Positions 1 to 64,000 of a DNA stretch of 64,000 bases are shown here, one piece after another. Within the stretch, counting starts at the first letter, position 1, and every line of letters begins with the position of its first letter. The notes under the pieces were generated by a model that saw nothing but the letters and a program-made list of their open reading frames with translations, made no database searches and was not told the origin of the DNA. The position numbers were made by a program, and so were the translations under genes. Source of the DNA: Sandaracinus amylolyticus (GTDB lineage: Bacteria > Myxococcota_A > Polyangia > Polyangiales > Sandaracinaceae); contig NZ_CP011125.1 of the NCBI RefSeq assembly GCF_000737325.1, positions 3,658,001 through 3,722,000 on the forward strand, given 5' to 3'.

Positions 1-219
1 CGCGGGGATCGTGATCGCCGCGTCGCCCGAGAGCTCTCCCGCGACCCGCTGCATCGTGCCGTCGGGCGCGAGCACCTCGATCTCGACCGAGGTCGCCTCC
101 GCGGGGATCGCGAGGTCGGTGTCGGCGACGACGATCAGCTGCGTGAGCGGGCGCTCGTTGCATGCGACGAGCATCACCGCGGCGAGCGCCGCGGTCGCGA
201 GCGGGAGCGCGCGCGTCAT
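1..219 (-). CDS. Lipoprotein, N-terminal part (runs off left edge)
   Basis: This gene starts at an ATG ending at 219 and leaves the window at position 1, so only the first 73 residues are visible. The N-terminus is MTRALPLATAALAAVMLVAC, a hydrophobic signal ending in a lipobox-like VAC, so the product is probably a lipoprotein. The rest resembles a beta-rich extracellular domain and I do not recognise the family. Its start overlaps the stop of the upstream gene (216-1055) by 4 nt, so the two are translationally coupled and probably work together in the envelope. Confidence 0.7.
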   Translation of the reverse strand, partial: MTRALPLATAALAAVMLVACNERPLTQLIVVADTDLAIPAEATSVEIEVLAPDGTMQRVAGELSGDAAITIPA

Positions 220-1055
220 CGTCCGATCTCCACCCAGCCGAGGGTTCCGTCGAAGGGCGCGGGCTCCTGCGCGGGCGCCGCGAGCACGACGCCGACCACC
301 ACCGCCGCCGCGACGACGAGCACGCCGCCCGCGACGCCGAGCGCGATCCACGTTCCGTCGTCGCCGCCCTCGCTCGGCGCGACGTCGCGCGCGCCGGTCG
401 CGTCGAACGCGGTCTGGGCCGCGGCCTCGGGGGCGATCGCGCTCGCCGTGGCACGCGCGGGGCGCGCCGGGATCTCGAGCTCGATCTCCTCGGTCGCGCC
501 GGGATCGATGTGCACGCGCGCGCTCGCGACGATCTCGCCGTCGCGCCGCGCCTCGAGCACGTGCTCGCCCGGATCGACGGGCGCCGCGGTGCCGAGCAGC
601 GACGACGCCAGCTCGTGCGTGCCCAGCGCCACCTCCACGTCCTCGTGCGGCCCGCGCAGGTGCACGGCGAGCCGTCCGATCCGCGGCTCCGCGTCGCGGA
701 TCACGCGCGCTGCATCGGCGCGCACGTTCGCGGCCACGCTCTCGTCGCGCACCAGGCGGCGCAGGATCTCGGTGCCCTCGACGAGCCGTCCCGACTCGAC
801 GAGCGCGTGCCCGAGGTTGTACGCGATCACCGCGGACGCTCGGAGCTCGTGGGCGCGCGCGAACCGATCGGCGGCGCACGTCCAGTCGCTGCGGTCCGCG
901 CACGCGACGCCTTCCTGGAAGAGCGCTCTCGCCGCGGCGGTGTCTCGCACCGAGGCATCCTGCGCGGCAGCGCTCGATCGAGGGACCGCGATCGCGAGCG
1001 CGGCCGCCAGCCACACGCCTCCCACACCGAGGCGTGCCCAACGGGGTGTCACCAC
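216..1055 (-). CDS. Periplasmic/membrane TPR-type protein with PEGA-like region
   Basis: The 279-residue product has an N-terminal signal (hydrophobic residues about 10-30). A TPR-like helical region follows (about 38-120; ALFQEGVACADRSDWTCAADRF reads as one repeat), then a beta-rich stretch (about 125-195) with a PEGA-like GEHVLEARRDG motif. A transmembrane segment of Val/Ala residues lies near 235-260. This architecture is common in myxobacterial proteins of unknown role that sit next to Ser/Thr kinase clusters. It is the first gene of a leftward pair and overlaps the lipoprotein gene by 4 nt. Its function cannot be assigned from sequence alone. Confidence 0.75.
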   Translation of the reverse strand: MVTPRWARLGVGGVWLAAALAIAVPRSSAAAQDASVRDTAAARALFQEGVACADRSDWTCAADRFARAHELRASAVIAYNLGHALVESGRLVEGTEILRRLVRDESVAANVRADAARVIRDAEPRIGRLAVHLRGPHEDVEVALGTHELASSLLGTAAPVDPGEHVLEARRDGEIVASARVHIDPGATEEIELEIPARPARATASAIAPEAAAQTAFDATGARDVAPSEGGDDGTWIALGVAGGVLVVAAAVVVGVVLAAPAQEPAPFDGTLGWVEIGR

Positions 1056-1099
1056 GCTTTCGATCTTCGCTGGTTGCGATTAGATTGCAAGACCGCGTC

Positions 1100-1891
1100 A
1101 TGGCTCGATTCCGGCTGCGACTGCAGGATCGTGAGATCGCGCTGCCCGCGGGGGGAGAGCTGGTGGTAGGACGGGATGCGACCGTCGCCGACGTGGCGCT
1201 CGACGATCGTCTGGTGTCGCGGCGTCACGCGGCGTTCCGCTGTCACGGTGACGACGAGCTCGAGATCGTCGATCTCGAGAGCCTCAACGGCGTGCGCGTC
1301 AACGACGTGCCGGTGAAGGGCGTCAGGGCGCTCGGCCATCGAGATCGCGTGCAGATCGGCGCGCACGTGTTCCTCGTGGTCGACCAGCGGAGAGAGCATC
1401 GCAGCAACGCTCCGACGACCCGCGGCTCGATGCGTACGGCGTCCGCGACGCGTCCGACGCCGCGCGCACAGCGCGCGATCGTGACCCCGCTCGACACCAT
1501 CGCGCAGGCGCTCGCGGACGACGATCTCTCCGCTGCGGTCGTCGCGATGGACGCGGTGATCGCGCGCTACGGCGATCCGTCCGAGGCGCTGATGCCAGGC
1601 GAGCTCGGTCGCGTCGTCGAGCTGCTGCTCGCGCTCTCGGAGCGCACGGGCGACATGCGCTTCTTCGATCGTGTCTTCCAGATCCACACCGGGCGGCGGC
1701 TCGTGATCGACGGCGCGAGCATCGACGCGATCCAGAACGCGCTCCCGCACCTCGAGCGCGCGAGCTCGCAGGGGCTCGACACGTACCTCGCCGCGATGGG
1801 CGCGCGCGGCGCGACGCTCTCGCCGCAGGAGCAAGTGCGGCTGCGCCGCATCGCCGCGCTGACCCGACGCGTGGGCAAGGGCAAGGCGTGA
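1100..1891 (+). CDS. FHA domain protein
   Basis: The 263-residue protein begins with a forkhead-associated domain (about 1-95). The core signature is visible as VGRD, then VSRRHA and then LESLNGVRVND, the phosphothreonine-binding loops. The C-terminal two thirds are helical and of unknown fold. FHA domains bind phosphothreonine, and the next gene, a Ser/Thr kinase, overlaps this stop codon (GTG at 1888), so kinase and phospho-reader are coupled. The ATG at 1100 is chosen because the FHA fold begins immediately after it, although the frame stays open far upstream because of GC bias. Confidence 0.85.
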   Translation: MARFRLRLQDREIALPAGGELVVGRDATVADVALDDRLVSRRHAAFRCHGDDELEIVDLESLNGVRVNDVPVKGVRALGHRDRVQIGAHVFLVVDQRREHRSNAPTTRGSMRTASATRPTPRAQRAIVTPLDTIAQALADDDLSAAVVAMDAVIARYGDPSEALMPGELGRVVELLLALSERTGDMRFFDRVFQIHTGRRLVIDGASIDAIQNALPHLERASSQGLDTYLAAMGARGATLSPQEQVRLRRIAALTRRVGKGKA

Positions 1892-3291
1892 CGCGCTCGA
1901 CGATCCACGCGATCCGGCCGAGCGAGGTCGAGCGCGCGCCGGTGGGCGTCCCCGGCGTCATCCTCGGCGGCAAATACCGGCTCGACGAGGCGATCGCGCG
2001 CGGCGGCATGGCGCGCGTGTGGCGCGCGACGCACGTGACGCTGAACCGGCCCGTCGCCGTGAAGTTCGTCGACGCGTGGGGCGCGACGCCCGAGGAGCGC
2101 AACGAGCGCTTCTTGCGCGAGGCGAAGGTCGCGGCGTCGGTCCGGCACCGGCACGTCGTCGACATCATCGACTTCGGCACGAGCCGCAACGGCGAGCCCT
2201 ACATGGTCATGGAGCTGCTCGAGGGCGAGACCCTCGACCAGCGCCTCGGTCGCGGGCCGGTGCCGGTCGACGAGGTGATCGAGATCGCCGCGCAGCTCCT
2301 CAGCGGGCTCGACGCGGTGCACCGCGCGGGGATCGTCCATCGCGATCTGAAGCCGGGGAACGTGTTCCTCACGCACGACGAGGTCGACGGCGTGTTCGCG
2401 CGCCTGCTCGACTTCGGGATCTCGCAGGGCGCGGACGAGATCGCGACCGAGTCGGATCGCGTGGTGGTCGGCACGCCCGAGTACATGTCGCCGGAGCAGG
2501 CGTTCGGAGAGCCGCTCGACGCGCGCTCCGATCTCTACGCGGTCGGCGTGGTGCTCTACGAGATGCTCTCGGGCGTGCTGCCCTTCGAGGATCCCGACCC
2601 GCAGAAGGTCGTGGAGCTCGTCGCGCACGGCACGCCTGCGCCGCTGCTCTCGATGCGGCCCGACATCCCGGAGATCTGCGCGGTGATCGCGCGCGCGATG
2701 TCGCCGATGCCCGAGGCGCGGTTCGACTCGGCGCGCGAGATGCGGCGCGCGCTGCTCGACGCCGTGGGGCGCGGGCCCGACGTGACCGGGCGAAGCTCCG
2801 CGGTGCCGCGCGACTCGCGGGTGAGCGGGCTGCAGGCGAGGGCGGTCGCGACGGTCGCGGCGAGCGGGGTCACGCGCAGCGGCGAGACGCTCGCCGAGAC
2901 GCTCGCGCCGCCCGAGGGGCCCCGGGCGCGCACGCGGTGGACGGTCATGGCCGTCGTGCTGCTCGTCGTCGTCGGTGCGGGCGCGATGTGGCTCGCGATG
3001 CAGGGCGGCGAGGAGCGCGCCGCGGGCGACGACGCGCCGCCGAGCGCGGCGATGCAGGCCGCCGAGCCGTCGCCGTCGACCGCGGTGCCCAGCACCGGGC
3101 CCGAGGAGGCCGCGGCTGCCGCAGAGGGTGACGACGGCGAAGCGAGCGAGGCCGAGAGCACCGACGAGGCGCTGCCCGAGCGCAGCACGCGCCGGCCGCG
3201 ACGCCGCGCGCGTCGCGCGACCCGCGACGGCGAGGAGCCGGATCCGAGCACGCCGTCCGAGCCGACGATCCGCCGCGAGCTCGACTTCTAG
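1888..3291 (+). CDS. Serine/threonine protein kinase, membrane-anchored
   Basis: The 467-residue protein has a Hanks-type kinase domain (about 28-300): a glycine loop (IARGGMARVWRA), the lysine of VAVKFVD, the catalytic loop HRDLKPGN, the DFG of LLDFGIS and the GTPEYMSPEQ segment. All key residues are present, so it should be active. A linker follows, then one transmembrane helix (about 352-372) and an acidic then Arg-rich C-terminal tail, presumably outside the membrane. It starts at GTG overlapping the FHA gene stop. It probably phosphorylates the FHA protein or its partners in a signalling pathway typical of myxobacteria. Confidence 0.92.
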   Translation: MTRSTIHAIRPSEVERAPVGVPGVILGGKYRLDEAIARGGMARVWRATHVTLNRPVAVKFVDAWGATPEERNERFLREAKVAASVRHRHVVDIIDFGTSRNGEPYMVMELLEGETLDQRLGRGPVPVDEVIEIAAQLLSGLDAVHRAGIVHRDLKPGNVFLTHDEVDGVFARLLDFGISQGADEIATESDRVVVGTPEYMSPEQAFGEPLDARSDLYAVGVVLYEMLSGVLPFEDPDPQKVVELVAHGTPAPLLSMRPDIPEICAVIARAMSPMPEARFDSAREMRRALLDAVGRGPDVTGRSSAVPRDSRVSGLQARAVATVAASGVTRSGETLAETLAPPEGPRARTRWTVMAVVLLVVVGAGAMWLAMQGGEERAAGDDAPPSAAMQAAEPSPSTAVPSTGPEEAAAAAEGDDGEASEAESTDEALPERSTRRPRRRARRATRDGEEPDPSTPSEPTIRRELDF

Positions 3292-3298
3292 CGGATCG

Positions 3299-4381
3299 TC
3301 AGCGCTCGTCGTTCTTCTCGTCGCCGTCTTCCGAGCGAGCGAGCGACCCGGCGAGAAGCTTCAGCGGATCGAACCCGAGCGTCTGGGTCACGCTCGCGAT
3401 CTCCGAGATCCGGCCGCGCACGTACGTCACCGCCGGCGCGAGCGACGCGAGCGCGTCGATCCCGCCGAGCCACGTCGTCGTCCGCTGCGCCACCGCGCGC
3501 GCCGCATCGGCGCCGATCGCCACCGCGACGTACGGCGGCGTCGGGCTCACGATCACGTCGCGCACCGCGACCGCGCGTGCCCACGCGCCCGGCTCCGCGC
3601 TCCGCAGCAGCCTGCGGATCGACCCGATCTCGGCATAGATCCCGAGGTGCACGGGCGCGACGGCGCGCGCGATTCCCTCGCTCACGAAGCGATGATCGCG
3701 CCGCCAGTCACCGCCGAGCGGCCCGCTCCAGCGCGCGATCAGATCGGGCCCCGCGACGAGATCGATCTCGCCGCGCCGGCGCCGCAGCACCACGCCCGTC
3801 CACGGCGTGCTGCCGCTCCAGATCACCATCACGAGCGCGCGATCGTCGGGGAGCACGGTGTCGAGCGCGCGACGCACCATGCCCGCGGTCGGGATCGGTA
3901 CGCCCGCGAGCGGACGCGGCCACACGTGGATCATCCCGGCGTCGATCACCTCGCGGATCGTGCGCGCCACCACGAGCCACTGCGCGACGTAGTCGTCGCC
4001 GCGCTCGAGGCGCACCGCGACGCGCTCCGCGATCTCCTCGATCGCGCCCTCGCGCATCAGCAGCGCACGGCGCGCGCGATATCGCTCGGTGATCATCGGG
4101 AGCTCGCTCGGGCTCGCCTGCGCGAGATCGCGGATGCGCCCGCGCTGCGAGTGGAACGCCTTGCGCACCCGCCCGGTCTCCGAGATCACGATGACGAGCG
4201 ACCCGGTGCTGCGCTGTTCAGAAAGCCCAGCGTCTTCGGCCTCCTTGGTGTCGAGCTCGGGCGCGTCGCTCGGCGCGGGCTCGCGCTGGATGCGCGTCAC
4301 CACGCCCGGCGCGAAGAGCGAGATCAGGTTCGTCCACGAGCGCGCGTCGAACCCCTCGACCCGCAGGTCCGCCGCGATCAC
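3299..4381 (-). CDS. Hypothetical protein, 360 aa
   Basis: The start is GTG at 4381, overlapping the stop of the GH35 gene by 4 nt. The same frame stays open much farther upstream, but that part is antisense to codons of the GH35 gene. The product has no signal peptide or obvious membrane span. It contains a beta-rich segment (SGSTPWTGVVLRRRRGEIDL) and a helical C-terminus ending in an acidic tail. I do not recognise the family. The overlap suggests co-translation with the beta-galactosidase, but no functional link is evident. Confidence 0.7.
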   Translation of the reverse strand: MIAADLRVEGFDARSWTNLISLFAPGVVTRIQREPAPSDAPELDTKEAEDAGLSEQRSTGSLVIVISETGRVRKAFHSQRGRIRDLAQASPSELPMITERYRARRALLMREGAIEEIAERVAVRLERGDDYVAQWLVVARTIREVIDAGMIHVWPRPLAGVPIPTAGMVRRALDTVLPDDRALVMVIWSGSTPWTGVVLRRRRGEIDLVAGPDLIARWSGPLGGDWRRDHRFVSEGIARAVAPVHLGIYAEIGSIRRLLRSAEPGAWARAVAVRDVIVSPTPPYVAVAIGADAARAVAQRTTTWLGGIDALASLAPAVTYVRGRISEIASVTQTLGFDPLKLLAGSLARSEDGDEKNDER

Positions 4382-6456
4382 GAGACCCTCCCGGCGGTCG
4401 CCTGCGCGCCTTCTTCCTGCGCGCTCCGCCGCACGACGAGCATGCGGCACGCGTGCGGCGCCATCGGCACCGTGATCGAGCGATCCCCCGCGAAGCGGTC
4501 TCCCGACGCCGAGTCCTCGAACGCGATCGCGTAGGGCAGCTCGACGATCGCCTCGATGCGCTCGGGCGCGGGGTTGATCACGAAGAGCACGCGCGGGCCG
4601 CCCTCGTCCTCGTGCACCGTCGTCTCGACCGGCGCGGGCGACGCGCGGAACGGTGTCTCGAGCCCGAGGTCGTGCACCAGCGTGCGCACCACCTCGTCGG
4701 CGTCCTCGGGGCGATCGATCAGCACCTTGCGCCCGTGGCGCGGCACCTCGAACGGGCGCGCGCGCATCGTGTCGTCGAGCGTCGGCATCGCGGGGCCGAA
4801 CACGACGGTGCCGCCCTCGGACGCGAAGTCGCAGAGCCGCGACCAGCGCGCGACCGATGCGAACTCGTACGTGGGCGCGATCACGACGCGAAGGCCGTCG
4901 TAGCGCTCCTCGGGCGCATCTCCGTCGACGTAGACGTACGGCACGCCCGCGGCGGTGAGCGCCTCTGCGAAGCGCGCGATCATCGTCCACCAGAGCACCT
5001 GGATCGGCCCCGCGAAGCCGAGCGGCTCCTCGCTGCACGCCTCGACCGGCGAGCCACCGATCGCCTCGAGCGTGATCGGCGAGAGCACGCCCATGAGGTG
5101 CGTCGCGCGCGACAGGCGCGAGTACTCGCGCGGCAGCGCGAGCCCCACCTCGACGCGCCGCTGGAGGCGATGGAACCCGATGCTCGTGAGCGCGTGCAGG
5201 AAGCTCTTCCACGCGCCCGCCTCGAGCCGCGGATTGCCCGTCGCGTCGATCGGCGCGCCGTACCAGCGATCGCGATCGACGGTCATGTAGAGGCTCATCC
5301 CGCGCAGGCCGTACGCGCACGCGCTCATCGCGCAGAAGAGCGAGTCCTCGTGGGTGAGCGGCGTGAACCACGGCGGCGCGCCCACGCCCATCTCTGGCGC
5401 GAAGGGAAGGCGCGAGCTGCCCGCGAGGAAGAGCGTCCGGCGCTTGATCGTCCGGTGCTCGCGGCGCGCGTGGTAGTAGTCGAGCCCGACGAGGTCGACG
5501 ATCTCCTCGATGCGCGGCGTGCTCACCGGCGCAGCCTGCTCGCCGAGCGGCAGGTTGTGGACGGTCGGCACGCCCTTGAGGCCCGCGGTCGCCATCGCGC
5601 CCTTGAAGCGCACGAGCGCGCGCGTGATCAGCTCCTCGCGCCACGCGCCCCAGTCGAGGTGCAGCGCGAGCTGCTCGGGCGTCTCCGCGTCGAAGCGCTC
5701 GGGCGCGACGACGTCGTCCCACGCGGCGTACTCGCGACGGTGCGCGCGACCGGCCTCGTACGGCGTGCCGTAGCGCTGCGCGAGCCACGCGCGCCAGCCC
5801 GCGATCGCGTCGGGGTGATAGTCCTGGTCGTACGCGGAGTCGCGGAACCAGTAGGTCGCCTCGTTGTCGACCTGCAGCAGCACGATCGGGCCCTGCGGCC
5901 AGAGGCGCGGCGCGAGCTGCGCGGCGGCGGCCTCGAGCCAGCGCTGCGACTCGAGGTGGTACTGCTCGCTCGCGTACGACGGCACCGGGAACATGCGCGG
6001 CGGGAAGCCGAGCACGACGGGGCTCTGCTTCGGCGAGCGCGCCTGGATCGACTTGTCGTAGACGATGCGCTCGGGAAGCCCGAACCACGTCATCTCGGAA
6101 TTGATGTGCGGCCCCGGTCGCACGAACGCGTAGAGCCCGAGGTCGGCCGCGAGATCGAGGAACGCGCCGACGTCCTTGCGCGGATCGCGCTGACCGAAGT
6201 CGTAGTCGCCGGGCGCGAGCTCGTGCACCTGCCAGGGCACGTAGGTCTCGACGATCGGGATCCCGAGCGCGCGCGTCTCGGAGAGCGCGGCGCGCCACGA
6301 CTCGCGCTCGAGGCGCCAGTAGTGCACGGCGCCGCAGAGCAGCGGGACGCTGCGATCCGCGATGCGCAGCGCTCCGTCCTCGAGGCGAACGCCGCCGACG
6401 CGACGGACGGCGCGAGCCCGCGTAGCAGGGCGGGCCGCAGGCCGCTTGGGTTTCAT
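4378..6456 (-). CDS. GH35-like beta-galactosidase
   Basis: The 692-residue protein has a Lys/Arg/Ala-rich N-terminus and then a TIM-barrel glycosidase domain. LLCGAVHYWR and ETYVPWQVHE match the GH35/GH42 start. RPGPHINSEM corresponds to the family RPGPYICAEW motif, and LLQVDNEATYW matches the acid/base region (QIENEYG in GH35, here with NE kept). GH35 enzymes remove terminal beta-galactose from glycans. There is no clear signal peptide, so it is probably cytoplasmic. The distance from standard GH35 sequences leaves the exact substrate open. Confidence 0.8.
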   Translation of the reverse strand: MKPKRPAARPATRARAVRRVGGVRLEDGALRIADRSVPLLCGAVHYWRLERESWRAALSETRALGIPIVETYVPWQVHELAPGDYDFGQRDPRKDVGAFLDLAADLGLYAFVRPGPHINSEMTWFGLPERIVYDKSIQARSPKQSPVVLGFPPRMFPVPSYASEQYHLESQRWLEAAAAQLAPRLWPQGPIVLLQVDNEATYWFRDSAYDQDYHPDAIAGWRAWLAQRYGTPYEAGRAHRREYAAWDDVVAPERFDAETPEQLALHLDWGAWREELITRALVRFKGAMATAGLKGVPTVHNLPLGEQAAPVSTPRIEEIVDLVGLDYYHARREHRTIKRRTLFLAGSSRLPFAPEMGVGAPPWFTPLTHEDSLFCAMSACAYGLRGMSLYMTVDRDRWYGAPIDATGNPRLEAGAWKSFLHALTSIGFHRLQRRVEVGLALPREYSRLSRATHLMGVLSPITLEAIGGSPVEACSEEPLGFAGPIQVLWWTMIARFAEALTAAGVPYVYVDGDAPEERYDGLRVVIAPTYEFASVARWSRLCDFASEGGTVVFGPAMPTLDDTMRARPFEVPRHGRKVLIDRPEDADEVVRTLVHDLGLETPFRASPAPVETTVHEDEGGPRVLFVINPAPERIEAIVELPYAIAFEDSASGDRFAGDRSITVPMAPHACRMLVVRRSAQEEGAQATAGRVS

Positions 6457-6510
6457 CGGGGGCGGAGGATAGTCGGGTTGGCCGCGGAGGCCAGCGCGGC
6501 CGTGCGGCCC

Positions 6511-6900
6511 TCAGCCCGCGATCGCGATGATCTCGACCTCGACCCTCGCGCCTCGGGGCAGCGCCGCGACCTGCACCGTCGATCGTGCCGGCGGCGCGAT
6601 CCCCTCGAAGCGCTTCGCGTAGACCTCGTTCACCGTCGCGAAGTCCGCGAGGTCGACGAGGAAGATCGTCGCCTTCACCACGTCGTCGAAGCCGAGGCCC
6701 GCGCTCTTCAGCAGCGCGTCCACGTTCTTCATCACCTGCTCGATCTGCGCGCGCACGTCGCCCTGGCCGACGAACTCGCCGTTCGCATCGAGGGGGATCT
6801 GCCCCGAGAAGAAGACCATCTGTCCGCACCGGATGCCCTGCGAATAGGGGCCGATCGCCTTCGGTGCATGCTCGCTGGAGAGAACGTCGCGCTTCGCCAT
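6511..6900 (-). CDS. ridA: RidA family enamine/imine deaminase
   Basis: The 129-residue length is typical of RidA (YjgF/YER057c/UK114). The signature is clear: KAIGPYSQ near the N-terminus, FFSGQIPLD, and PPARSTVQVAALPRGARVEVEIIA with the conserved arginine that binds the substrate carboxylate. RidA hydrolyses reactive enamines and imines released by PLP enzymes such as threonine dehydratase. The gene sits 18 nt downstream of the response-regulator stop in the opposite order, so it could be on its own transcript. Confidence 0.93.
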   Translation of the reverse strand: MAKRDVLSSEHAPKAIGPYSQGIRCGQMVFFSGQIPLDANGEFVGQGDVRAQIEQVMKNVDALLKSAGLGFDDVVKATIFLVDLADFATVNEVYAKRFEGIAPPARSTVQVAALPRGARVEVEIIAIAG

Positions 6901-6918
6901 GCGCGAGCTTCTAGCCGA

Positions 6919-7611
6919 TCACACGACGAGCTTGTAGCCCAGCCCGTACACCGTGAGGATGTGCGCCGGCTTCTCGGGGTTCGGCTCGATCTTCTTGCGC
7001 AGCTTCACGATGAAGTTGTCGATCGTGCGGTTCGTCGGGGTCCCCTCGACGCCCCACACCTTGTCGAGCAGCTCCTCGCGGCTGACGACCTGGCCCGCGC
7101 GCTCGAACAAGTACTTGAGCAGCTGCACTTCGTAGAACGAGAGCGACGTCGTCTCGCGCCCGCGCTTCATCGTCTGCGCCGCCGGATCGATCGACGCCGT
7201 GCCGATGCGGATCGGCGCCTCCGTGATCTGCGCGCGCGTGGTGCGCCGGAAGATCGCGCGGATGCGCGCGACGAGCTCGCCGACGCTGAACGGCTTCGTG
7301 ACGTAGTCGTCCGCGCCGGCATCGAGCCCGCGGATCTTGTCCGCCTCCTGCGAGCGCGCCGTGAGCATGAGGATCGGCACCAGCGTGTCGTGCGCGCGGA
7401 TCTGCTCGCACACGCGATAGCCGTTCGTGTCGGGCAGCATCAGGTCGAGGATGATGCAGTCCGGGTGCTCGCTGCGCGCGAGCTGGATGCCCTCCTGCCC
7501 CGTGCGCGCATGGGTGACCGCGAAGCCCTCGAACTCGAGCGAGTCGACGAGCCCGAGCGCGATCGCCGGGTCGTCCTCGACGAGCAAGATGCGTCGCTCG
7601 GGGGTCGCCAT
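6919..7611 (-). CDS. OmpR-family response regulator
   Basis: The 230-residue protein has a receiver domain (about 5-120): LLVEDDPA for the acidic pocket, CIILDLMLPDTNG with the phospho-acceptor Asp, TARS and the lysine of DYVTKPF. A winged-helix DNA-binding domain follows (about 130-230; TNRTIDNFIVKLRKKIEP). The gene is divergent from the sensor kinase at 7692, with about 80 nt between the starts. The two are the obvious partners, and a shared control region lets the regulator act on both. The signal sensed is unknown. Confidence 0.93.
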   Translation of the reverse strand: MATPERRILLVEDDPAIALGLVDSLEFEGFAVTHARTGQEGIQLARSEHPDCIILDLMLPDTNGYRVCEQIRAHDTLVPILMLTARSQEADKIRGLDAGADDYVTKPFSVGELVARIRAIFRRTTRAQITEAPIRIGTASIDPAAQTMKRGRETTSLSFYEVQLLKYLFERAGQVVSREELLDKVWGVEGTPTNRTIDNFIVKLRKKIEPNPEKPAHILTVYGLGYKLVV

Positions 7612-7691
7612 CGGTCGGCCGAAGATAGCACCTCGCCCTGCGCGAGAGGGCTGCGGCCTCGCGGGCCGGCGCGCTCTAGACTGCGCTCTCG

Positions 7692-9311
7692 ATGGAGTGG
7701 CGCTCGCGCCTCGTGTACCTCGCTCTGATCCCCGCGATCGCGATCGCGGCCGGGATCCTCGGGTACTTCTCCATCCAGTCGGCGCGGCAGTTCGCGCGCG
7801 AGAGCGAGCAGTCGGTGCTCGCGTCGACGCTCGTGCTCGTCGACGAGAAGGTCGATCGCGTCGAGCAGATGATCATCACGAGCGACGAGGCGGTGTTCCA
7901 CCTCGTCGATCTCGAGCGCCCCGAGGCGGTCTCGGAGACCTGGCAGCCGCTCGCCGAGCGCATCTCGCCGAGCGTGCGCGCGCTGCTCGTGCTCGACGAC
8001 GGCGGCGAGGTGATCGGCTACGCGTGTCGCTGCTCGACGCAGGAGCGCCGCGACTTCCTCAAGGTGTTCACCGAGCGCATCCTGCCGAACCTCGAGCTCG
8101 AGCGAGAGCGCATCGGCGTGCTGCGGCATCACCACCGCACGTACGCGGACACGAGCTACCTCATCAGCTATCGCGCGGTGCGGCACGCCGGGCGGCGCCA
8201 CTACATGGTCGCGCACCACGACACCGGCTTCATCGAGCGCGAGGTGTTCCCGACGCTCTTCGTGCACGAGGAAGAGCGCGTCTCGTACAACGTCGTCGAC
8301 GACGACAACCGCCTCGTCTACGGCCAGTCGCGCATCGCGCGCGCGGGCGACTACCTCGTCGGCCGTCGCTTCCCGACGACGCTGTACGGATGGCGCCTCC
8401 AGATCGCACCGAAACGAGCGCCCGAGCTGATCGTGCGCGGCGCGGAGCAGGTCTACACGGAGAGCGCGCTGATCGGCCTCTCGTTCGCGATCGTGCTGCT
8501 CGGTGTCGGGTTCCTGATCTACGCAGCGGTGAAGGAGAGCCGGCTCAACGCGCTGCGCAGCGAGTTCATCGCGAACGTCTCGCACGAGCTGAAGACGCCG
8601 CTCTCGGTCGTCCGGATGTTCAGCGAGATGCTCATGACGGGCCGCGTGCGCGACGAGAAGAAGCGCGAGCAATACCTGCAGATCATCGCGCGCGAGAGCG
8701 AGCGTCTCACGGCGCTGATCGACAACGTGCTCGACTTCAGCGCGATCGAGCGTGGCAAGCAGACGTACCAGATGCGCGAGGGCGATCTCGCGGACGTCGT
8801 CGCGCGCGCGATCGACACGTTCCGCTATCGCCTCGAGCGCGAGAACCTCGAGGTGAAGCTCGAGGTCGTCGGTGAGGTGCCCGCGGTGCGCTTCGACGAG
8901 CAGGCGATCCTGCTCGCGGTGATGAACCTGCTCGACAACGCGATGAAGTACGGCGCGGGCTCGACGATCGAGGTCACGATCGAGCGCGGTCGCCGCCACG
9001 CGTACGTGCGGGTGCGCGATCACGGCCCGGGGATCCCGGACGAGCACCACAAGCGCGTGTTCGAGCGCTTCTATCGCGTGCGCAACGGGTCGAGCAGCGC
9101 GCGCGGATCGGGCATCGGACTGTCGCTGGTGAAGCGCATCGTGGAGGCGCATCGCGGGCGCGCGTGGGTGGAGAACGCGGCGGGCGGCGGCGCGCGCGTG
9201 AGCTTCTCGTTGCCGTTCTCCGATCTCGCGGGCGGCGGCACGGCGGTCGCGCTCTCGAGCTGGCGCAACGACGCGGGGCCGCCGCCGGACGACGAGATCG
9301 CGGAGCGCTGA
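7692..9311 (+). CDS. Sensor histidine kinase
   Basis: The 539-residue protein has transmembrane helices near 8-28 and 255-280, enclosing a periplasmic or extracytoplasmic sensor of about 225 residues. The cytoplasmic part has the H-box (SHELKTPLS, phospho-acceptor His), the N-box (NLLDNAMKYG), G1 (DHGPGIPD) and G2 (GSGIGLSLVK), all intact. There is no clear HAMP domain between TM2 and the H-box. It is divergent from an OmpR-type regulator, its likely partner. The stop TGA overlaps the ATG of the peptidase gene at 9311. Confidence 0.93.
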   Translation: MEWRSRLVYLALIPAIAIAAGILGYFSIQSARQFARESEQSVLASTLVLVDEKVDRVEQMIITSDEAVFHLVDLERPEAVSETWQPLAERISPSVRALLVLDDGGEVIGYACRCSTQERRDFLKVFTERILPNLELERERIGVLRHHHRTYADTSYLISYRAVRHAGRRHYMVAHHDTGFIEREVFPTLFVHEEERVSYNVVDDDNRLVYGQSRIARAGDYLVGRRFPTTLYGWRLQIAPKRAPELIVRGAEQVYTESALIGLSFAIVLLGVGFLIYAAVKESRLNALRSEFIANVSHELKTPLSVVRMFSEMLMTGRVRDEKKREQYLQIIARESERLTALIDNVLDFSAIERGKQTYQMREGDLADVVARAIDTFRYRLERENLEVKLEVVGEVPAVRFDEQAILLAVMNLLDNAMKYGAGSTIEVTIERGRRHAYVRVRDHGPGIPDEHHKRVFERFYRVRNGSSSARGSGIGLSLVKRIVEAHRGRAWVENAAGGGARVSFSLPFSDLAGGGTAVALSSWRNDAGPPPDDEIAER

Positions 9312-10252
9312 TGTTCCCGCCGATCGAGCCGTTCGCGACGGGTCGCCTGCGAACGCGCGACGGTCACGAGATCCACTGGGAGACGTCGGGCAACCCACGC
9401 GGGAAGCCCGCGCTGTACCTGCACGGCGGCCCGGGCGCGGGCCTGATGACGGGTCATCGCCGGCGCTTCGATCCCGAGCGCTGGCTCGTCGTCGCGCTCG
9501 ACCAGCGCGGCTGCGGTCGCAGCACACCGCTCGTGATCGACGCGCTCGACACGCTCGCGACCAACACCACCGACGCGCTGATCGCCGACATCGAAGCGCT
9601 CCGCGAGCACCTCGGGATCGATGCGTGGCTCGTGTACGGCGTCTCGTGGGGCACCACGCTCGCGCTCGCGTACGCGCAGGCGCACCCGGCGCGCGTGACC
9701 GAGCTGGTGCTGATGTGCGTCGTGCAGACGAGCGCGTCCGAGGTCGCGTGGATCACCGAGGATCTGCGCCGCGTCTTCCCTCGCGAGTGGTCGCGCTTCG
9801 AGGCCGCGTCGAAGCGCCGCTCCGGACAGCGCGTGATCGACGCGTACCACGCGCTGATCACATCCGCCGACGCGACCGAGCGCGAGGAGGCCGCGCGCGC
9901 GTGGTGCGCGTGGGAGGACACCCACGTCTCGCTCGACCCGCGTCATCGACCCGAGCCGCGGTTCGAGACCGACGCCGTGTTCCGCCAGACGTTCGCGACA
10001 CTGACGATCCACTACTGGAAGCACGCCGCCTTCCTCGAAGACGGCGCGCTCCTCTCGCGCATCGATCGCATCGCGCACATCCCGGCCGCGCTGATCCACG
10101 GCCGTCTCGACATCAGCTCTCCGCTCGAGTGGCCGTGGCAGCTCCACCTCGCGTGGCCGAAGAGCACGCTGACGATCGTCGATGACGAAGGCCACGGCGG
10201 CGACACGATGATCGACGAGGTCGTCCGCGCGATCGCGCGCTTCGCTCCGTGA
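9311..10252 (+). CDS. pip: Proline iminopeptidase (alpha/beta hydrolase)
   Basis: The 313-residue protein matches S33-family proline iminopeptidase along its length. The oxyanion loop LHGGPGAGL, the DQRGCGRSTP motif, the nucleophile elbow GVSWGTTLAL (catalytic Ser) and the C-terminal GHGG (catalytic His) are all visible. It cleaves N-terminal proline from peptides in the cytoplasm. The ATG overlaps the kinase stop (TGATG), so it is translated from the same message. The operon link to the two-component system is structural; no regulatory meaning is implied. Confidence 0.9.
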   Translation: MFPPIEPFATGRLRTRDGHEIHWETSGNPRGKPALYLHGGPGAGLMTGHRRRFDPERWLVVALDQRGCGRSTPLVIDALDTLATNTTDALIADIEALREHLGIDAWLVYGVSWGTTLALAYAQAHPARVTELVLMCVVQTSASEVAWITEDLRRVFPREWSRFEAASKRRSGQRVIDAYHALITSADATEREEAARAWCAWEDTHVSLDPRHRPEPRFETDAVFRQTFATLTIHYWKHAAFLEDGALLSRIDRIAHIPAALIHGRLDISSPLEWPWQLHLAWPKSTLTIVDDEGHGGDTMIDEVVRAIARFAP

Positions 10253-10276
10253 CGCCGCGCGCACCCCCGGGGAAGC

Positions 10277-11284
10277 TCAGTCGCGCTCGGCGCGCTTCCT
10301 TCGCGTCATCAGCTCGACCGTCGCCTCGAGCGGCGACTGCCCCTCGTAGAGGATCCGGTACATCGCGTCGGTGATCGGCATCTCGCAGCCCTCGCGCTGC
10401 GCCAGCGCGTACGCCGCCTTCGTCGTCCTCACGCCCTCGGCGACCTGCGTCATGCCCGCGAGGATGTCGTCGAGCTTGCGGCCCTTTCCGAGCTCGAGAC
10501 CGACCGTGCGGTTGCGCGAGAGATCCCCGGTGCACGTCAGCACGAGATCACCCATTCCGCCGAGCCCCGCGAGCGTGAGCGGATGCGCGCCCATCTTCGT
10601 CGCGAGCCGCGTCATCTCGGCGAGCCCGCGCGTGATCAGCGCCGCGCGCGAGTTGTGCCCGAACCCGAGCCCGTCGCTCACGCCCGCCGCGATCGCGATC
10701 ACGTTCTTGAGCGCGCCGCCGAGCTCGATCCCGATCACGTCGTCGGTCGTGTAGACGCGCAGCCGATCGGTCGCGAGCGCCTCCTGCCACCGGCACGCGA
10801 CGTCGTGGCTCGTGCACGCGACGACGACCGCCGTCGGCATTCCCGCCGCGACCTCCTTCGCGAAGCTCGGACCACCGAGGTACGCGACGCGATCGAGCGT
10901 CTCCTTCGGCACGCAGTCCTCGAAGATCCCGCTCACCACCTTGAGCGTGCTGATCTCGATCCCCTTGCTCACGCTGAGGATCGGCGCGCTCTCGGGCAGG
11001 TGCGGCGCGGCCTTGCCGAGCACCTCGCGCAGCACGTGCGTCGGCACCGCCGTGAGCACCATGTCGGCGCCGCCGAGCGCGTCGGGGAGATCGCTCGTCG
11101 CGCGCAACGTGGGCGCGAGCTCGAACCCCGGTAGGAAGTCCTGGTTCGTGCGATCTCGCTGGATCGCGTCGGCATGCGGCTTCTGCCACGACCAGAGGTG
11201 GACCTGGTGGCCCTTGTCCGAGAGCGCCTTCGCGAGCGCCGTGCCCCACGCGCCCGCCCCCAACACCGCGATGGTGTGCGTCAT
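10277..11284 (-). CDS. gpsA: Glycerol-3-phosphate dehydrogenase [NAD(P)+]
   Basis: The 335-residue protein is full length for GpsA. The Rossmann nucleotide loop is GAGAWGTALA at residues 7-16, followed by SVSKGIE, GGPSFAKEVAAG and the catalytic-lysine region ELGGALKNVIAIAAG. NSRAALITRGL and GLGGMGDLVLTC complete the signature. It reduces dihydroxyacetone phosphate to sn-glycerol 3-phosphate for phospholipid synthesis. It converges on the peptidase gene with a 24-nt gap and is probably monocistronic. Confidence 0.95.
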   Translation of the reverse strand: MTHTIAVLGAGAWGTALAKALSDKGHQVHLWSWQKPHADAIQRDRTNQDFLPGFELAPTLRATSDLPDALGGADMVLTAVPTHVLREVLGKAAPHLPESAPILSVSKGIEISTLKVVSGIFEDCVPKETLDRVAYLGGPSFAKEVAAGMPTAVVVACTSHDVACRWQEALATDRLRVYTTDDVIGIELGGALKNVIAIAAGVSDGLGFGHNSRAALITRGLAEMTRLATKMGAHPLTLAGLGGMGDLVLTCTGDLSRNRTVGLELGKGRKLDDILAGMTQVAEGVRTTKAAYALAQREGCEMPITDAMYRILYEGQSPLEATVELMTRRKRAERD

Positions 11285-11350
11285 GAGCGGACTGTACCGC
11301 GCCGCGCAAGCGACGCGCGAGCGAGAGGGCGCTATGCTGCCGCCCTTCGT

Positions 11351-12510
11351 ATGTCGAGCTGGGGGAGCATGGCTTCGCGCGCGAATGCCGCGATCGCGCT
11401 GGCGATCGCGATCGCGCTGAGCGGGTGTTACGAGGCGCGCGAGCGCGGCGACGGTCCGATCGACGACGTCGACGCGCGCATCGGGCTCGACGCGACGATC
11501 CCAGAGGACGCGGGTGAGCCCGCCGATGCCGCGCTCGACGCGGGGCTCCCGATCGACGTCGACGCGACGTTCCCTCCGTTCGACGCCGGCGTTCCCGAGG
11601 ACGCGGGCTCGTTCGACGCGGGCCCGTCCGATGCGGGCCCGACCGATGCGGGTGTGCGCGACGCCGGTCCGCGTGACGCGGGCTCGTTCGACGCAGGGCC
11701 CCGCGCGACGCAGGGCCGCCGCGCGACGCGGGGCCGCCGCGCGACGCGGGGCCGCCGCGCGACGCGGGGACGCGTGATGCCGGTCCGCGGCCCGACGCCG
11801 GGATGCGCGACGCGGGCGCGCGCGACGCCGGTCCCATCGACGGTGGACGTCGCTCGCCCGCGCTCCGCTTCACGCCCGACCGCTACCTGCTCGTTCCGGA
11901 TCGCCCTGGGCTGCGCGTCGGCGGCGACACCACGACGGAGCTCTGGATCCGCGCGCGCGGCACCGGGATCATCGCGCGAAAGGGCCAGGACGACGGGCAG
12001 CGCCACCTCGTGATCGAGCTCGCGCCGGGGCCCGACGGCCGCGTGGAGCTGATCGCGGGCTGGACCACGGTCCGCAGCGAGCGGCGCGAGCTGCGCGCAC
12101 CGTTCGACGCGTTCGGCGACTGGACGCACGTCGCGCTCACGATCCAGCGCACCGCCGGCGTGCTCCGCACGCTGCTCTACGTGAACTTCACGGTCGTCGC
12201 GATGGCCGACTTCCCCGACGACATCGGCGACGCGTTCAACATCGAGCCGCTGCTGATCGGTCGCTTCGACGGCGACCTCGACGAGATCCGCATCTGGAAC
12301 ACCGTGCGCAGCGCCGCCGCGCTCCAGGCCGCGGCGTTCACGCGCCTGTCCACGGGCACCGCCACGCTCGCCGCGTACTGGCCGCTCGAGGAAGCGCCCG
12401 CTGGGCAGATCGCGCTGGATCGCTCGCTGCGCGGCAACGACGCGATCCTCGGTCAGATCACGACCACCGACCCGCGCGACCCGACCTGGATCCTCGACGG
12501 CGCGCTGTGA
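11351..12510 (+). pseudogene. Lipoprotein with DAG linker and LamG-like domain, frame broken
   Basis: Two frames together make one plausible protein. The first (start ATG 11351, or 11369) gives a signal with lipobox LSGC, then a linker of Asp-Ala-Gly units, and runs out of sense to a stop at 12013. The second gives more DAG units and, from about 11850 to 12510, a concanavalin/LamG-like domain (DRYLLVPDRPGL, WTHVALTIQRTAGVLRTLLY, FDGDLDEIRIWNT). The frames differ by one missing base in a tandem repeat (11696-11712 is 17 nt where its neighbours are 18). This could be a true mutation, repeat-length variation or a sequencing error. If intact it would be a 386-residue surface protein. Confidence 0.65.
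11696..11766 (+). repeat. 18-bp tandem repeat encoding GPPRDA units, one copy 17 bp
   Basis: Three perfect copies of gggccgccgcgcgacgcg occupy 11713-11766. They are preceded by a related copy of only 17 nt at 11696-11712. The short copy shifts the reading frame of the lipoprotein gene, which makes the array a plausible slippage site. Confidence 0.85.
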
Positions 12511-12517
12511 TCGGCGC

Positions 12518-13510
12518 TCAGCCGAGATCGACGATCACGCGGTCGCGACCCTCGCCCTTGGCGCGATAGAGCGCGGCATCGGCGCGCTGCTCGAGCGCTT
12601 GTGCACGCTCGCCGCGCCACGTCGCGATGCCGATCGACACCGTGATCGTCGTCTCGCGACCTTCGCCGAGCGCGATCGGACCGCCCGACACGCGCGCCCG
12701 CACGCGCTCCGCGACGAGGAACGCGTCCGCCGCGCCCGTCTCCGGCATGATCAACACGAACTCTTCGCCGCCGCGCCGCACGACGACGTCGTGCCGTCGC
12801 ACCTCGGCGCGCACGCGATCCACGAACGCGCGCAGCACCGCGTCGCCCGCGTCGTGGCCGTGCGCATCGTTCACGCGCTTGAAGTGATCGAGATCGAGCA
12901 GCGCGAGCGAGAGCGGCTCCGCGTGACGTCGCGCGCGCTCGACCTCTTCCTCGAGCCGCGGCGCGAGGTAGCGATGGTTGTAGGCGCGCGTGAGCCAGTC
13001 GGTGATCGCAAGGCGCCCGAGGCGCGACTTCTCGATGGCCGGCACCGCGCAGTTCGCGATCAGCTGCGCGAGATCGCGATCCTCGGGCCCGAACGCGCCG
13101 GTGCGCGCCGACGAGACCGAGAGCACGCCGATCACCTCGCCGCCCGCGACGAGCGGTACCGCGATCACGGCGCGCACCTCGAAGCCCTGCGTCGGGTAGG
13201 CGACGAACCGCGGATCTTCGAGCGCGTCGGGCACGAGCGTCGATCGTCCGCTCTCCGCGACCGCACCGACCACGCCCTGTCCGCGCCGGAACGTCGCGGG
13301 TGGCTGCGTCACCCCGGTGCCCGAGCGCGCGCTCGAGAGCAGCTCGCTCTTGCCCTCGTCGAAGAGACGAAGGCTCGCGTGATCGCCGGGCAGGATCGCG
13401 AGCGCGGCGTCGGTCGTCGCCTGCAGCTGCGCCTCGAGCTCGATCGGCTCGGCGAGCCGCCGTGTCAGATCGAGCAGCACGTGCAGCGCGTCCTGACCCC
13501 CGCCGAGCAT
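12518..13510 (-). CDS. GAF-GGDEF diguanylate cyclase
   Basis: The 330-residue protein has an N-terminal GAF domain (about 5-155) and a C-terminal GGDEF domain (about 165-330). The active-site motif is GGEEF, a catalytic variant. An RxxD inhibitory site (RRHD) lies five residues before it, so the enzyme should make cyclic di-GMP and be inhibited by its product. LDLDHFKRVNDAHGHDAGD is the metal and substrate region. There is no membrane segment, so the GAF domain probably senses a soluble ligand. Convergent with the lipoprotein gene. Confidence 0.93.
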   Translation of the reverse strand: MLGGGQDALHVLLDLTRRLAEPIELEAQLQATTDAALAILPGDHASLRLFDEGKSELLSSARSGTGVTQPPATFRRGQGVVGAVAESGRSTLVPDALEDPRFVAYPTQGFEVRAVIAVPLVAGGEVIGVLSVSSARTGAFGPEDRDLAQLIANCAVPAIEKSRLGRLAITDWLTRAYNHRYLAPRLEEEVERARRHAEPLSLALLDLDHFKRVNDAHGHDAGDAVLRAFVDRVRAEVRRHDVVVRRGGEEFVLIMPETGAADAFLVAERVRARVSGGPIALGEGRETTITVSIGIATWRGERAQALEQRADAALYRAKGEGRDRVIVDLG

Positions 13511-13612
13511 CGCGGCCCGAGTGTAGACCAGCGCGCGCTCGATTGTGCACGCCGCGCGTGCTGCGTCTCGTTCGTGGACGTCTGTGTGAACGGGCGGTTT
13601 CGTGTGCGCTTC

Positions 13613-13650
13613 GGAGGCCGTCGCGCCGTGGACGCAGCGCGACGGCCTCC
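13613..13650 (-). terminator. Strong hairpin downstream of thrS
   Basis: A 14-bp perfect stem (13613-13626 with 13637-13650) encloses a 10-nt loop. It lies 17 nt past the thrS stop and about 100 nt upstream of the cyclase gene, so it probably ends the thrS transcript. No long U-run follows. Confidence 0.7.
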
Positions 13651-13666
13651 CTGGTAGTGCCCTCGA

Positions 13667-14884
13667 TCACGACGCGCGCTCCGGTCGCACGAGCGCCTCG
13701 CGCAGGTACGCGCGCGCCGCATCGATCGCCATCACGCGCTGCCCCTTGCTCTCGGGGAGGAGGCGCGATCGCAGCGCGACCTCGCCGCGCTCGGCCTCGC
13801 GCGCGCCGACGATCGCGACGTACGGCACGCCGCGCTCGTGCGCCTCCGCGATGCGCCGCGCGAGCGACTCCTCGCGCGCGTCGATCGACACGCGCGCTCC
13901 GTCGCGCTCGAGCTCGCGTGCCAGCGCGCGCGCGTTCTCGTGCTGCGCGCCCGACACCGGCACCACCACGACCTGCTCCGGCGCGAGCCACGCGGGCAGC
14001 GACGCGCCGTGCTGCTCGAGCAGGATCCCGAGGAAGCGCTCGAGGCTCCCGTAGAGCGCGCGATGCAGCATCACGACCGGCTGCTTCTCACCGCGCGCGT
14101 CCACGTAGCGCAGGTCGAAGCGCACCGGCATCACGAGGTCCATCTGGATCGTCCCGCACTGCCAGAGACGCCCGGCGCGATCACGGAGCGCGATCTCGAT
14201 CTTCGGCCCGTAGAACGCGCCCGCGCCCTCCTGCACGCGGTGCTTCTCGCCACGTCGGTCGAGCGCGCGCGCGAGCAGCGCCTCGGCGCGATCCCACACC
14301 ACGTCGTCGCCGGCACGATCCTCGGGCCGCAGCGAGAGCGCGACGTCGAGCTCGTGGAACCCGAACTGCGCGTAGAACGGCCGCAGCCCCTCGAGGAAGC
14401 GCACCACCTCGTCCTCGGCCTGCGCCTCCTCGCAGAACACGTGACCGTCGTCCTGCGAGAACTGCCTGAGCCGCATGAGCCCGTGCAGCGCGCCGCTCGC
14501 CTCGTCGCGATGCACCACGCCGAGCTCGGCGAGACGGACCGGCAGATCGCGATACGAGGGCGCCATCCGCTTCACGATCTGCACGTGCCCGGGGCAGCTG
14601 ACGGGCTTGAGCGCGGCCTCGAGCTCGTCGTCCTGGATGCGCATCATTCCTTCGGCGAAGTGCTTCCAGTGCCCGCTCGCTTCCCACATCGGCCTTCGCA
14701 TCACCTGCGGCGAGCGCACTTCCTCGTAGCCCTCGCGCCGCACCTGCGCGCGCTGCGCGTCCTCGAGCGCGCGGTACATCGCGAGACCGCGCGGGTGCCA
14801 GAACACCATGCCGGGCGCTTCCTCCTGGAAGTGCAAGAGGCCCAGCCTCCGCGCGATCGCGCGGTGATCACTGTCGTCGAGCAT
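13667..14884 (-). CDS. thrS: Threonyl-tRNA synthetase, short form
   Basis: The 405-residue protein covers only the class II catalytic core and the anticodon-binding domain. It lacks the TGS and N2 editing domains of the usual ~640-residue enzyme. Motif 2 is visible in ELGVVHRDEASGALHGLMRLRQFSQDD. The zinc ligands are present: Cys of KPVSCPGH, His of QDDGHVF and His of VVMLHRALYGS. The anticodon domain begins near 305 (LAPEQVVVVPVSGAQHENA). It should charge tRNA-Thr but cannot clear Ser-tRNA-Thr itself. The 5' leader (14885-15115) encodes a Thr-rich peptide and alternative hairpins, which implies control by threonyl-tRNA supply. Confidence 0.93.
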   Translation of the reverse strand: MLDDSDHRAIARRLGLLHFQEEAPGMVFWHPRGLAMYRALEDAQRAQVRREGYEEVRSPQVMRRPMWEASGHWKHFAEGMMRIQDDELEAALKPVSCPGHVQIVKRMAPSYRDLPVRLAELGVVHRDEASGALHGLMRLRQFSQDDGHVFCEEAQAEDEVVRFLEGLRPFYAQFGFHELDVALSLRPEDRAGDDVVWDRAEALLARALDRRGEKHRVQEGAGAFYGPKIEIALRDRAGRLWQCGTIQMDLVMPVRFDLRYVDARGEKQPVVMLHRALYGSLERFLGILLEQHGASLPAWLAPEQVVVVPVSGAQHENARALARELERDGARVSIDAREESLARRIAEAHERGVPYVAIVGAREAERGEVALRSRLLPESKGQRVMAIDAARAYLREALVRPERAS

Positions 14885-14944
14885 CGTCGTTCTCCTTCGG
14901 TTCGGTCAGGAGCCCGAGCGCGCCGGATCGATGGACCACACCGT

Positions 14945-15038
14945 CGACCCGTCGCGTCGGGCGGGTCGTCGGTTCGATCGTGGATGTCGCGTCGTTCGTT
15001 CGTCTACGCGCGCACGATCACCGACCCGCCTCGCGGGT
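14945..15038 (-). promoter_or_regulatory. Putative threonine attenuator upstream of thrS
   Basis: Four segments of the leader RNA can pair in exclusive ways. Segment 1 (15033-15038, at the end of the Thr run) pairs with segment 2 (15024-15029), 6 bp with a 3-nt loop. Segment 2 (15022-15030) instead pairs with segment 3 (14960-14968), 9 bp without mismatch. Segment 3 (14962-14968) pairs with segment 4 (14945-14951), 7 bp with a 10-nt loop. A ribosome stalled on the Thr codons would cover segment 1, free segment 2 to hold segment 3, and so prevent the 3:4 hairpin. This is the layout of a classical amino-acid attenuator. Segment 4 is not followed by a U-run, so the end mechanism is uncertain. 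Confidence 0.7.
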
Positions 15039-15077
15039 GGTGGTGGTCGTGGTGGTGCGCGCGAACGCGAGCGGCAT
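15018..15077 (-). CDS. thrS leader peptide, seven consecutive Thr codons
   Basis: A 20-codon frame from ATG (15077) to TGA (15018) encodes MPLAFARTTTTTTTREAGR. Seven threonine codons in a row (six ACC, one ACG) lie just upstream of a threonyl-tRNA synthetase gene. The frame contains the first two pairing segments of the attenuator. No Shine-Dalgarno sequence is seen, and the predicted transcription start is only a few nt before the ATG, so the message may be leaderless. Confidence 0.8.
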   Translation of the reverse strand: MPLAFARTTTTTTTREAGR

Positions 15078-15087
15078 GACGAAGCTC

Positions 15088-15115
15088 AGTATGCCGAGCG
15101 CGCGCGGCGACGCAA
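15088..15115 (-). promoter_or_regulatory. Putative promoter of the thrS leader
   Basis: TTGCGT (15110-15115) and CATACT (15088-15093) are separated by 16 nt on the minus strand. They lie in the short gap after the stop of the upstream gene at 15124. A start about 7 nt downstream would fall 3-5 nt before the leader peptide ATG. Confidence 0.5.
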
Positions 15116-15123
15116 ACACGCGC

Positions 15124-15711
15124 TCAGTAGTGGAAGAGCGCGAACGCATAGAACGCGGTGCCCGCGCCCGGCGTGCCGAGCTCGAACCCGTCGGCCTTGT
15201 ACACGTCGATGCCCGCGCGGAGGAACGGGAACGACGTCGCGCTCGTGTGGCGCTTCGTCCACTTCCATCGCGCGAGGAGCACGCGCCACGTCGTCCTCGT
15301 CTCCTCCGAGACTACGAGGGGCTCCGCACGCGCCTCCGCCTCGCGCAAGAGCGCGCGCTCCTCTTCGCGCGTTCCCACCGCGCGATACCGCGCGCGCAGC
15401 TCCGTCATCAGCGCTGCGTACGGCGTGTCCGTCGCGGTGCCGCGCCCGAAGAGCGTGTTCCCGCGTCGCTCGTGGACGAGCCGCAGCACGTCCTCTTCGC
15501 TCGCGAGCGAATGCCAGTAGGCCGCTCGATGCGGATCGCGATCGAGCATCACGACGCGCCGCGCGCCTTCGTAGCGACACACGTGCTCGACGACGTGCCC
15601 GTACGAGTGCCCGCTGTTCGGTCGCGCGATGAGCTCCGCGTTGCGCGCGATCGCGCGCCCGACGCCCCCGACGCTCGCCGCGTGCACGCGGTAGATGAAG
15701 TGGGCCCACAT
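15124..15711 (-). CDS. Hypothetical protein, 195 aa
   Basis: The start at 15711 (MWAHFIYRVHAAS) is preferred over one at 15783, because the longer form would run through the lon terminator hairpin at 15742-15771. The product has no signal peptide or membrane segment. It is rich in Arg, Glu and aromatic residues, and the C-terminus ends in an aromatic stretch (AFYAFALFHY). I do not recognise the family. It lies between lon and the thrS leader on the same strand. Confidence 0.65.
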   Translation of the reverse strand: MWAHFIYRVHAASVGGVGRAIARNAELIARPNSGHSYGHVVEHVCRYEGARRVVMLDRDPHRAAYWHSLASEEDVLRLVHERRGNTLFGRGTATDTPYAALMTELRARYRAVGTREEERALLREAEARAEPLVVSEETRTTWRVLLARWKWTKRHTSATSFPFLRAGIDVYKADGFELGTPGAGTAFYAFALFHY

Positions 15712-15741
15712 CGCTCGGACACGAACGTAGACGGAACGAGA

Positions 15742-15771
15742 ACGGGCGCGAAGCTCTCGCCTCGCGCCCGT
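15742..15771 (-). terminator. Terminator hairpin downstream of lon
   Basis: A 10-bp stem (15742-15751 with 15762-15771) and a 10-nt loop lie 28 nt past the lon stop. On the minus strand the stem is followed by TCTCGTTCC. It separates lon from the downstream hypothetical gene. Confidence 0.7.
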
Positions 15772-15798
15772 CTCGACGTGCATCGCGCTACGCGTTCG

Positions 15799-18216
<2,418 letters not shown>

Positions 18217-18263
18217 TTCTCTCTTCGTTTCTCCGGCGTTCCGGGACGAAAATTGCTCGTGGG

Positions 18264-18292
18264 AACATAGTCAGGCGCTTTTCGCGACGCAA
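18264..18292 (-). promoter_or_regulatory. Putative lon promoter
   Basis: TTGCGT (18287-18292) and TATGTT (18264-18269) are spaced by 17 nt on the minus strand, about 48 nt upstream of the lon ATG. The same -10 hexamer occurs in the putative ssrA promoter. Confidence 0.5.
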
Positions 18293-18435
18293 GGCTGGGA
18301 CACCTGCGTTCGCCTGACGCGTTGCGTCGCGCACAGCGCGACCGACGAGGTCGCGCGCGCGGGGTGCAGTAGCGTGGGGCGTGCCGTCGGCAGCGTCGAC
18401 CCCGACCTCGCCGTCGTGCGAGCGAGGGCTGCGCG

Positions 18436-19197
18436 TCAGGCCCGGGCGACGACCAGGCAGGACACTCCGAAGGGCAGCCGCATGCGCGGAGCGATCGCGC
18501 GCTCCGCGCCGAGCAGCGCAGCGAGCGCGTCGTTGATCGGCGCGGGCGGGACGCGGAGGTCGGTCCCGGTCCCCTCGGGCGAGGACGTGCGCGTGAGCCC
18601 CAGCGCGACGCGTGCGCGCTCGGCGAGGCGCGCCGCCGCGACCGCGGGGAAGAGGAAGAAGTTGTAGTAGCTGCCGTGCTCGATCGTGAGACCTGCCTCT
18701 CGCAGCACCGCCTCGATGCGCGACAGGCGATAGCGGCGACGGTGATCGAGCGCCTCGTCGTGCGCGCTCCACAGCGCCTGGAACGCGGGGACGGTGACGA
18801 TCGCCGCGCCTCCGGGGGCGAGCACGCGGCGCAGCTCGCGCGCGGCGGCGAGATCGTCGTCGAGGTGCTCGAGCACGTCCAGCGCGAGCACGGCGTCGAA
18901 CGACGCGTCGGCGAAGGGCAGGGCGTACGCGGATCCGCGCACCAGCGCGCTCGAGGTCGCGCGCTCGCGCGCGAAGGCGAGCGCCGCGGGCGAGTAGTCG
19001 AGGCCGACGGAGCGAACGCCGTCGGGCAGGCGCGTGAGCGTGAAGCCGGTGCCGCAGCCGAGGTCGAGCACGCGCGCGCCGGCGAGGCGCGAGCCGAGCG
19101 CGCGCTCGAGCGCCGAGACGATCACGCGGCGCGTGCCGGTGAACCAGAAGTGACGCGTCTCGACGCGATACATCCGCTCGTGCTCGTCGGCGCGCAT
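18436..19197 (-). CDS. Class I SAM-dependent methyltransferase
   Basis: The 253-residue protein has a Rossmann methyltransferase fold. The SAM-binding motif I is VLDLGCGTGFT (about 39-49), followed by VGLDYSPAAL, FDAVLALDVLEHL (motif IV region) and LAPGGAAIVTVPAF. The C-terminal part (about 160-220) is hydrophobic and helical (YYNFFLFPAVAAARLAE), as in methyltransferases acting on lipids or polyketide-like substrates. The substrate cannot be named. The 219 nt between this gene and lon contain one 8-bp hairpin and the lon promoter. Confidence 0.88.
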   Translation of the reverse strand: MRADEHERMYRVETRHFWFTGTRRVIVSALERALGSRLAGARVLDLGCGTGFTLTRLPDGVRSVGLDYSPAALAFARERATSSALVRGSAYALPFADASFDAVLALDVLEHLDDDLAAARELRRVLAPGGAAIVTVPAFQALWSAHDEALDHRRRYRLSRIEAVLREAGLTIEHGSYYNFFLFPAVAAARLAERARVALGLTRTSSPEGTGTDLRVPPAPINDALAALLGAERAIAPRMRLPFGVSCLVVARA

Positions 19198-19264
19198 CGC
19201 GCGGTTCTAATGCGCGCGTGGGGCGCGTGCTACTGTCGGCGCCCTCGAGGAGCGCGACGAAACG

Positions 19265-20287
19265 ATGGCTTCTTCTTCGATCGCCGAGTACTTCACGCTG
19301 CGCGACGCGAGCGCGACCGCGGCCCGGATCCCGGAGACGAAGCGCAAGGAGATCGCCGATGCGCTCGCGCTCGGACGGCAGAAGGCCGAGGCGGCGGAAG
19401 CACTCTGGTCGAACGGGCACGCGGCGGAAGGGCTGCGGCTCGTCGTCGAGGCGCTGATCGCGACGCTCGACGCGGCGCCGCGCTACGAGAGCGCGACGAC
19501 GGCGCCCGCGAAGGAGCCCGCGCCGAAGATCGAAGGCGAGAGCGAGCTCGGCGAGAGCGACGCGCCGAAGAGCGAGCCGGCGCCGGCGACGTGGCGCACC
19601 GCGCTCGCCGCGCGCGGCGTGAGCGCGGACCGCGTGCGCGCGATCGGCGACGCGGAGGACAAGGCGCGCACCACGGCGCTGCCGCGTCTCGACTCCGACG
19701 TGAGCGCGGAGCACGCCGATCTGTATCAGCAGATCGCGCGCGCGCGCCTCGACGTGGAGCGCGCGCTCGCGTACGCGGCGATGTCGGCGCGCGAGCTCGG
19801 ATGGACGCGCGTCGCGCGCATCGCGACGGCGGCCGTGCTCGGTGTCGCGCTGATCACCGCGCTCTACTTCGTCGTGCGCACGCCGCACGAGGTGACTGCG
19901 GATGCGTCGGCGACGTTCGCGAACAGCCCGACGTTCGGCGCGGGCAACGCGATCGACGGCGACGCGAACAGCGAGTGGCTGCTCCCCGATCGCTCGAGCG
20001 GGTGGGTCGAAGCGCGCCTCTCGCCGCCGCGACACGTCGCGCGCGTGACGCTGCGGAACGCGAAGAACGCACCGCACTTCGATCGCGCGACGCGCGAGTA
20101 CCGCATCGAGCTCTACTCGGGCGGGCGCGTCGTCGAGCAGATCGACGGAGAGTTCGCGACCTACGAGCGCGATCCGCAGCCGGTCTCGCACGACTTCGAC
20201 GCCGACGGGATCGACCGCGTGCGCTTCGTGTCACGCAGCCACCACAACCTCGGCGGCGGTCTCGCCGAGATGACGGTCGAGGAGTGA
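19265..20287 (+). CDS. Membrane protein with C-terminal discoidin-like (F5/8 type C) domain
   Basis: The 340-residue protein has a helical N-terminal half with TPR-like features and a low-complexity Glu/Ala linker (about 80-110). One transmembrane helix follows (about 182-202), and then a beta-sandwich domain (about 205-340). The motifs NAIDGDANSEWLLPD, GWVEARLSPPRHVARVTL and YRIELYSGG fit the F5/8 type C (galactose-binding-like) fold. Such domains bind carbohydrates or lipids outside the cell. The lipoprotein gene starts 5 nt downstream, so the two probably form an operon. Confidence 0.8.
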   Translation: MASSSIAEYFTLRDASATAARIPETKRKEIADALALGRQKAEAAEALWSNGHAAEGLRLVVEALIATLDAAPRYESATTAPAKEPAPKIEGESELGESDAPKSEPAPATWRTALAARGVSADRVRAIGDAEDKARTTALPRLDSDVSAEHADLYQQIARARLDVERALAYAAMSARELGWTRVARIATAAVLGVALITALYFVVRTPHEVTADASATFANSPTFGAGNAIDGDANSEWLLPDRSSGWVEARLSPPRHVARVTLRNAKNAPHFDRATREYRIELYSGGRVVEQIDGEFATYERDPQPVSHDFDADGIDRVRFVSRSHHNLGGGLAEMTVEE

Positions 20288-20292
20288 CGCGC

Positions 20293-20904
20293 ATGCGATC
20301 GATGCTCGCGATCATCGCGCTGCTCGCAGGGTGCACCTGCGGGCCGCAGGGCGGTGGAACGCCCGTTCCCCACGAGGCACCGGCGCAGCGCGCGGAGACG
20401 CCGAGCGCCGAAGCGCCCGCGCAGCCGGAGTTCGAGGACGCCGCCGGTGGCCTCGCGTGGCGCGCCGAGGAGCCGCTGATCTCGCGCCGTCCGAGCTCGC
20501 CGATGCGCGCGGCCGAGTACGCGGTGCGCGATCACGAGGGCGCGGAGCTCACGGTCTTCCACTTCGGCCGCGATCAGGGCGGCGGCGTCGACGAGAACGT
20601 CGCGCGCTGGGTCGACCAGTTCGAGCAGCCCGACGGGCGTCCGAGCCGCGAGGTCGCGGTGATCGAGCGCGCCGAGGTGAACGGCATCCGCGTCACGCGC
20701 GTGCAGGTCGCGGGCGCGTTCGCGGGCATGCGCGGCATGGGCGGCGGTGGTGGCGCGGCGCAGCCGGGCTACCGACTGCTCGGCGCGATCGCCGAGGGGC
20801 CCGACGGCATGGTGTTCTTCAAGCTCACCGGGCCCGAAGCCGCCGTGCAGGACGCGTCGAGCGCGTTCGAGTCGCTGATCGCGTCGCTGCACCCGGCCGG
20901 GTGA
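20293..20904 (+). CDS. Lipoprotein, hypothetical
   Basis: The 203-residue product starts MRSMLAIIALLAGCTCG, a lipoprotein signal with lipobox LAGC. A Pro/Ala/Glu-rich linker leads to a compact domain (about 45-203) with WRAEEPLISRRPSSPMR and a glycine run (RGMGGGGG, about 142-149). It resembles uncharacterised myxobacterial lipoproteins with a fold read as SMI/PsbP-like, but I cannot name it securely. The ATG at 20293 is chosen; an in-frame GTG at 20284 would overlap the previous stop. Confidence 0.75.
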   Translation: MRSMLAIIALLAGCTCGPQGGGTPVPHEAPAQRAETPSAEAPAQPEFEDAAGGLAWRAEEPLISRRPSSPMRAAEYAVRDHEGAELTVFHFGRDQGGGVDENVARWVDQFEQPDGRPSREVAVIERAEVNGIRVTRVQVAGAFAGMRGMGGGGGAAQPGYRLLGAIAEGPDGMVFFKLTGPEAAVQDASSAFESLIASLHPAG

Positions 20905-20913
20905 GCTCCACGT

Positions 20914-23307
<2,394 letters not shown>

Positions 23308-23380
23308 TCCTGGGATCGTATTGCACTGGCCGGCGATCGCCAGGTCCTGGACGTTTTCGTCACAGGATCGCGGCGAAGCG

Positions 23381-25072
<1,692 letters not shown>

Positions 25073-25119
25073 CGAAGCCTCCGCGACGAAAAGAGAAGCG
25101 AATCAGAGCGTGACGAGGA

Positions 25120-25428
25120 TCAGAGCGTGGCGAGGAACGAGTCGAGCTCGGACAGCGCGTGGCCGTCGCCGCCGGCGCGCGCCTGCTCGATGCCGCGCTG
25201 CGCGAACGCGCGCGCCTCGTCGGTGCGCCCGAGCTCGGCCGCGACCTGCGCGCCCATCAAGTACGTCGGCACGTAGGTCGGGAACTTCGTCGCGACGTCG
25301 CCGAACGCCGCGAGCGCCTCGTCCTTCCGATCGAGCGAGCGCAGCTCCATCGCGCGCGCATACCAGACGAACGGATCGTCCGGCTTCTTGCTCGCCACCA
25401 TCTCGAGCATCTCGAGACGCTTGCTCAT
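25120..25428 (-). CDS. Small TPR protein, 102 aa
   Basis: The protein consists of about three TPR-like helix pairs: DPFVWYARAMELRSLDRKDEALAAF, PTYVPTYLMGAQVAAELGRTDEARAF and a C-terminal helix. It probably mediates protein contacts in the cytoplasm. It begins 1 nt after the hpt stop, so the two are co-transcribed. No specific partner can be inferred. Confidence 0.8.
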   Translation of the reverse strand: MSKRLEMLEMVASKKPDDPFVWYARAMELRSLDRKDEALAAFGDVATKFPTYVPTYLMGAQVAAELGRTDEARAFAQRGIEQARAGGDGHALSELDSFLATL

Positions 25429-25429
25429 C

Positions 25430-25969
25430 TCAGCCCTTCGACGCCGCGGCCGCGCCCTGCTCGAGCACGCCGATGAAGGGCACGTTGCGGAAGCGCTCCG
25501 CGTAGTCGAGCCCGTAGCCGACGACGAACACGTCGTCGATCGTGAAGCCGAGGTAGTGGATGTCGACGGGCACGCGCGTGCGCGCGGGCTTGTGCAGCAG
25601 CGAGCAGAGCTCGAGGCTCGCGGGGCGTCGCGTCTCGAGGTTCTCGAGCAGGTAGGTCATCGTCAGCCCGGTGTCGACGATGTCCTCGACGATGATCACG
25701 TGCTTGCCCTCGATGGGCTTCGTGAGGTCGTACGTGATCTGCACCACGCCGCTGCTCTCGGTGCCCTCGTAGCTGCGGCACCCGAGGAACTCGATCGTCA
25801 CCGGGAGATCGATCTGCCGCGCGAGATCCGCCGCGAACACGAAGCTGCCCTTGAGCACCGGGACCAGCACGACCTCGTGGCCGCGATGGCGCTCGGTGAT
25901 CTTCCTGCCCAGCTCCTTCACCTTCGCGGCGAGCGTCGTCTCGTCGATCAGCGTCCGAATCTTGTCCAT
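25430..25969 (-). CDS. hpt: Hypoxanthine phosphoribosyltransferase
   Basis: The 179-residue protein is typical in length. The PRPP-binding motif is [18 protein letters not shown], the flexible-loop region is LGCRSYEGT, and [16 protein letters not shown] holds the pyrophosphate-binding loop. [28 protein letters not shown] is the base-recognition end. It salvages hypoxanthine (and guanine) to the nucleotide. It is preceded by the giant TPR gene (21 nt away) and followed by the small TPR gene. Confidence 0.95.
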
Positions 25970-25990
25970 GTTCCCGCTTCTCCGCAGCAG

Positions 25991-28900
25991 CTACGCGAGC
26001 ATACCCGCGCGGCGACGGAGGTCGATGGCCGCGTCGGACGCCCACCATCGAACGAGCTCACCGACGAGCGGAGACGCACGCACGATGTCGCGCGGCTCGA
26101 CGTGCGCGAGGTCGCGCTCGGTGCGGCGGAGCACCTCGATCGCGCCGAGCAGATCGTCGCTGACGAGCAGCGCCGCGCGCGCCGAGCCGAGCTGGATCTG
26201 ACGCGCCCACGCCGCGAACTCGACCGGCGGGCCGTTCACGTAGCGCGGGGTCGCTTCCTCGAGCGAGCGTCGCGCGCGGCGCGAGAGCGCCTTCTGGATG
26301 CGGCGCATCTGGTCGTCGAGGATGTCCTCGCTGGTCAGCCCCGAGCCGAAGCCCGGCGCGAACGCGCGCACCGCGGACGCGACGAGCACCTCGATCTCGC
26401 GCGGCGTGAGCTTGTCGGTGATGTGGAAGCGCATCGCCACGTTCGCGAACGCCCGCGCGAGCAGGAAGACCTGCTGGGCCTCGGGCAGCTCGGTGAGGCT
26501 CGCGGGCACGAGGATCGACGCCGGCTCGCCGAGCTCGACGGCGAGCCCGCGCGCGCGCACGCGGTGCACGTAGAGCTCGTAGTTCTCGACGCGGAAGATC
26601 GCGGCGATGCGATCGGTGAGCGCGCGCAGCGGGTGCCCCGAGCGCGTCGTGATGCGATCGCGCGTGCTCAGCCCGAAGCCTTCGAGGTCCGGCGGATAGA
26701 GCCGCGAGAACGCCTCGGGGAGCGTCGAGAGCACCGTGAGCACCGGCGAATTCGCGTCCATCTCGTAGACGCCGGGCAGCGTCTCGGGCCCGAGCGTGCC
26801 GGGGCGCGCGCGACCCGACTGCGAGGCGCGCGCGCGCAGTCGCTCGACGTCGTCGTTGCTCGCGCCGCCGAGCAGCGCGAGCGGGCCGACGGTGAGCATC
26901 GCGAGCTCGGGCGTCGCGCTCCAGAGGCCACGCAGATCGCGCCAGCACTCGACGCGTCCGACGTGCTCGTCGATGCGCCTGCGCAGGATCGCGACCGCCT
27001 CGTCCCGACGACCGACGCGCGCGAGCCGCGCGGCGAGCTGGCGATCGAGCTCGACGTCCTCGGGCAGCGCGCGCGCCGCGACGCGCAGGACGTCCGCGCT
27101 GTCCGCGTGCTGACCGAGCGAGTCGCCGAGCACGCCCGCGAGCTCGACCCACGCCTGGCGCGGTGCGGGCGGACGCCCGTTCCAGCGCTGCACGTGATCG
27201 CGCAGCGCTTGCGCGTACGTCGCGTAGCCATCGCGATCGCGGATCGTGTCCTTCAGCGCGCGCGCCGCGGCGCCGCCCGGACCTTCGAGCACGACCGCCT
27301 GCACGAGCGCGCTCGTCGCGGACTCGCCGCGACCACGGCGCAGCTCGATGCGTGCCAGCGTGCACAGCGCCTCGGCGCGCTCCGGCGGCGCGTGCGAGGC
27401 CTCGACGAGACGACCCGCCGCATCGGCGGCCTTGTCGAGATCGCCCTCGCGATCGTGCATCGCCGCGAGCCGCGCGAGCGCCGCGCGGTTCTCGGGCTCG
27501 AGCGCGAGCACGGCCTGCAGCGAGACCAGCGCGCGCGACGAGTCGCCGAGCCGTCCGTCCCAGAGCGCCGACAGACGCAGGTGCGCGTCCTTGAGCACGT
27601 CGCGATCGGGCGCGAGCTGCACGACGCGTCCGAGGAGCTGCGCAGCCTCGGTCCACTGCTGGTCGCGCTCGTAGAGCTCGGCGAGGCGGCGCAGCGTCGG
27701 CACGTGCGCCGGCGCGCTCTTGAGCACGCGATTCAGCGAGCCGATCGCGCCTGCGAGGTTGTCGAGAAGCTCGGCCTGGAGGCGCGAGACCTCGAGCCAG
27801 AGCTCCGCGGCACGATCCACCGAGCGCGCGGTCTGTGCGGCGCGCGCGAGACGATCCGCGGCGCGCGCGCCCTGTCCCGCCGCGAGCAGGATCTCGAGCA
27901 GACGCTGGGCCGCATCGACGTCGTCCGCCCAGAGCTCGAGCGCGCGCTCGTAGTCCTCCACCGCGCGACGCGTGTCGGCGAGGCGATCCTCGGCGACCTG
28001 CGCCGCCTTCACGAGCAGACGCGCGGCCTGCTGCGGATCCTGCACCACACGCGCCTCGCGGCGCGCCGCGTCCGCGAGCGCCTCGGGATCGTCGGTGCGC
28101 TCGGCGATGCGCGACAGACCGCGCGCCGCGGCGAGGTTCTCGGGATCCGCCTCGAGCGCTGCGCGATAGGCCTCGAGCGCGCGCGCGTCACCGCTCGCCT
28201 CGAGCGACTCCGCGAGCCGCGTGCGGTACGCGGCCGCGACGATCGGATCGTCCGCGCTCTCGGCGAGCCGACGATCGACGTCGGCGAGCATGGTCCGCGA
28301 GCCACCCGCGATCGCGATGCGCTCGAGCGCCGCGATGGCGAGGGGATCGTCGGGCGCGAGCGAGAGGATCGCCTGGTAGGTCGCGCGCACTTCGTCCGTC
28401 GGTGCGGCGAGACGCATCTCCTGCAGGCGCGCGAGCTCGTGCAGCGCGGCGACGCGCGCGCTCGCGTCGGTGAGCACGCGCGCTTCGCTGGCGTACACGC
28501 GCGCGAGCCCCTCGAACGAAGCGAGCCGGCGATAGAGCGTCTCGATCGCGAGCAGCGCGCCGAGGTGCCCCGGCTCGCGCTCCAGCACCTTGTCGTACGC
28601 GGCGCACGCGCGGCGCGGCTCGTTCAGGTGCTCGCTCCAGATCTCGCCCGCGCGCACCAGCGCGGCGACCGCGAGCTTCGGGTCCGGGCTGCTCGCGGCC
28701 TCGCGCTCGAGCTCGTCCGCGAGCTTGCGCCACGCGCCGTGCTCGGCGCGGAGCCGCGCGAGCGCATCGATCGCCGGCCGGTAGCTCGGCTCGGCATCGC
28801 GCGCCTGCTCGTACGCCGCGGTCGCGCGCTCGACCTGCTGGAGCCGCTCCTCCCAGACCTCACCGACGCGATACGCCGCGCGCGCGCGCGCCGCGGGATC

Positions 28901-31465
28901 GGTGAGCCCGCTGAGCTCCATCTCGAGCACGCGCACCAGCTCGTCCCACGCGCCGCGCTCGCGCAGCTTCCGCGCGAGCGCGCGGAGCGCGGTGCGGTTC
29001 GTCGGATCGATCTCGATCGCGCGGCGGTAGTGCGAGATCGCCTCGTCGTCGCGCCCGATGCGCTCCTCGCAGAGCTCCGCCATCTTCGCGAGCAGCGCGA
29101 CCGCTTCCGCGCCGCGCGGCGTGAGCTCCAGCTCGCGCTTGTAGAGCTCGAGCAGATCCTCCCAGCGCCCCGCGCGATGGTAGATGCGCCCGAGGCTCGT
29201 CAGCGCGGGCACGTACGTCGGATCGATCCCGAGCACCTTCCGGAACCGCACCACCGCGGCCTCGCGATCGCCGACGAGATCGTCGAGCACCTCGCCCGCG
29301 CGATGCAGCAACGCGACGATCTGCTTGGGGTCGCGCGTGAGCTCGGCCTCGAGCTCGAGCGACTCCACGAGCTCGGTCCACCTCGCGGCGCGCTCGGTCG
29401 CGCGCTGCAAGGCGTGGATCGCCCCGAGATGCTTCGGATCGAGCTGCAGCACGCGCCGGTACGCGTGCGCCGCCTGCGCGTGCTCCTGGAGCGCGTCCTC
29501 GTAGATCGCGCCCACCTTGAGCAGGTACGTGATCGCGCGCTCCTTCTCGGACGCTTCGTCCACCGCGCGCGCATAGAGATCCACGAGCTCGCGCCAGCGC
29601 CCCGCCTCCGCGAACAACCGCGTGAGCGCCTTGAACGACGGCGGATACCCCGGCTGCATCGAGAGCGCGCGCGCGTGGTGCTCGATCGCCTGATCGGGCT
29701 GACCGAGGTGCACCTCGAGGATCTCGGCGACCCGCGCGTGCGCCGCGGCGCGACGACGCGGCTCGTCCGCGTGATCCGCCTCGCCGAGGTGCATGCGCAC
29801 CAGGCGCTCCCAGTCGCCGCTGCGCGTGTAGAGCTTCCCGAGCGCTTGCAGCGTCGGCAGGTGCGTCGGACCGATCGCGAGCGCCGCCTCGTACGCCACG
29901 AGCGCGCCCGGCGCATCGCCGAGCTTCTCCTCGCGCAGCTGTCCCACGCGCGCGAGCAGCGTCACGCGCGCCGCGCCCTCGCGCGTCGTGTCGACGAGCT
30001 GCTCGAGCACGCGCACCAGCGGGTCCCACTTCTCCGCGGCCTCGTAGAGCCGCGCCATCTCCTCGAGCACGAGCGGCTCGTCGGGCGACTCGCGCGACGC
30101 GCGCTCCAGCGCGGTCAGCGCCTCGTCGCGGTTCCCGAGGCGCTCCGCGTGCAGCCGCGCGATGCGATAGAGCGCCATCGTGCGCACGCCGCGATCGCCG
30201 CTCTGCTCGGCCTCGCGCTCGAGCACCGCGATCAGATCGCGCCATCGCCGCTGCGCGTGGTGCAGCCGCTTGAGCGCCTCGAGCGCGCCCGCGACCTCGG
30301 GATCGAGACGCAGCGCGGTCTCGTAGAGCTCGATCGCCGCGTCGACCTCGCGCTGTCGCGACTCGAGCAGTCGCGCGCGCTGGACGATGAGCGCCGCGCG
30401 ATGCCGCGGATCACCGGCGACCGTGTTCGCGATGCGCTCGTACGTGCGCGCGAGCTCGCTCCACGCGCCCGCGTCCGCGTCGCACTGCTCGAGCGCTTTC
30501 AGGATCACCGGCGCGCCGCGGTCGAGCTCACCGGCGATCGCGTACTCGCGACGCGCCTCGCCGCGCTGCCCGAGCACGTCCTCGAGCAATCGCCCCTTCG
30601 CGTAGAGCAGCGCCGCCTTCGCGTGCGGATCGCTGGTGATGCGCGCCTCCGCGTCGAAGAGCGGCAGCGCCATCTGGAAGTTCTTGCGCGCGATCATCAC
30701 GCGCCGCGCGCCGCGCAGCGTCGGCACGTGCTCGGGCGCGCGCGAGAGCGCCTCCTGGTAGTGCGCCGCCGCACGCCGCAGGTCCTGCAGCTGCACCTCG
30801 GCGATGCGCCCGATCTCGTAATGAATTCGCGCTTGTCGGAGCGGGTCGGTGCTCGCTGCGAGCTCGCGCTCCCAGGACTCGATCGTGCGCCGCGCGTCGT
30901 CGCTCGCCGCGTCGGTCGGGACCGCGGGATCGCTCCCGGGCGACGAGAGGCGCGGGGGCGCCGGGATCGGCCGCTCGGGCGTCGTCGAGCGGGCGCGAGG
31001 CGCCGCGATCGGAGGCGGGATCGACGCCGGTCGGCGCGGCACACCGAGCGCCGGCGAGGGCGGGCGCAGCGTGCCGAGGCCCGGCGAGGTCGTCGGCGCG
31101 CCGATGCCGCCGCTCAGCGTCTGCTTCGTCGTCGCGGCAGGCGGCGGGATGGACGGCTTCTTCGGCACGCCCGCGCCAGGCGTGGCCGCCGGAGGCCGCG
31201 CCTGGACGCGCGGGGCCGAGAACGCGGCGGTGCCTTCGCGCGCCGGCTTCGGCTTCGCCGCGGGCGCGGGGATCGGTCCGCCCGTCGTCACCGCGTGCGC
31301 GAGCTCGGCGTCGAGATCGGACAGCAGGCTCTCGACCGACGCGCTCGCCTCGGGCCGCTGCAGCGTGCCGTCGGGCCGCGACTCCACCCGTGCCGTCCCC
31401 GCGCGCAGCGCAGGCTGCTGCTTGGGCTGCGGCTGCTCCTCGACGTCGTCGAGCAGCACCTCCAT
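25991..31465 (-). CDS. Giant TPR-repeat protein, 1824 aa
   Basis: The first 190 residues are Pro/Ala-rich and disordered. Residues about 195-1500 are an almost unbroken run of degenerate tetratricopeptide repeats (for example DEALTALERASRESPDEPLVLEEMARLYEAAEKWDPLVRVLEQL). The last 300 residues form a globular domain (LSTRDRITTRSGHPLRALTDRIAAIFRVENYELYVHRV and similar) that I do not recognise. No signal peptide or transmembrane helix is seen, so it is probably a cytoplasmic scaffold. Proteins like this are frequent in myxobacteria. It lies directly upstream of hpt on the same strand. Confidence 0.88.
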   Translation of the reverse strand: MEVLLDDVEEQPQPKQQPALRAGTARVESRPDGTLQRPEASASVESLLSDLDAELAHAVTTGGPIPAPAAKPKPAREGTAAFSAPRVQARPPAATPGAGVPKKPSIPPPAATTKQTLSGGIGAPTTSPGLGTLRPPSPALGVPRRPASIPPPIAAPRARSTTPERPIPAPPRLSSPGSDPAVPTDAASDDARRTIESWERELAASTDPLRQARIHYEIGRIAEVQLQDLRRAAAHYQEALSRAPEHVPTLRGARRVMIARKNFQMALPLFDAEARITSDPHAKAALLYAKGRLLEDVLGQRGEARREYAIAGELDRGAPVILKALEQCDADAGAWSELARTYERIANTVAGDPRHRAALIVQRARLLESRQREVDAAIELYETALRLDPEVAGALEALKRLHHAQRRWRDLIAVLEREAEQSGDRGVRTMALYRIARLHAERLGNRDEALTALERASRESPDEPLVLEEMARLYEAAEKWDPLVRVLEQLVDTTREGAARVTLLARVGQLREEKLGDAPGALVAYEAALAIGPTHLPTLQALGKLYTRSGDWERLVRMHLGEADHADEPRRRAAAHARVAEILEVHLGQPDQAIEHHARALSMQPGYPPSFKALTRLFAEAGRWRELVDLYARAVDEASEKERAITYLLKVGAIYEDALQEHAQAAHAYRRVLQLDPKHLGAIHALQRATERAARWTELVESLELEAELTRDPKQIVALLHRAGEVLDDLVGDREAAVVRFRKVLGIDPTYVPALTSLGRIYHRAGRWEDLLELYKRELELTPRGAEAVALLAKMAELCEERIGRDDEAISHYRRAIEIDPTNRTALRALARKLRERGAWDELVRVLEMELSGLTDPAARARAAYRVGEVWEERLQQVERATAAYEQARDAEPSYRPAIDALARLRAEHGAWRKLADELEREAASSPDPKLAVAALVRAGEIWSEHLNEPRRACAAYDKVLEREPGHLGALLAIETLYRRLASFEGLARVYASEARVLTDASARVAALHELARLQEMRLAAPTDEVRATYQAILSLAPDDPLAIAALERIAIAGGSRTMLADVDRRLAESADDPIVAAAYRTRLAESLEASGDARALEAYRAALEADPENLAAARGLSRIAERTDDPEALADAARREARVVQDPQQAARLLVKAAQVAEDRLADTRRAVEDYERALELWADDVDAAQRLLEILLAAGQGARAADRLARAAQTARSVDRAAELWLEVSRLQAELLDNLAGAIGSLNRVLKSAPAHVPTLRRLAELYERDQQWTEAAQLLGRVVQLAPDRDVLKDAHLRLSALWDGRLGDSSRALVSLQAVLALEPENRAALARLAAMHDREGDLDKAADAAGRLVEASHAPPERAEALCTLARIELRRGRGESATSALVQAVVLEGPGGAAARALKDTIRDRDGYATYAQALRDHVQRWNGRPPAPRQAWVELAGVLGDSLGQHADSADVLRVAARALPEDVELDRQLAARLARVGRRDEAVAILRRRIDEHVGRVECWRDLRGLWSATPELAMLTVGPLALLGGASNDDVERLRARASQSGRARPGTLGPETLPGVYEMDANSPVLTVLSTLPEAFSRLYPPDLEGFGLSTRDRITTRSGHPLRALTDRIAAIFRVENYELYVHRVRARGLAVELGEPASILVPASLTELPEAQQVFLLARAFANVAMRFHITDKLTPREIEVLVASAVRAFAPGFGSGLTSEDILDDQMRRIQKALSRRARRSLEEATPRYVNGPPVEFAAWARQIQLGSARAALLVSDDLLGAIEVLRRTERDLAHVEPRDIVRASPLVGELVRWWASDAAIDLRRRAGMLA

Positions 31466-31787
31466 CGTGGAGTCGGACCGCTCCTTCTTGGGCCCGCTCG
31501 AGCCCGGGGGCGGGGCTTACTGCGATCGTGACCGGCCATCGGGTGCTGGAGATGATGCCCCAGCGCGCGTTCGGACCACCATCGCTTTCTCGCCGCAGCG
31601 CCGCGCGGGCCTCCGGCGCGAGCACGCCTGGTCACGAATGGGCTCGCCGCTCCGTTGCCTCCCGTCCGCGCGCTCGCGTGCGGGGTCTTTGGGGCGAGCA
31701 CTCTGTTGGGCGCGACGAAACGCGGAAGCGCGCAGACCGTGACCGGCCTGCGCGCTCCCTTCGGACCCCTTCGACGTTCGTTCGCGA
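31466..31787. other. Intergenic region, 322 nt, with the sigma-gene terminator
   Basis: No convincing gene is seen here. The region contains one strong hairpin near its sigma-gene end (listed separately). It presumably also holds the promoter of the giant TPR gene, which I could not locate with confidence. Confidence 0.6.
31727..31756 (-). terminator. Terminator hairpin downstream of the RpoH-like gene
   Basis: A 9-bp stem (31727-31735 with 31748-31756) with a 12-nt loop lies 31 nt past the sigma-factor stop. On the minus strand it is followed by TCCGCGTTTCGTC. Confidence 0.65.
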
Positions 31788-32639
31788 TCAGGCCACGAGG
31801 TCGAGCTCGAGGCCCTCGAGGCGCTGCTTCAGCTTCTGCTTCGCGCGCGCCTCGAGCTGACGTGCACGCTCGCGCGACACGCCCAGCTTGCGACCGATCG
31901 CCGCCAGCGAGACTTCCTTCTCGCCCATGTAGCGCTGCTCGACGATGTAGCGCTCGCGCTGATCGAGCTGACCGAGGGCGCTCGCGAGGCGCTCCTTGAT
32001 CTCGCTCTCGCGCTCGCTCTCCGAGAGCGCCGTCTCCTGGTCCTGCTCGCTGCCCTCGAGGGTGTCGAGCATCGTCACGCCCGAGTCCGGATAGATGGTC
32101 GTGTCGAGCGAGACGTCGCGCGCGTCGAGACGGCGCAGCATCTCCTCCATCTTCTCCGGGGTCGTCTCGAAGCGCGCCGCGAGGATCTCGTTGCGCTCCG
32201 TCGGGTCGTTCGCCAGGTTCGCCACCCGCGCGCGCTCGCGGCGCAGGCGGAAGAAGAGCTTGCTGCGCAGCGGGCCCGAGCCCGCGCCCACCATGCTCGA
32301 GGAGCGGACCACCAGGTCCAGCACCAGCGCGCGGATCCAGTACCCGGCGTAGGTGACGAACCGGGTGCCGCGCTCGGCGTCGAACTTCTGCGCCGCGATC
32401 ATCAGACCGAGGTTGCCCTCGGCGATCAGGTCGGCGAGGCGGAGCCCATAGCGCCGGTACTGCAGCGCCACGGCCACCACGAACCGGAGGTTCGCCTCGA
32501 CCAACTTGTCCATCGCGACCGCGTCACCCTTGGCAGCGCGCACCGCGAGGTCGTGCTCGTCCTCTCGGGAGAGCGGGGGAATGCTTCGAACCCTCTCGAT
32601 GTAACGGGAGAGGGCGCCGTCGTGCTCGTATGCCGCCAT
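31788..32639 (-). CDS. rpoH: RpoH-like alternative sigma factor (sigma-32 type)
   Basis: The 283-residue protein has region 1.2 (LSRYIERVRSIPPLSREDEHDLA), region 2 (DLIAEGNLGLMIAAQKFDAERGTRFVTYAGYWIRA) and region 4 (SLAAIGRKLGVSRERARQLEARAKQKLK). The segment RSKLFFRLRRERA corresponds to the RpoH box. The family directs RNA polymerase to heat-shock promoters. Its own promoter region contains a 14-bp palindrome over the -10 element (see 32661-32693), so it may be regulated. GGAG lies 9 nt before the ATG. Confidence 0.88.
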   Translation of the reverse strand: MAAYEHDGALSRYIERVRSIPPLSREDEHDLAVRAAKGDAVAMDKLVEANLRFVVAVALQYRRYGLRLADLIAEGNLGLMIAAQKFDAERGTRFVTYAGYWIRALVLDLVVRSSSMVGAGSGPLRSKLFFRLRRERARVANLANDPTERNEILAARFETTPEKMEEMLRRLDARDVSLDTTIYPDSGVTMLDTLEGSEQDQETALSESERESEIKERLASALGQLDQRERYIVEQRYMGEKEVSLAAIGRKLGVSRERARQLEARAKQKLKQRLEGLELDLVA

Positions 32640-32660
32640 TGACCGTGCTCCGTTTGGTCA

Positions 32661-32693
32661 ACGTTACGTAACGTCACCTGAGAGCTCGGTCAA
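32661..32693 (-). promoter_or_regulatory. Putative promoter with palindromic operator upstream of rpoH-like gene
   Basis: TTGACC (32688-32693) and TACGTA (32665-32670) are spaced by 17 nt on the minus strand. The perfect 14-bp palindrome ACGTTACGTAACGT (32661-32674) is centred on the -10 hexamer, which suggests a dimeric regulator that blocks the promoter. The predicted start lies about 19 nt before the ATG. Confidence 0.55.
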
Positions 32694-32830
32694 CCCGGAT
32701 GGGGCGTCTTCACACAAGTTCACGAAGGGTGTCGATCGCTGCCTCGCCCCAAGCTTGGGGCGGATCCTGCGGCGGCGGAAGGCCCGAAGCATGACGTTTC
32801 GTAGTGTTCTCTCGACGGGACGGAAACGAA

Positions 32831-32860
32831 AACGCCCGCCGCGAGGTCGCGACGGGCGTT
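32831..32860 (-). terminator. Terminator hairpin downstream of the Fe-S carrier gene
   Basis: An 8-bp outer stem (32831-32838 with 32853-32860, AACGCCCG/CGGGCGTT) encloses further GC-rich pairing. On the minus strand it is followed by TTCGTTTCCG. It ends the transcript of the gene at 32901-33224. Confidence 0.7.
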
Positions 32861-32900
32861 CGGGGATCGCGCGATCGTTCGGATCGCGAAGAGCGCGAGA

Positions 32901-33224
32901 TCAGGCGCTGAAGCTCGAGCCGCAGCCGCAGGTGCTCTTCGCGTTCGGGTTCACGAACTTGAAGCCCGCACCGTGGAGGCCCTCGACGTAGTCGATCTCG
33001 ACGCCCTCGAGGTACTGGAAGGACATCATGTCGACGTAGAGCTTGATGCCCGCCGACTCGAAGGTCTGGTCGAGGTCGGTCGTCTCGTCCTCGAAGAAGA
33101 GGTCGTAGCTGAAGCCGGAGCACCCACCGCCGATGACGCGGACGCGCAGACCCTGCTCGCCCAGCCCTTCGGCATCGCGGATCTCCCTGACCTTCTCCGC
33201 CGCCTTCTCCGTGAGGTTGATCAT
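32901..33224 (-). CDS. A-type iron-sulfur carrier (IscA/ErpA family)
   Basis: The 107-residue protein has the three conserved cysteines of A-type carriers: one in GGGCSGFSYD (about 35) and two in the C-terminal TCGCGSSFS. It receives Fe-S clusters from the assembly scaffold and passes them to apoproteins. No other isc or suf gene is adjacent. Whether it is IscA, ErpA or SufA cannot be told from sequence alone. Confidence 0.92.
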   Translation of the reverse strand: MINLTEKAAEKVREIRDAEGLGEQGLRVRVIGGGCSGFSYDLFFEDETTDLDQTFESAGIKLYVDMMSFQYLEGVEIDYVEGLHGAGFKFVNPNAKSTCGCGSSFSA

Positions 33225-33305
33225 GTTCGGACCACGCTCCTTACGCTGTTGCTGCCAGCGACGCGCGGCACTGCTCCTTGCCGCTGATACGCGGCGAGTA
33301 TAGGG

Positions 33306-34088
33306 ATGCCGTTACGGAACCGCCAGGTGAGCCGAGCTGAGGATCTCGAAGGGCGCGTGGCGCTCGTCACGGGCGGCGGACGTCGCGTCGGGGCCGCGAT
33401 CGCGAGGGCGCTCGGGCGTGCGGGCGCGAGCGTCGCCGTGCACCACCACGGCTCGGCGGAGGGCGCGATCGCGGTGCGCGACGAGCTGCGCGCCAGCGGG
33501 CGTGAGGCCGAGACGTTCCGCGCCGATCTCGGCGATCCGCGCGCGTGCGAGTCGCTGATCGACGACGTGATCGCGCGCTTCGGCCGGATCGATCATCTGA
33601 TCGCGAGCGCCGCCATCTTCGAGCGCGTCGAGCTCGGGGCGATCACGAGCGACGACTGGGATCGGACGATCGCGCTCAACGTCCGCGCGCCCATGTTGCT
33701 CTCGCAGAAGGCCGCGCCGGCGCTACGCGAGGCGCGCGGATCGATCGTGATCATCACGTGCACCAGCGCGACCGCGCCGTACCGCAACTTCCTGCCGTAC
33801 GTGGTGAGCAAGGGCGCGGCGAAGCAGCTGATGCGCACGCTCGCGCTCGAGCTCGCGCCCGAGGTGCGCGTGAACGCCGTCGCGCCGGGGACCGTGCTGC
33901 CGCCGGAGTCGATGGACGATGACGAGAAGCGCGTGCTCGCGGAGCGCACGTTGTTGCAGCGGCTGGGCAGCGCCGAGGACGTCGCGGACGCGGTGCTCTA
34001 TCTCGTGCGCGCGGGGTTCGTGACGGGGCAGGAGATCCTCGTCGACGGCGGCGTCGCGATGACCGGTCGTCCTTCGGGCGAGGGATGA
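33306..34088 (+). CDS. SDR-family oxidoreductase
   Basis: The 260-residue protein has the classical short-chain dehydrogenase layout. The cofactor loop is TGGGRRVGAAIA (about 22-33), and the NAD(P) discrimination region holds HHHGSAEGA. The active site is IITCTSATAPYRNFLPYVVSKGAAKQL, with catalytic Tyr and Lys in YVVSK. TGQEILVDGGV is the C-terminal signature. The TGGGRRVG start and the double-histidine region resemble pteridine-reductase-like members. The substrate is not known. The next gene starts inside its stop codon. Confidence 0.88.
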   Translation: MPLRNRQVSRAEDLEGRVALVTGGGRRVGAAIARALGRAGASVAVHHHGSAEGAIAVRDELRASGREAETFRADLGDPRACESLIDDVIARFGRIDHLIASAAIFERVELGAITSDDWDRTIALNVRAPMLLSQKAAPALREARGSIVIITCTSATAPYRNFLPYVVSKGAAKQLMRTLALELAPEVRVNAVAPGTVLPPESMDDDEKRVLAERTLLQRLGSAEDVADAVLYLVRAGFVTGQEILVDGGVAMTGRPSGEG

Positions 34089-35032
34089 TGGCGCGCGAGA
34101 TCCGTCCGCTGCCGGCGTGGATCGCGCTGCTCGTCTCGCTGTGCGTGCACGTCGCGTTGATGGTCGGCTTCTGGCTCGGCGGCGGGAGCTTGTTCGCGGG
34201 AGGCGAGGGCGGTTGGCTCGGCGCCGGCGGGGAGACGCTGGAGATCACGATCGCCGGGTGGGATGGCTCGCGTGCCGAGGACGCGGAGGAAGAGCGCGAG
34301 CCCGCGCCCGCCGAGCCTCCGCCCGAGACGATGCTCACCGCCGAGGATCCCGCGCCGACCGCGCCCCGCGAGCCTGCACGCGACCGGCGCACGATCACGC
34401 CGGAGCGAAGGACCGAGGAGGTGGCGCGCGAGGGCGGATCCGGAGGCGAGCGCGCGACTCCCGAGGAGCCGCCGATCGCCGCGCGCGACGGAGCGGAGCA
34501 GGAGCAGACCGGGCGCGCAGCGGGTGATGATCGCGCGGCGGCGGTGATCCTGGGCAGCGTCGGGCTCGGCGGGCCTTCGTCGGGCGCGCGCTCGTTGCTG
34601 GAGGACGCGCTGCGATGCCCCGATCCGGTCGCGGGCGTGTGGACCTCGCATCGGTACAGCCCGGCGCGTCGCAACTGGGGGCGGATGACGCTGCGCATCC
34701 AGCGCGAGGGCGACGAGCTGCGCGGCACGATCACGTCGCGCATCTGGAGCGGGCTGCCGAGCGATCGACGTCCGCTGCCGTGCGCGCCCGGACGCTACGA
34801 CGTGACGGTGCGCATGCCCGCGCGTGGTCGGGTGAACGGCGACCGGTTCACGTTCGGATCGAGCTCCTACGAGGTCGCGCGCATGGACTGTCCGTGGGAG
34901 GACTCGATCTACTACCCGGACAGCTTCAGCGGGCGCGTGGACGCGACGCGCGAAGAGCTCGACGCCACGAACAACGACGGGTTCGTCGAGATCAACGCGC
35001 CCTACACGTTCCGCCGCATCTCCTGCGAGTAG
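34085..35032 (+). CDS. Membrane-anchored protein with TonB-like N-terminus, hypothetical
   Basis: The 315-residue protein has one N-terminal transmembrane helix (about 10-32) and then an acidic Pro/Glu-rich linker (about 60-150), an arrangement like TonB or gliding-motility anchors. The C-terminal half (about 175-315) is a beta-rich domain with four cysteines (for example CPDPVAG, CAPGRYD, MDCPWED), read as periplasmic. The stop overlaps the 3' end of the convergent msrC gene by 31 nt. It may form an operon with the SDR gene. Confidence 0.75.
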   Translation: MMAREIRPLPAWIALLVSLCVHVALMVGFWLGGGSLFAGGEGGWLGAGGETLEITIAGWDGSRAEDAEEEREPAPAEPPPETMLTAEDPAPTAPREPARDRRTITPERRTEEVAREGGSGGERATPEEPPIAARDGAEQEQTGRAAGDDRAAAVILGSVGLGGPSSGARSLLEDALRCPDPVAGVWTSHRYSPARRNWGRMTLRIQREGDELRGTITSRIWSGLPSDRRPLPCAPGRYDVTVRMPARGRVNGDRFTFGSSSYEVARMDCPWEDSIYYPDSFSGRVDATREELDATNNDGFVEINAPYTFRRISCE

Positions 35033-35523
35033 CGCGCGCCGAGCATCGCGCAGAGCGACTCGAGCGCCTCGCGATCGAGCTCGTCGAACGCAGCGGGCGC
35101 GTTCGAGTCCACGTCGAGCACCGCGAGGACGCGACCGTCCGGCGCGAGCACCGGGACGACGATCTCGGAGAGCGTCGTCGAGCTGCACGCGATGTGATCG
35201 GGGAACGCGTGCACGTCGGGCACGAGCTGCGTCTCGCGGGTGCGCGCCGCCGCGCCGCACACGCCGCGCGAGAACGGGATGCGCAGACACCCGTGCCCGC
35301 CCTGGTAGGGGCCGATCACGAGCAGCTCCGGCGAGACCGCGCGATAGAAGCCGGTCCAGTCGTACGACTCGAACGCGTGGTGGAGCTCGCACACGACCGT
35401 CGCCATCGCGGCGACCCAGTCGTCCTCGCCGTCGATCAGCGACTCGATCGAGGCGCGCACGCGCGCGTAGGTCGCGCGCTTGTCGTCGGCGCTGGCACGG
35501 AGCGGAAGGGCGTCGTGGTGCAT
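35002..35523 (-). CDS. msrC: Free methionine-(R)-sulfoxide reductase (GAF type)
   Basis: The 173-residue protein is a single GAF-like domain matching fRMsr (YebR/MsrC). The family signature is plain: DWTGFYRAV, IGPYQGGHGCLRIPFSRGVCGAAA, VPDVHAFPDHIACSSTTLSEIVVP and LDVDSN. The three reactive cysteines (GC, VC, AC) are conserved. It reduces free Met-R-sulfoxide with thioredoxin. It is the third gene of a leftward operon after the cytochrome-rhodanese and mutH genes, 14 nt past the mutH stop. Confidence 0.92.
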   Translation of the reverse strand: MHHDALPLRASADDKRATYARVRASIESLIDGEDDWVAAMATVVCELHHAFESYDWTGFYRAVSPELLVIGPYQGGHGCLRIPFSRGVCGAAARTRETQLVPDVHAFPDHIACSSTTLSEIVVPVLAPDGRVLAVLDVDSNAPAAFDELDREALESLCAMLGARYSQEMRRNV

Positions 35524-35537
35524 CGTCGTGATCTCGT

Positions 35538-36209
35538 TCAGCCGGTGGTGCGCAGCAAGCCCGCGCGATCGAGGATCTGCGCGGTGAACGTGCGGCGCAG
35601 ATAGAACGCGCGCGGTGCGGCGAGGAGCGGGGCTCCGTCGAGGCTCGCCGCGCGGACGCGCACCGACGCGTCGCGCGCCTTCGGGCGCAGCTGCAGCGCG
35701 CGCCCGTGTCGCGCGGAGATGCCCTCGGGCTCGAGCGCGAACCGCTCCATCAGCTCGGTCCAGTCCTCGCGCAGCACGCGCTCGCTCTCGTCGTCGGGCG
35801 ACCACAGGAACGCCGAGCCGACCCGCCGCTCCGCGAACGGCGCGTCGATCGCGATCGGGACCCACAGCACGCGCGCGAGCTTGCGGCGCACCGACGAGCG
35901 CTCCCAGTCGGGCTCGGGCGTGCGCGGCGTCGCTGCGACGAACGTCGTCTCCGCGGGCATCCCGCGCGCGTCGATCGGCAGCGTCTTGACCTCGATCCCG
36001 AGCGCCTCGAAGTCGGGCGCGCTGCGCGCCGTGGTCGTGCGTGGCGCGCCGAGCGCACGCTCGACGAGCGCACCTGCCGCGCCCTTGTGCCGGCGTGGAT
36101 CGCCGCCTGGGATCGTCGCGAGCGAGCGTGCGATCTCCGCGAGCGTTCGACCCCCGAGCGTGCGCGCTCGCGCCAGGAGCTCGCGCTCGCTCTGGGGCGT
36201 CGTCGTCAC
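35538..36209 (-). CDS. mutH: MutH-like DNA mismatch repair endonuclease
   Basis: The 223-residue protein aligns with E. coli MutH over its length. The catalytic triad D70, E77 and K79 of MutH is kept as PDFEALGIEVKTLP (D66, E73, K75). Other matches are LPIDARGMPAETTFVAATP, RRVGSAFLWSPDDESERVLREDWTEL, SARHGRALQLRPKA and the C-terminal PRAFYLRRTFTAQIL. MutH nicks unmethylated GATC during mismatch repair. The start is GTG overlapping the stop of the cytochrome-rhodanese gene. It could also be a Sau3AI-type GATC restriction enzyme, but the length and full-domain match favour MutH. This is unusual outside Gammaproteobacteria. Confidence 0.88.
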   Translation of the reverse strand: MTTTPQSERELLARARTLGGRTLAEIARSLATIPGGDPRRHKGAAGALVERALGAPRTTTARSAPDFEALGIEVKTLPIDARGMPAETTFVAATPRTPEPDWERSSVRRKLARVLWVPIAIDAPFAERRVGSAFLWSPDDESERVLREDWTELMERFALEPEGISARHGRALQLRPKARDASVRVRAASLDGAPLLAAPRAFYLRRTFTAQILDRAGLLRTTG

Positions 36210-37327
36210 TGCGCCGTGCCGCGCTCGATCGGATAGCCGTGGTCCATCCAGTAGTGGATGCCCTCGTCGATGATCGCGGTGTGCTCGAAGCCGCGCTGGC
36301 GCAGCTCGTCCACGACGTGCCCCGACGCGGCGTGCGGGCACGCGCAGTACGCGAGGATCCACGTGCCGTCGCGCGGGAGGTTCTGCGCCATCTGCTCGAT
36401 GTCGTAGAACGGGAAGGGCGCTGCGCCCGGGATGTGGCCGTTCGCCCAGTCGCTCGTCGCGCGCGCGTCGAGGATCACCATGCGCCGGCCCTGCTCGAGC
36501 GCTTCCTTGACGGCGTCGGCGGGCACGAAGCGGTTCTCGCGCATCGTGAACGCGGGCGCTGCGCCGTCGGGATGGATGATCAGATCCGCGAGGCCGGGCG
36601 GCGGATCGCCGCCGGGCTCGACCGGCCGATCGGGCATGTGCTCGAGCGAGCGCACGTACGCGACGAGATCGTCGATCGTCTGCGAGGGAAGCTCCGCGCC
36701 GAAGCCCGGCATCGGCGTGCCCTCGCGGCCATGCTCGATCGTGTGGCGGATGAAGCCGTCGCTCGCGGCGCGGTGGAAGTTCGGATGCGAGATGCTCGTC
36801 GCGGTCTCGCTGCCCTCGCCGCGCGCGCCGTGGCACTCGACGCAGCGCTGCGCGTACACGGCTGCCCCGCGCTCGATCGAGCCGCTCACGCGCACCTGCG
36901 AGACGTCGACCGCGGGCTGCGTCGCGAGGCTGCGCAGATAGCGCACGATCGCGTCGACGGCGCCGTCCGCGAGCGGACCGCCGTGAGCGCGGCCCCACGC
37001 GGACATCGGCGTGCCGGGGCGTCCGTCGACGATCGCGGCGCGCAGGAACGCGTCGTCGGCGATCGCGAGGAACGCGGGGTTGCCGATCGCGTTCGCGTGG
37101 TCCGCCGCGTAGCCCTGCGCGCGATCGCCGTGGCAGAGCGCGCAGTAGCGCGCGTACGCGGTGCGTCCGCGCTCGAGCTCGGGATCGGGCGGCGCCGCGG
37201 GCGCGCTCGCGACCGGCGGGGTCGGCGGCGGTGCGGGCACCGCGGGCTCGCTCTCGCCGCCACACGCGGCGAGGACGACGAACGGGAGCGCGACGAGCGC
37301 GTGCTGTACTGCAGGACGGATCGACAC
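36206..37327 (-). CDS. Lipoprotein with two cytochrome c domains and a C-terminal rhodanese domain
   Basis: The 373-residue protein starts at GTG (37327). A lipoprotein signal ends in LAAC, followed by a Pro/Ala-rich linker. Two c-type haem sites are seen, CALCH (about 60) and CVECH (about 145), each in a class I cytochrome domain. The C-terminal domain (about 245-365) is rhodanese-like (VILDARATSDWANGHIPGA, active-site-like CACPHAASG). The fusion places electron transfer and sulfur transfer in one surface protein. It is the first gene of the operon with mutH and msrC. The orphan fusion is unusual. Confidence 0.85.
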   Translation of the reverse strand: MSIRPAVQHALVALPFVVLAACGGESEPAVPAPPPTPPVASAPAAPPDPELERGRTAYARYCALCHGDRAQGYAADHANAIGNPAFLAIADDAFLRAAIVDGRPGTPMSAWGRAHGGPLADGAVDAIVRYLRSLATQPAVDVSQVRVSGSIERGAAVYAQRCVECHGARGEGSETATSISHPNFHRAASDGFIRHTIEHGREGTPMPGFGAELPSQTIDDLVAYVRSLEHMPDRPVEPGGDPPPGLADLIIHPDGAAPAFTMRENRFVPADAVKEALEQGRRMVILDARATSDWANGHIPGAAPFPFYDIEQMAQNLPRDGTWILAYCACPHAASGHVVDELRQRGFEHTAIIDEGIHYWMDHGYPIERGTAQ

Positions 37328-37426
37328 CGCGCGCGAGCGTAGCGGCGCATCGCGGAGTTGCCGAGGGAAAACCGCGTTCACGGGCACCGCGCTTGCTCGA
37401 TCGGACGGGCAGCGATGGAGGAGCCG

Positions 37427-37699
37427 ATGCGGTGGAGCGGAGTGATGATCGTCGTGGCGCTGGGCCTCGCTGCGTGTGAGGCGCCGGTGCGCGAGCAGAG
37501 CGGCTACTTGAGCGAGGGCGCGCAGGACGAGCTCACGAGCGAGCGCCAGGAGCAGCGGATGGACGAGGCGCGTGAGCACGCGGAGGACCGGCCGAGCATG
37601 CCCGAGGAGCAGCGAACGCCCGACCTGTGGCACGGGCCGGAGGACGCGCTCGGCGCGGGTGGCTCGCCCCACGAGGAGCTCGCGCCGCCGGAGGATTGA
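37427..37699 (+). CDS. Small lipoprotein, 90 aa
   Basis: The product is MRWSGVMIVVALGLAACEAP followed by a highly charged Glu/Arg/Gln-rich tail. The lipobox is LAAC. The ATG at 37427 is preferred over one at 37415 because GGAGGAG lies just upstream of it. The tail is mostly disordered, and I can assign no function. The gene is divergent from the cytochrome-rhodanese gene. Confidence 0.75.
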   Translation: MRWSGVMIVVALGLAACEAPVREQSGYLSEGAQDELTSERQEQRMDEAREHAEDRPSMPEEQRTPDLWHGPEDALGAGGSPHEELAPPED

Positions 37700-37717
37700 C
37701 GCGCGAGGGACCAGGGG

Positions 37718-37745
37718 TTGCGGTGAGGATGTCGAACGCTATGTT
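37718..37745 (+). promoter_or_regulatory. Putative ssrA promoter
   Basis: TTGCGG (37718-37723) and TATGTT (37740-37745) are spaced by 16 nt. The expected start is about 27 nt before the mature tmRNA 5' end, as for a precursor trimmed by RNase P. Confidence 0.5.
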
Positions 37746-37778
37746 CAGTGACCTTCGGTTCCCCGTTTTCCAATCACA

Positions 37779-38138
37779 GGGGGTGTCACGGTTTCGACGG
37801 GGGTAGTGAAGTGCTGGTCGCGTGTCGCTGGACTCGGAAACGGCGTCAAAAACATCCGGGAATCTGTAAGTGCGAACGATAGCACCTACGCTCTCGCGGC
37901 CTGATAAGCTGAACTGAGAGCCGTCGAAGCGAAGAGCCCGTCAGTGCTCTCGTGGAGGCGTCACCGAACTGACTAGCTCTCTCCACGCGACTCGGGAGAA
38001 GGGCGAAAATAAAGGGTCGATAGCGGTACGGAGAGCCAGCCCGACGGGCGAGCCGGATCGCGATACAAAACGCGGGATACACACGTAGAAGCCACCACGG
38101 AGCGCTCTCGGACCCGGGTTCGACTCCCGGCGCCTCCA
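37779..38138 (+). ncRNA. ssrA: tmRNA (transfer-messenger RNA), tag ANDSTYALAA
   Basis: The 5' end GGGGGTGTCACGGTTTCGAC and the 3' end GGGTTCGACTCCCGGCGCCTCC are classic tmRNA ends and can form the acceptor and T arms; the CCA is not encoded. The resume codon is GCG at 37872, and the frame to TGA (37902-37904) gives ANDSTYALAA, which ends in the LAA degron. It rescues stalled ribosomes with SmpB and marks the product for proteolysis. The 3' end is the integration site of the adjacent prophage and is regenerated by it, so tmRNA remains intact. Confidence 0.97.
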
Positions 38139-39399
38139 ACGAAAGAGCCCCCGGATTCCTAGGCGAATCCGGGGGCTCGCTGCTTCGTGTAACAGCGACT
38201 GTAACAGGGTGGGGCGGCTCCGATCGGCCTCGGGCGGGTGCGACAGGAATCACCGGCGCGATGGTCGCGGGCGCGAGCCGCACGCACGAGATCGCGGCGC
38301 AGAGCGTCTCCCACCCGAAGTAGGTGTAGCCGTCGATCTGCTCGCCCGCGCTGTTGTGGGTGATGCGCTCGAGCACATCGACCACGGCGCCGTCGGTGCG
38401 CGCGATCGTGATCAGGGCTCGCCGGAACGAGTGGAAGTCGCGCCCCTCGCTCGAGAGCCCCGCGACCACAGCGTGACGGTGCACCGCCTTCGCGCCGAGC
38501 GACTGTTTCGAGTGCACCTTCCCGTTCTCGCGCGGGCAGACGAAGTCGGCGGGCTGCGCGTGCCGCCGCATGAAGCGAGCCCACCCGTCAGTGCGCCACG
38601 CCTCGAGGACGCGCTCGAGCTCGATGTGGATCGGGATGTCGCGCGGCGGTCCACCCTGCGCGCCTCGCCCCTTGAGCGGCTGCCCGTCGTACTGCTTCTC
38701 GAGGTGCCAGCGCCAGAGCGGGCGCGCCTTCGTGTCGAGGTCGCGCCAGCGCAGCCCGGCGACCTCGCCGCAACGCGCGCCCGTGAATGCGGAGACCGCG
38801 TACGCGACGCGCCGGTCCTCCGGGATGCCCGGGTGCGAGATGAGCATCGCGACCTCGTCGCGCGTCCACGCGCCGACCCGCCGCGATCGGACGTTCTTCG
38901 GGAGGATGCCGCGGGGCAGGCCCTTCGCGGGGTTGTCGACGACGAGCTCGTCGAAGCGCGCGCGCGCGAACATCGCGGAGAGCACGCCGTGCGCGTTGAT
39001 CACGCTCTTGGGTGCGAGCGTGGGCGAGACCTTCCGGATCCACGCAGCGACGTCGCGCGGTCGCACGTCGTCAAGGCGCTTCGATCCGAGGTGCGGCAGG
39101 ATGTGATCGCGAAGGATCTGCTCCTCGCGATCGACGGTGCGCACGCCCTCCTCGCGACGAAGCGCGATCCACGTCTTCGCGTACGCCGCGACTCCGCTGC
39201 CGCCCGTGCGCAGGCCGCGCGCGAACGTCCCATCGGCGACCTCGTGCAGGCGCTGCGAGCGGTGCCGCTTCGCTTCTTCGAGCGTGCGCCCTGCCGCCTC
39301 CTGCACGCGCTCGCCGTGCTGGTCGTAGAACGAGTGCCAGATCATCGCGCCGCGCTGATAGAAGCCGGCCGGCAGCGGTTTCGATCGAGGTCGCCCCAC
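37846..39399 (-). CDS. int: Tyrosine integrase reading across attL into ssrA
   Basis: The start is GTG at 39399. Residues about 55-165 are a SAM-like core-binding domain, and 185-395 the catalytic domain. The active-site Arg lies in TGARCGEVAGLRWRDL, HSFRR holds the His and Arg, and the Tyr lies in DGYTYFGWE. The phage-coded part ends near 38140. The frame then continues for about 97 residues into host DNA, antisense to tmRNA, up to a stop at 37846. On excision this tail would be replaced. The true functional C-terminus may be shorter, or set by the attP form. It integrates and excises the prophage. Confidence 0.9.
   Translation of the reverse strand: MGRPRSKPLPAGFYQRGAMIWHSFYDQHGERVQEAAGRTLEEAKRHRSQRLHEVADGTFARGLRTGGSGVAAYAKTWIALRREEGVRTVDREEQILRDHILPHLGSKRLDDVRPRDVAAWIRKVSPTLAPKSVINAHGVLSAMFARARFDELVVDNPAKGLPRGILPKNVRSRRVGAWTRDEVAMLISHPGIPEDRRVAYAVSAFTGARCGEVAGLRWRDLDTKARPLWRWHLEKQYDGQPLKGRGAQGGPPRDIPIHIELERVLEAWRTDGWARFMRRHAQPADFVCPRENGKVHSKQSLGAKAVHRHAVVAGLSSEGRDFHSFRRALITIARTDGAVVDVLERITHNSAGEQIDGYTYFGWETLCAAISCVRLAPATIAPVIPVAPARGRSEPPHPVTVAVTRSSEPPDSPRNPGALSLEAPGVEPGSESAPWWLLRVYPAFCIAIRLARRAGSPYRYRPFIFALLPSRVERASQFGDASTRALTGSSLRRLSVQLIRPRERRCYRSHLQIPGCF
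38110..38140. other. attL: prophage junction at the 3' end of ssrA
   Basis: The T arm and acceptor 3' strand of tmRNA form the left junction. The integrase gene starts downstream on the opposite strand and faces this site. The exact core cannot be fixed because attR is outside the window. Confidence 0.7.
38145..38178 (+). terminator. Strong hairpin just past ssrA/attL
   Basis: A 14-bp perfect stem (38145-38158 with 38165-38178) lies 7 nt past the tmRNA end. It may end ssrA transcription from the left and is also read inside the integrase gene from the other strand. Whether it belongs to host or phage cannot be told without attR. Confidence 0.65.
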
Positions 39400-39405
39400 G
39401 TGCGA

Positions 39406-39687
39406 TCACGCTCCCTTCGACGGGCGCCCTTCACGCATCCAGCGCTCGAGCTCCGCGCGGTTGTACCGCACGCGCCGCGCTCCGACGTAGTGCACGGGCA
39501 CGCCGAGGCGACTCAGCGAGTCGACGTGCACGCCGAGCAGCTCCGCCGCGCCCTTGCGATCGAACCACTCGGCGGGCGCGCCGTTCGCCGGCTCCCGCGC
39601 TTCGAGCGCGCGACGCACGCCCTCGTCGACCGCGGCTGCGATCCGCCGCTCGAGCTCGTCCGCGTCGATGACCACCACACCGCTCAT
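39406..39687 (-). CDS. Excisionase-like helix-turn-helix protein
   Basis: The 93-residue protein has an acidic N-terminal helix. A MerR/AlpA-type winged-helix segment follows (about 45-90): WFDRKGAAELLGVHVDSLSRLGVPVHYVGARRVRYNRAELERWM. This matches the DNA-binding fold of excisionases and AlpA-like regulators. It lies directly upstream of int and overlaps the preceding gene by 4 nt, which fits a role as recombination directionality factor. The start at 39687 is set by the overlap. Confidence 0.75.
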   Translation of the reverse strand: MSGVVVIDADELERRIAAAVDEGVRRALEAREPANGAPAEWFDRKGAAELLGVHVDSLSRLGVPVHYVGARRVRYNRAELERWMREGRPSKGA

Positions 39688-39884
39688 CGGAGACCCCATC
39701 GCACGAGTTCGACCACCACGCGCAGCCACACGGCGCGCTGTACGAGCGCGACCTCGATCGCGTCCACATGCCGCCACGAGCTGCCCATCAGGATCGCGCG
39801 CACGCGCTCGTCGAGCGCGCGAGCGCGACGTGCGTGCCGCTTCGCGTCGCGAATCGCGCAGCGATCCTCGCGTTCAGCGCTCAC
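39684..39884 (-). CDS. Hypothetical protein, 66 aa
   Basis: The start is GTG at 39884, overlapping the cytosine methyltransferase stop by 4 nt, and the stop overlaps the excisionase start. The product is basic and helical and ends in a hydrophobic, Trp-containing stretch (AVWLRVVVELVRWGLR). No family is recognised. Confidence 0.6.
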   Translation of the reverse strand: MSAEREDRCAIRDAKRHARRARALDERVRAILMGSSWRHVDAIEVALVQRAVWLRVVVELVRWGLR

Positions 39885-41392
39885 GCCGCAACCTCCACGC
39901 GCCCGCGCACGTTCGCGCGCACGATCGCCTCCGCAAGCGGCGGGCACACGCTGTTGCCCGCCTTCGCGATCTGCTCGGTCTTCGTCATCGGCAGGCGCAG
40001 CACGCCACCGTTGCGCAGCGGGCGATCGACGACGGGATCGATGATGTAGTGGTCGCCGAAGCCCTGGGCGCGGAAGAGCTCGCGCGGCACCAGCATGCGC
40101 ATCCCGATGTCGACGATCGCGAACGCCTCGCCGTCGATCGAGAGCAGTGGATCGGCGCCCGCCTCGTAGCGCGCGAGCAGCGTGCGCACCGCGGCGATGT
40201 GCTGCCCGCCCGCGGTGATCGTCGGCATCGGCTCGCGCACGTCCGCGCCCGCGGCGGTGCCGTAGAACTTCTCGAGGTGCGCGACCGAGAGGGAGTGGTG
40301 GTCCTGCGTCGTCACGGTCCCGAGCGCGCGCCCGAGCTCATGCCCGACGACGCCCCCGTAGTGCTTCGTCACGAACGCCGCGACGAGCGCGTGCTTCGCG
40401 GCGCCCGCGACGACGGTGCCGAGCGGCTTATCGAGCCCGGGCACGCGCGGCGCCTGCCCGTCGCGCTCGCCGTACCCGGTCTGCACGAGCGTCGGCGCGA
40501 TGAGCGCGAGCTCGCCGCGGTTCGCCGCGGTCACCGTGCGCACCGGCTCGTCGATCGAATGCACGCGCGCGTCGCGCGGATGCGTGACGGGCACGATGAA
40601 CGGGCGCGCCGCGTCGATCACATACCGACGCACGCCCGCCGCGATCCGTCGCAGCGTCGCGTCGGCGAGCGGGCGCGCGCGCTCGAAGATCGACGGGCAC
40701 GGAATCGACCAGTCGATCACCTCGGCGGCGGTGCGCCACGCGCGCGGCCCGCGCCCCGAGCGCGCGTGGGTCGGCTCGGGCCACGTGATCGGCTGACCGT
40801 CGCGACGCGCGACCAGGAAGAGCCGCTTGCGCGTCGTCGGCGCGCCGTAGTCGGCGGCGACGAGGATGCGGTGCTCGACGCGGTACCCGTAGCGCTCGAG
40901 CTTGCGCACGAACGCGCGGAAGGTCTGCCCGGCGCGCGCCTTGTCGGGCCGATCGTCGGGCCCAAGCGGGCCCCAGTCCGCGAACTCTTCGACGTTCTCC
41001 AGCGCGATCACGCGCGGCGCGACATCGCGCGCCCAGCGCACGACCACCCACGCGAGCCCGCGGATCTTCTTCTTCCGCGGCTTGCCGCCCTTCGACTTCG
41101 AGAAGTGCGTGCAGTCCGGCGACGCCCACAGCAGGCCGACCGGGCGCCCGCCGACGACCTCGCGCGGCGTGACGCGGAAGACGCTCTCGCAGTAGTGCAC
41201 CGTCGTCGGGTGATTCGCCGCGTGCATCGCGATCGCGGCGGGGTCGTGGTTCACCGCGATGTCCGGGTGCCGCCCGAGCGCGCGCGCGATCCCCTCGCTC
41301 GCGCCGCCGCCGCCCGCGAAGAGATCGACGACGAGCTCGCGCTCGACCCACGCGCCAAGCCGGAGCTGCGACGTGTGACCGCGCGGGCTCAC
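39881..41392 (-). CDS. C5-cytosine DNA methyltransferase
   Basis: The 503-residue protein has the m5C methyltransferase core. Motif I is VVDLFAGGGGASEG; motif IV is WASPDCTHFS, with the catalytic Cys and Asp in place of the first Cys of PC; motif VI is ALENVEEF; motif VIII is GAPTTRKRLFLVA. The target-recognition region (about 250-400) is large. GNSVCPPLAEAI is motif X. The start is GTG at 41392, overlapping the upstream stop. Phage enzymes of this kind usually protect phage DNA against restriction. Confidence 0.93.
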   Translation of the reverse strand: MSPRGHTSQLRLGAWVERELVVDLFAGGGGASEGIARALGRHPDIAVNHDPAAIAMHAANHPTTVHYCESVFRVTPREVVGGRPVGLLWASPDCTHFSKSKGGKPRKKKIRGLAWVVVRWARDVAPRVIALENVEEFADWGPLGPDDRPDKARAGQTFRAFVRKLERYGYRVEHRILVAADYGAPTTRKRLFLVARRDGQPITWPEPTHARSGRGPRAWRTAAEVIDWSIPCPSIFERARPLADATLRRIAAGVRRYVIDAARPFIVPVTHPRDARVHSIDEPVRTVTAANRGELALIAPTLVQTGYGERDGQAPRVPGLDKPLGTVVAGAAKHALVAAFVTKHYGGVVGHELGRALGTVTTQDHHSLSVAHLEKFYGTAAGADVREPMPTITAGGQHIAAVRTLLARYEAGADPLLSIDGEAFAIVDIGMRMLVPRELFRAQGFGDHYIIDPVVDRPLRNGGVLRLPMTKTEQIAKAGNSVCPPLAEAIVRANVRGRVEVAA

Positions 41393-41988
41393 GGCTGCAC
41401 CCGCCGGAACGTGATCGCCCACACCCACGGGTTGCTCGCCCACGAGGCGCGCTCGCCGTTGAGTTCGTCCCAGAGCATCGAGAACTTGTCGCGCGCATCG
41501 ACGACGATCGGCCCGTCTTCGAGCGACACGGTCGTGGGCTCGACGGCCTCCGCGCGCGCGTCGTCCTGGGTGATCGCCTGCAGGCGCTCGACGCGGATCT
41601 CGGTGACCTCGAGCACGATGCGCGCGTCGGCGCGCTTCATGTGGATCGACGGCTTCCACACCTTCGCGTCGTCGCTCGGGACGAGCACATTCGGCGGCCA
41701 GCGGCCGGTGCCGAGGTCGGCGCGGTAGACGACACGGCGTCCGTTGCCGGTCGCGATCGACCACGTCTCACGCACCCACAGCCGATCGCCGGGCTCGCCG
41801 TAGGGGCACGTGATCCACTCGTCGTGCTGCGGCGAGAACGGCCACATGGGCGATCGGGCGTCGGCCTCGAAGCGTTCGTCGACGCAGTCGGCGCCGCGCA
41901 GCTTCACCAGACGCCGTGTCTGCATCTTCGTGCCCGCGAGCAGCGCGCGGACAAGGGGGCCGGAGAAGAGGATCGGTCGCTCACGCAT
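41389..41988 (-). CDS. ASCH-domain-like phage protein
   Basis: The 199-residue protein begins RERPILFSGPLVRALLAGTK and continues MQTRRLVK, typical of phage ASCH/PUA-like proteins. CPYGEPGDRLWVRETW is the other conserved block. ASCH domains are thought to bind RNA or modified bases. It overlaps the methyltransferase gene by 4 nt and the Zn-finger protein gene by 8 nt. The biochemical role is unknown. Confidence 0.75.
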   Translation of the reverse strand: MRERPILFSGPLVRALLAGTKMQTRRLVKLRGADCVDERFEADARSPMWPFSPQHDEWITCPYGEPGDRLWVRETWSIATGNGRRVVYRADLGTGRWPPNVLVPSDDAKVWKPSIHMKRADARIVLEVTEIRVERLQAITQDDARAEAVEPTTVSLEDGPIVVDARDKFSMLWDELNGERASWASNPWVWAITFRRVQP

Positions 41989-42973
41989 CGCGCCCCTCCC
42001 CGTCGATCACGACCACGTCGCCCGCGCTCGGCTCGTCGTCGTCGATCGACGGCACCCGGTCCGGGCAGTCGAACGAGCAGAAGCCCGAGTCGGTCTCGTG
42101 CGTCGGGCAGCGCGTTTCGGCCGCGTCCGCTTCGGCGCGCAGCGGGCACGTCGCGGGGGGCGCGTCCGCGCGCCCGCGCACCTCGGTGCAGGACGCGCGC
42201 CGCGCGAGCTCGCAGTCGCCGCACGTCGCCGGCGTCGTGGCCCTGCGTTCGCGGGCGGCCTGGAGCAGAGCGACTGCGTCGCCGAACGAGATGTCCGGAT
42301 CGGACTCCACGCGCGCGATCGCTTCCACGACCCGCGTAAGCCGTGCGCGGAGGTCGGCGATCGTGGCGAGCGTGCAGGCGTGCTCCGGCCCTCTGTGCGT
42401 GTGCCAGTGGGGCTCGTCCGCGAGGGCGTCGTGCACCGCGCCTGCGCGCCGCAGCGCCTCGTCGCGCTCACGCTCGGTGATCGTGATCGCGTGCTCGAGC
42501 GCCTGCGCATCGGGCCCACCGAGCTCACCGCGACGGCGTGCGTGTTCGCGCACGTTCAAGCGCAGCGGTGACGGGCGCAGCGCGTCGCGCTCCCGCTCCG
42601 CACGGTCGCGCTCGTCGATGGCGCGCTGCCGTCCGCGCTCGGCGTTCTTCACGAGCTGCCGCTCGAGATCGACGGCACGCTCGAGCTCCGCGACGCGAGC
42701 CTCCGCGCGCTCCGCGCGCGCGAGCATCTGATCGGGCAGGGTCGTCGCGTCGGCGCGCCGCCCGATCGAACCCATGAACGCGTCGAGTGCTCGCGCGCAC
42801 TCGCCGCAGAGGTCGTAGTTCTTGTTCACGGCGCCGACGCCGCCGCCGAGTCCGACGCCCCAGCGCTCCGCGCCGCGGATGTGCAGGCCCTCGCCGGGGA
42901 CCTCCGCGTACTTCGTGAAGACGAGCCCGCAGCGATCGCACGCGTACTCGTCGCGACGGTCGATCGACGTCAT
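41981..42973 (-). CDS. Zinc-finger and coiled-coil protein, hypothetical
   Basis: The 330-residue protein has an N-terminal CxxC pair (YACDRCGLVF, about 9-15) and a second one (DLCGECARAL, about 51), read as a zinc ribbon. A long charged coiled coil follows (about 85-150; RAERAEARVAELERAVDLERQ), and a C-terminal cluster of Cys pairs (CGDCELA, CPLRAEA, CPTHE, CSFDCPDR). It probably binds metal and nucleic acid. No family is recognised. Confidence 0.65.
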   Translation of the reverse strand: MTSIDRRDEYACDRCGLVFTKYAEVPGEGLHIRGAERWGVGLGGGVGAVNKNYDLCGECARALDAFMGSIGRRADATTLPDQMLARAERAEARVAELERAVDLERQLVKNAERGRQRAIDERDRAERERDALRPSPLRLNVREHARRRGELGGPDAQALEHAITITERERDEALRRAGAVHDALADEPHWHTHRGPEHACTLATIADLRARLTRVVEAIARVESDPDISFGDAVALLQAARERRATTPATCGDCELARRASCTEVRGRADAPPATCPLRAEADAAETRCPTHETDSGFCSFDCPDRVPSIDDDEPSAGDVVVIDGEGRDA

Positions 42974-43197
42974 CGCGGCAGCTCCTCGCAGAGCACGACG
43001 CGGCACGCGCGCGCGATCTCGTCCTCGTCGTCGCGCACGTCCTCTTCGATGTACCGGCGCGCGCTCTCGTCGCGCGCGGCCATCTCGATCGCGTGCCGCT
43101 TCGCGTCGTCGGGCTCGAAGCCCTCGAACGTCCGCTCGTCGACGTACGTCGCGCCCGACCGCAGCGGGACGGACACCTTCACGCGGTATCGCTTCAT
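42970..43197 (-). CDS. Hypothetical protein, 75 aa
   Basis: A small acidic protein (KRYRVKVSVPLRSGATYVDE and then a Glu/Asp-rich helix). It overlaps both neighbours by 4 nt. The beta-alpha pattern fits a small adaptor or inhibitor, but no family is recognised. Confidence 0.6.
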   Translation of the reverse strand: MKRYRVKVSVPLRSGATYVDERTFEGFEPDDAKRHAIEMAARDESARRYIEEDVRDDEDEIARACRVVLCEELPR

Positions 43198-43574
43198 CGC
43201 GGCCCCTGTCGCTCGACGGCGCGCAGCTCGGGGGCCACCGCGGCGAGCTGATTGTTCTTCGCCGTGAGGCGCTGCTCGACCGCGCGCTGCAGGTCGATCT
43301 GTCCGTCGGGACACGTGGTCGCCATGCGCAGCGCGCAGATCACGAAATCGGCGATGTACTTCTCGACGTCCGCCCGCTTCGCCGGGTCGGCCCAGTCGAA
43401 ACCGCCGTGCTCGGCTTCATCGATGATCGCCGCGAGCTTCCCGCCCGCCTTGTGCACGTGCAGCAGTGCATGCGCGAAGTCCTTGTGCGTCATCGGCGAC
43501 GACCTGAAGTCGCGGTGGTAGTGCGCGGTCCAGGGCAGCGCGGACTGCAGCTCTCGAATGGTCCTGTCGTTCAT
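43194..43574 (-). CDS. MazG-like (all-alpha NTP pyrophosphohydrolase fold) protein
   Basis: The 126-residue helical protein has features of the MazG-like superfamily: an acidic ELA-type helix (AIIDEAEHGG), VEKYIADFVICALRMA corresponding to the EEXXD second helix, and IDLQRAVEQRLTAKN at the C-terminus. The first metal-binding acids are less complete than in active enzymes, so it may be a divergent member. A good Shine-Dalgarno (GGAGGG, 8 nt) precedes the start. Phage MazG proteins often alter host (p)ppGpp or dNTP pools. Confidence 0.6.
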   Translation of the reverse strand: MNDRTIRELQSALPWTAHYHRDFRSSPMTHKDFAHALLHVHKAGGKLAAIIDEAEHGGFDWADPAKRADVEKYIADFVICALRMATTCPDGQIDLQRAVEQRLTAKNNQLAAVAPELRAVERQGPR

Positions 43575-43714
43575 GCGCGTGTCCCTCCGCGCGACGATCG
43601 AGCTGTGGTCGGAGCGGGGGCTCCGCCGATCGATCGCCGCGCGCAGAGGCCGAGCACCATCGCTCGGCGTGCGCCTTGACCCGCCGCCTCTCACCGTCGG
43701 CGCGGGCGAAGTCC
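43575..43714. other. Only gap in the early leftward operon, with two hairpins
   Basis: This 140-nt stretch separates the ERF gene from the MazG-like gene and is the only break in the overlapping chain. It holds two 6-bp hairpins (43610-43625 and 43650-43667) and no gene. They may stabilise or partly end the message. Confidence 0.5.
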
Positions 43715-44536
43715 TCAGCCGGCCGGCGGCTCTTCGTGCGCGGGCACCTCGCCGGCGCTCGAGTCGGGAGCGGACGCGCGGCGACGCACGACCTCACCGG
43801 CCCACGGGCGCAGCCTCTCGAGGTCGCGCGCGGTCCACTCCTTCACCGGCCGACCGACGTGGCGCTCGTAGTCCTCGCGCGCGATGCCGCAGTCGACCAC
43901 GAGCCACTTCGCGGCCTTCAGGTTGCGATCGACGTCGACCTCGTCGCCGCCCTTCGCGCTCGCGCGCTCGCCCGTCTCCTCCTGCATGTCCTTCGTCGCG
44001 ATGCCGAGGAGCGAGAGCGCCGTGTAGCGCTGCAGCAGCGTGATGGTCGACGCGACGGCCTGCGCGGGGCTCTTGCTCCCGCTGGTGTCCGACGGCGCCT
44101 CGAGGGAGCACTCTTCGGCGTGCCCCTCGGCGTGCGTCAGGCGGCACGTCACGCGCACGACGTTCTTCTCGCCGGTCGTCGGAACCCACGCGAGCGAGAA
44201 CCCGTGCTGCGTGAGCGGACCGGTGATCGCGTCCATCACGCCAGCGAGCGAGGCGTGCGTGTAGTGCGTGCGCTTGCCCGCGTTGTTCGTGAAGTCGACG
44301 ACCGAGTCCTTCTCGATCACGGTCGGCAAGTCGCGCTTCAGCGCGGTGAGCGCGCGCGTGTACGCCTTGCGGGCCTCGCCCGCCTCCCACTCGCGCTGCA
44401 TCGCGAGGAGCTCGCGTAGCGTCGTCACGTCGCCCAGCGCGGTGCCGTGTGCCATCGCCGCAGCGACGAGCGGGTGCGCGCGGGCGGGCGCGCTCGTCGG
44501 CGCGGTCATGATCGTCGTTCCGTGGGTGTCGCTCAC
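43715..44536 (-). CDS. ERF-family single-strand annealing protein
   Basis: The 273-residue protein matches the ERF superfamily: KAYTRALTALKRDLPTVIEKDS, RTHYTHASLAGVMDAITGPLTQHGFSLAW, VRVTCRLTHAEGHAEE and SPAQAVASTITLLQRYTALSLLGIATKDMQEE. The C-terminal part carries a helix-turn-helix-like tail. It anneals single-stranded DNA in phage recombination, with the adjacent RecE-like nuclease as partner. The start GTG at 44536 has GGAG 7 nt upstream. Confidence 0.92.
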   Translation of the reverse strand: MSDTHGTTIMTAPTSAPARAHPLVAAAMAHGTALGDVTTLRELLAMQREWEAGEARKAYTRALTALKRDLPTVIEKDSVVDFTNNAGKRTHYTHASLAGVMDAITGPLTQHGFSLAWVPTTGEKNVVRVTCRLTHAEGHAEECSLEAPSDTSGSKSPAQAVASTITLLQRYTALSLLGIATKDMQEETGERASAKGGDEVDVDRNLKAAKWLVVDCGIAREDYERHVGRPVKEWTARDLERLRPWAGEVVRRRASAPDSSAGEVPAHEEPPAG

Positions 44537-45348
44537 CAGTCGTCTCCGGTCTGCTCGGGCTCGCCCGAGGGGGTCCATGCAGGAAGGGGCAGGTCGACGA
44601 CGCCGGGCGCGAGCCCGGGCCACCAGTCGGCCGCACGGCACTCCGCGTAGCGGCGCAGGAGCGAGCGGTAGAGCGCGCGGCCGCGCTCGAGGTCGGCGAC
44701 CTGGATGCGCGCGGGGATCACGTCGAACGGCTCGACCGTCTGGATCGCGACGACGAAGACCTGCGACGAGAGCGGGTGCAGTCGGCGCGCAGCGACGGCG
44801 CCGTCGAGGTAGAACGCGAGCTGCCCGTGGTAGAGGCGCGCCGCGACTTCGCGCGCGAGCTGATCGAGGGTCTCGGCGCGCGTGCTCTTCAGATCGACGA
44901 CGTACGCGGGCGCGACGTAGTCGAGTCGCCCTTTGCACGCGATGCCGGTCGCCTCGTCGTGCCACGTGAGCACCTCTTCGCCGTGCCCTCCGCGGAGCAG
45001 ATCGCGAACGGCCGGATGCGCGAGCGCAGCCTCGGCGCAGCGCGACACGAGCGCGTGCTCGTCGGCGTCGATGATCACCGCGTCGGCATCGATCGACGCG
45101 CGCCACGCGGCCCGGGCTTCCTTCGCTGCCTTCGTGCGGCCGTCTCCGAAGTCGGGCTCGACGATGAAGCGGGTCGCCCAGAGCTCGGGCTCGAGCACGG
45201 CGCAGTGGATGAGCGTCCCGATGCGGAGCGCGCGCGTGTCCTCGCGCGGGTGATCGCGGCGCCACTCGAGCAGCTTCGCGGAGGTCGCGAGGTGCACGAG
45301 CGTCGACCAGTTCACCGCGTCGATCGATGCGTAGTCGACCGCGCTCAC
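44533..45348 (-). CDS. PD-(D/E)XK exonuclease, RecE/exonuclease VIII-like
   Basis: The 271-residue protein has the nuclease core of phage recombination exonucleases. It shows LRIGTLIHCAVLEPE (a common RecE-like block), CKGRLDYVAPAYVVDLKSTRAET (the D-x-n-D-x-K catalytic pattern) and YHGQLAFYLDGAVAA. It degrades one strand of double-stranded DNA ends to make 3' tails for the annealing protein in the next gene. It overlaps both neighbours by 4 nt. Confidence 0.87.
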   Translation of the reverse strand: MSAVDYASIDAVNWSTLVHLATSAKLLEWRRDHPREDTRALRIGTLIHCAVLEPELWATRFIVEPDFGDGRTKAAKEARAAWRASIDADAVIIDADEHALVSRCAEAALAHPAVRDLLRGGHGEEVLTWHDEATGIACKGRLDYVAPAYVVDLKSTRAETLDQLAREVAARLYHGQLAFYLDGAVAARRLHPLSSQVFVVAIQTVEPFDVIPARIQVADLERGRALYRSLLRRYAECRAADWWPGLAPGVVDLPLPAWTPSGEPEQTGDDW

Positions 45349-45611
45349 GGTCGGCCTCGGTCGAGAAGTTCGTCGTCGGCCTCGATCGCCGCGCTCGCGT
45401 CGAGCACGGGCGGGGCGGGTTCGAGCTCCGCGCACCACGCCGGGACCGGCTTGCCGGCGTCGATGAAGAGCTGCCGCGCTCGCGCGCGGTCTTCGCGCTC
45501 GCGCGCCTCACGCTCGTTGGCTTCGGCCACCTGCGCGATGTCCCAGGCGGCGTGCTCGGGCGAACCGGGGGCTGCCCATTGGCGCCGGAGGTCGACCTTC
45601 GGACCGTTCAT
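45345..45611 (-). CDS. Hypothetical protein, 88 aa
   Basis: The product is highly charged, with a central coiled-coil-like helix (EANEREAREREDRARARQ) and an acidic C-terminus. The ATG overlaps the previous stop by 1 nt and the stop overlaps the nuclease gene. It could be a small partner of the recombination module. No family is recognised. Confidence 0.6.
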   Translation of the reverse strand: MNGPKVDLRRQWAAPGSPEHAAWDIAQVAEANEREAREREDRARARQLFIDAGKPVPAWCAELEPAPPVLDASAAIEADDELLDRGRP

Positions 45612-46066
45612 CACGCCGCCTTCCTGCGCGCCTGGTCGCGCGCCTCGAGAGCCCTCGTCTGCGCCGAGCGCGCGAGCTCCATCGCCCTCGCCGCGTCGTC
45701 GCGCTTCCCGTCGATCCACCCCTTGGGCGCGAGCGGGTATCCGCCGCCCGCGGCGTACGCGAGCTCGTCGTCGATCTCGCGGCGCGCGCGCTGCGCGTCC
45801 GCGAAGCACTCGGCCGCGAGCGCCTCGAGCTGCTCGGCGCGACGCGCCGGGTCGACGCTCTGCGCCGCGCGCATCGCCGAACACGACGAGCAGTACATGA
45901 GATCGAGCGCGCGTCCGAAGACCGAGTGCCCGCACACGAGCACGACCCACGTCGAGCCCGTAGAGCGGAACGCCTCGGGCGCGCACGAGGGGCAGCCCTC
46001 GCACCGCTCGGGATCGCGGAACGGACCGCGATCGACGGTGCCGCCCGTGCAGGTGCCGGCGAGCAT
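45611..46066 (-). CDS. Zinc-binding-type hypothetical protein, 151 aa
   Basis: The N-terminal 60 residues contain several cysteine pairs (CEGCPSCAPE, CGHSV, YCSSCSAM), which suggests a zinc fold. An arginine-rich helical tail follows (about 75-150). No family is recognised. It is part of the overlapping early operon. Confidence 0.6.
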   Translation of the reverse strand: MLAGTCTGGTVDRGPFRDPERCEGCPSCAPEAFRSTGSTWVVLVCGHSVFGRALDLMYCSSCSAMRAAQSVDPARRAEQLEALAAECFADAQRARREIDDELAYAAGGGYPLAPKGWIDGKRDDAARAMELARSAQTRALEARDQARRKAA

Positions 46067-46287
46067 CACGCCGCCTCGGCTTTCGTCTGCGGCGCTCGCG
46101 AGCGCATCGCGAGGAACGACGCTCCGCAGATGACGCTGCAGACCACAGCAGCCGCGTCGAGACGCGTCTCGACCTCCGCCGCGTGCCCCTCGTAGACGCG
46201 CGTCACGACCTCGCGACGCATGGCGATCTCGATCTGCACCGCGCCGAGCTCGGCGCCGCAGTCCGTACACTTGCGCGGCGGCGTCAC
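46066..46287 (-). CDS. Small zinc-ribbon-like protein, 73 aa
   Basis: The start is GTG at 46287. The product has CTDCGAELGA near the N-terminus and a second cysteine pair (VCSVICGASF), consistent with a zinc ribbon. It resembles the neighbouring 151-residue protein in composition only. The function is unknown. Confidence 0.6.
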   Translation of the reverse strand: MTPPRKCTDCGAELGAVQIEIAMRREVVTRVYEGHAAEVETRLDAAAVVCSVICGASFLAMRSRAPQTKAEAA

Positions 46288-46601
46288 GCGGCCCTCGGCG
46301 GTGAGAGCGCGTCGAGCGCGTCGACGTAGCGGTCGCGCCGGTCGCGCAGCTTCTTCTCGGCGATCGCCTCGGCGGCGGCGAGCGTGTCTCCGCTGCCCGT
46401 TGCGAGCGGCATCATCGACGGGTCGCGCGTGTCGGTGACCGACACGCACCATCCGGCCGGCACGCGCCACGCGCAGATGAGCAGCTGCGCGACGATGCCG
46501 GACCAGTGCGTCTCGTGCATCGCGACGCAGACGACGCCGAGCACGACGATCGACGTCGCGTGCGACGGGCGCTCCGGTCGCGTGGGGTCGAGCCAGGTCA
46601 T
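46284..46601 (-). CDS. Hypothetical protein, 105 aa
   Basis: The first half is hydrophobic (ATSIVVLGVVCVAMHETHWSGIVAQLLICAW), with a possible membrane segment, and the C-terminal half is charged and helical. It overlaps both neighbours. No family is recognised. Confidence 0.55.
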   Translation of the reverse strand: MTWLDPTRPERPSHATSIVVLGVVCVAMHETHWSGIVAQLLICAWRVPAGWCVSVTDTRDPSMMPLATGSGDTLAAAEAIAEKKLRDRRDRYVDALDALSPPRAA

Positions 46602-46804
46602 CGCAGCGCTCCGATCGCGCGATGCGCGCGCGCCGCGCGACGTGCGCGGAACGCGGCGGCCAGAAGAGAGACCGCGATGTCGAAGTCGCCGGCTCGGATG
46701 CATGTGCGAGCCGCAGCGGCGTACCCGCGCGCGCGGCGCGCCTCGACGCGCGCGTGCTCGACGTTCGTGCGGCGGAGCTCCGCGCGCGATGCCAGCGCGA
46801 TCAC
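46598..46804 (-). CDS. Hypothetical protein, 68 aa
   Basis: A GTG-started, Ala/Arg-rich helical product. It overlaps both neighbours by 4 nt, which is the main reason to accept it as a gene. No function can be given. Confidence 0.5.
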   Translation of the reverse strand: MIALASRAELRRTNVEHARVEARRARGYAAAARTCIRAGDFDIAVSLLAAAFRARRAARAHRAIGALR

Positions 46805-47127
46805 GCCGCGACCCCCGGTCGCACGGTCGCGCTCTCGGTGCGCGGCCGGTGGTCGTGCTCGGCGCCGAGATCGACGAGGCCCTCGGCCCGCGCGATCTCG
46901 GCGTACGTCGCGAGCGTCGGCACGCGCGGCGGCGCGGGCAGGCGCACCGCGCGGCGCGCGCTCCCGAGGAGGAGCGCGATGCACGCGCGCTTCGCGGGGC
47001 ACGAGGCGATCGCGAGCCGCGCCTCGAGGTCGCGCACGAGCTCGGCGTGCGGGCCGACGGGCGGGAGCGCGGCCGAGCGATCGCGCGCGGTGAAGTACGC
47101 GCCGTGGTCGGTGGTGCGGTGCATCAC
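46801..47127 (-). CDS. Hypothetical protein, about 108 aa
   Basis: The start is GTG at 47127 or ATG at 47124. The product is helical in the middle (ELVRDLEARLAIASCPAKRACIALLLGSARRAV) with a proline-rich linker. It overlaps both neighbours. No family is recognised. Confidence 0.55.
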   Translation of the reverse strand: MMHRTTDHGAYFTARDRSAALPPVGPHAELVRDLEARLAIASCPAKRACIALLLGSARRAVRLPAPPRVPTLATYAEIARAEGLVDLGAEHDHRPRTESATVRPGVAA

Positions 47128-47393
47128 TCGGCCTCGGCGACGTTCGTCGGCGGCTGGGGCTCGATCGTCGCGGACGGCTCGAGCGACGCGGCGCGCGCGT
47201 CGGCGAGCTCGCGCTCGGCCTTGTCGAGGTCCTCGACGGACATCAGCAGGTCCGCGAGCACGGTGCGCGTGTCGGCGACCTTCACCACGCGCGCCGCGCG
47301 GTAGGTGCGAGCAGCGGCGACGACCTCGTCGCGACGACGCTCGACGCGCTTCTCCGCGTCGCGCACGGCGGGGCTCTTCGATGCGCGCGCCAT
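47124..47393 (-). CDS. Coiled-coil hypothetical protein, 89 aa
   Basis: The product has a long charged amphipathic helix (DAEKRVERRRDEVVAAARTYRAA) and then an acidic helix (LLMSVEDLDKAERELADARA). It could dimerise as a coiled coil. It overlaps both neighbours by a few nt. The function is unknown. Confidence 0.55.
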   Translation of the reverse strand: MARASKSPAVRDAEKRVERRRDEVVAAARTYRAARVVKVADTRTVLADLLMSVEDLDKAERELADARAASLEPSATIEPQPPTNVAEAE

Positions 47394-47776
47394 CACGCCG
47401 CCTCGATCACGCCCGCCGCAGCGAGCAGGGCCGACGTCTCGTGCGCCGAGAGGTGCGCGACCACCTCGCCGCGCTCGTCGCGCACGATGTTCTTGTAGAG
47501 CGTCGGCGACTTCTCGCGCGCACTCCACCCGATCGTCGCGAGCGCCTCGTGCGTCGACACGTCGCCGACGGGCAGCGCGTCGATCGCGGTGCGGTCTGCA
47601 ACGACGACGCGCAGCGCGCGCAGCACCGGACGCAGCGCCTCGGGCAGGTCCGGGTGGTTCTCCGCCGCGTGCAGGTGTCCGGGCAGCGAGAGCTGCTCGC
47701 GCAGCTGCTTCTGGCGAACCGGGAACGAGCGACCTCGCGATGGCGAGGGAGCGGGAGCGGCGGGCGTCGGGAGCAT
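47393..47776 (-). CDS. First gene of the leftward early operon, hypothetical, 127 aa
   Basis: The start at 47776 has a strong Shine-Dalgarno (GGAGG, about 8 nt upstream), and this chooses it over a start at 47806. The N-terminal 30 residues are low complexity. The rest is a compact alpha/beta domain ending ATIGWSAREKSPTLYKNIVRDERGEVVAHLSAHETSALL. It lies directly after the operators, so it should be the first gene repressed in the lysogen. No family is recognised. Confidence 0.65.
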   Translation of the reverse strand: MLPTPAAPAPSPSRGRSFPVRQKQLREQLSLPGHLHAAENHPDLPEALRPVLRALRVVVADRTAIDALPVGDVSTHEALATIGWSAREKSPTLYKNIVRDERGEVVAHLSAHETSALLAAAGVIEAA

Positions 47777-47796
47777 CGTCGGTCCTCCGTGTTGAG

Positions 47797-47825
47797 TACG
47801 GAGCACCGTAGTACGGTCGACCGTA
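47797..47825. promoter_or_regulatory. Two tandem 14-bp operators at the leftward early promoter
   Basis: TACGGAGCACCGTA (47797-47810) and TACGGTCGACCGTA (47812-47825, a perfect palindrome) are separated by 1 nt. They overlap the putative promoter at 47808-47837 and would block it when bound. Confidence 0.75.
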
Positions 47826-47837
47826 GCCGTCGAGCAA
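47808..47837 (-). promoter_or_regulatory. Putative leftward early promoter
   Basis: TTGCTC (47832-47837) and TACTAC (47808-47813) are spaced by 18 nt on the minus strand. The hexamers are weak matches, but the position fits the operon start at 47776 and both operators lie over it. Confidence 0.45.
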
Positions 47838-47855
47838 AATTCGTCATCGCCATTC

Positions 47856-47869
47856 CACGATCGACCGTA
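47856..47869. promoter_or_regulatory. Third upstream operator-like site
   Basis: CACGATCGACCGTA matches the 14-bp consensus at 12 of 14 positions. It lies about 20 nt upstream of the -35 region and may aid cooperative binding. Confidence 0.5.
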
Positions 47870-47910
47870 ATCGGGCGACGCGAATGGGGTTTTCTGGCGA
47901 TCTGGAACGA

Positions 47911-47949
47911 CGAAGCCCCCGGCGCCTCGAGGGGCTACCGGGGGCTTCG
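47911..47949 (-). terminator. Terminator hairpin after the repressor gene
   Basis: A 12-bp stem (47911-47922 with 47938-47949) with a 15-nt loop lies 26 nt past the repressor stop. It separates the repressor transcript from the early operon. Confidence 0.7.
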
Positions 47950-47974
47950 CGGGGCTACCTGCTGCGTGTGTGCG

Positions 47975-48454
47975 TCAGCCTCGTTCGGCGTTCTGGCGGA
48001 CGACGGCGAGCAAGCTGCGGTAGTCGCCGACGGTCGGGGGCTGCGTCCACGGGAACAGGCGGAGCGCCCAGCGCTCAGGGTCCGTCGTCGACTGCCCTTC
48101 CGGCGTCGCGAGGAACTCGCGCCACGACGGCCACTGCGGCTCCTGATCGTCCGCCATCGGGCCGACGAGCTCGGCAAACGTCATCCCCACCGCCTCACCC
48201 AACTTCGTCAGGTTGATGCCGAGGGGGAAGCTCTGGCCCTCGAGCCAGAACTGCGCGGTCTGCCAACGCACGCCCATCTTCTTCGCGAGCCAACGCGCTG
48301 CCTCTCGCTCCGGGACATTGAAGTCCTCGACGATCCGTCGACGTAGCGCGGCCGCGAATTTCTTTCGCGCCCGCGGAACGTCGCCCTCGTCGGGGGAGGG
48401 GGGCTGCGACTGACGGTCGCTCGGCGTGGTCATCGTCGCGATGCTGATCGTCAT
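47975..48454 (-). CDS. Prophage repressor (CI-type), helix-turn-helix
   Basis: The N-terminal half carries a helix-turn-helix (AARWLAKKMGVRWQTAQFWLEG, about 50-71). The C-terminal half is short and has no clear LexA-type peptidase residues. It sits between the two operator groups, and a terminator follows. It is therefore the likely lysogeny repressor that binds the TACGG-N4-CCGTA sites. The start is uncertain: ATG at 48454 is chosen, and 48433 or a TTG at 48469 are alternatives. The length is about 159 residues. Confidence 0.75.
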   Translation of the reverse strand: MTISIATMTTPSDRQSQPPSPDEGDVPRARKKFAAALRRRIVEDFNVPEREAARWLAKKMGVRWQTAQFWLEGQSFPLGINLTKLGEAVGMTFAELVGPMADDQEPQWPSWREFLATPEGQSTTDPERWALRLFPWTQPPTVGDYRSLLAVVRQNAERG

Positions 48455-48480
48455 TACGCCGCACCGCAATCTGCTGTGAT

Positions 48481-48494
48481 TACGGTCCTCCGTA
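48481..48494. promoter_or_regulatory. Operator near the repressor start
   Basis: TACGGTCCTCCGTA has perfect 5-bp arms (TACGG/CCGTA). It lies about 27 nt upstream of the repressor ATG and may serve autoregulation. Confidence 0.7.
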
Positions 48495-48503
48495 CGAATA
48501 TCG

Positions 48504-48532
48504 TTGCGTTGCAGTACGGTCGAGCGTAGTTA
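48504..48532 (+). promoter_or_regulatory. Putative rightward early promoter
   Basis: TTGCGT (48504-48509) and TAGTTA (48527-48532) are spaced by 17 nt. The expected start is 2-4 nt before the ATG at 48542, so the first rightward message would be nearly leaderless. The operator at 48515-48528 lies in the spacer. Confidence 0.55.
48515..48528. promoter_or_regulatory. Operator in the spacer of the rightward promoter
   Basis: TACGGTCGAGCGTA matches the perfect palindrome at 13 of 14 positions. Binding here would block polymerase at the rightward promoter. A half-site (CACCGTA) follows at the Cro-like start codon. Confidence 0.65.
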
Positions 48533-48541
48533 GAGCACCGT

Positions 48542-48832
48542 ATGAACGCCCTCGCGGAGTGGCTCGAAAAGCGCGGTGGTGCGGCTGCGAAACGCGAGCT
48601 GCAGCGGCGCATCGAGGAGAAGACCGGGCGCCCGATCCGCTGGGCGACGATCCACGACATCGCACGCGGTGCGGTCGTCCCCACGCCCGACACCGCGAAG
48701 CGCATCGAGGCCGCCACCGACGGCGAGGTCACCGCGGCGCAGTTGCTCGGGATCTCCGGCGACGAATCGTCCACGCCAGCCGGTGCTGACCAGCCTCGCG
48801 GGGAAGTCAACACCGTCGAGCCCGCAGCCTGA
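48542..48832 (+). CDS. Cro-like helix-turn-helix regulator
   Basis: The 96-residue protein has a Cro/CI-type helix-turn-helix region (about 8-60): KRELQRRIEEKTGRPIRWATIHDIARGAVVPTPDTAKRIEAAT. The fold and the divergent position from the repressor gene suggest the Cro role. Its ATG lies immediately after a putative promoter and overlaps a half-operator, so it should be repressed in the lysogen. It is the first gene of the rightward operon. Confidence 0.75.
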   Translation: MNALAEWLEKRGGAAAKRELQRRIEEKTGRPIRWATIHDIARGAVVPTPDTAKRIEAATDGEVTAAQLLGISGDESSTPAGADQPRGEVNTVEPAA

Positions 48833-48835
48833 TCG

Positions 48836-49120
48836 ATGGTGCCCTCGTCGCAGAGCGGCGGCGCGTCGATCGACGAGCGCAGCGCGCGCCCGCTGGGCGC
48901 CACGCATGTGCGCGCGATCGCGCCGCGCGAAGTCGCCGGTTGCGGTGAGGTGGAATGCCCGCGCGGCGAGGACTGCGCGGGCTGCGGCGTCGAGCGCTGC
49001 AACGCCTGCGGCGCGGCCCAGTGCCGACACGCGATCGCGAACGGGCGCTGCCCTCGCTGCGGTCGCCTGCATCGCGGCGCGGTGATCGCGCGCGTGCCGC
49101 TGAAGCGCGTCTCTCGCTGA
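48836..49120 (+). CDS. Small cysteine-rich zinc-type protein
   Basis: The 94-residue product has a cluster of cysteine pairs in its central part (CPRGEDCAGCGVERCNACGAAQC and CPRCGR). This implies two small zinc-binding units. It starts 4 nt past the previous stop and overlaps the next gene by 1 nt. The function is unknown. Confidence 0.65.
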   Translation: MVPSSQSGGASIDERSARPLGATHVRAIAPREVAGCGEVECPRGEDCAGCGVERCNACGAAQCRHAIANGRCPRCGRLHRGAVIARVPLKRVSR

Positions 49121-49236
49121 TGGAGGTCTGCGTGGTCGGTCTGCTGTCGGGGCTCTTCTGGCCATCTCCTGTCGGCGTCGAGCGCGCGCTCGTCGACGTC
49201 GCGCGCGAGATGCGCTGCGTGCGAGGTGCAGCGTGA
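49120..49236 (+). CDS. Hypothetical protein, 38 aa
   Basis: The ATG overlaps the previous stop (TGATG) and the stop overlaps the next GTG start. The product has a hydrophobic N-terminal half (EVCVVGLLSGLFWPSP). The only support is the perfect coupling to both neighbours. Confidence 0.45.
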   Translation: MEVCVVGLLSGLFWPSPVGVERALVDVAREMRCVRGAA

Positions 49237-49514
49237 TCGGGCAGGACGCGATCGAGCGCGCCTGCGCGTCGGTGCGCGCGCGGTGGGATCACCCTCCGCT
49301 CGACGCGCGAGACGTCGCGGAGCGCGTCGCCGCACGCCTCGGTGACGCCGGCCTTGAGATGCTCGTGCTCCCGCATCGCTGCGCGTGCCGGATCTTCTTG
49401 CGCGCCTCCGAGAGCGCGAAGTGGGTGTCGCGCTACGTGCACGCGCTCGGCGACGTGGACGGCGTCCTCGACCACCTCCTCGCGCGCATCGCGCCGATCG
49501 GCGGTGCGACGTGA
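49233..49514 (+). CDS. Hypothetical protein, 93 aa
   Basis: A GTG-started product with helices and the pattern LEMLVLPHRCACRIFLRASESAKWVSRYVHALG. It overlaps both neighbours by 4 nt. No family is recognised. Confidence 0.6.
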   Translation: MIGQDAIERACASVRARWDHPPLDARDVAERVAARLGDAGLEMLVLPHRCACRIFLRASESAKWVSRYVHALGDVDGVLDHLLARIAPIGGAT

Positions 49515-50155
49515 CGGACCTGTTCGGCACGAACGAGACCGCGTGGCGCTGCATCCTCATGGACCCGCCCTGGGCGGAGCGCGGCGGCGGCAAGATCAAG
49601 CGCGGCGCCGATCGGCACTACCAGCTCGCCGACACGCCGTCGATCCTCCGCGCGATCCGCGGCTCGGGTGTCTTCACGCCCGCGGCGAACGCGCATCTCT
49701 GGTGCTGGTACACCGACAACTTCATCGAGGACGCGCTCGGGCTCGTGCGCGATCTCGGCTTCCGCCCGGTGCGCACGTTCATCTGGGCGAAGACGGACGC
49801 GGAGGTCGACGAAGACGAGCTCTCGCCCGACGAGCTCGACGCGCACCTGCGCATCGGGATCGGGCAGTACGGGCGCGGCTGCCACGAGGGGATGATCTTC
49901 GCGGTGCGCGGCTCCGGGCAGTCGCCCGAGGTGTGGACCGGCCGGCGCGACGTCCGCTCTCTCTTCCACGCGCCGCACCCGCGCGACGAGCACGGCAAGC
50001 GCATCCACTCGCGCAAGCCGCCGCGCTCCTACGAGCTCATGGAGAGCGTGTCGAAGGGCCCGCGCATCGAGTTCTTCGCGCGCGTGCCGCGCGTAGCGAT
50101 CGACGGCGAGCGCTGGGCCGTGTGGGGTAACCAGGCGCCGGCGGAGGGCACGTGA
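49511..50155 (+). CDS. MT-A70 family adenine methyltransferase
   Basis: The 214-residue protein has the MT-A70 catalytic motif ILMDPPWAE (DPPW, about 16-24). HLWCWYTDNFIEDALGLVRDLGF, TFIWAKTD, GRGCHEGMIFAVRG and HSRKPPRSYELMESVS are the other conserved blocks. It should methylate the N6 of adenine in DNA. Together with the phage C5 methyltransferase it may protect the genome against restriction, or match the host methylation read by MutH. The start is GTG at 49511. Confidence 0.92.
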   Translation: MTDLFGTNETAWRCILMDPPWAERGGGKIKRGADRHYQLADTPSILRAIRGSGVFTPAANAHLWCWYTDNFIEDALGLVRDLGFRPVRTFIWAKTDAEVDEDELSPDELDAHLRIGIGQYGRGCHEGMIFAVRGSGQSPEVWTGRRDVRSLFHAPHPRDEHGKRIHSRKPPRSYELMESVSKGPRIEFFARVPRVAIDGERWAVWGNQAPAEGT

Positions 50156-50361
50156 CGGCCTCGAGGCGCGTGATCGCCGCGCGCGAGGAGCGGCGGCGCG
50201 AGGCCGAGGAGCTGAGCCCCTTCTCGCAGCGCCTCGACGAGCTCCTGCGCGACGTCGAGCGCCGCGTGACGCGCCTTCGTGCGCACGGCGAGACCGCGCA
50301 GCGAGCAGCCGGCGTGGTTGCTCGCGCTCTGATCGCCGAGAGCGCGGAGGACGCGGCGTGA
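50152..50361 (+). CDS. Hypothetical protein, 69 aa
   Basis: A highly charged helical product (AAREERRREAEELSPFSQRLDELLRDVERRVTRL). It overlaps both neighbours by 4 nt. It could be a small coiled-coil partner of the replication proteins. No family is recognised. Confidence 0.55.
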   Translation: MTASRRVIAAREERRREAEELSPFSQRLDELLRDVERRVTRLRAHGETAQRAAGVVARALIAESAEDAA

Positions 50362-51239
50362 CCTGGTTCAAGGTCGACGACGGCTTCACCGATCATCCGA
50401 AGGTCGACGCGCTCCTCGAGGGGAAGCACGCCGAGGTGGCGCTCGCGCTCTGGACGCTGGCAGGGTGCTGGTGCGCGAAGCAGCTCACCGACGGCTTCGT
50501 GCCCGCGGGGCGCATCCGGCGCTTCGGGCTGAAGAGCCCCGACGCGGCCGCGGCCGAGCTCGTGCGCGTCGGCCTGTGGGTCGTGGTGCCCGAGGGGTTC
50601 CAGTTCCACCAGTGGACCGAGCACCAGCCGAGCCGCGAGGACGTGCTCGCAGAGCGCGACCGGAAGGCGCGCAACAAGCGCGACTCGCGTGCGCGCAAGC
50701 GTGGTGACCAACCGAGCGCGTCCACCGGAGAGTCACCGGGGGCGTCACCGGTGACCAAGCCGCCTGTCACCGACGACAAACCGGTGAGTCACCACGTCCC
50801 GACCCGTCCCGACCCGTCCCGACCCGACCATGATCTCGATCGCGACGTGGTTGGTGATCCGGTCGAGCCCGAGCGCGGCCCGACCCCGGCCGGCATCGTC
50901 GAGGCCGCCTACGCGTCGGCGGTCGGCGAGGCGCACGGGCGCTACGTCGCGAATCCGAGCCGCGATGTGCGGTTCTGGCGCTCGGCGATCGTCGGGGTGC
51001 AGGCGCTCTCGAAGTCCGGCGAGCCCCTGCGCGATGCCGCGATCCGTCTCGCTCGCGAGTACGTCGCGGAGCGCAACACTCGCTCGCCCGAGTACTTCGC
51101 GGAGTGGCTCCAGAAGCGAGCCGCGACCGCACCCGGCTCGGTGACGCCGATCGGCCCGCGGCCGCCGAGCGCGCCCGAGAAGTTCCGGACGATGGACGAC
51201 GCAGAGGCTGCGCGACGCATGGGGGTGACCGGTGGGTGA
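50358..51239 (+). CDS. Phage replication initiation protein (DnaD/lambda-O-like)
   Basis: The 293-residue protein begins with a winged-helix replication domain (about 1-100): TWFKVDDGFTDHPKVDALL and FQFHQWTEHQPSREDVLAERDRK. A low-complexity hinge follows (about 108-160). The C-terminal domain (about 175-265) resembles primosomal/DnaD-type domains. The helicase-loader ATPase gene overlaps it, as expected for an initiator-loader pair. The hinge coincides with a repeat cluster that may be the origin. Confidence 0.8.
   Translation: MTWFKVDDGFTDHPKVDALLEGKHAEVALALWTLAGCWCAKQLTDGFVPAGRIRRFGLKSPDAAAAELVRVGLWVVVPEGFQFHQWTEHQPSREDVLAERDRKARNKRDSRARKRGDQPSASTGESPGASPVTKPPVTDDKPVSHHVPTRPDPSRPDHDLDRDVVGDPVEPERGPTPAGIVEAAYASAVGEAHGRYVANPSRDVRFWRSAIVGVQALSKSGEPLRDAAIRLAREYVAERNTRSPEYFAEWLQKRAATAPGSVTPIGPRPPSAPEKFRTMDDAEAARRMGVTGG
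50703..50825. repeat. GTCACC and 10-bp tandem repeats inside the replication gene, candidate origin
   Basis: GTCACC or its complement occurs at 50703, 50732, 50744, 50750, 50766 and 50788, including the 12-bp palindrome GTCACCGGTGAC (50744-50755). Three exact copies of GTCCCGACCC follow at 50796-50825. The cluster lies in the hinge codons of the initiator gene, as the lambda origin does in gene O. Confidence 0.55.
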
Positions 51240-51912
51240 ACCGGAGCGCATCGACTGGCACGCGGTGCTCGCGAACGCACCCGCGCACGACGACGACCTC
51301 GCAGCTCGCGCTCGTCGTGAGCAGGCGCAGGCCGCGGCGCGTGAGCGCGTCGAGGACCTGGCCGCACGCGAGCGCCGTCTCGACGAGGCCTCGGAGACCA
51401 GCGTCCCGCTCACCGACGGGATGCGGCACCGCGTGATCCACGGCGCGCTCGACGACGTCGCCGCGTTGAAGTGGGTCCGCATGTGGCTCGCCAAGCGCGG
51501 CGCTCGTTCGCTCGTCGTGCTGTGCGGGACCACCGGCGTGGGGAAGACCGTCGCCGCATCCGACGCGATCGCGAGCACCGAGGGCTCGCGGTACGTGAAG
51601 GCCAAGCGTCTCGTCGGCCTCGCGAGCGCGCAGTTCGGTGAGGAGCGGAAGTACTTCGTCGAGCTCTGCCGCGCGCCGCTCCTCGTGATCGACGAGATCG
51701 GTCTCGAGAAGACCGAGGCAGGCGCGCGCGAGGCGCTCTGCGAGACGATCGACGAACGCCAGGGCCGACGCACCCTCGTGATCGGCAACCTCGCCGAGGA
51801 CGAGGTCCGGGCCCGCCTCGACGTCCGCACGCTGAGCCGCATCGACGAGATCGGCGCCTTCATCGACGTGAAGGGCGAGGACCTCCGCGCACGCTCGAGG
51901 CAGCGCTCGTGA
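51232..51912 (+). CDS. DnaC-like helicase-loader ATPase
   Basis: The 226-residue protein has an AAA+ fold. Walker A is GTTGVGKT (about 100-107), Walker B is LLVIDEIG (about 149-156), and sensor 1 is TLVIGN. The N-terminal 75 residues are helical and could bind the initiator. Its place after a replication initiation gene fits a loader of the host helicase. The start is GTG at 51232, overlapping the previous gene by 8 nt. Confidence 0.85.
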   Translation: MGEPERIDWHAVLANAPAHDDDLAARARREQAQAAARERVEDLAARERRLDEASETSVPLTDGMRHRVIHGALDDVAALKWVRMWLAKRGARSLVVLCGTTGVGKTVAASDAIASTEGSRYVKAKRLVGLASAQFGEERKYFVELCRAPLLVIDEIGLEKTEAGAREALCETIDERQGRRTLVIGNLAEDEVRARLDVRTLSRIDEIGAFIDVKGEDLRARSRQRS

Positions 51913-52109
51913 TCGTCGTGCTGCGACGCGTCGGTGCATCCGACGTCCGCGTGATCCTCCCGGCTGCGCCCGTCGCAGGCGACGTGCTCGAGATGCTCGG
52001 CGGCACGTGGCGCGTGACCGGCCGGAGGTTCGCCGCCCCGATGGACGGCGAGGCCGATCTCGTCGTGCGCGTCGAGCCTGTGCAGGCCCCCCCTGTCCAA
52101 CAGTCCTAG
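51909..52109 (+). CDS. Hypothetical protein, 66 aa
   Basis: A small beta-rich product (IVVLRRVGASDVRVILPAAPV and GTWRVTGRRF). It overlaps the loader gene by 4 nt. It is the last gene of this cluster before a 70-nt gap. No family is recognised. Confidence 0.55.
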   Translation: MIVVLRRVGASDVRVILPAAPVAGDVLEMLGGTWRVTGRRFAAPMDGEADLVVRVEPVQAPPVQQS

Positions 52110-52167
52110 GGGGCTGAACACCCAAGGGAGCCGAGGAAAAAAACCGGAGAGCGGCGCGAGCGGGGGC

Positions 52168-52294
52168 GGTGGACACCTGATGACCGAGCGGAAGACCAAG
52201 GGAAATCGGCCCGGAAACGAGGGGCAGCAGCCGCCGGTGGACAGCCCGGCCGGCGACGGCTCCGTCGTGTCCACCGGTGGACACCCGGTGGACG
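52168..52294. repeat. GGTGGACA repeat cluster near the terminase small subunit start, candidate pac/cos
   Basis: GGTGGACA (either strand) occurs at 52168, 52236, 52268 (complement) and 52276, with a one-mismatch copy at 52287. Two of them form the perfect 18-bp palindrome GTGTCCACCGGTGGACAC (52267-52284). The cluster lies across the start of the terminase small subunit gene, a common place for the packaging site. Confidence 0.55.
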
Positions 52295-52872
52295 CCTCGG
52301 CCGGGCCGGTGAACACCCCGAAGAGCGAGGGTCAGCGGCTGCTGCTCGCCGTGCCGGGCTCTCTGTCCGACGTCGCCGCGGCGACGGGCGCGGTGCGATC
52401 GGCGGTGTCGCAGTGGCGCCGCGGCGAGAAGCGTCCAAGCCCCGACGCGCGGAGGAAGCTCCAAGAGCTCTACGGGATCGATCCCGCCGCGTGGGAGCGA
52501 GCACCCGGGGCGATCGCGATCGAGGCGCACGTGCCGTCCCGAGCGGCGTCGCTCGTCGATGCGCGCGACGCGCGAGCCGACAGGGACGATCCCGAGCTCG
52601 CGGCCGTCGAGGCTGAGCTCGAGTTCCTCTACGCGCTCCGCACCCGGACGAACGTGCCGAGCGAGCAGGTGCGCGTGTCCGCGGAGATCGGGAAGAACCT
52701 CGATCGCCGCGCCGACCTCAAGAAGGCCGCCGCCGCCGCCGAGCGCGAGATGGTGCTGCGGTCGAAGCAGTGGCACCGCGTGCGCTCGATCATCGCGCGC
52801 GTGCTGAGCGACAGCCCCGAGAAGATGCGGCAGCTCGCCGACGAGCTCGGGGAGCTCGACGAGGCCGGGTGA
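52180..52872 (+). CDS. Probable terminase small subunit
   Basis: The 230-residue protein has a low-complexity N-terminus (about 1-50), then a helix-turn-helix (about 60-100; LSDVAAATGAVRSAVSQWRRGEKRPSPDARRKLQELYGID). A helical region (about 135-225) could mediate oligomerisation. Its position directly before the large subunit gene, with overlapping stop and start, and the repeated DNA motif in its 5' end support this call. The family match itself is weak. Confidence 0.7.
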   Translation: MTERKTKGNRPGNEGQQPPVDSPAGDGSVVSTGGHPVDASAGPVNTPKSEGQRLLLAVPGSLSDVAAATGAVRSAVSQWRRGEKRPSPDARRKLQELYGIDPAAWERAPGAIAIEAHVPSRAASLVDARDARADRDDPELAAVEAELEFLYALRTRTNVPSEQVRVSAEIGKNLDRRADLKKAAAAAEREMVLRSKQWHRVRSIIARVLSDSPEKMRQLADELGELDEAG

Positions 52873-54608
52873 CGACGTCCATCGCGCGCGAGGTCCGGCG
52901 CCGAAGCGGCGAGGACCCGCTCGAGCGGGTCACGCTCGCGTCGGACCTGCGCGCCGCGCTGCTCGAGCAGCTCGAGCGCGATCACCAGATCCGGTTCCCG
53001 TCGCCGAAGTACCAGCGCGATCCGGTCGGCTTCTTCCGCGAGATCCTCGGCGTCGATCCGTGGTCGCGTCAGGTCGACGTGCTGAACGCGGTGCGCGACT
53101 ACGACCGCGTCGCGGTGAAGAGCGGCCGTCGCGTCTCGAAGTCGCACACCGTCGGCGGCATCGCGCTCTGGTGGTACTGCTCGTGGCCGGACGCGCGCGC
53201 GATCATGTCGTCGACGACGGCGCGTCAGGTCGACCAGATCCTCTGGCGCGAGCTGTCGATGATGCGCGCTCGCGCGGGCCGCTGCGTCGACTGCAAGGCG
53301 GAAGACCCGAACGGCTTCCGGATCCCCGCGCCGTGCCCGCACTCGGCGAAGATCGGCGGCGACATCGGGATGCTTGCGCGCACCGGTCTGAAGAGCGACG
53401 ACTTCCGCGAGATCGTCGGCTTCACGGCGCGCGAGGCCGAGGCAGTGCAGGGCATCGCGGGCTCTCGGCTGCTCTTCTGTCTCGACGAGGCCAGCGGTAT
53501 CCCGCAAGCGATCTACGACGCGATCGAGGGCAACCGCGCGGGCGGCGGCAAGGTGCTGCTCACGGGCAACCCGACGAAGAATAGCGGCGAGTTCTTCGAC
53601 GCGTTCAACAAGAAGAAGCTCGACCCGACGAACCCGAAGTCGACGGGATACTTCACGATCACGATCTCGAGCGAGGAGTCGCCGAACGTCGTCGCCGGGC
53701 GTGAGGTGATCCCCGGGCTGGCGACGCGCGAGTACATCCGCGAGCGCGAGGTCGAGTGGGGCCGCGAGTCGGCGCTCTTCCTGATCCACGTGAAGGGCGA
53801 GCACGCGATCGCGGAGGAAGGAAAGATCTTCTCCGTCCACGCGATCGCCGAAGCCGAGGCGCGATGGCGCGCGGTCTGCGAGGCCTGCGAGGGGACCGGG
53901 AAAGCGGGTCGCGTCGCGTGCGAGGAGTGCGGCGGCGGAGGCCAGAAGCCCGTCGCCGGTCGGCTGCAGATCGGGCTCGACGTCGCCGGCCCGTCTGGCG
54001 AGGGCGACGAGACGGTCTTCGCTCCGCGCCGCGGCGCGAAGCTGCTCGAACTGCGGCCGATGCGCGGGCTCGACGATGACGGGCATCTCGCCGCGCTGCT
54101 CGCGGTGATCTCGGACCACGGCATCCGCCGCGAGACGCCGGTCGTCGTGATCGATCGCGAGGGGCCGATCGGGTCGAGCGTGTTCGGGACGCTGCGCGCG
54201 TACGCAGAGCGGAACCCTCACGCTTTCGAGCTGATCGCGGTGCGCGCTTCCGATCGCGCGCATCGTCAGCCTGACGTCTACGATCGCATGCGCGACGAGC
54301 TCGCGGCGAACCTTCTCGCGTGGTTCAAGGAGGGCGGCGCGATCGTGGAGGACACGAAGCTCGCCGCCGAGCTCAACGCGCACTCGTGGGTTCACCACGC
54401 GAGCGGCCGCCTCAAGGTCACGCACAAGGACGAGATCAAGAAGATGCTCGGGCGCTCGCCGGATCGATTCGACGCGCTCGCGCTCTCGGTTTGGGAAGCG
54501 CGATCGTTGAAGGACGACATCCCGCCGCCGCCGCCGCCGCAGGAGCCCGCGTCGACGCGGCGTTCGGGCATGGACCCGTACGCCGCGCGTTCGGCCTGGA
54601 AGCGATGA
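52869..54608 (+). CDS. Terminase large subunit
   Basis: The 579-residue protein has an ATPase domain (about 40-300) with a Walker A-like SGRRVSKSH and Walker B LLFCLDEAS. GNPTKNSGEFF is the coupling motif. A RNase H-like nuclease domain follows (about 370-570; QIGLDVAGPSGEGDETVF, VVVIDREGPIGSSV, DRFDALALSVWEA). Two unusual Cys groups are inserted: CVDCKAEDP and PCPHS in the ATPase domain, and CEACEGTGKAGRVACEECGGGG, a DnaJ-type CxxCxGxG pair, between the domains. It packages phage DNA. The start is GTG at 52869. Confidence 0.92.
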   Translation: MTTSIAREVRRRSGEDPLERVTLASDLRAALLEQLERDHQIRFPSPKYQRDPVGFFREILGVDPWSRQVDVLNAVRDYDRVAVKSGRRVSKSHTVGGIALWWYCSWPDARAIMSSTTARQVDQILWRELSMMRARAGRCVDCKAEDPNGFRIPAPCPHSAKIGGDIGMLARTGLKSDDFREIVGFTAREAEAVQGIAGSRLLFCLDEASGIPQAIYDAIEGNRAGGGKVLLTGNPTKNSGEFFDAFNKKKLDPTNPKSTGYFTITISSEESPNVVAGREVIPGLATREYIREREVEWGRESALFLIHVKGEHAIAEEGKIFSVHAIAEAEARWRAVCEACEGTGKAGRVACEECGGGGQKPVAGRLQIGLDVAGPSGEGDETVFAPRRGAKLLELRPMRGLDDDGHLAALLAVISDHGIRRETPVVVIDREGPIGSSVFGTLRAYAERNPHAFELIAVRASDRAHRQPDVYDRMRDELAANLLAWFKEGGAIVEDTKLAAELNAHSWVHHASGRLKVTHKDEIKKMLGRSPDRFDALALSVWEARSLKDDIPPPPPPQEPASTRRSGMDPYAARSAWKR

Positions 54609-54847
54609 CAGAGGGTCGTCGCGCGCTGCTCGCGATCCTGCAACGCACGCGCGGGATCTACATCGCTGCGCGGTGCTGCGTGTGGCCATCGACCGTGTCT
54701 AGATGGGCGTCTGGCGCGACGTTGCCGTCCACCGCCGCGCGCGCCCTGCTCGAGCAGAACTACGGGATTCCCGCGGATTCCTGGGCTCGTGAGGTGTCCA
54801 CTGGTCTCGGTGTCCACCGATCCCGAGTTTGCGCGCGCGCGCGTTGA
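54605..54847 (+). CDS. Small helix-turn-helix protein, 80 aa
   Basis: The ATG overlaps the large-terminase stop. The product has a Cro/CI-like helix-turn-helix (AARCCVWPSTVSRWASGATLPSTAARALLEQNYGI). It lies between terminase and portal genes, an unusual place for a regulator. The 3' end contains two further TGTCCACC-type repeats. Confidence 0.6.
   Translation: MTEGRRALLAILQRTRGIYIAARCCVWPSTVSRWASGATLPSTAARALLEQNYGIPADSWAREVSTGLGVHRSRVCARAR
54795..54818. repeat. Two TGTCCAC(C/T) copies downstream of the large terminase gene
   Basis: TGTCCACT (54795-54802) and TGTCCACC (54811-54818) lie 8 nt apart. They match the repeat cluster at 52168-52294, so the large terminase gene is bracketed by copies of the motif. 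Confidence 0.5.
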
Positions 54848-54868
54848 TGCACCCGCATCTTCGCGCTC

Positions 54869-56212
54869 GTGGGACTGCGCGATCGCATCGCGGCACTGCT
54901 CGGGGTCTCGGCGTACGCGCCGCCGCCCGCGAACACGCCGTCGCTCGACTCGCGCGAGGTGAAGCGCGCTCGCGAGGTGCACGGCGGCCAGCTCGCGCCG
55001 ATGCCCGCGAGCCAGACGCGTTGGTACCTCGACGACCTCGAGGCTGCGGTACATGCGGCCGACTCGGGGTGGCTCGGACAGGCAGCGCGCCTCATGCGCG
55101 ACGCGCGCAGCGACGGCAAGTTCGCTGGCGTCCTCTCGACGCGCACCGGTGGCCTTGTGCGTCTGCCGAAGCGGTTCCGTGGCGACGCGGAGATGATCGC
55201 GGCGCTCGAGGTCGGGCACGAGCACGCGCGCAGCGTCTTCGACGAGATGTTCCCTGCGACCGAGCTCGCGCTGCTCGCCGCCGACGGCGTGCTGCTCGGT
55301 GTCGGCGTCGCCGAGCTCTGCGAGGTCCAGGGCCGCGACTACCCCGTCATGGTGCGGCGCGATCCCGAGTTCCTCGTCTACCGGTGGAACGAGGCGCGCT
55401 GGTACTTCCGCTCCATCATCGGGCTGATCCCGATCACGCCGGGCGACGGGCGGTGGATTCTGCACACCCCGGGCGGGCGCGAGGCCCCGTGGCAGAACGG
55501 GCTGTGGCGCGCGATCGGGAACGCGTACATCCGGAAGAGCCACGCGCGCGAGCACAAGGCGAATTGGGAGGCGAAGCTCGCCAACCCCGCGCGCGTCGCG
55601 ACCGCGCCCGCCGGCGCGACGGATTCGCAACTCGACGAGTGGGTGCAGCAGGTCATGGCCTGGGGCATCAACACCGTGTTCGGGATGCGTCCCGGCTACG
55701 ACGCGAAGCTCCTCGAGAGCAACGGTCGCGGCCACGAGTCGTTCGACAAGACGATCGACGACGCCGACGAGGAAATGACGGTCGCGATCGCCGGCCAGAC
55801 GGTCACGACCGACGGTGGCGCGGGCTTCCAGAACAGCGACATCCACAAGTCGATCCGCGCGGACCTGATCAAGGAAACGTCCGACGGGCTCGCGTACACG
55901 ATCAACACGCAGGGCATCCCGCCGTTCGTGCATGCGCGATGGGGCGAGGACGCGCTCGACCGCAGCCCCGTCGTCGAGTGGGACGTGACGCCCGCAAAGG
56001 ACCGCAACTCGGAGGCGACCGCGCTCGTCTCCGTCGCGAACGCGATGAAAGGCCTCGACGAGGCGCTCGCGAAGCACGGCAAGAAGATCGACGTCGAGGC
56101 GATGTGCACGCAGTTCGGTCTGCGCACCACCGCCGCGACCGCTGACGAGATCGCGGCCGCGCTCGCCAACGCGTCGAAGCCGAAGCTCGAGCTCGTGCGG
56201 GGTGGCGCGTGA
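54869..56212 (+). CDS. Portal protein, DUF935 (Mu gp29-like)
   Basis: The 447-residue protein matches DUF935: LAPMPASQTRWYLDDLEAAVHAADSGWLGQAARLMRDARSDGKFAGVLSTR, then ELALLAADGVLLGVGVAEL and YRWNEARWYFRS, and the NAYIRKSHAREHKANWEAKLANPARVA block. It forms the dodecameric DNA gate of the head. The start is GTG at 54869, 21 nt past the small helix-turn-helix gene. The protease gene overlaps its stop by 4 nt. Confidence 0.9.
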   Translation: MGLRDRIAALLGVSAYAPPPANTPSLDSREVKRAREVHGGQLAPMPASQTRWYLDDLEAAVHAADSGWLGQAARLMRDARSDGKFAGVLSTRTGGLVRLPKRFRGDAEMIAALEVGHEHARSVFDEMFPATELALLAADGVLLGVGVAELCEVQGRDYPVMVRRDPEFLVYRWNEARWYFRSIIGLIPITPGDGRWILHTPGGREAPWQNGLWRAIGNAYIRKSHAREHKANWEAKLANPARVATAPAGATDSQLDEWVQQVMAWGINTVFGMRPGYDAKLLESNGRGHESFDKTIDDADEEMTVAIAGQTVTTDGGAGFQNSDIHKSIRADLIKETSDGLAYTINTQGIPPFVHARWGEDALDRSPVVEWDVTPAKDRNSEATALVSVANAMKGLDEALAKHGKKIDVEAMCTQFGLRTTAATADEIAAALANASKPKLELVRGGA

Positions 56213-57594
56213 TCGAACGCCGCTACGAACCGCACGGGCCGCTCGCGCTCGAGCCGAGCGCGTTCGGCATGCTGATGATGCTCGGGCGCGAGCCCGTAAC
56301 CGCAGAGCGACGCGACGAAGTGTCGATCGTGCCGATCCGCGGCCCGCTCATGCACCACCGCGACCCGCTCTGCGAGTCGTACGACGACATCAAGGCGCTC
56401 GTCGCGCAGGAGCTCGCCGCGAAGCCGCGTGCGCTCGTGCTGCGGATCGACTCGCCCGGCGGGCTGGTCGCGGGCTGCTTCTCGACCGCGCGTGAGATCC
56501 GCGCGATGGCCCAGTCCGCTGGCGTGCGCGTCTACGCGTACGTCGACGGCTCGGCGTGCTCGGCGGCGTACGCGCTCGCGTGCGCGGCCGAGAAGATCGT
56601 CGTGCCCGAGGCGGGCATGGTCGGGTCGATCGGCGTGCGCGTTCCGCTCGTCGATGCGACGCAGGCGCAGGCGAACCAGGGCCTGCGCGTGACGATGGTC
56701 TCGTCGGGCGCGCGGAAGGCGGACGGCGATCCGACGACGCCGTTCTCGGAAGCCGCGCTGCGCGCGACGCGCGAGACCGTCGAGTCGCTCGCGAAGGTGT
56801 TCTTCGCGTGGGTGATGGAGACGCGTGGCGTCGACGAGGGATCGCTCGCGGCGCTCGAGGGCGCGCAGTTCACCGGCCGCGCTGCGGTCGCGCTGGGCCT
56901 CGCCGACGAGGTCTCGACGTTCGAGGACCTGCTCGCGTCGATCGCGAGCGGACAGCGTCCGGCCTCGGCCGGCGAAGCCAACGGGGAAGACGACATGAAC
57001 GAAGAGGAGAAGGCTCGCGCCGCGCTGAAGGCCATCGTCGACGGCGACGGCGACGAGAAGGCCAAGGCGAAGGCGCGCAAGGCGCTCGCCGCGATCGACG
57101 ACAAGGACGACGAGGAGGCCGCCGCGCCTCCGCCGCCCGATCCCAAGAAGGACGACGAGGGGGCGCGCGCTCCGGGCGCGAACGCACCGGCCGCGGCCAG
57201 CACGCCCGACGCGCTCTCGGCGCTCGCCGAGGTGCACAAGCTCCGCGCCGAGATCGCGGCGAAGGAGGAGGCCGCGGAGCGCGAGAAGCTCATCGCGTCG
57301 CGCCCCGACTTCGCGCCCGAGCTCGTCGCCGCGCTCGCGAACGCGCCGATGGCGACGGTGCGCGAGATGGTGACGAAGCTCCCGCGCGGCACCGTGAAGA
57401 ACCCCGCGGCGGCGGCCGCGACGGTGCAGCCGACGCGTGGCGAGGGTCAGGGCGACGGCGGCGCGCCGCGCCTCGCGCCCGAGGCGAAGGCGCAACTCGA
57501 CGCGGCGATGGGGCTTCTCGAGACGAAGCCCGGCGTCGTGTCGAAGGGCAACAAGCTCGTGCTCGGCGCTGCGGTGCCGGTGAAGGGGGCGTGA
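56209..57594 (+). CDS. Head maturation protease, S49 family, with scaffold-like tail
   Basis: Residues about 1-250 are an S49 (SppA/lambda C) peptidase. LVLRIDSPGGLVAG precedes the catalytic-Ser segment DGSACSAAYALACAA, and SSGARKADGDPTTPFS contains the Lys. The C-terminal 200 residues are acidic and coiled-coil-like with Lys/Glu and Ala/Pro runs, like a scaffolding protein. An internal ATG at 56995 with a good Shine-Dalgarno may produce that part alone. The protease processes the capsid shell during assembly. Confidence 0.9.
   Translation: MIERRYEPHGPLALEPSAFGMLMMLGREPVTAERRDEVSIVPIRGPLMHHRDPLCESYDDIKALVAQELAAKPRALVLRIDSPGGLVAGCFSTAREIRAMAQSAGVRVYAYVDGSACSAAYALACAAEKIVVPEAGMVGSIGVRVPLVDATQAQANQGLRVTMVSSGARKADGDPTTPFSEAALRATRETVESLAKVFFAWVMETRGVDEGSLAALEGAQFTGRAAVALGLADEVSTFEDLLASIASGQRPASAGEANGEDDMNEEEKARAALKAIVDGDGDEKAKAKARKALAAIDDKDDEEAAAPPPPDPKKDDEGARAPGANAPAAASTPDALSALAEVHKLRAEIAAKEEAAEREKLIASRPDFAPELVAALANAPMATVREMVTKLPRGTVKNPAAAAATVQPTRGEGQGDGGAPRLAPEAKAQLDAAMGLLETKPGVVSKGNKLVLGAAVPVKGA
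56995..57594 (+). CDS. Possible nested scaffold protein
   Basis: An in-frame ATG at 56995 is preceded by GGGGAAG about 5 nt upstream. The product is the 199-residue acidic, coiled-coil tail of the protease (MNEEEKARAALKAIVDGDGD and on). The arrangement mirrors lambda, where Nu3 scaffold is made from a start inside gene C. Confidence 0.5.
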   Translation: MNEEEKARAALKAIVDGDGDEKAKAKARKALAAIDDKDDEEAAAPPPPDPKKDDEGARAPGANAPAAASTPDALSALAEVHKLRAEIAAKEEAAEREKLIASRPDFAPELVAALANAPMATVREMVTKLPRGTVKNPAAAAATVQPTRGEGQGDGGAPRLAPEAKAQLDAAMGLLETKPGVVSKGNKLVLGAAVPVKGA

Positions 57595-57595
57595 G

Positions 57596-57997
57596 ATGGC
57601 CGAGCGGATGGTGCGCGAAGAGTTCTGGTCGCACGGCGAGTTCGTGCTGACCAGCGGCACGGTCGCGGAGAAGGGCAACGTCGCGTGCGCCGACCTGAGC
57701 GCCTCGGCCGAGGTCTGCCCGTCGAGAACGGACACCGACCTGATCCCGATCGGCCTCTTCGAGGAGTCGTTCACGGGCAACGGGACGCGGAAGGTGCGCG
57801 TGCGGTTCTTCACGCCGAAGCGCCTCTTCTGGCTCCCGAACGACGGGACGAACCCCGTCGCCGTCGGCGACATCTTCTCCGACTGCTACCTGACGCCCGC
57901 CGGTGCGGCGTCGATCCTGTCGACCGGCCGCTCGAAGGCGGGTCGCGTGTGGGCGGTGAGCGCGGCCAACGGCGTGCTCGTCGAGATGGCGGGCTGA
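57596..57997 (+). CDS. Head decoration protein (lambda D-like)
   Basis: The 133-residue protein matches the lambda D superfamily: GEFVLTSGTVAEKGNVACADLS, a central region with RFFTPKRLFWLPNDG, and a C-terminal AGAASILSTGRSKAGRVWAVSAANGV. It binds the outside of the expanded shell as trimers. It lies 1 nt past the protease stop and before the capsid gene, as expected. Confidence 0.78.
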   Translation: MAERMVREEFWSHGEFVLTSGTVAEKGNVACADLSASAEVCPSRTDTDLIPIGLFEESFTGNGTRKVRVRFFTPKRLFWLPNDGTNPVAVGDIFSDCYLTPAGAASILSTGRSKAGRVWAVSAANGVLVEMAG

Positions 57998-58038
57998 GCG
58001 CTCCGCGGGCCTGACGACGAAGAAGGGAACACGGACCA

Positions 58039-59070
58039 ATGAGCGCCCTCACCCCGGCTTTCCTGTTCGACCTCGAGTCGAACATGCGGACCATCACCAC
58101 CAACGAGTTCGCGCGTCTCACGCGCAACCTCTGGTGGAACAAGATCGCGAAGCGCATCGACTCCAAGTCGAAGAAGGAGCGCATCGCGTGGCTCCTCGAG
58201 ACCGCGAAGATCGAGCGCACCATCAAGGGCGGCGGCCAGATGGTGTTCGAGGACATCGTCGGCACGACCACCGAGTTCGAGAACGAGAACGCGGTCGCCG
58301 GCCTCAAGCTCAAGAAGGAGCAGCTCGAGGACCACGACGGCAACGGCGTGCAGCTCGCGACGCACTGGTCGAAGCAGGTCGGCGCGCTCGCGGCCTACTG
58401 GCCGCAGGAGGTCGTGGCGAACGCGATCAAGGCGAACCCCGTCACGTACGACGGCCTCGCGTTCTTCCACAACGCGCACCCGGTGAACCCGTTCGCGTCG
58501 GAGTACGGCACGTACGCGAACCTCTTCACGGGCGCGGCCGCGGGTGTCTATCCTGGCGCGCTCCCGATCGACGCGTCGGTGACCGTCGAGGTCGCGCTCG
58601 CCAACCTCCAGAAGGCGATCGCGTACATCGGCTCGATCAAGATGCCGAACGGCAAGAACCCGCGGAAGCTGCGCGTCTCCGCGATCATCGTGCCGCCGGC
58701 GCTGATGGCGCGCGCGGTCCAGCTCACGAACGCGAAGCTGATCGTGCAGTCGGCCGCGACCGGTGCTCTCGCCGGCGATGTCGAGGCCGTGATCCAGTAC
58801 ATGGCGCTCGGGCAGCCGATCCAGGCGGAGGAGTTCGGCGCGAACTTCGGCGGCTCGGACACCGACTACTACCTCGCGTGCGAGGAGATCACGTCGGACG
58901 AGCTCGGCGCGTTCGTCTACGTCGATCGCGAGCCGTTCCAGGTCGTGTACCACGGCCCGCTCACCGACGCGGAGCTCGCGCGCATGCGCGAACTGCAGTG
59001 GACCACCGAGGGGCGGAACACCGTCGGCCCGGGCCACCCCTACCAGTTGTTCAAGTGCCGCGCGACCTGA
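58039..59070 (+). CDS. Major capsid protein, Mu gpT-like
   Basis: The 343-residue protein shows the gpT family pattern: LTPAFLFDLESNMRTITTNEFARLTRNLWWNKIAKRIDSKSKKERIAWL, then FEDIVGTTTEFEN and a central YDGLAFFHNAHPVNP. The fold is HK97-type by family. AAGE-like linkers for cleavage are not obvious. It makes the head shell. A hairpin follows at 59092-59122. GGAAC lies before the ATG. Confidence 0.92.
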   Translation: MSALTPAFLFDLESNMRTITTNEFARLTRNLWWNKIAKRIDSKSKKERIAWLLETAKIERTIKGGGQMVFEDIVGTTTEFENENAVAGLKLKKEQLEDHDGNGVQLATHWSKQVGALAAYWPQEVVANAIKANPVTYDGLAFFHNAHPVNPFASEYGTYANLFTGAAAGVYPGALPIDASVTVEVALANLQKAIAYIGSIKMPNGKNPRKLRVSAIIVPPALMARAVQLTNAKLIVQSAATGALAGDVEAVIQYMALGQPIQAEEFGANFGGSDTDYYLACEEITSDELGAFVYVDREPFQVVYHGPLTDAELARMRELQWTTEGRNTVGPGHPYQLFKCRAT

Positions 59071-59091
59071 GCGCGCGCACGCACTGAGACC

Positions 59092-59122
59092 GCAGCGCAC
59101 GACCACAACGGTCGTGTGCTGC
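59092..59122 (+). terminator. Hairpin downstream of the capsid gene
   Basis: A 13-bp stem with one wobble (59092-59104 with 59110-59122) and a 5-nt loop lies 21 nt past the capsid stop. It may protect the 3' end of the abundant capsid message or cause partial termination. Confidence 0.6.
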
Positions 59123-59208
59123 GCGCTGCGATCGACGTAGCCGGGAAGGGGCCGGCGACACGTCGAGCGCGGCGCGCAGCGCACGCACGGCATCGCTCCG
59201 TCATCCCC

Positions 59209-59700
59209 ATGCCCTACCTCGACACGAACGGATTCAAGGCGCTCACGATGATGCCGTCGACCAGCGTCGACGAGCTCGAGGTGATCGCCCCGGGCTGGCT
59301 CTCCGCGAAGCTCGCGGCGAAGAGCCGGTGGATCGATTCGCGTCTCGCGAAGCGCTACGCGGTGCCCTTCGACGAGTCGAACCCGCCCGAGGCGATCCGC
59401 GACTGGCTCGCGCGAATCGTCACGCTGAGCGCGTATCTGCGACGCGGCGTCGACGCGACCGACGAGCAGTTCGTCGAGATCCAGAAGGACGCCGAGAAGG
59501 CGGAGCAGGAGGTGCTCGAGGCGGCGAACGCCGAGACCGGCCTCTTCGAGCTCCCGCTGCGCAGCGCGACGAACGAGCACGGCATCACGCGCGGCGGCCC
59601 GCGCTCCTACAGCGAAGCGTCGCCGTACGTGTGGCGCGATCAGCAGGCGCGCGTCGGTCGCGAGGAAGATCGCAACCGCGGAGGGACGAGCCGTGGCTGA
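59209..59700 (+). CDS. Head-tail adaptor, Mu gp36-like (DUF1320)
   Basis: The 163-residue protein is chosen to start at ATG 59209 (MPYLDTNGFKALTMMPS), because the region before it is low complexity. DWLARIVTLSAYLRRGVDATDEQFVEIQKDAEKAEQEV fits the helical adaptor fold. It is predicted to join portal and tail. The virion morphogenesis gene overlaps its stop by 8 nt. Confidence 0.78.
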   Translation: MPYLDTNGFKALTMMPSTSVDELEVIAPGWLSAKLAAKSRWIDSRLAKRYAVPFDESNPPEAIRDWLARIVTLSAYLRRGVDATDEQFVEIQKDAEKAEQEVLEAANAETGLFELPLRSATNEHGITRGGPRSYSEASPYVWRDQQARVGREEDRNRGGTSRG

Positions 59701-60091
59701 CGGTCTCGCTGCCCTCGACTCGATGATCGAGCGCGTGCGCAAGCTGCCGTCGCTCCCTCGCGAGGCCGCGCCCAAGGTCGCGCGCGCGGTCGAGGGTGAA
59801 CTGCGCGCGCAGATCGCGCGTGGCCAGTCGCCCGACGGCAAGCCGTGGCAGCCGACGCAGGACGGACGCCAGCCGCTTCGCAACGCCGCGACGGCGCTGT
59901 CGGTTCGCGTCGCGGGGAACGTCATCGTCGCGACGATCGAAGGTGTCTACGCGCGCCACCATCACGGCTGGGTTCGCGGCGGCGTGCGCCGTCAGATCCT
60001 CCCGCTCACCACGATGTCCGACTCGATGGCGCGCGCGGTGCGCGGAGCCGTCGTCGACGAGTTCCGAAAGACGATGCGAGGTGCGCCGTGA
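59693..60091 (+). CDS. Tail completion / virion morphogenesis protein, Mu gpG-like
   Basis: The 132-residue protein matches phage virion morphogenesis proteins: an N-terminal helix (LDSMIERVRKLPSLPREAAPKVARAVEGELRAQIARGQSPDGKPWQPTQDG) and a C-terminal beta part (VYARHHHGWVRGGVRRQILPL). It probably acts at the head-tail connection. The start is GTG at 59693. Confidence 0.83.
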   Translation: MADGLAALDSMIERVRKLPSLPREAAPKVARAVEGELRAQIARGQSPDGKPWQPTQDGRQPLRNAATALSVRVAGNVIVATIEGVYARHHHGWVRGGVRRQILPLTTMSDSMARAVRGAVVDEFRKTMRGAP

Positions 60092-60663
60092 GCGACACGC
60101 TCGCGCTCGAGTACCTCTACGACTCGGTCGTCGCACGCTTCGCTGCGGACGCCGCGGCAGAAGACCCGCCGGGCACGCCGCCGGGTCAGTCGTTCGGATG
60201 GCGCGAGCCTCCCAAGCGCGACGCCGCGCCGCGCATCACGTGGGTGCCCGGCGACGACGCGTCGGGCGACCTCGGCGCGTACGACGCGGCACGAAACCCG
60301 GGCGCGAATCCGCGCGCGCTCGCAACGCTCCACGAGCTCGTCACCGTCTACGTCGAGGCGAGCGACCCGACCTCGCCGGAGAACGAACGCGCGCAGTACC
60401 GCGCGACGCGACTGCTCTACGACGCGTGGTTGCGCGCCGTGTACCTCGCGGCGCGCGGGATGTTCGAGATCCGCGTGCAGCGATGGATGAACGAGCGGTC
60501 GACGCGCCGACACGGCGCAGCGATCCGCGTGGTGCTCTCGATCGAGGCGATGGTGCCCGATGCGCCGTTCGAGACGGCGCCGGTCGACACCGAAGCGCTC
60601 GTGACGACGCACCTCGAACCCAACGACGACGAGGGCGAGACCGACACGGTCTCGGCGACGTGA
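60088..60663 (+). CDS. Tail terminator-like protein, hypothetical
   Basis: The 191-residue protein starts at GTG 60088, overlapping the previous stop. It has an alpha/beta pattern (LATLHELVTVYVEASDPTSPENERAQYRATRLLYDAWLRAVYLAARGMFEI) like the tail terminators of contractile phages. Its place directly before the sheath gene supports this. The assignment is inference from position. Confidence 0.6.
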   Translation: MSDTLALEYLYDSVVARFAADAAAEDPPGTPPGQSFGWREPPKRDAAPRITWVPGDDASGDLGAYDAARNPGANPRALATLHELVTVYVEASDPTSPENERAQYRATRLLYDAWLRAVYLAARGMFEIRVQRWMNERSTRRHGAAIRVVLSIEAMVPDAPFETAPVDTEALVTTHLEPNDDEGETDTVSAT

Positions 60664-60676
60664 GGAGAACGACGAG

Positions 60677-62131
60677 ATGAGCCAGCCCGCAGTCAGGCAG
60701 ACCGAGCTCGATGGCGCGCTCGGGATTCTTCCGCCGTCGTCCGGCGACATGCTCGCCGTGCTCGGCGTTTCGTCGACGGGCCCCGTCGCGACGCCGGCGG
60801 CGTACGGCAGCGTGAGCGCGCTCGTCGCCGACTTCGGCTCCGGCCCGCTCGTCGAGGCCGCGGCGCGTCACATCGAGACCACGGGCAACCGCGTGATCGT
60901 CGTGCGCACCGGGCAGACGACCTCGGGCGACGTCGGGACGATCGACGACGACGACGTCGCGGGCACGAGCGTGATCACCGAGACGACGGGGAACGCGCCC
61001 GTCGACGACTACGAGATCGTCGTCGAGATCGTGACCGGCGGCACGCGCGGTACGACCGGCATCACGTACCGGACGAGCCTCGACGGCGGGCGCACGTGGG
61101 GTGCGGTCACCGCGCTCGGCACCGCGACCGCCCTCGCGATCCCGGGAACGGGCGTGAGCTTCGATCTCGCGGCGGGCACGCTCGTCGCGGGCGACACGTG
61201 GTCGTGCCGCACCACGGCGCCGGCGCCGAACGGAACCGAGCTCGGCGCAGCGATCGACGCGCTCCGCGTGAGCGCGCTTCCGTGGGAGCTCCTGCACATC
61301 GCGACTCCGCTCGACGCGACCCTCTTCGACACCGTCGAAACCGCGTTCTCGTCGCTCGCGAGCTCGGGCAAGTACCGCGCCTGGATCGCGTCGGTGCGCA
61401 TGCCGAACGCAGGCGAAACGGAAGCGCAGTACCTCACCGCGCAGTCGACGGCGTTCGCGTCGAAGGCGACGAAGGTCGGAGAGCTCTGCGCGGGCGCGTG
61501 CAAGCTCGTGTCGAGCGTCTCGCGCCGCACCTACCGGCGCCCGGTGTCGTTCGTGGTGGCGAGCCGCGAGGCGAACGTGCCGCACCACATCAACATCGCC
61601 GACATCAACCTCGGGCCGATCACCGGCTGCTCGATCCGCGACGAAAACGGCAACCCCGACGAGCACGACGAGTCGATCAACCCCGGCCTCGACGATGCGC
61701 GGTTCACGGTGCTGCGCACGTGGGAGGGCATCGCGGGCGTGTACGTGAACCGCCCGCGCATCTTCTCGGCCGAGGGCTCCGACTTCGACATCATGCCGAA
61801 GCGACGCGTGATGAACCTCGCGCGACGCGCGACGCGCGCGTACCTGCAGCGCCGGCTGAACCAGCCGATCCAGGTCGACCGCACCACGGGCTTCATCCTC
61901 GAGGAGGAGGCGCAGGAGATCGAGGCGGGCGGCAACGCCGCCCTCGCCGGTGTGCTCTCCGGCGCGCCGAAGGCGAGCGGCTGGTCGATGGTGCTCTCGC
62001 GCACCGACAACCTGCTTTCGACGAAGACGCTGACGGTCACCGATCGGATCGTCCCGCTCGCCTACGTCGAGTTCATCGAAGAGCAGATCGGCTTCGAGAA
62101 CCCCGCGCTGCAGGTGCAGGCGGTCGGCTGA
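60677..62131 (+). CDS. Contractile tail sheath protein (DUF2586-like)
   Basis: The 484-residue protein has the sheath-family layout. The N-terminal part (VRQTELDGALGILPPSSGDMLAVLGVSSTGP) and an inserted beta domain (about 100-190) precede the C-terminal sheath fold (PRIFSAEGSDFDIMPKRRVMNLARRATRAYLQRRLNQPIQVD). A sheath means a contractile tail, so the phage is a myovirus. A good Shine-Dalgarno (GAGGAG) precedes the ATG. Confidence 0.87.
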   Translation: MSQPAVRQTELDGALGILPPSSGDMLAVLGVSSTGPVATPAAYGSVSALVADFGSGPLVEAAARHIETTGNRVIVVRTGQTTSGDVGTIDDDDVAGTSVITETTGNAPVDDYEIVVEIVTGGTRGTTGITYRTSLDGGRTWGAVTALGTATALAIPGTGVSFDLAAGTLVAGDTWSCRTTAPAPNGTELGAAIDALRVSALPWELLHIATPLDATLFDTVETAFSSLASSGKYRAWIASVRMPNAGETEAQYLTAQSTAFASKATKVGELCAGACKLVSSVSRRTYRRPVSFVVASREANVPHHINIADINLGPITGCSIRDENGNPDEHDESINPGLDDARFTVLRTWEGIAGVYVNRPRIFSAEGSDFDIMPKRRVMNLARRATRAYLQRRLNQPIQVDRTTGFILEEEAQEIEAGGNAALAGVLSGAPKASGWSMVLSRTDNLLSTKTLTVTDRIVPLAYVEFIEEQIGFENPALQVQAVG

Positions 62132-62163
62132 ACCGCGCGCCGCGCGCGTGAGAGGAGACGACG

Positions 62164-62640
62164 ATGGGCGACACGGTTCGCATCAACGGAGTGCAGATCT
62201 CGTGGTCGAGCGTGAAGCTCAAGATCGCGGGGCAGCCCTACTCCGGCATCAAGTCGATCGAGTACGCGGACGGCGTCGAGACGTCGCTCTCGTACGGGAT
62301 GGGGAAGCACCACGCGCCGCGCGGTTCGACGCGCGGCAAGTACGTGCCCGAGCCCTTCGTGCTCGACTGCTTCACGAGCACCGCGAAGGCGATCCGCGAG
62401 GACCTCAACAAGCTCGCGGGGCGTCGCGGGATCGCGAACGTCCCCGTCGCGATCATTCTGCAGTACGTCGAGCCCGACGACGCCGTCATCACCGTCGAGG
62501 CGCTCGACGCGAAGCTGACGAAGAACGAGTCGAGCCACGAGGAGGGCCCCGACGCGCTCTCCGAGAAGCTTTCGTTCCAGCCGATGCGCATCAAGCGCAA
62601 CGGGATCGCTCTCTACGACACGACGGAGGCCGGCGCGTGA
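62164..62640 (+). CDS. Tail tube protein
   Basis: The 158-residue protein matches contractile-phage tube proteins: RINGVQISWSSVKLKIAGQPYSGIKSIEYADG, then GMGKHHAPRGSTRGKYVPE and FQPMRIKRNGIALYDTTEAG. It polymerises as the inner tube inside the sheath. Its position directly after the sheath gene is diagnostic. Confidence 0.88.
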   Translation: MGDTVRINGVQISWSSVKLKIAGQPYSGIKSIEYADGVETSLSYGMGKHHAPRGSTRGKYVPEPFVLDCFTSTAKAIREDLNKLAGRRGIANVPVAIILQYVEPDDAVITVEALDAKLTKNESSHEEGPDALSEKLSFQPMRIKRNGIALYDTTEAGA

Positions 62641-63080
62641 GCACTGCACACGACGACCTCGACGCACGCCTCGCGAAGGCGCGCGCCGAGATGGAAGAGG
62701 TCGATCGCGCGCGCGAGGAGCGCGCGTCGCTCGATGCGAAGCGCGCGCGCGTCGAGGCGGCAGAGCGGGAGGTCGCGGACGCGAAGGCGATCGCCGCGGC
62801 CGAGGAGAAGTTCGGCCGCGACAAGATCGCCACGATCAAGACGCCGCTCGGCGTGGTGATCGTGAAGCGCCCGAACCACATGCACTACCGCAAGTTCATC
62901 GGCGCGAAGGACATCGGTCCGGACGAGGCAGAGCGGCTCGTGCTCACGTGCCTCGTGCATCCGAGTCGCGCGGCGTTCGAGCAGATCGTCGAGGAGTACC
63001 CGGCGATCCCGACGATCGCGGCGACGCAGGTCGTCGACCTCGCCGCCGGGCGGCAGGAGGAGCTCGCCGGAAAATCCTAG
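62637..63080 (+). CDS. Tail assembly chaperone, short form
   Basis: The 147-residue protein has an N-terminal coiled coil (about 5-60) and a globular part (about 65-147; KTPLGVVIVKRPNHMHYRKFIGAKDIGPDEAERLVLTCLVHPS). Its position between tube and tape-measure genes is that of lambda G / P2 E-type chaperones. Its stop lies in the run of A at GGAAAATCCTAG, and an overlapping -1 frame continues from there. The start is GTG at 62637. Confidence 0.85.
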   Translation: MSTAHDDLDARLAKARAEMEEVDRAREERASLDAKRARVEAAEREVADAKAIAAAEEKFGRDKIATIKTPLGVVIVKRPNHMHYRKFIGAKDIGPDEAERLVLTCLVHPSRAAFEQIVEEYPAIPTIAATQVVDLAAGRQEELAGKS

Positions 63081-63277
63081 AGCTGCGGGGGAAGGCGCGC
63101 GGCGATCTCGGGATCGCCGGCGAGTGCCTCCTCGCAGCCCTCGGCCACGAGGACGAGCCCGAGACCGACGACGACCGAGACGCCGCGCACGTGCGCGCTC
63201 TCGTCGGCGCAACGCTGCTCGCAGAGGGACTGCGCGAGCTCGAAGCGATCCGGAAGGCCCTGACCACGACGAAGTGA
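62637..63277 (+). CDS. Tail assembly chaperone, frameshifted long form
   Basis: A -1 shift at GGA AAA (63069-63074) would continue the short form in the next frame to a stop at 63277, giving a fusion of about 213 residues. The -1 extension is a helical domain (LRGKARGDLGIAGECLLAALGHEDEPE and then AHVRALVGATLLAEGLRELEAIRKAL). This copies the GT or E+E' strategy of tailed phages. The extension has no start codon of its own near the shift site. Confidence 0.6.
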
Positions 63278-63281
63278 GCCG

Positions 63282-64000
63282 ATGGCGACCGAGACCGAAA
63301 CCGCGAGATTCGCGCTCGAGCTACAGGACGGGATCAGCGATCCCGCCCGCGACGCCGATGCTGCGCTCTCGGCGCTTCGGCGGAAGATCGACGAGGACAC
63401 GCGCTCGCTTCGACAGATGCAGCAGGCGATGGCACGCCTCCGCGGGAGCTCGCTCGCGAACAGCACCGTCGCGCGCGAGCTGCGCGACCGCATCGCCGCG
63501 CAGCGCCAGTCGCTCGCGCAGGCGCAGGCGCGGTACCTCGAGCTCGGGGGATCGCTCGACGCGCTCGGCGCGAAAGCGGGCAGCGCGAGCGGCGGGCTCG
63601 GGAAGCTGCTCGAGGCGGCGCAAGCGACGCCAGGACCGCTCGGTGGGCTGGTGAGCCGCGTCGGAGCGCTGCGCGCGCTCGTCGCGGGTGGGCCGCTACT
63701 CGCCGGCGTGCTCGGGCTCGCCGCAGGCTTCCTCACCATCGTGGTGGCGTCGACTGCGCTCGTCGGCGCTGTGGGCGCGGCGACGGCCGCGCTGCTGCGT
63801 TACGGGCTCGCGCAGGCCGAGGCGCGACGATCGGAGACGCTGCGCCTCGAGGGGCTGGTGCGCCTCCGCAGCGCGTACGGGCTCGCCGCCGGTTCGGCGA
63901 CCGAGCTGCAGGCCGCGATCGATCGGGTGAGCGACTCGAGCGCGCTCGGGCGGAGCGAGGTCGGCGGCTACGCCGAGCAGCTCTACCGGATGGGTCTGCG
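63282..64000 (+). CDS. Tail tape measure protein, N-terminal part (runs off right edge)
   Basis: From ATG 63282 the frame is open to the right edge, giving 239 residues. The N-terminal part is helical and charged (about 5-100; ALSALRRKIDEDTRSLRQMQQAMARLRG), then there is a hydrophobic region (about 125-175; LVAGGPLLAGVLGLAAGFLTIVVASTALVGAVGAA), typical of tape-measure proteins. It sets tail length and follows the tail chaperone gene. Confidence 0.85.
   Translation, partial: MATETETARFALELQDGISDPARDADAALSALRRKIDEDTRSLRQMQQAMARLRGSSLANSTVARELRDRIAAQRQSLAQAQARYLELGGSLDALGAKAGSASGGLGKLLEAAQATPGPLGGLVSRVGALRALVAGGPLLAGVLGLAAGFLTIVVASTALVGAVGAATAALLRYGLAQAEARRSETLRLEGLVRLRSAYGLAAGSATELQAAIDRVSDSSALGRSEVGGYAEQLYRMGL

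Follow-up and report, generated by a model that had tools for sequence, protein, structure and literature searches.

A predicted threonine-sensing attenuator ahead of an auxiliary, editing-less threonyl-tRNA synthetase gene in Sandaracinus amylolyticus and its relatives in three phyla

Introduction

Control of gene expression by a translated leader peptide is well characterized for thrL and hisL of E. coli and for the leaderless trpL of Sinorhizobium meliloti, whose mRNA starts at its own ATG (PMC7298713). In these systems, as in the locus described here, stall codons are followed by RNA segments in which a 2:3 pairing competes with a 3:4 pairing, but the genes under control form biosynthetic operons, whereas here the gene encodes a synthetase. 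Leader peptides placed before synthetase genes have also been described: the histidine leader of the Bacillus hisS/hisZ paralogues (PMC2965389) is comparable in position, although it belongs to Firmicutes, responds to a different amino acid and is unrelated in sequence.

In function, the closest precedent comes from Streptomyces coelicolor, whose auxiliary TrpRS1 gene is under transcriptional attenuation mediated by the ribosome (Vecchione and Sello 2010, as cited in PMC4787780), the auxiliary TrpRS1 of Streptomyces being a drug-resistant enzyme (PMC9437257). The likeness lies in a second, auxiliary synthetase gene attenuated via its own amino acid. The differences are tryptophan and a drug-resistant enzyme on that side, against threonine, other phyla and an editing-less threonyl-tRNA synthetase (ThrRS) on this one; moreover, the present module occurs in three phyla and ahead of several target genes. 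For Streptomyces lividans, a leaderless thrL preceding thrS has been put forward, with two threonine codons (MKRVRPFLETTPGFVPAR) and unclear termination (PMC8079986). According to the available text of that paper, it shares with the present locus a leaderless threonine leader before a threonine-tRNA ligase gene, and differs in having only two threonine codons, in being a proposal without comparative evidence and in lying apparently outside the short ThrRS clade; it is a weak precedent. Finally, the duplicated ThrRS T2 of Anabaena (PMC4787780) is likewise a second, conditionally expressed and editing-poor ThrRS, but it is about the size of T1, keeps a degenerate editing domain and is induced by low zinc via Zur, whereas the present enzyme is truncated, with a leader that suggests a response to Thr-tRNA.

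In view of TrpRS1, S. lividans thrL and S. meliloti trpL, the kind of switch is already known. The initial annotation of this DNA had considered a threonine leader for thrS in this lineage to be new; this holds only in part, given S. lividans thrL and the attenuation of TrpRS1. Neither this particular attenuator nor its link to the editing-less ThrRS clade or its wider set of targets turned up in the literature searched, and an older prediction of thrS attenuation in these groups may exist.

Results

The synthetase gene downstream of the leader

The window is the whole stretch of 64,000 nucleotides analysed (contig NZ_CP011125.1, positions 3,658,001 to 3,722,000), and the features of the locus are collected in Table 1. 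The synthetase encoded in the window has 405 aa and aligns to the equivalog model for thrS beginning at position 170, with domain matches only to the catalytic core and the anticodon-binding domain. A full-length thrS is also present on the same contig (5318026-5319970 region), the window gene being a second synthetase besides this housekeeping copy. Because the protein lacks TGS and editing domains and a full-length ThrRS exists in the same genome, the target of the leader is assigned as an auxiliary, editing-less ThrRS. The gene is thus a ThrRS gene, as initially annotated, and a short paralogue instead of the housekeeping thrS. The latter was rejected as a target of such a leader, since what immediately precedes it is a tRNA-Val gene and no threonine leader; its product starts with MTTMGTTTAR.

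In a tree obtained with a quick method and midpoint rooting, the short ThrRSs (52) group together as a single clade apart from the 86 full-length enzymes (SH-aLRT 99). The YGPK motif of full-length ThrRS is kept in all 52, and the residue after its lysine is leucine in most of them. The residue following Tyr462 of ThrRS, Gly463, has been linked to resistance (PMC11252418). Resistance of the obafluorin type via this residue is unsupported for the short enzymes, all 52 having YGPK, with glycine as in ordinary ThrRS.

Table 1. Features of the leader region and of the synthetase gene (window coordinates)
Feature	Position	Strand	Remarks
Promoter-like TTTGCG-N17-CATACT	15088..15116	-	-10 ends 10 nt before the leader ATG
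Leader peptide ORF, MPLAFARTTTTTTTREAGR, ATG to TGA	15018..15077	-	frame kept in 34/34 protein-first short-thrS loci
Seven consecutive Thr codons (ACC ACC ACG ACC ACC ACC ACC), putative ribosome stall site, segment 1	15036..15056	-	
Segment 2, GGCGGGTCGG, putative antiterminator 5' strand	15021..15030	-	overlaps the end of the leader ORF
Segment 3, CCGACGACCCGCC, partner of segment 2 (antiterminator) or segment 4 (terminator-like hairpin)	14960..14972	-	
Segment 4, 3' arm of terminator-like hairpin	14941..14954	-	tail without U-run in the window
Segment 5, anti-Shine-Dalgarno strand CTCCT	14908..14912	-	
Segment 6, thrS Shine-Dalgarno AAGGAG	14892..14897	-	
Auxiliary short ThrRS, reduced to catalytic core and anticodon-binding domain, lacking TGS and editing domains	13667..14884	-	domain matches; full-length paralogue elsewhere

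The leader peptide and its conservation

The ORF with seven threonine codons that had been proposed on the minus strand is confirmed by reading the sequence: from the ATG it continues with CCG CTC GCG TTC GCG CGC, enters the threonine run and reaches the TGA after CGC GAG GCG GGT CGG. The distance from run to stop is 15 nt, and from stop to the thrS start 133 nt. When the 300-nt region ahead of the window thrS was dinucleotide-shuffled 3000 times, a short ORF with at least six threonines in eight codons never arose; when the same strict test was applied to 32 related loci, 25 of the real sequences passed, against 0 of 3200 shuffles. Since runs of seven ACN codons exist at about 25 separate sites of this 10.3-Mb genome, mostly within ACGACC hexamer repeats, the run alone is weak evidence, and the case is carried by its conservation ahead of orthologues rather than by the run itself.

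For this comparison, 34 loci, some of them near-identical, were gathered by protein similarity alone from the relatives of the window, a Myxococcota sample (379 genomes, 12 of them with a short ThrRS), genome contigs and plasmids. A leader with a threonine-codon run precedes the short ThrRS gene in all 34 (Myxococcota, Holophagaceae and two Burkholderiaceae) and in 43 of the 43 short-ThrRS genes of a Burkholderiaceae sample, against only two T4 short ORFs upstream of 83 full-length thrS controls; the leader is co-inherited with the short enzyme. At least four consecutive threonines are found in 32 of the 34 leaders, the remaining two reading TTTRTTT and TTTATQTTT. Across 32 leaders there are 5-10 threonines per leader, and their codons vary synonymously (126 ACC, 57 ACG, 24 ACT and 0 ACA). 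The run lies mostly 30-42 nt from the stop, and the stop 84-147 nt from thrS. Apart from the start, the threonine run and the RNA segments, the leaders have little in common, the flanking sequence having diverged. The initial annotation had suggested such a comparison of related upstream regions, and had named loss of the frame or of the run, or neutral variation of the run with ATG and stop not conserved, as the outcome that would speak against a leader; what is found is a conserved frame and position, with the ATG or GTG, the stop, the threonine run and the distance all kept.

The two exceptions among the controls, a myxobacterium (L026) and a Lysobacterales MAG (L067), carry full-length thrS genes with four-threonine leaders of their own (MSLPLPSFTTTTSPAR and MKTTTTN) and their own U-run terminators, and probably acquired this type of control independently.

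Competing RNA pairings

Just after the threonine codons, segment 2 (GGCGGG) is able to pair with segment 3 (CCCGCC), which is otherwise free for segment 4. In an alignment of 28 attenuators, the unguided RNAalifold consensus was exactly GGCGGG:CCCGCC, i.e. the 2:3 pairing. For this pairing, 94.6% of the alignment cells pair and the covariation exceeds that of all 500 shuffles and of every slid register, with the same outcome for the competing 3:4 hairpin, paired in 88.8% of the alignment cells; both are conserved with compensatory changes. Moreover, the energy of the 2:3 duplex has a mean z of -2.5 against dinucleotide shuffles, and segment 2 prefers its own segment 3 over those of other species (p=5e-5 with permuted partners, a test that corrects only in part for sequence relatedness). 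The whole-leader fold in the window is only mildly stabler than shuffles (z -1.35). The hallmarks of an attenuator are present, namely an ORF with a threonine run between promoter and gene, a terminator-like hairpin, and an antiterminator that shares one arm with it and overlaps the end of the leader. The conserved leader and the conserved, competing 2:3 and 3:4 pairings support the ribosome-mediated attenuation put forward in the initial annotation.

Promoter position and start of the leader mRNA

In 78 of 86 loci, 5-10 nt separate the end of the best -10 box from the leader start codon, and a Shine-Dalgarno-like motif precedes the leader in only 4 of the 86. Because of this short distance and of the missing Shine-Dalgarno in most loci, the leader mRNA is probably leaderless or nearly so. 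In the window, the -35 box is a weak one (TTTGCG).

Discussion

Proposed mechanism and alternative explanations

Judging from sequence and its comparison, the elements ahead of the short thrS very probably constitute a ribosome-mediated attenuator which senses charged tRNA-Thr and controls the auxiliary, editing-less ThrRS. Transcription would start at or just upstream of the leader ATG. With plentiful Thr-tRNA, the ribosome would reach the TGA and cover segment 2, leaving segment 3 to pair with segment 4, and transcription would stop; the thrS Shine-Dalgarno would, in this state, be masked by its own hairpin. With scarce Thr-tRNA, the ribosome would stall within the seven threonine codons, segment 2 would pair with segment 3, the 3:4 hairpin would be precluded and thrS would be read. 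Since the same switch precedes its relatives in three phyla, the spare ThrRS is probably turned on when charged tRNA-Thr is low.

The loci differ at the end of the 3:4 hairpin: U-runs follow it in Burkholderia, where they are strong (GCCCCGCCGGAAACGGACGGGGCTTTTTT), and in Nannocystis, where they are short, but are absent in the window and several relatives. Intrinsic termination is for this reason uncertain in the window, where Rho-dependent or translational control could take its place. In the translational version, the ribosome on the leader would set the masking of the thrS Shine-Dalgarno (5:6) through a relay of 2:3, 3:4, 4:5 and 5:6 pairings, with little termination in this lineage. Besides the missing U-runs, this agrees with the masking duplex, stronger than shuffles at z < -1 in 16 of 24 loci (mean z -1.67; window z -1.24), and with a 4:5 pairing that is better between own than between permuted partners (p=0.003), although segment 5 had been picked for matching the Shine-Dalgarno, and similarity within lineages inflates the test. 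The U-runs of Burkholderia and Nannocystis argue against it, and so does equilibrium folding, in which no clean opening of the Shine-Dalgarno was seen in the stalled state; that 4:5 pairing opens the thrS Shine-Dalgarno is only suggested. We hold this version to be rather unlikely.

The remaining explanations dispense with a sensing leader altogether. The abundance of seven-ACN sites in the genome could suggest a low-complexity repeat of the ACGACC type, open in the threonine frame by accident, but its frame, stop and position would not then be conserved in three phyla with third-base variation among ACC, ACG and ACT and with codon-sized interruptions; together with the blank result in 3200 shuffles, this conservation rules chance out for practical purposes. 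Leader-independent control, by an operator like that of the autoregulatory E. coli ThrRS or by a T-box, has in its favour that such mechanisms govern thrS in other lineages, and is nevertheless very improbable here, neither element accounting for the run of threonine codons. In E. coli-type autoregulation the N-terminal domains of ThrRS take part in operator binding, and these are absent from the short enzyme. Furthermore, no Rfam model, the T-box covariance model included, matched the thrS region of the window or 11 related loci at E up to 1, and a T-box or other Rfam element was rejected on this ground.

Possible role

The locus is a comparatively well-supported case of a threonine-sensing leader peptide controlling a ThrRS. 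If switched on by low Thr-tRNA, an editing-less ThrRS may provide high-output backup capacity, shield the cell from ThrRS inhibitors or generate serine-for-threonine errors. On a broader and tentative view, which we consider possible but less likely than not, the threonine-leader module would define a stress regulon responding to uncharged tRNA-Thr. Its members would be the editing-less ThrRS, passed on with the leader as one unit in three phyla, and, for Burkholderiaceae, three further products: the isochorismatase-family hydrolase, the MFS transporter and the ABM-like protein. Such a regulon could give inducible protection from ThrRS inhibitors or relax the proofreading of Ser-tRNA-Thr in a controlled way under starvation. 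As the switch is tied to a clade of ThrRS devoid of proofreading, two questions become testable: why bacteria retain an error-prone spare ThrRS that would be induced at falling Thr-tRNA levels, and whether a wider response in Burkholderiaceae (hydrolase, transporter) obeys this signal too.

Distribution and other target genes

A covariance model of the attenuator, R1, has also been gained, which tells these attenuators from background: in 17 test genomes and records, known copies scored at least about 55 bits and the rest 39 or less. With R1, 3 copies were found in 297 Acidobacteriota genomes, all with short thrS, and 106 copies in 92 of 398 Burkholderiaceae genomes. In the same Burkholderiaceae sample, a separate protein search gave 43 short ThrRS genes, and an R1 match lies directly upstream of each of them. 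The Gammaproteobacteria class sample gave 0 matches in 274 genomes, a blank result that carries no weight as absence.

In one of the three Acidobacteriota genomes with short-thrS copies, a Holophagaceae (L167:1486-1620), a weaker R1 match corresponds to a threonine leader (MKSFPEISTTTTTTTRDRRAGPS) with a GC hairpin and a U-run before an aspartokinase (thrA-like) gene, an independent match on threonine metabolism by a model trained on thrS.

The other Burkholderiaceae copies that were inspected lie upstream of genes for an isochorismatase-family hydrolase (PF00857), for an MFS transporter (PF07690), for an ABM-like protein or for a full-length ThrRS. The hydrolase arrangement is found in many genomes (L197, L202, L203, L206, L208, L222 and others), and the full-length ThrRS in one (L225). 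The MFS transporter that follows the attenuator in L177, L178 and L180 begins with a remnant resembling the first 20 residues of short ThrRS, which suggests that its gene acquired the switch through a deletion; the attenuator persists in L181 and L183 without an intact target gene. The 110-aa protein of the antibiotic biosynthesis monooxygenase type (ABM-like) in L205, L207 and L237 was recognized by eye, not by profile. Also by eye, a LuxR-like regulator, a 261-aa protein and a fatty-acid-desaturase-like protein were seen 3' of the short thrS in two Burkholderiaceae (L245 and L246), where the cluster may be biosynthetic.
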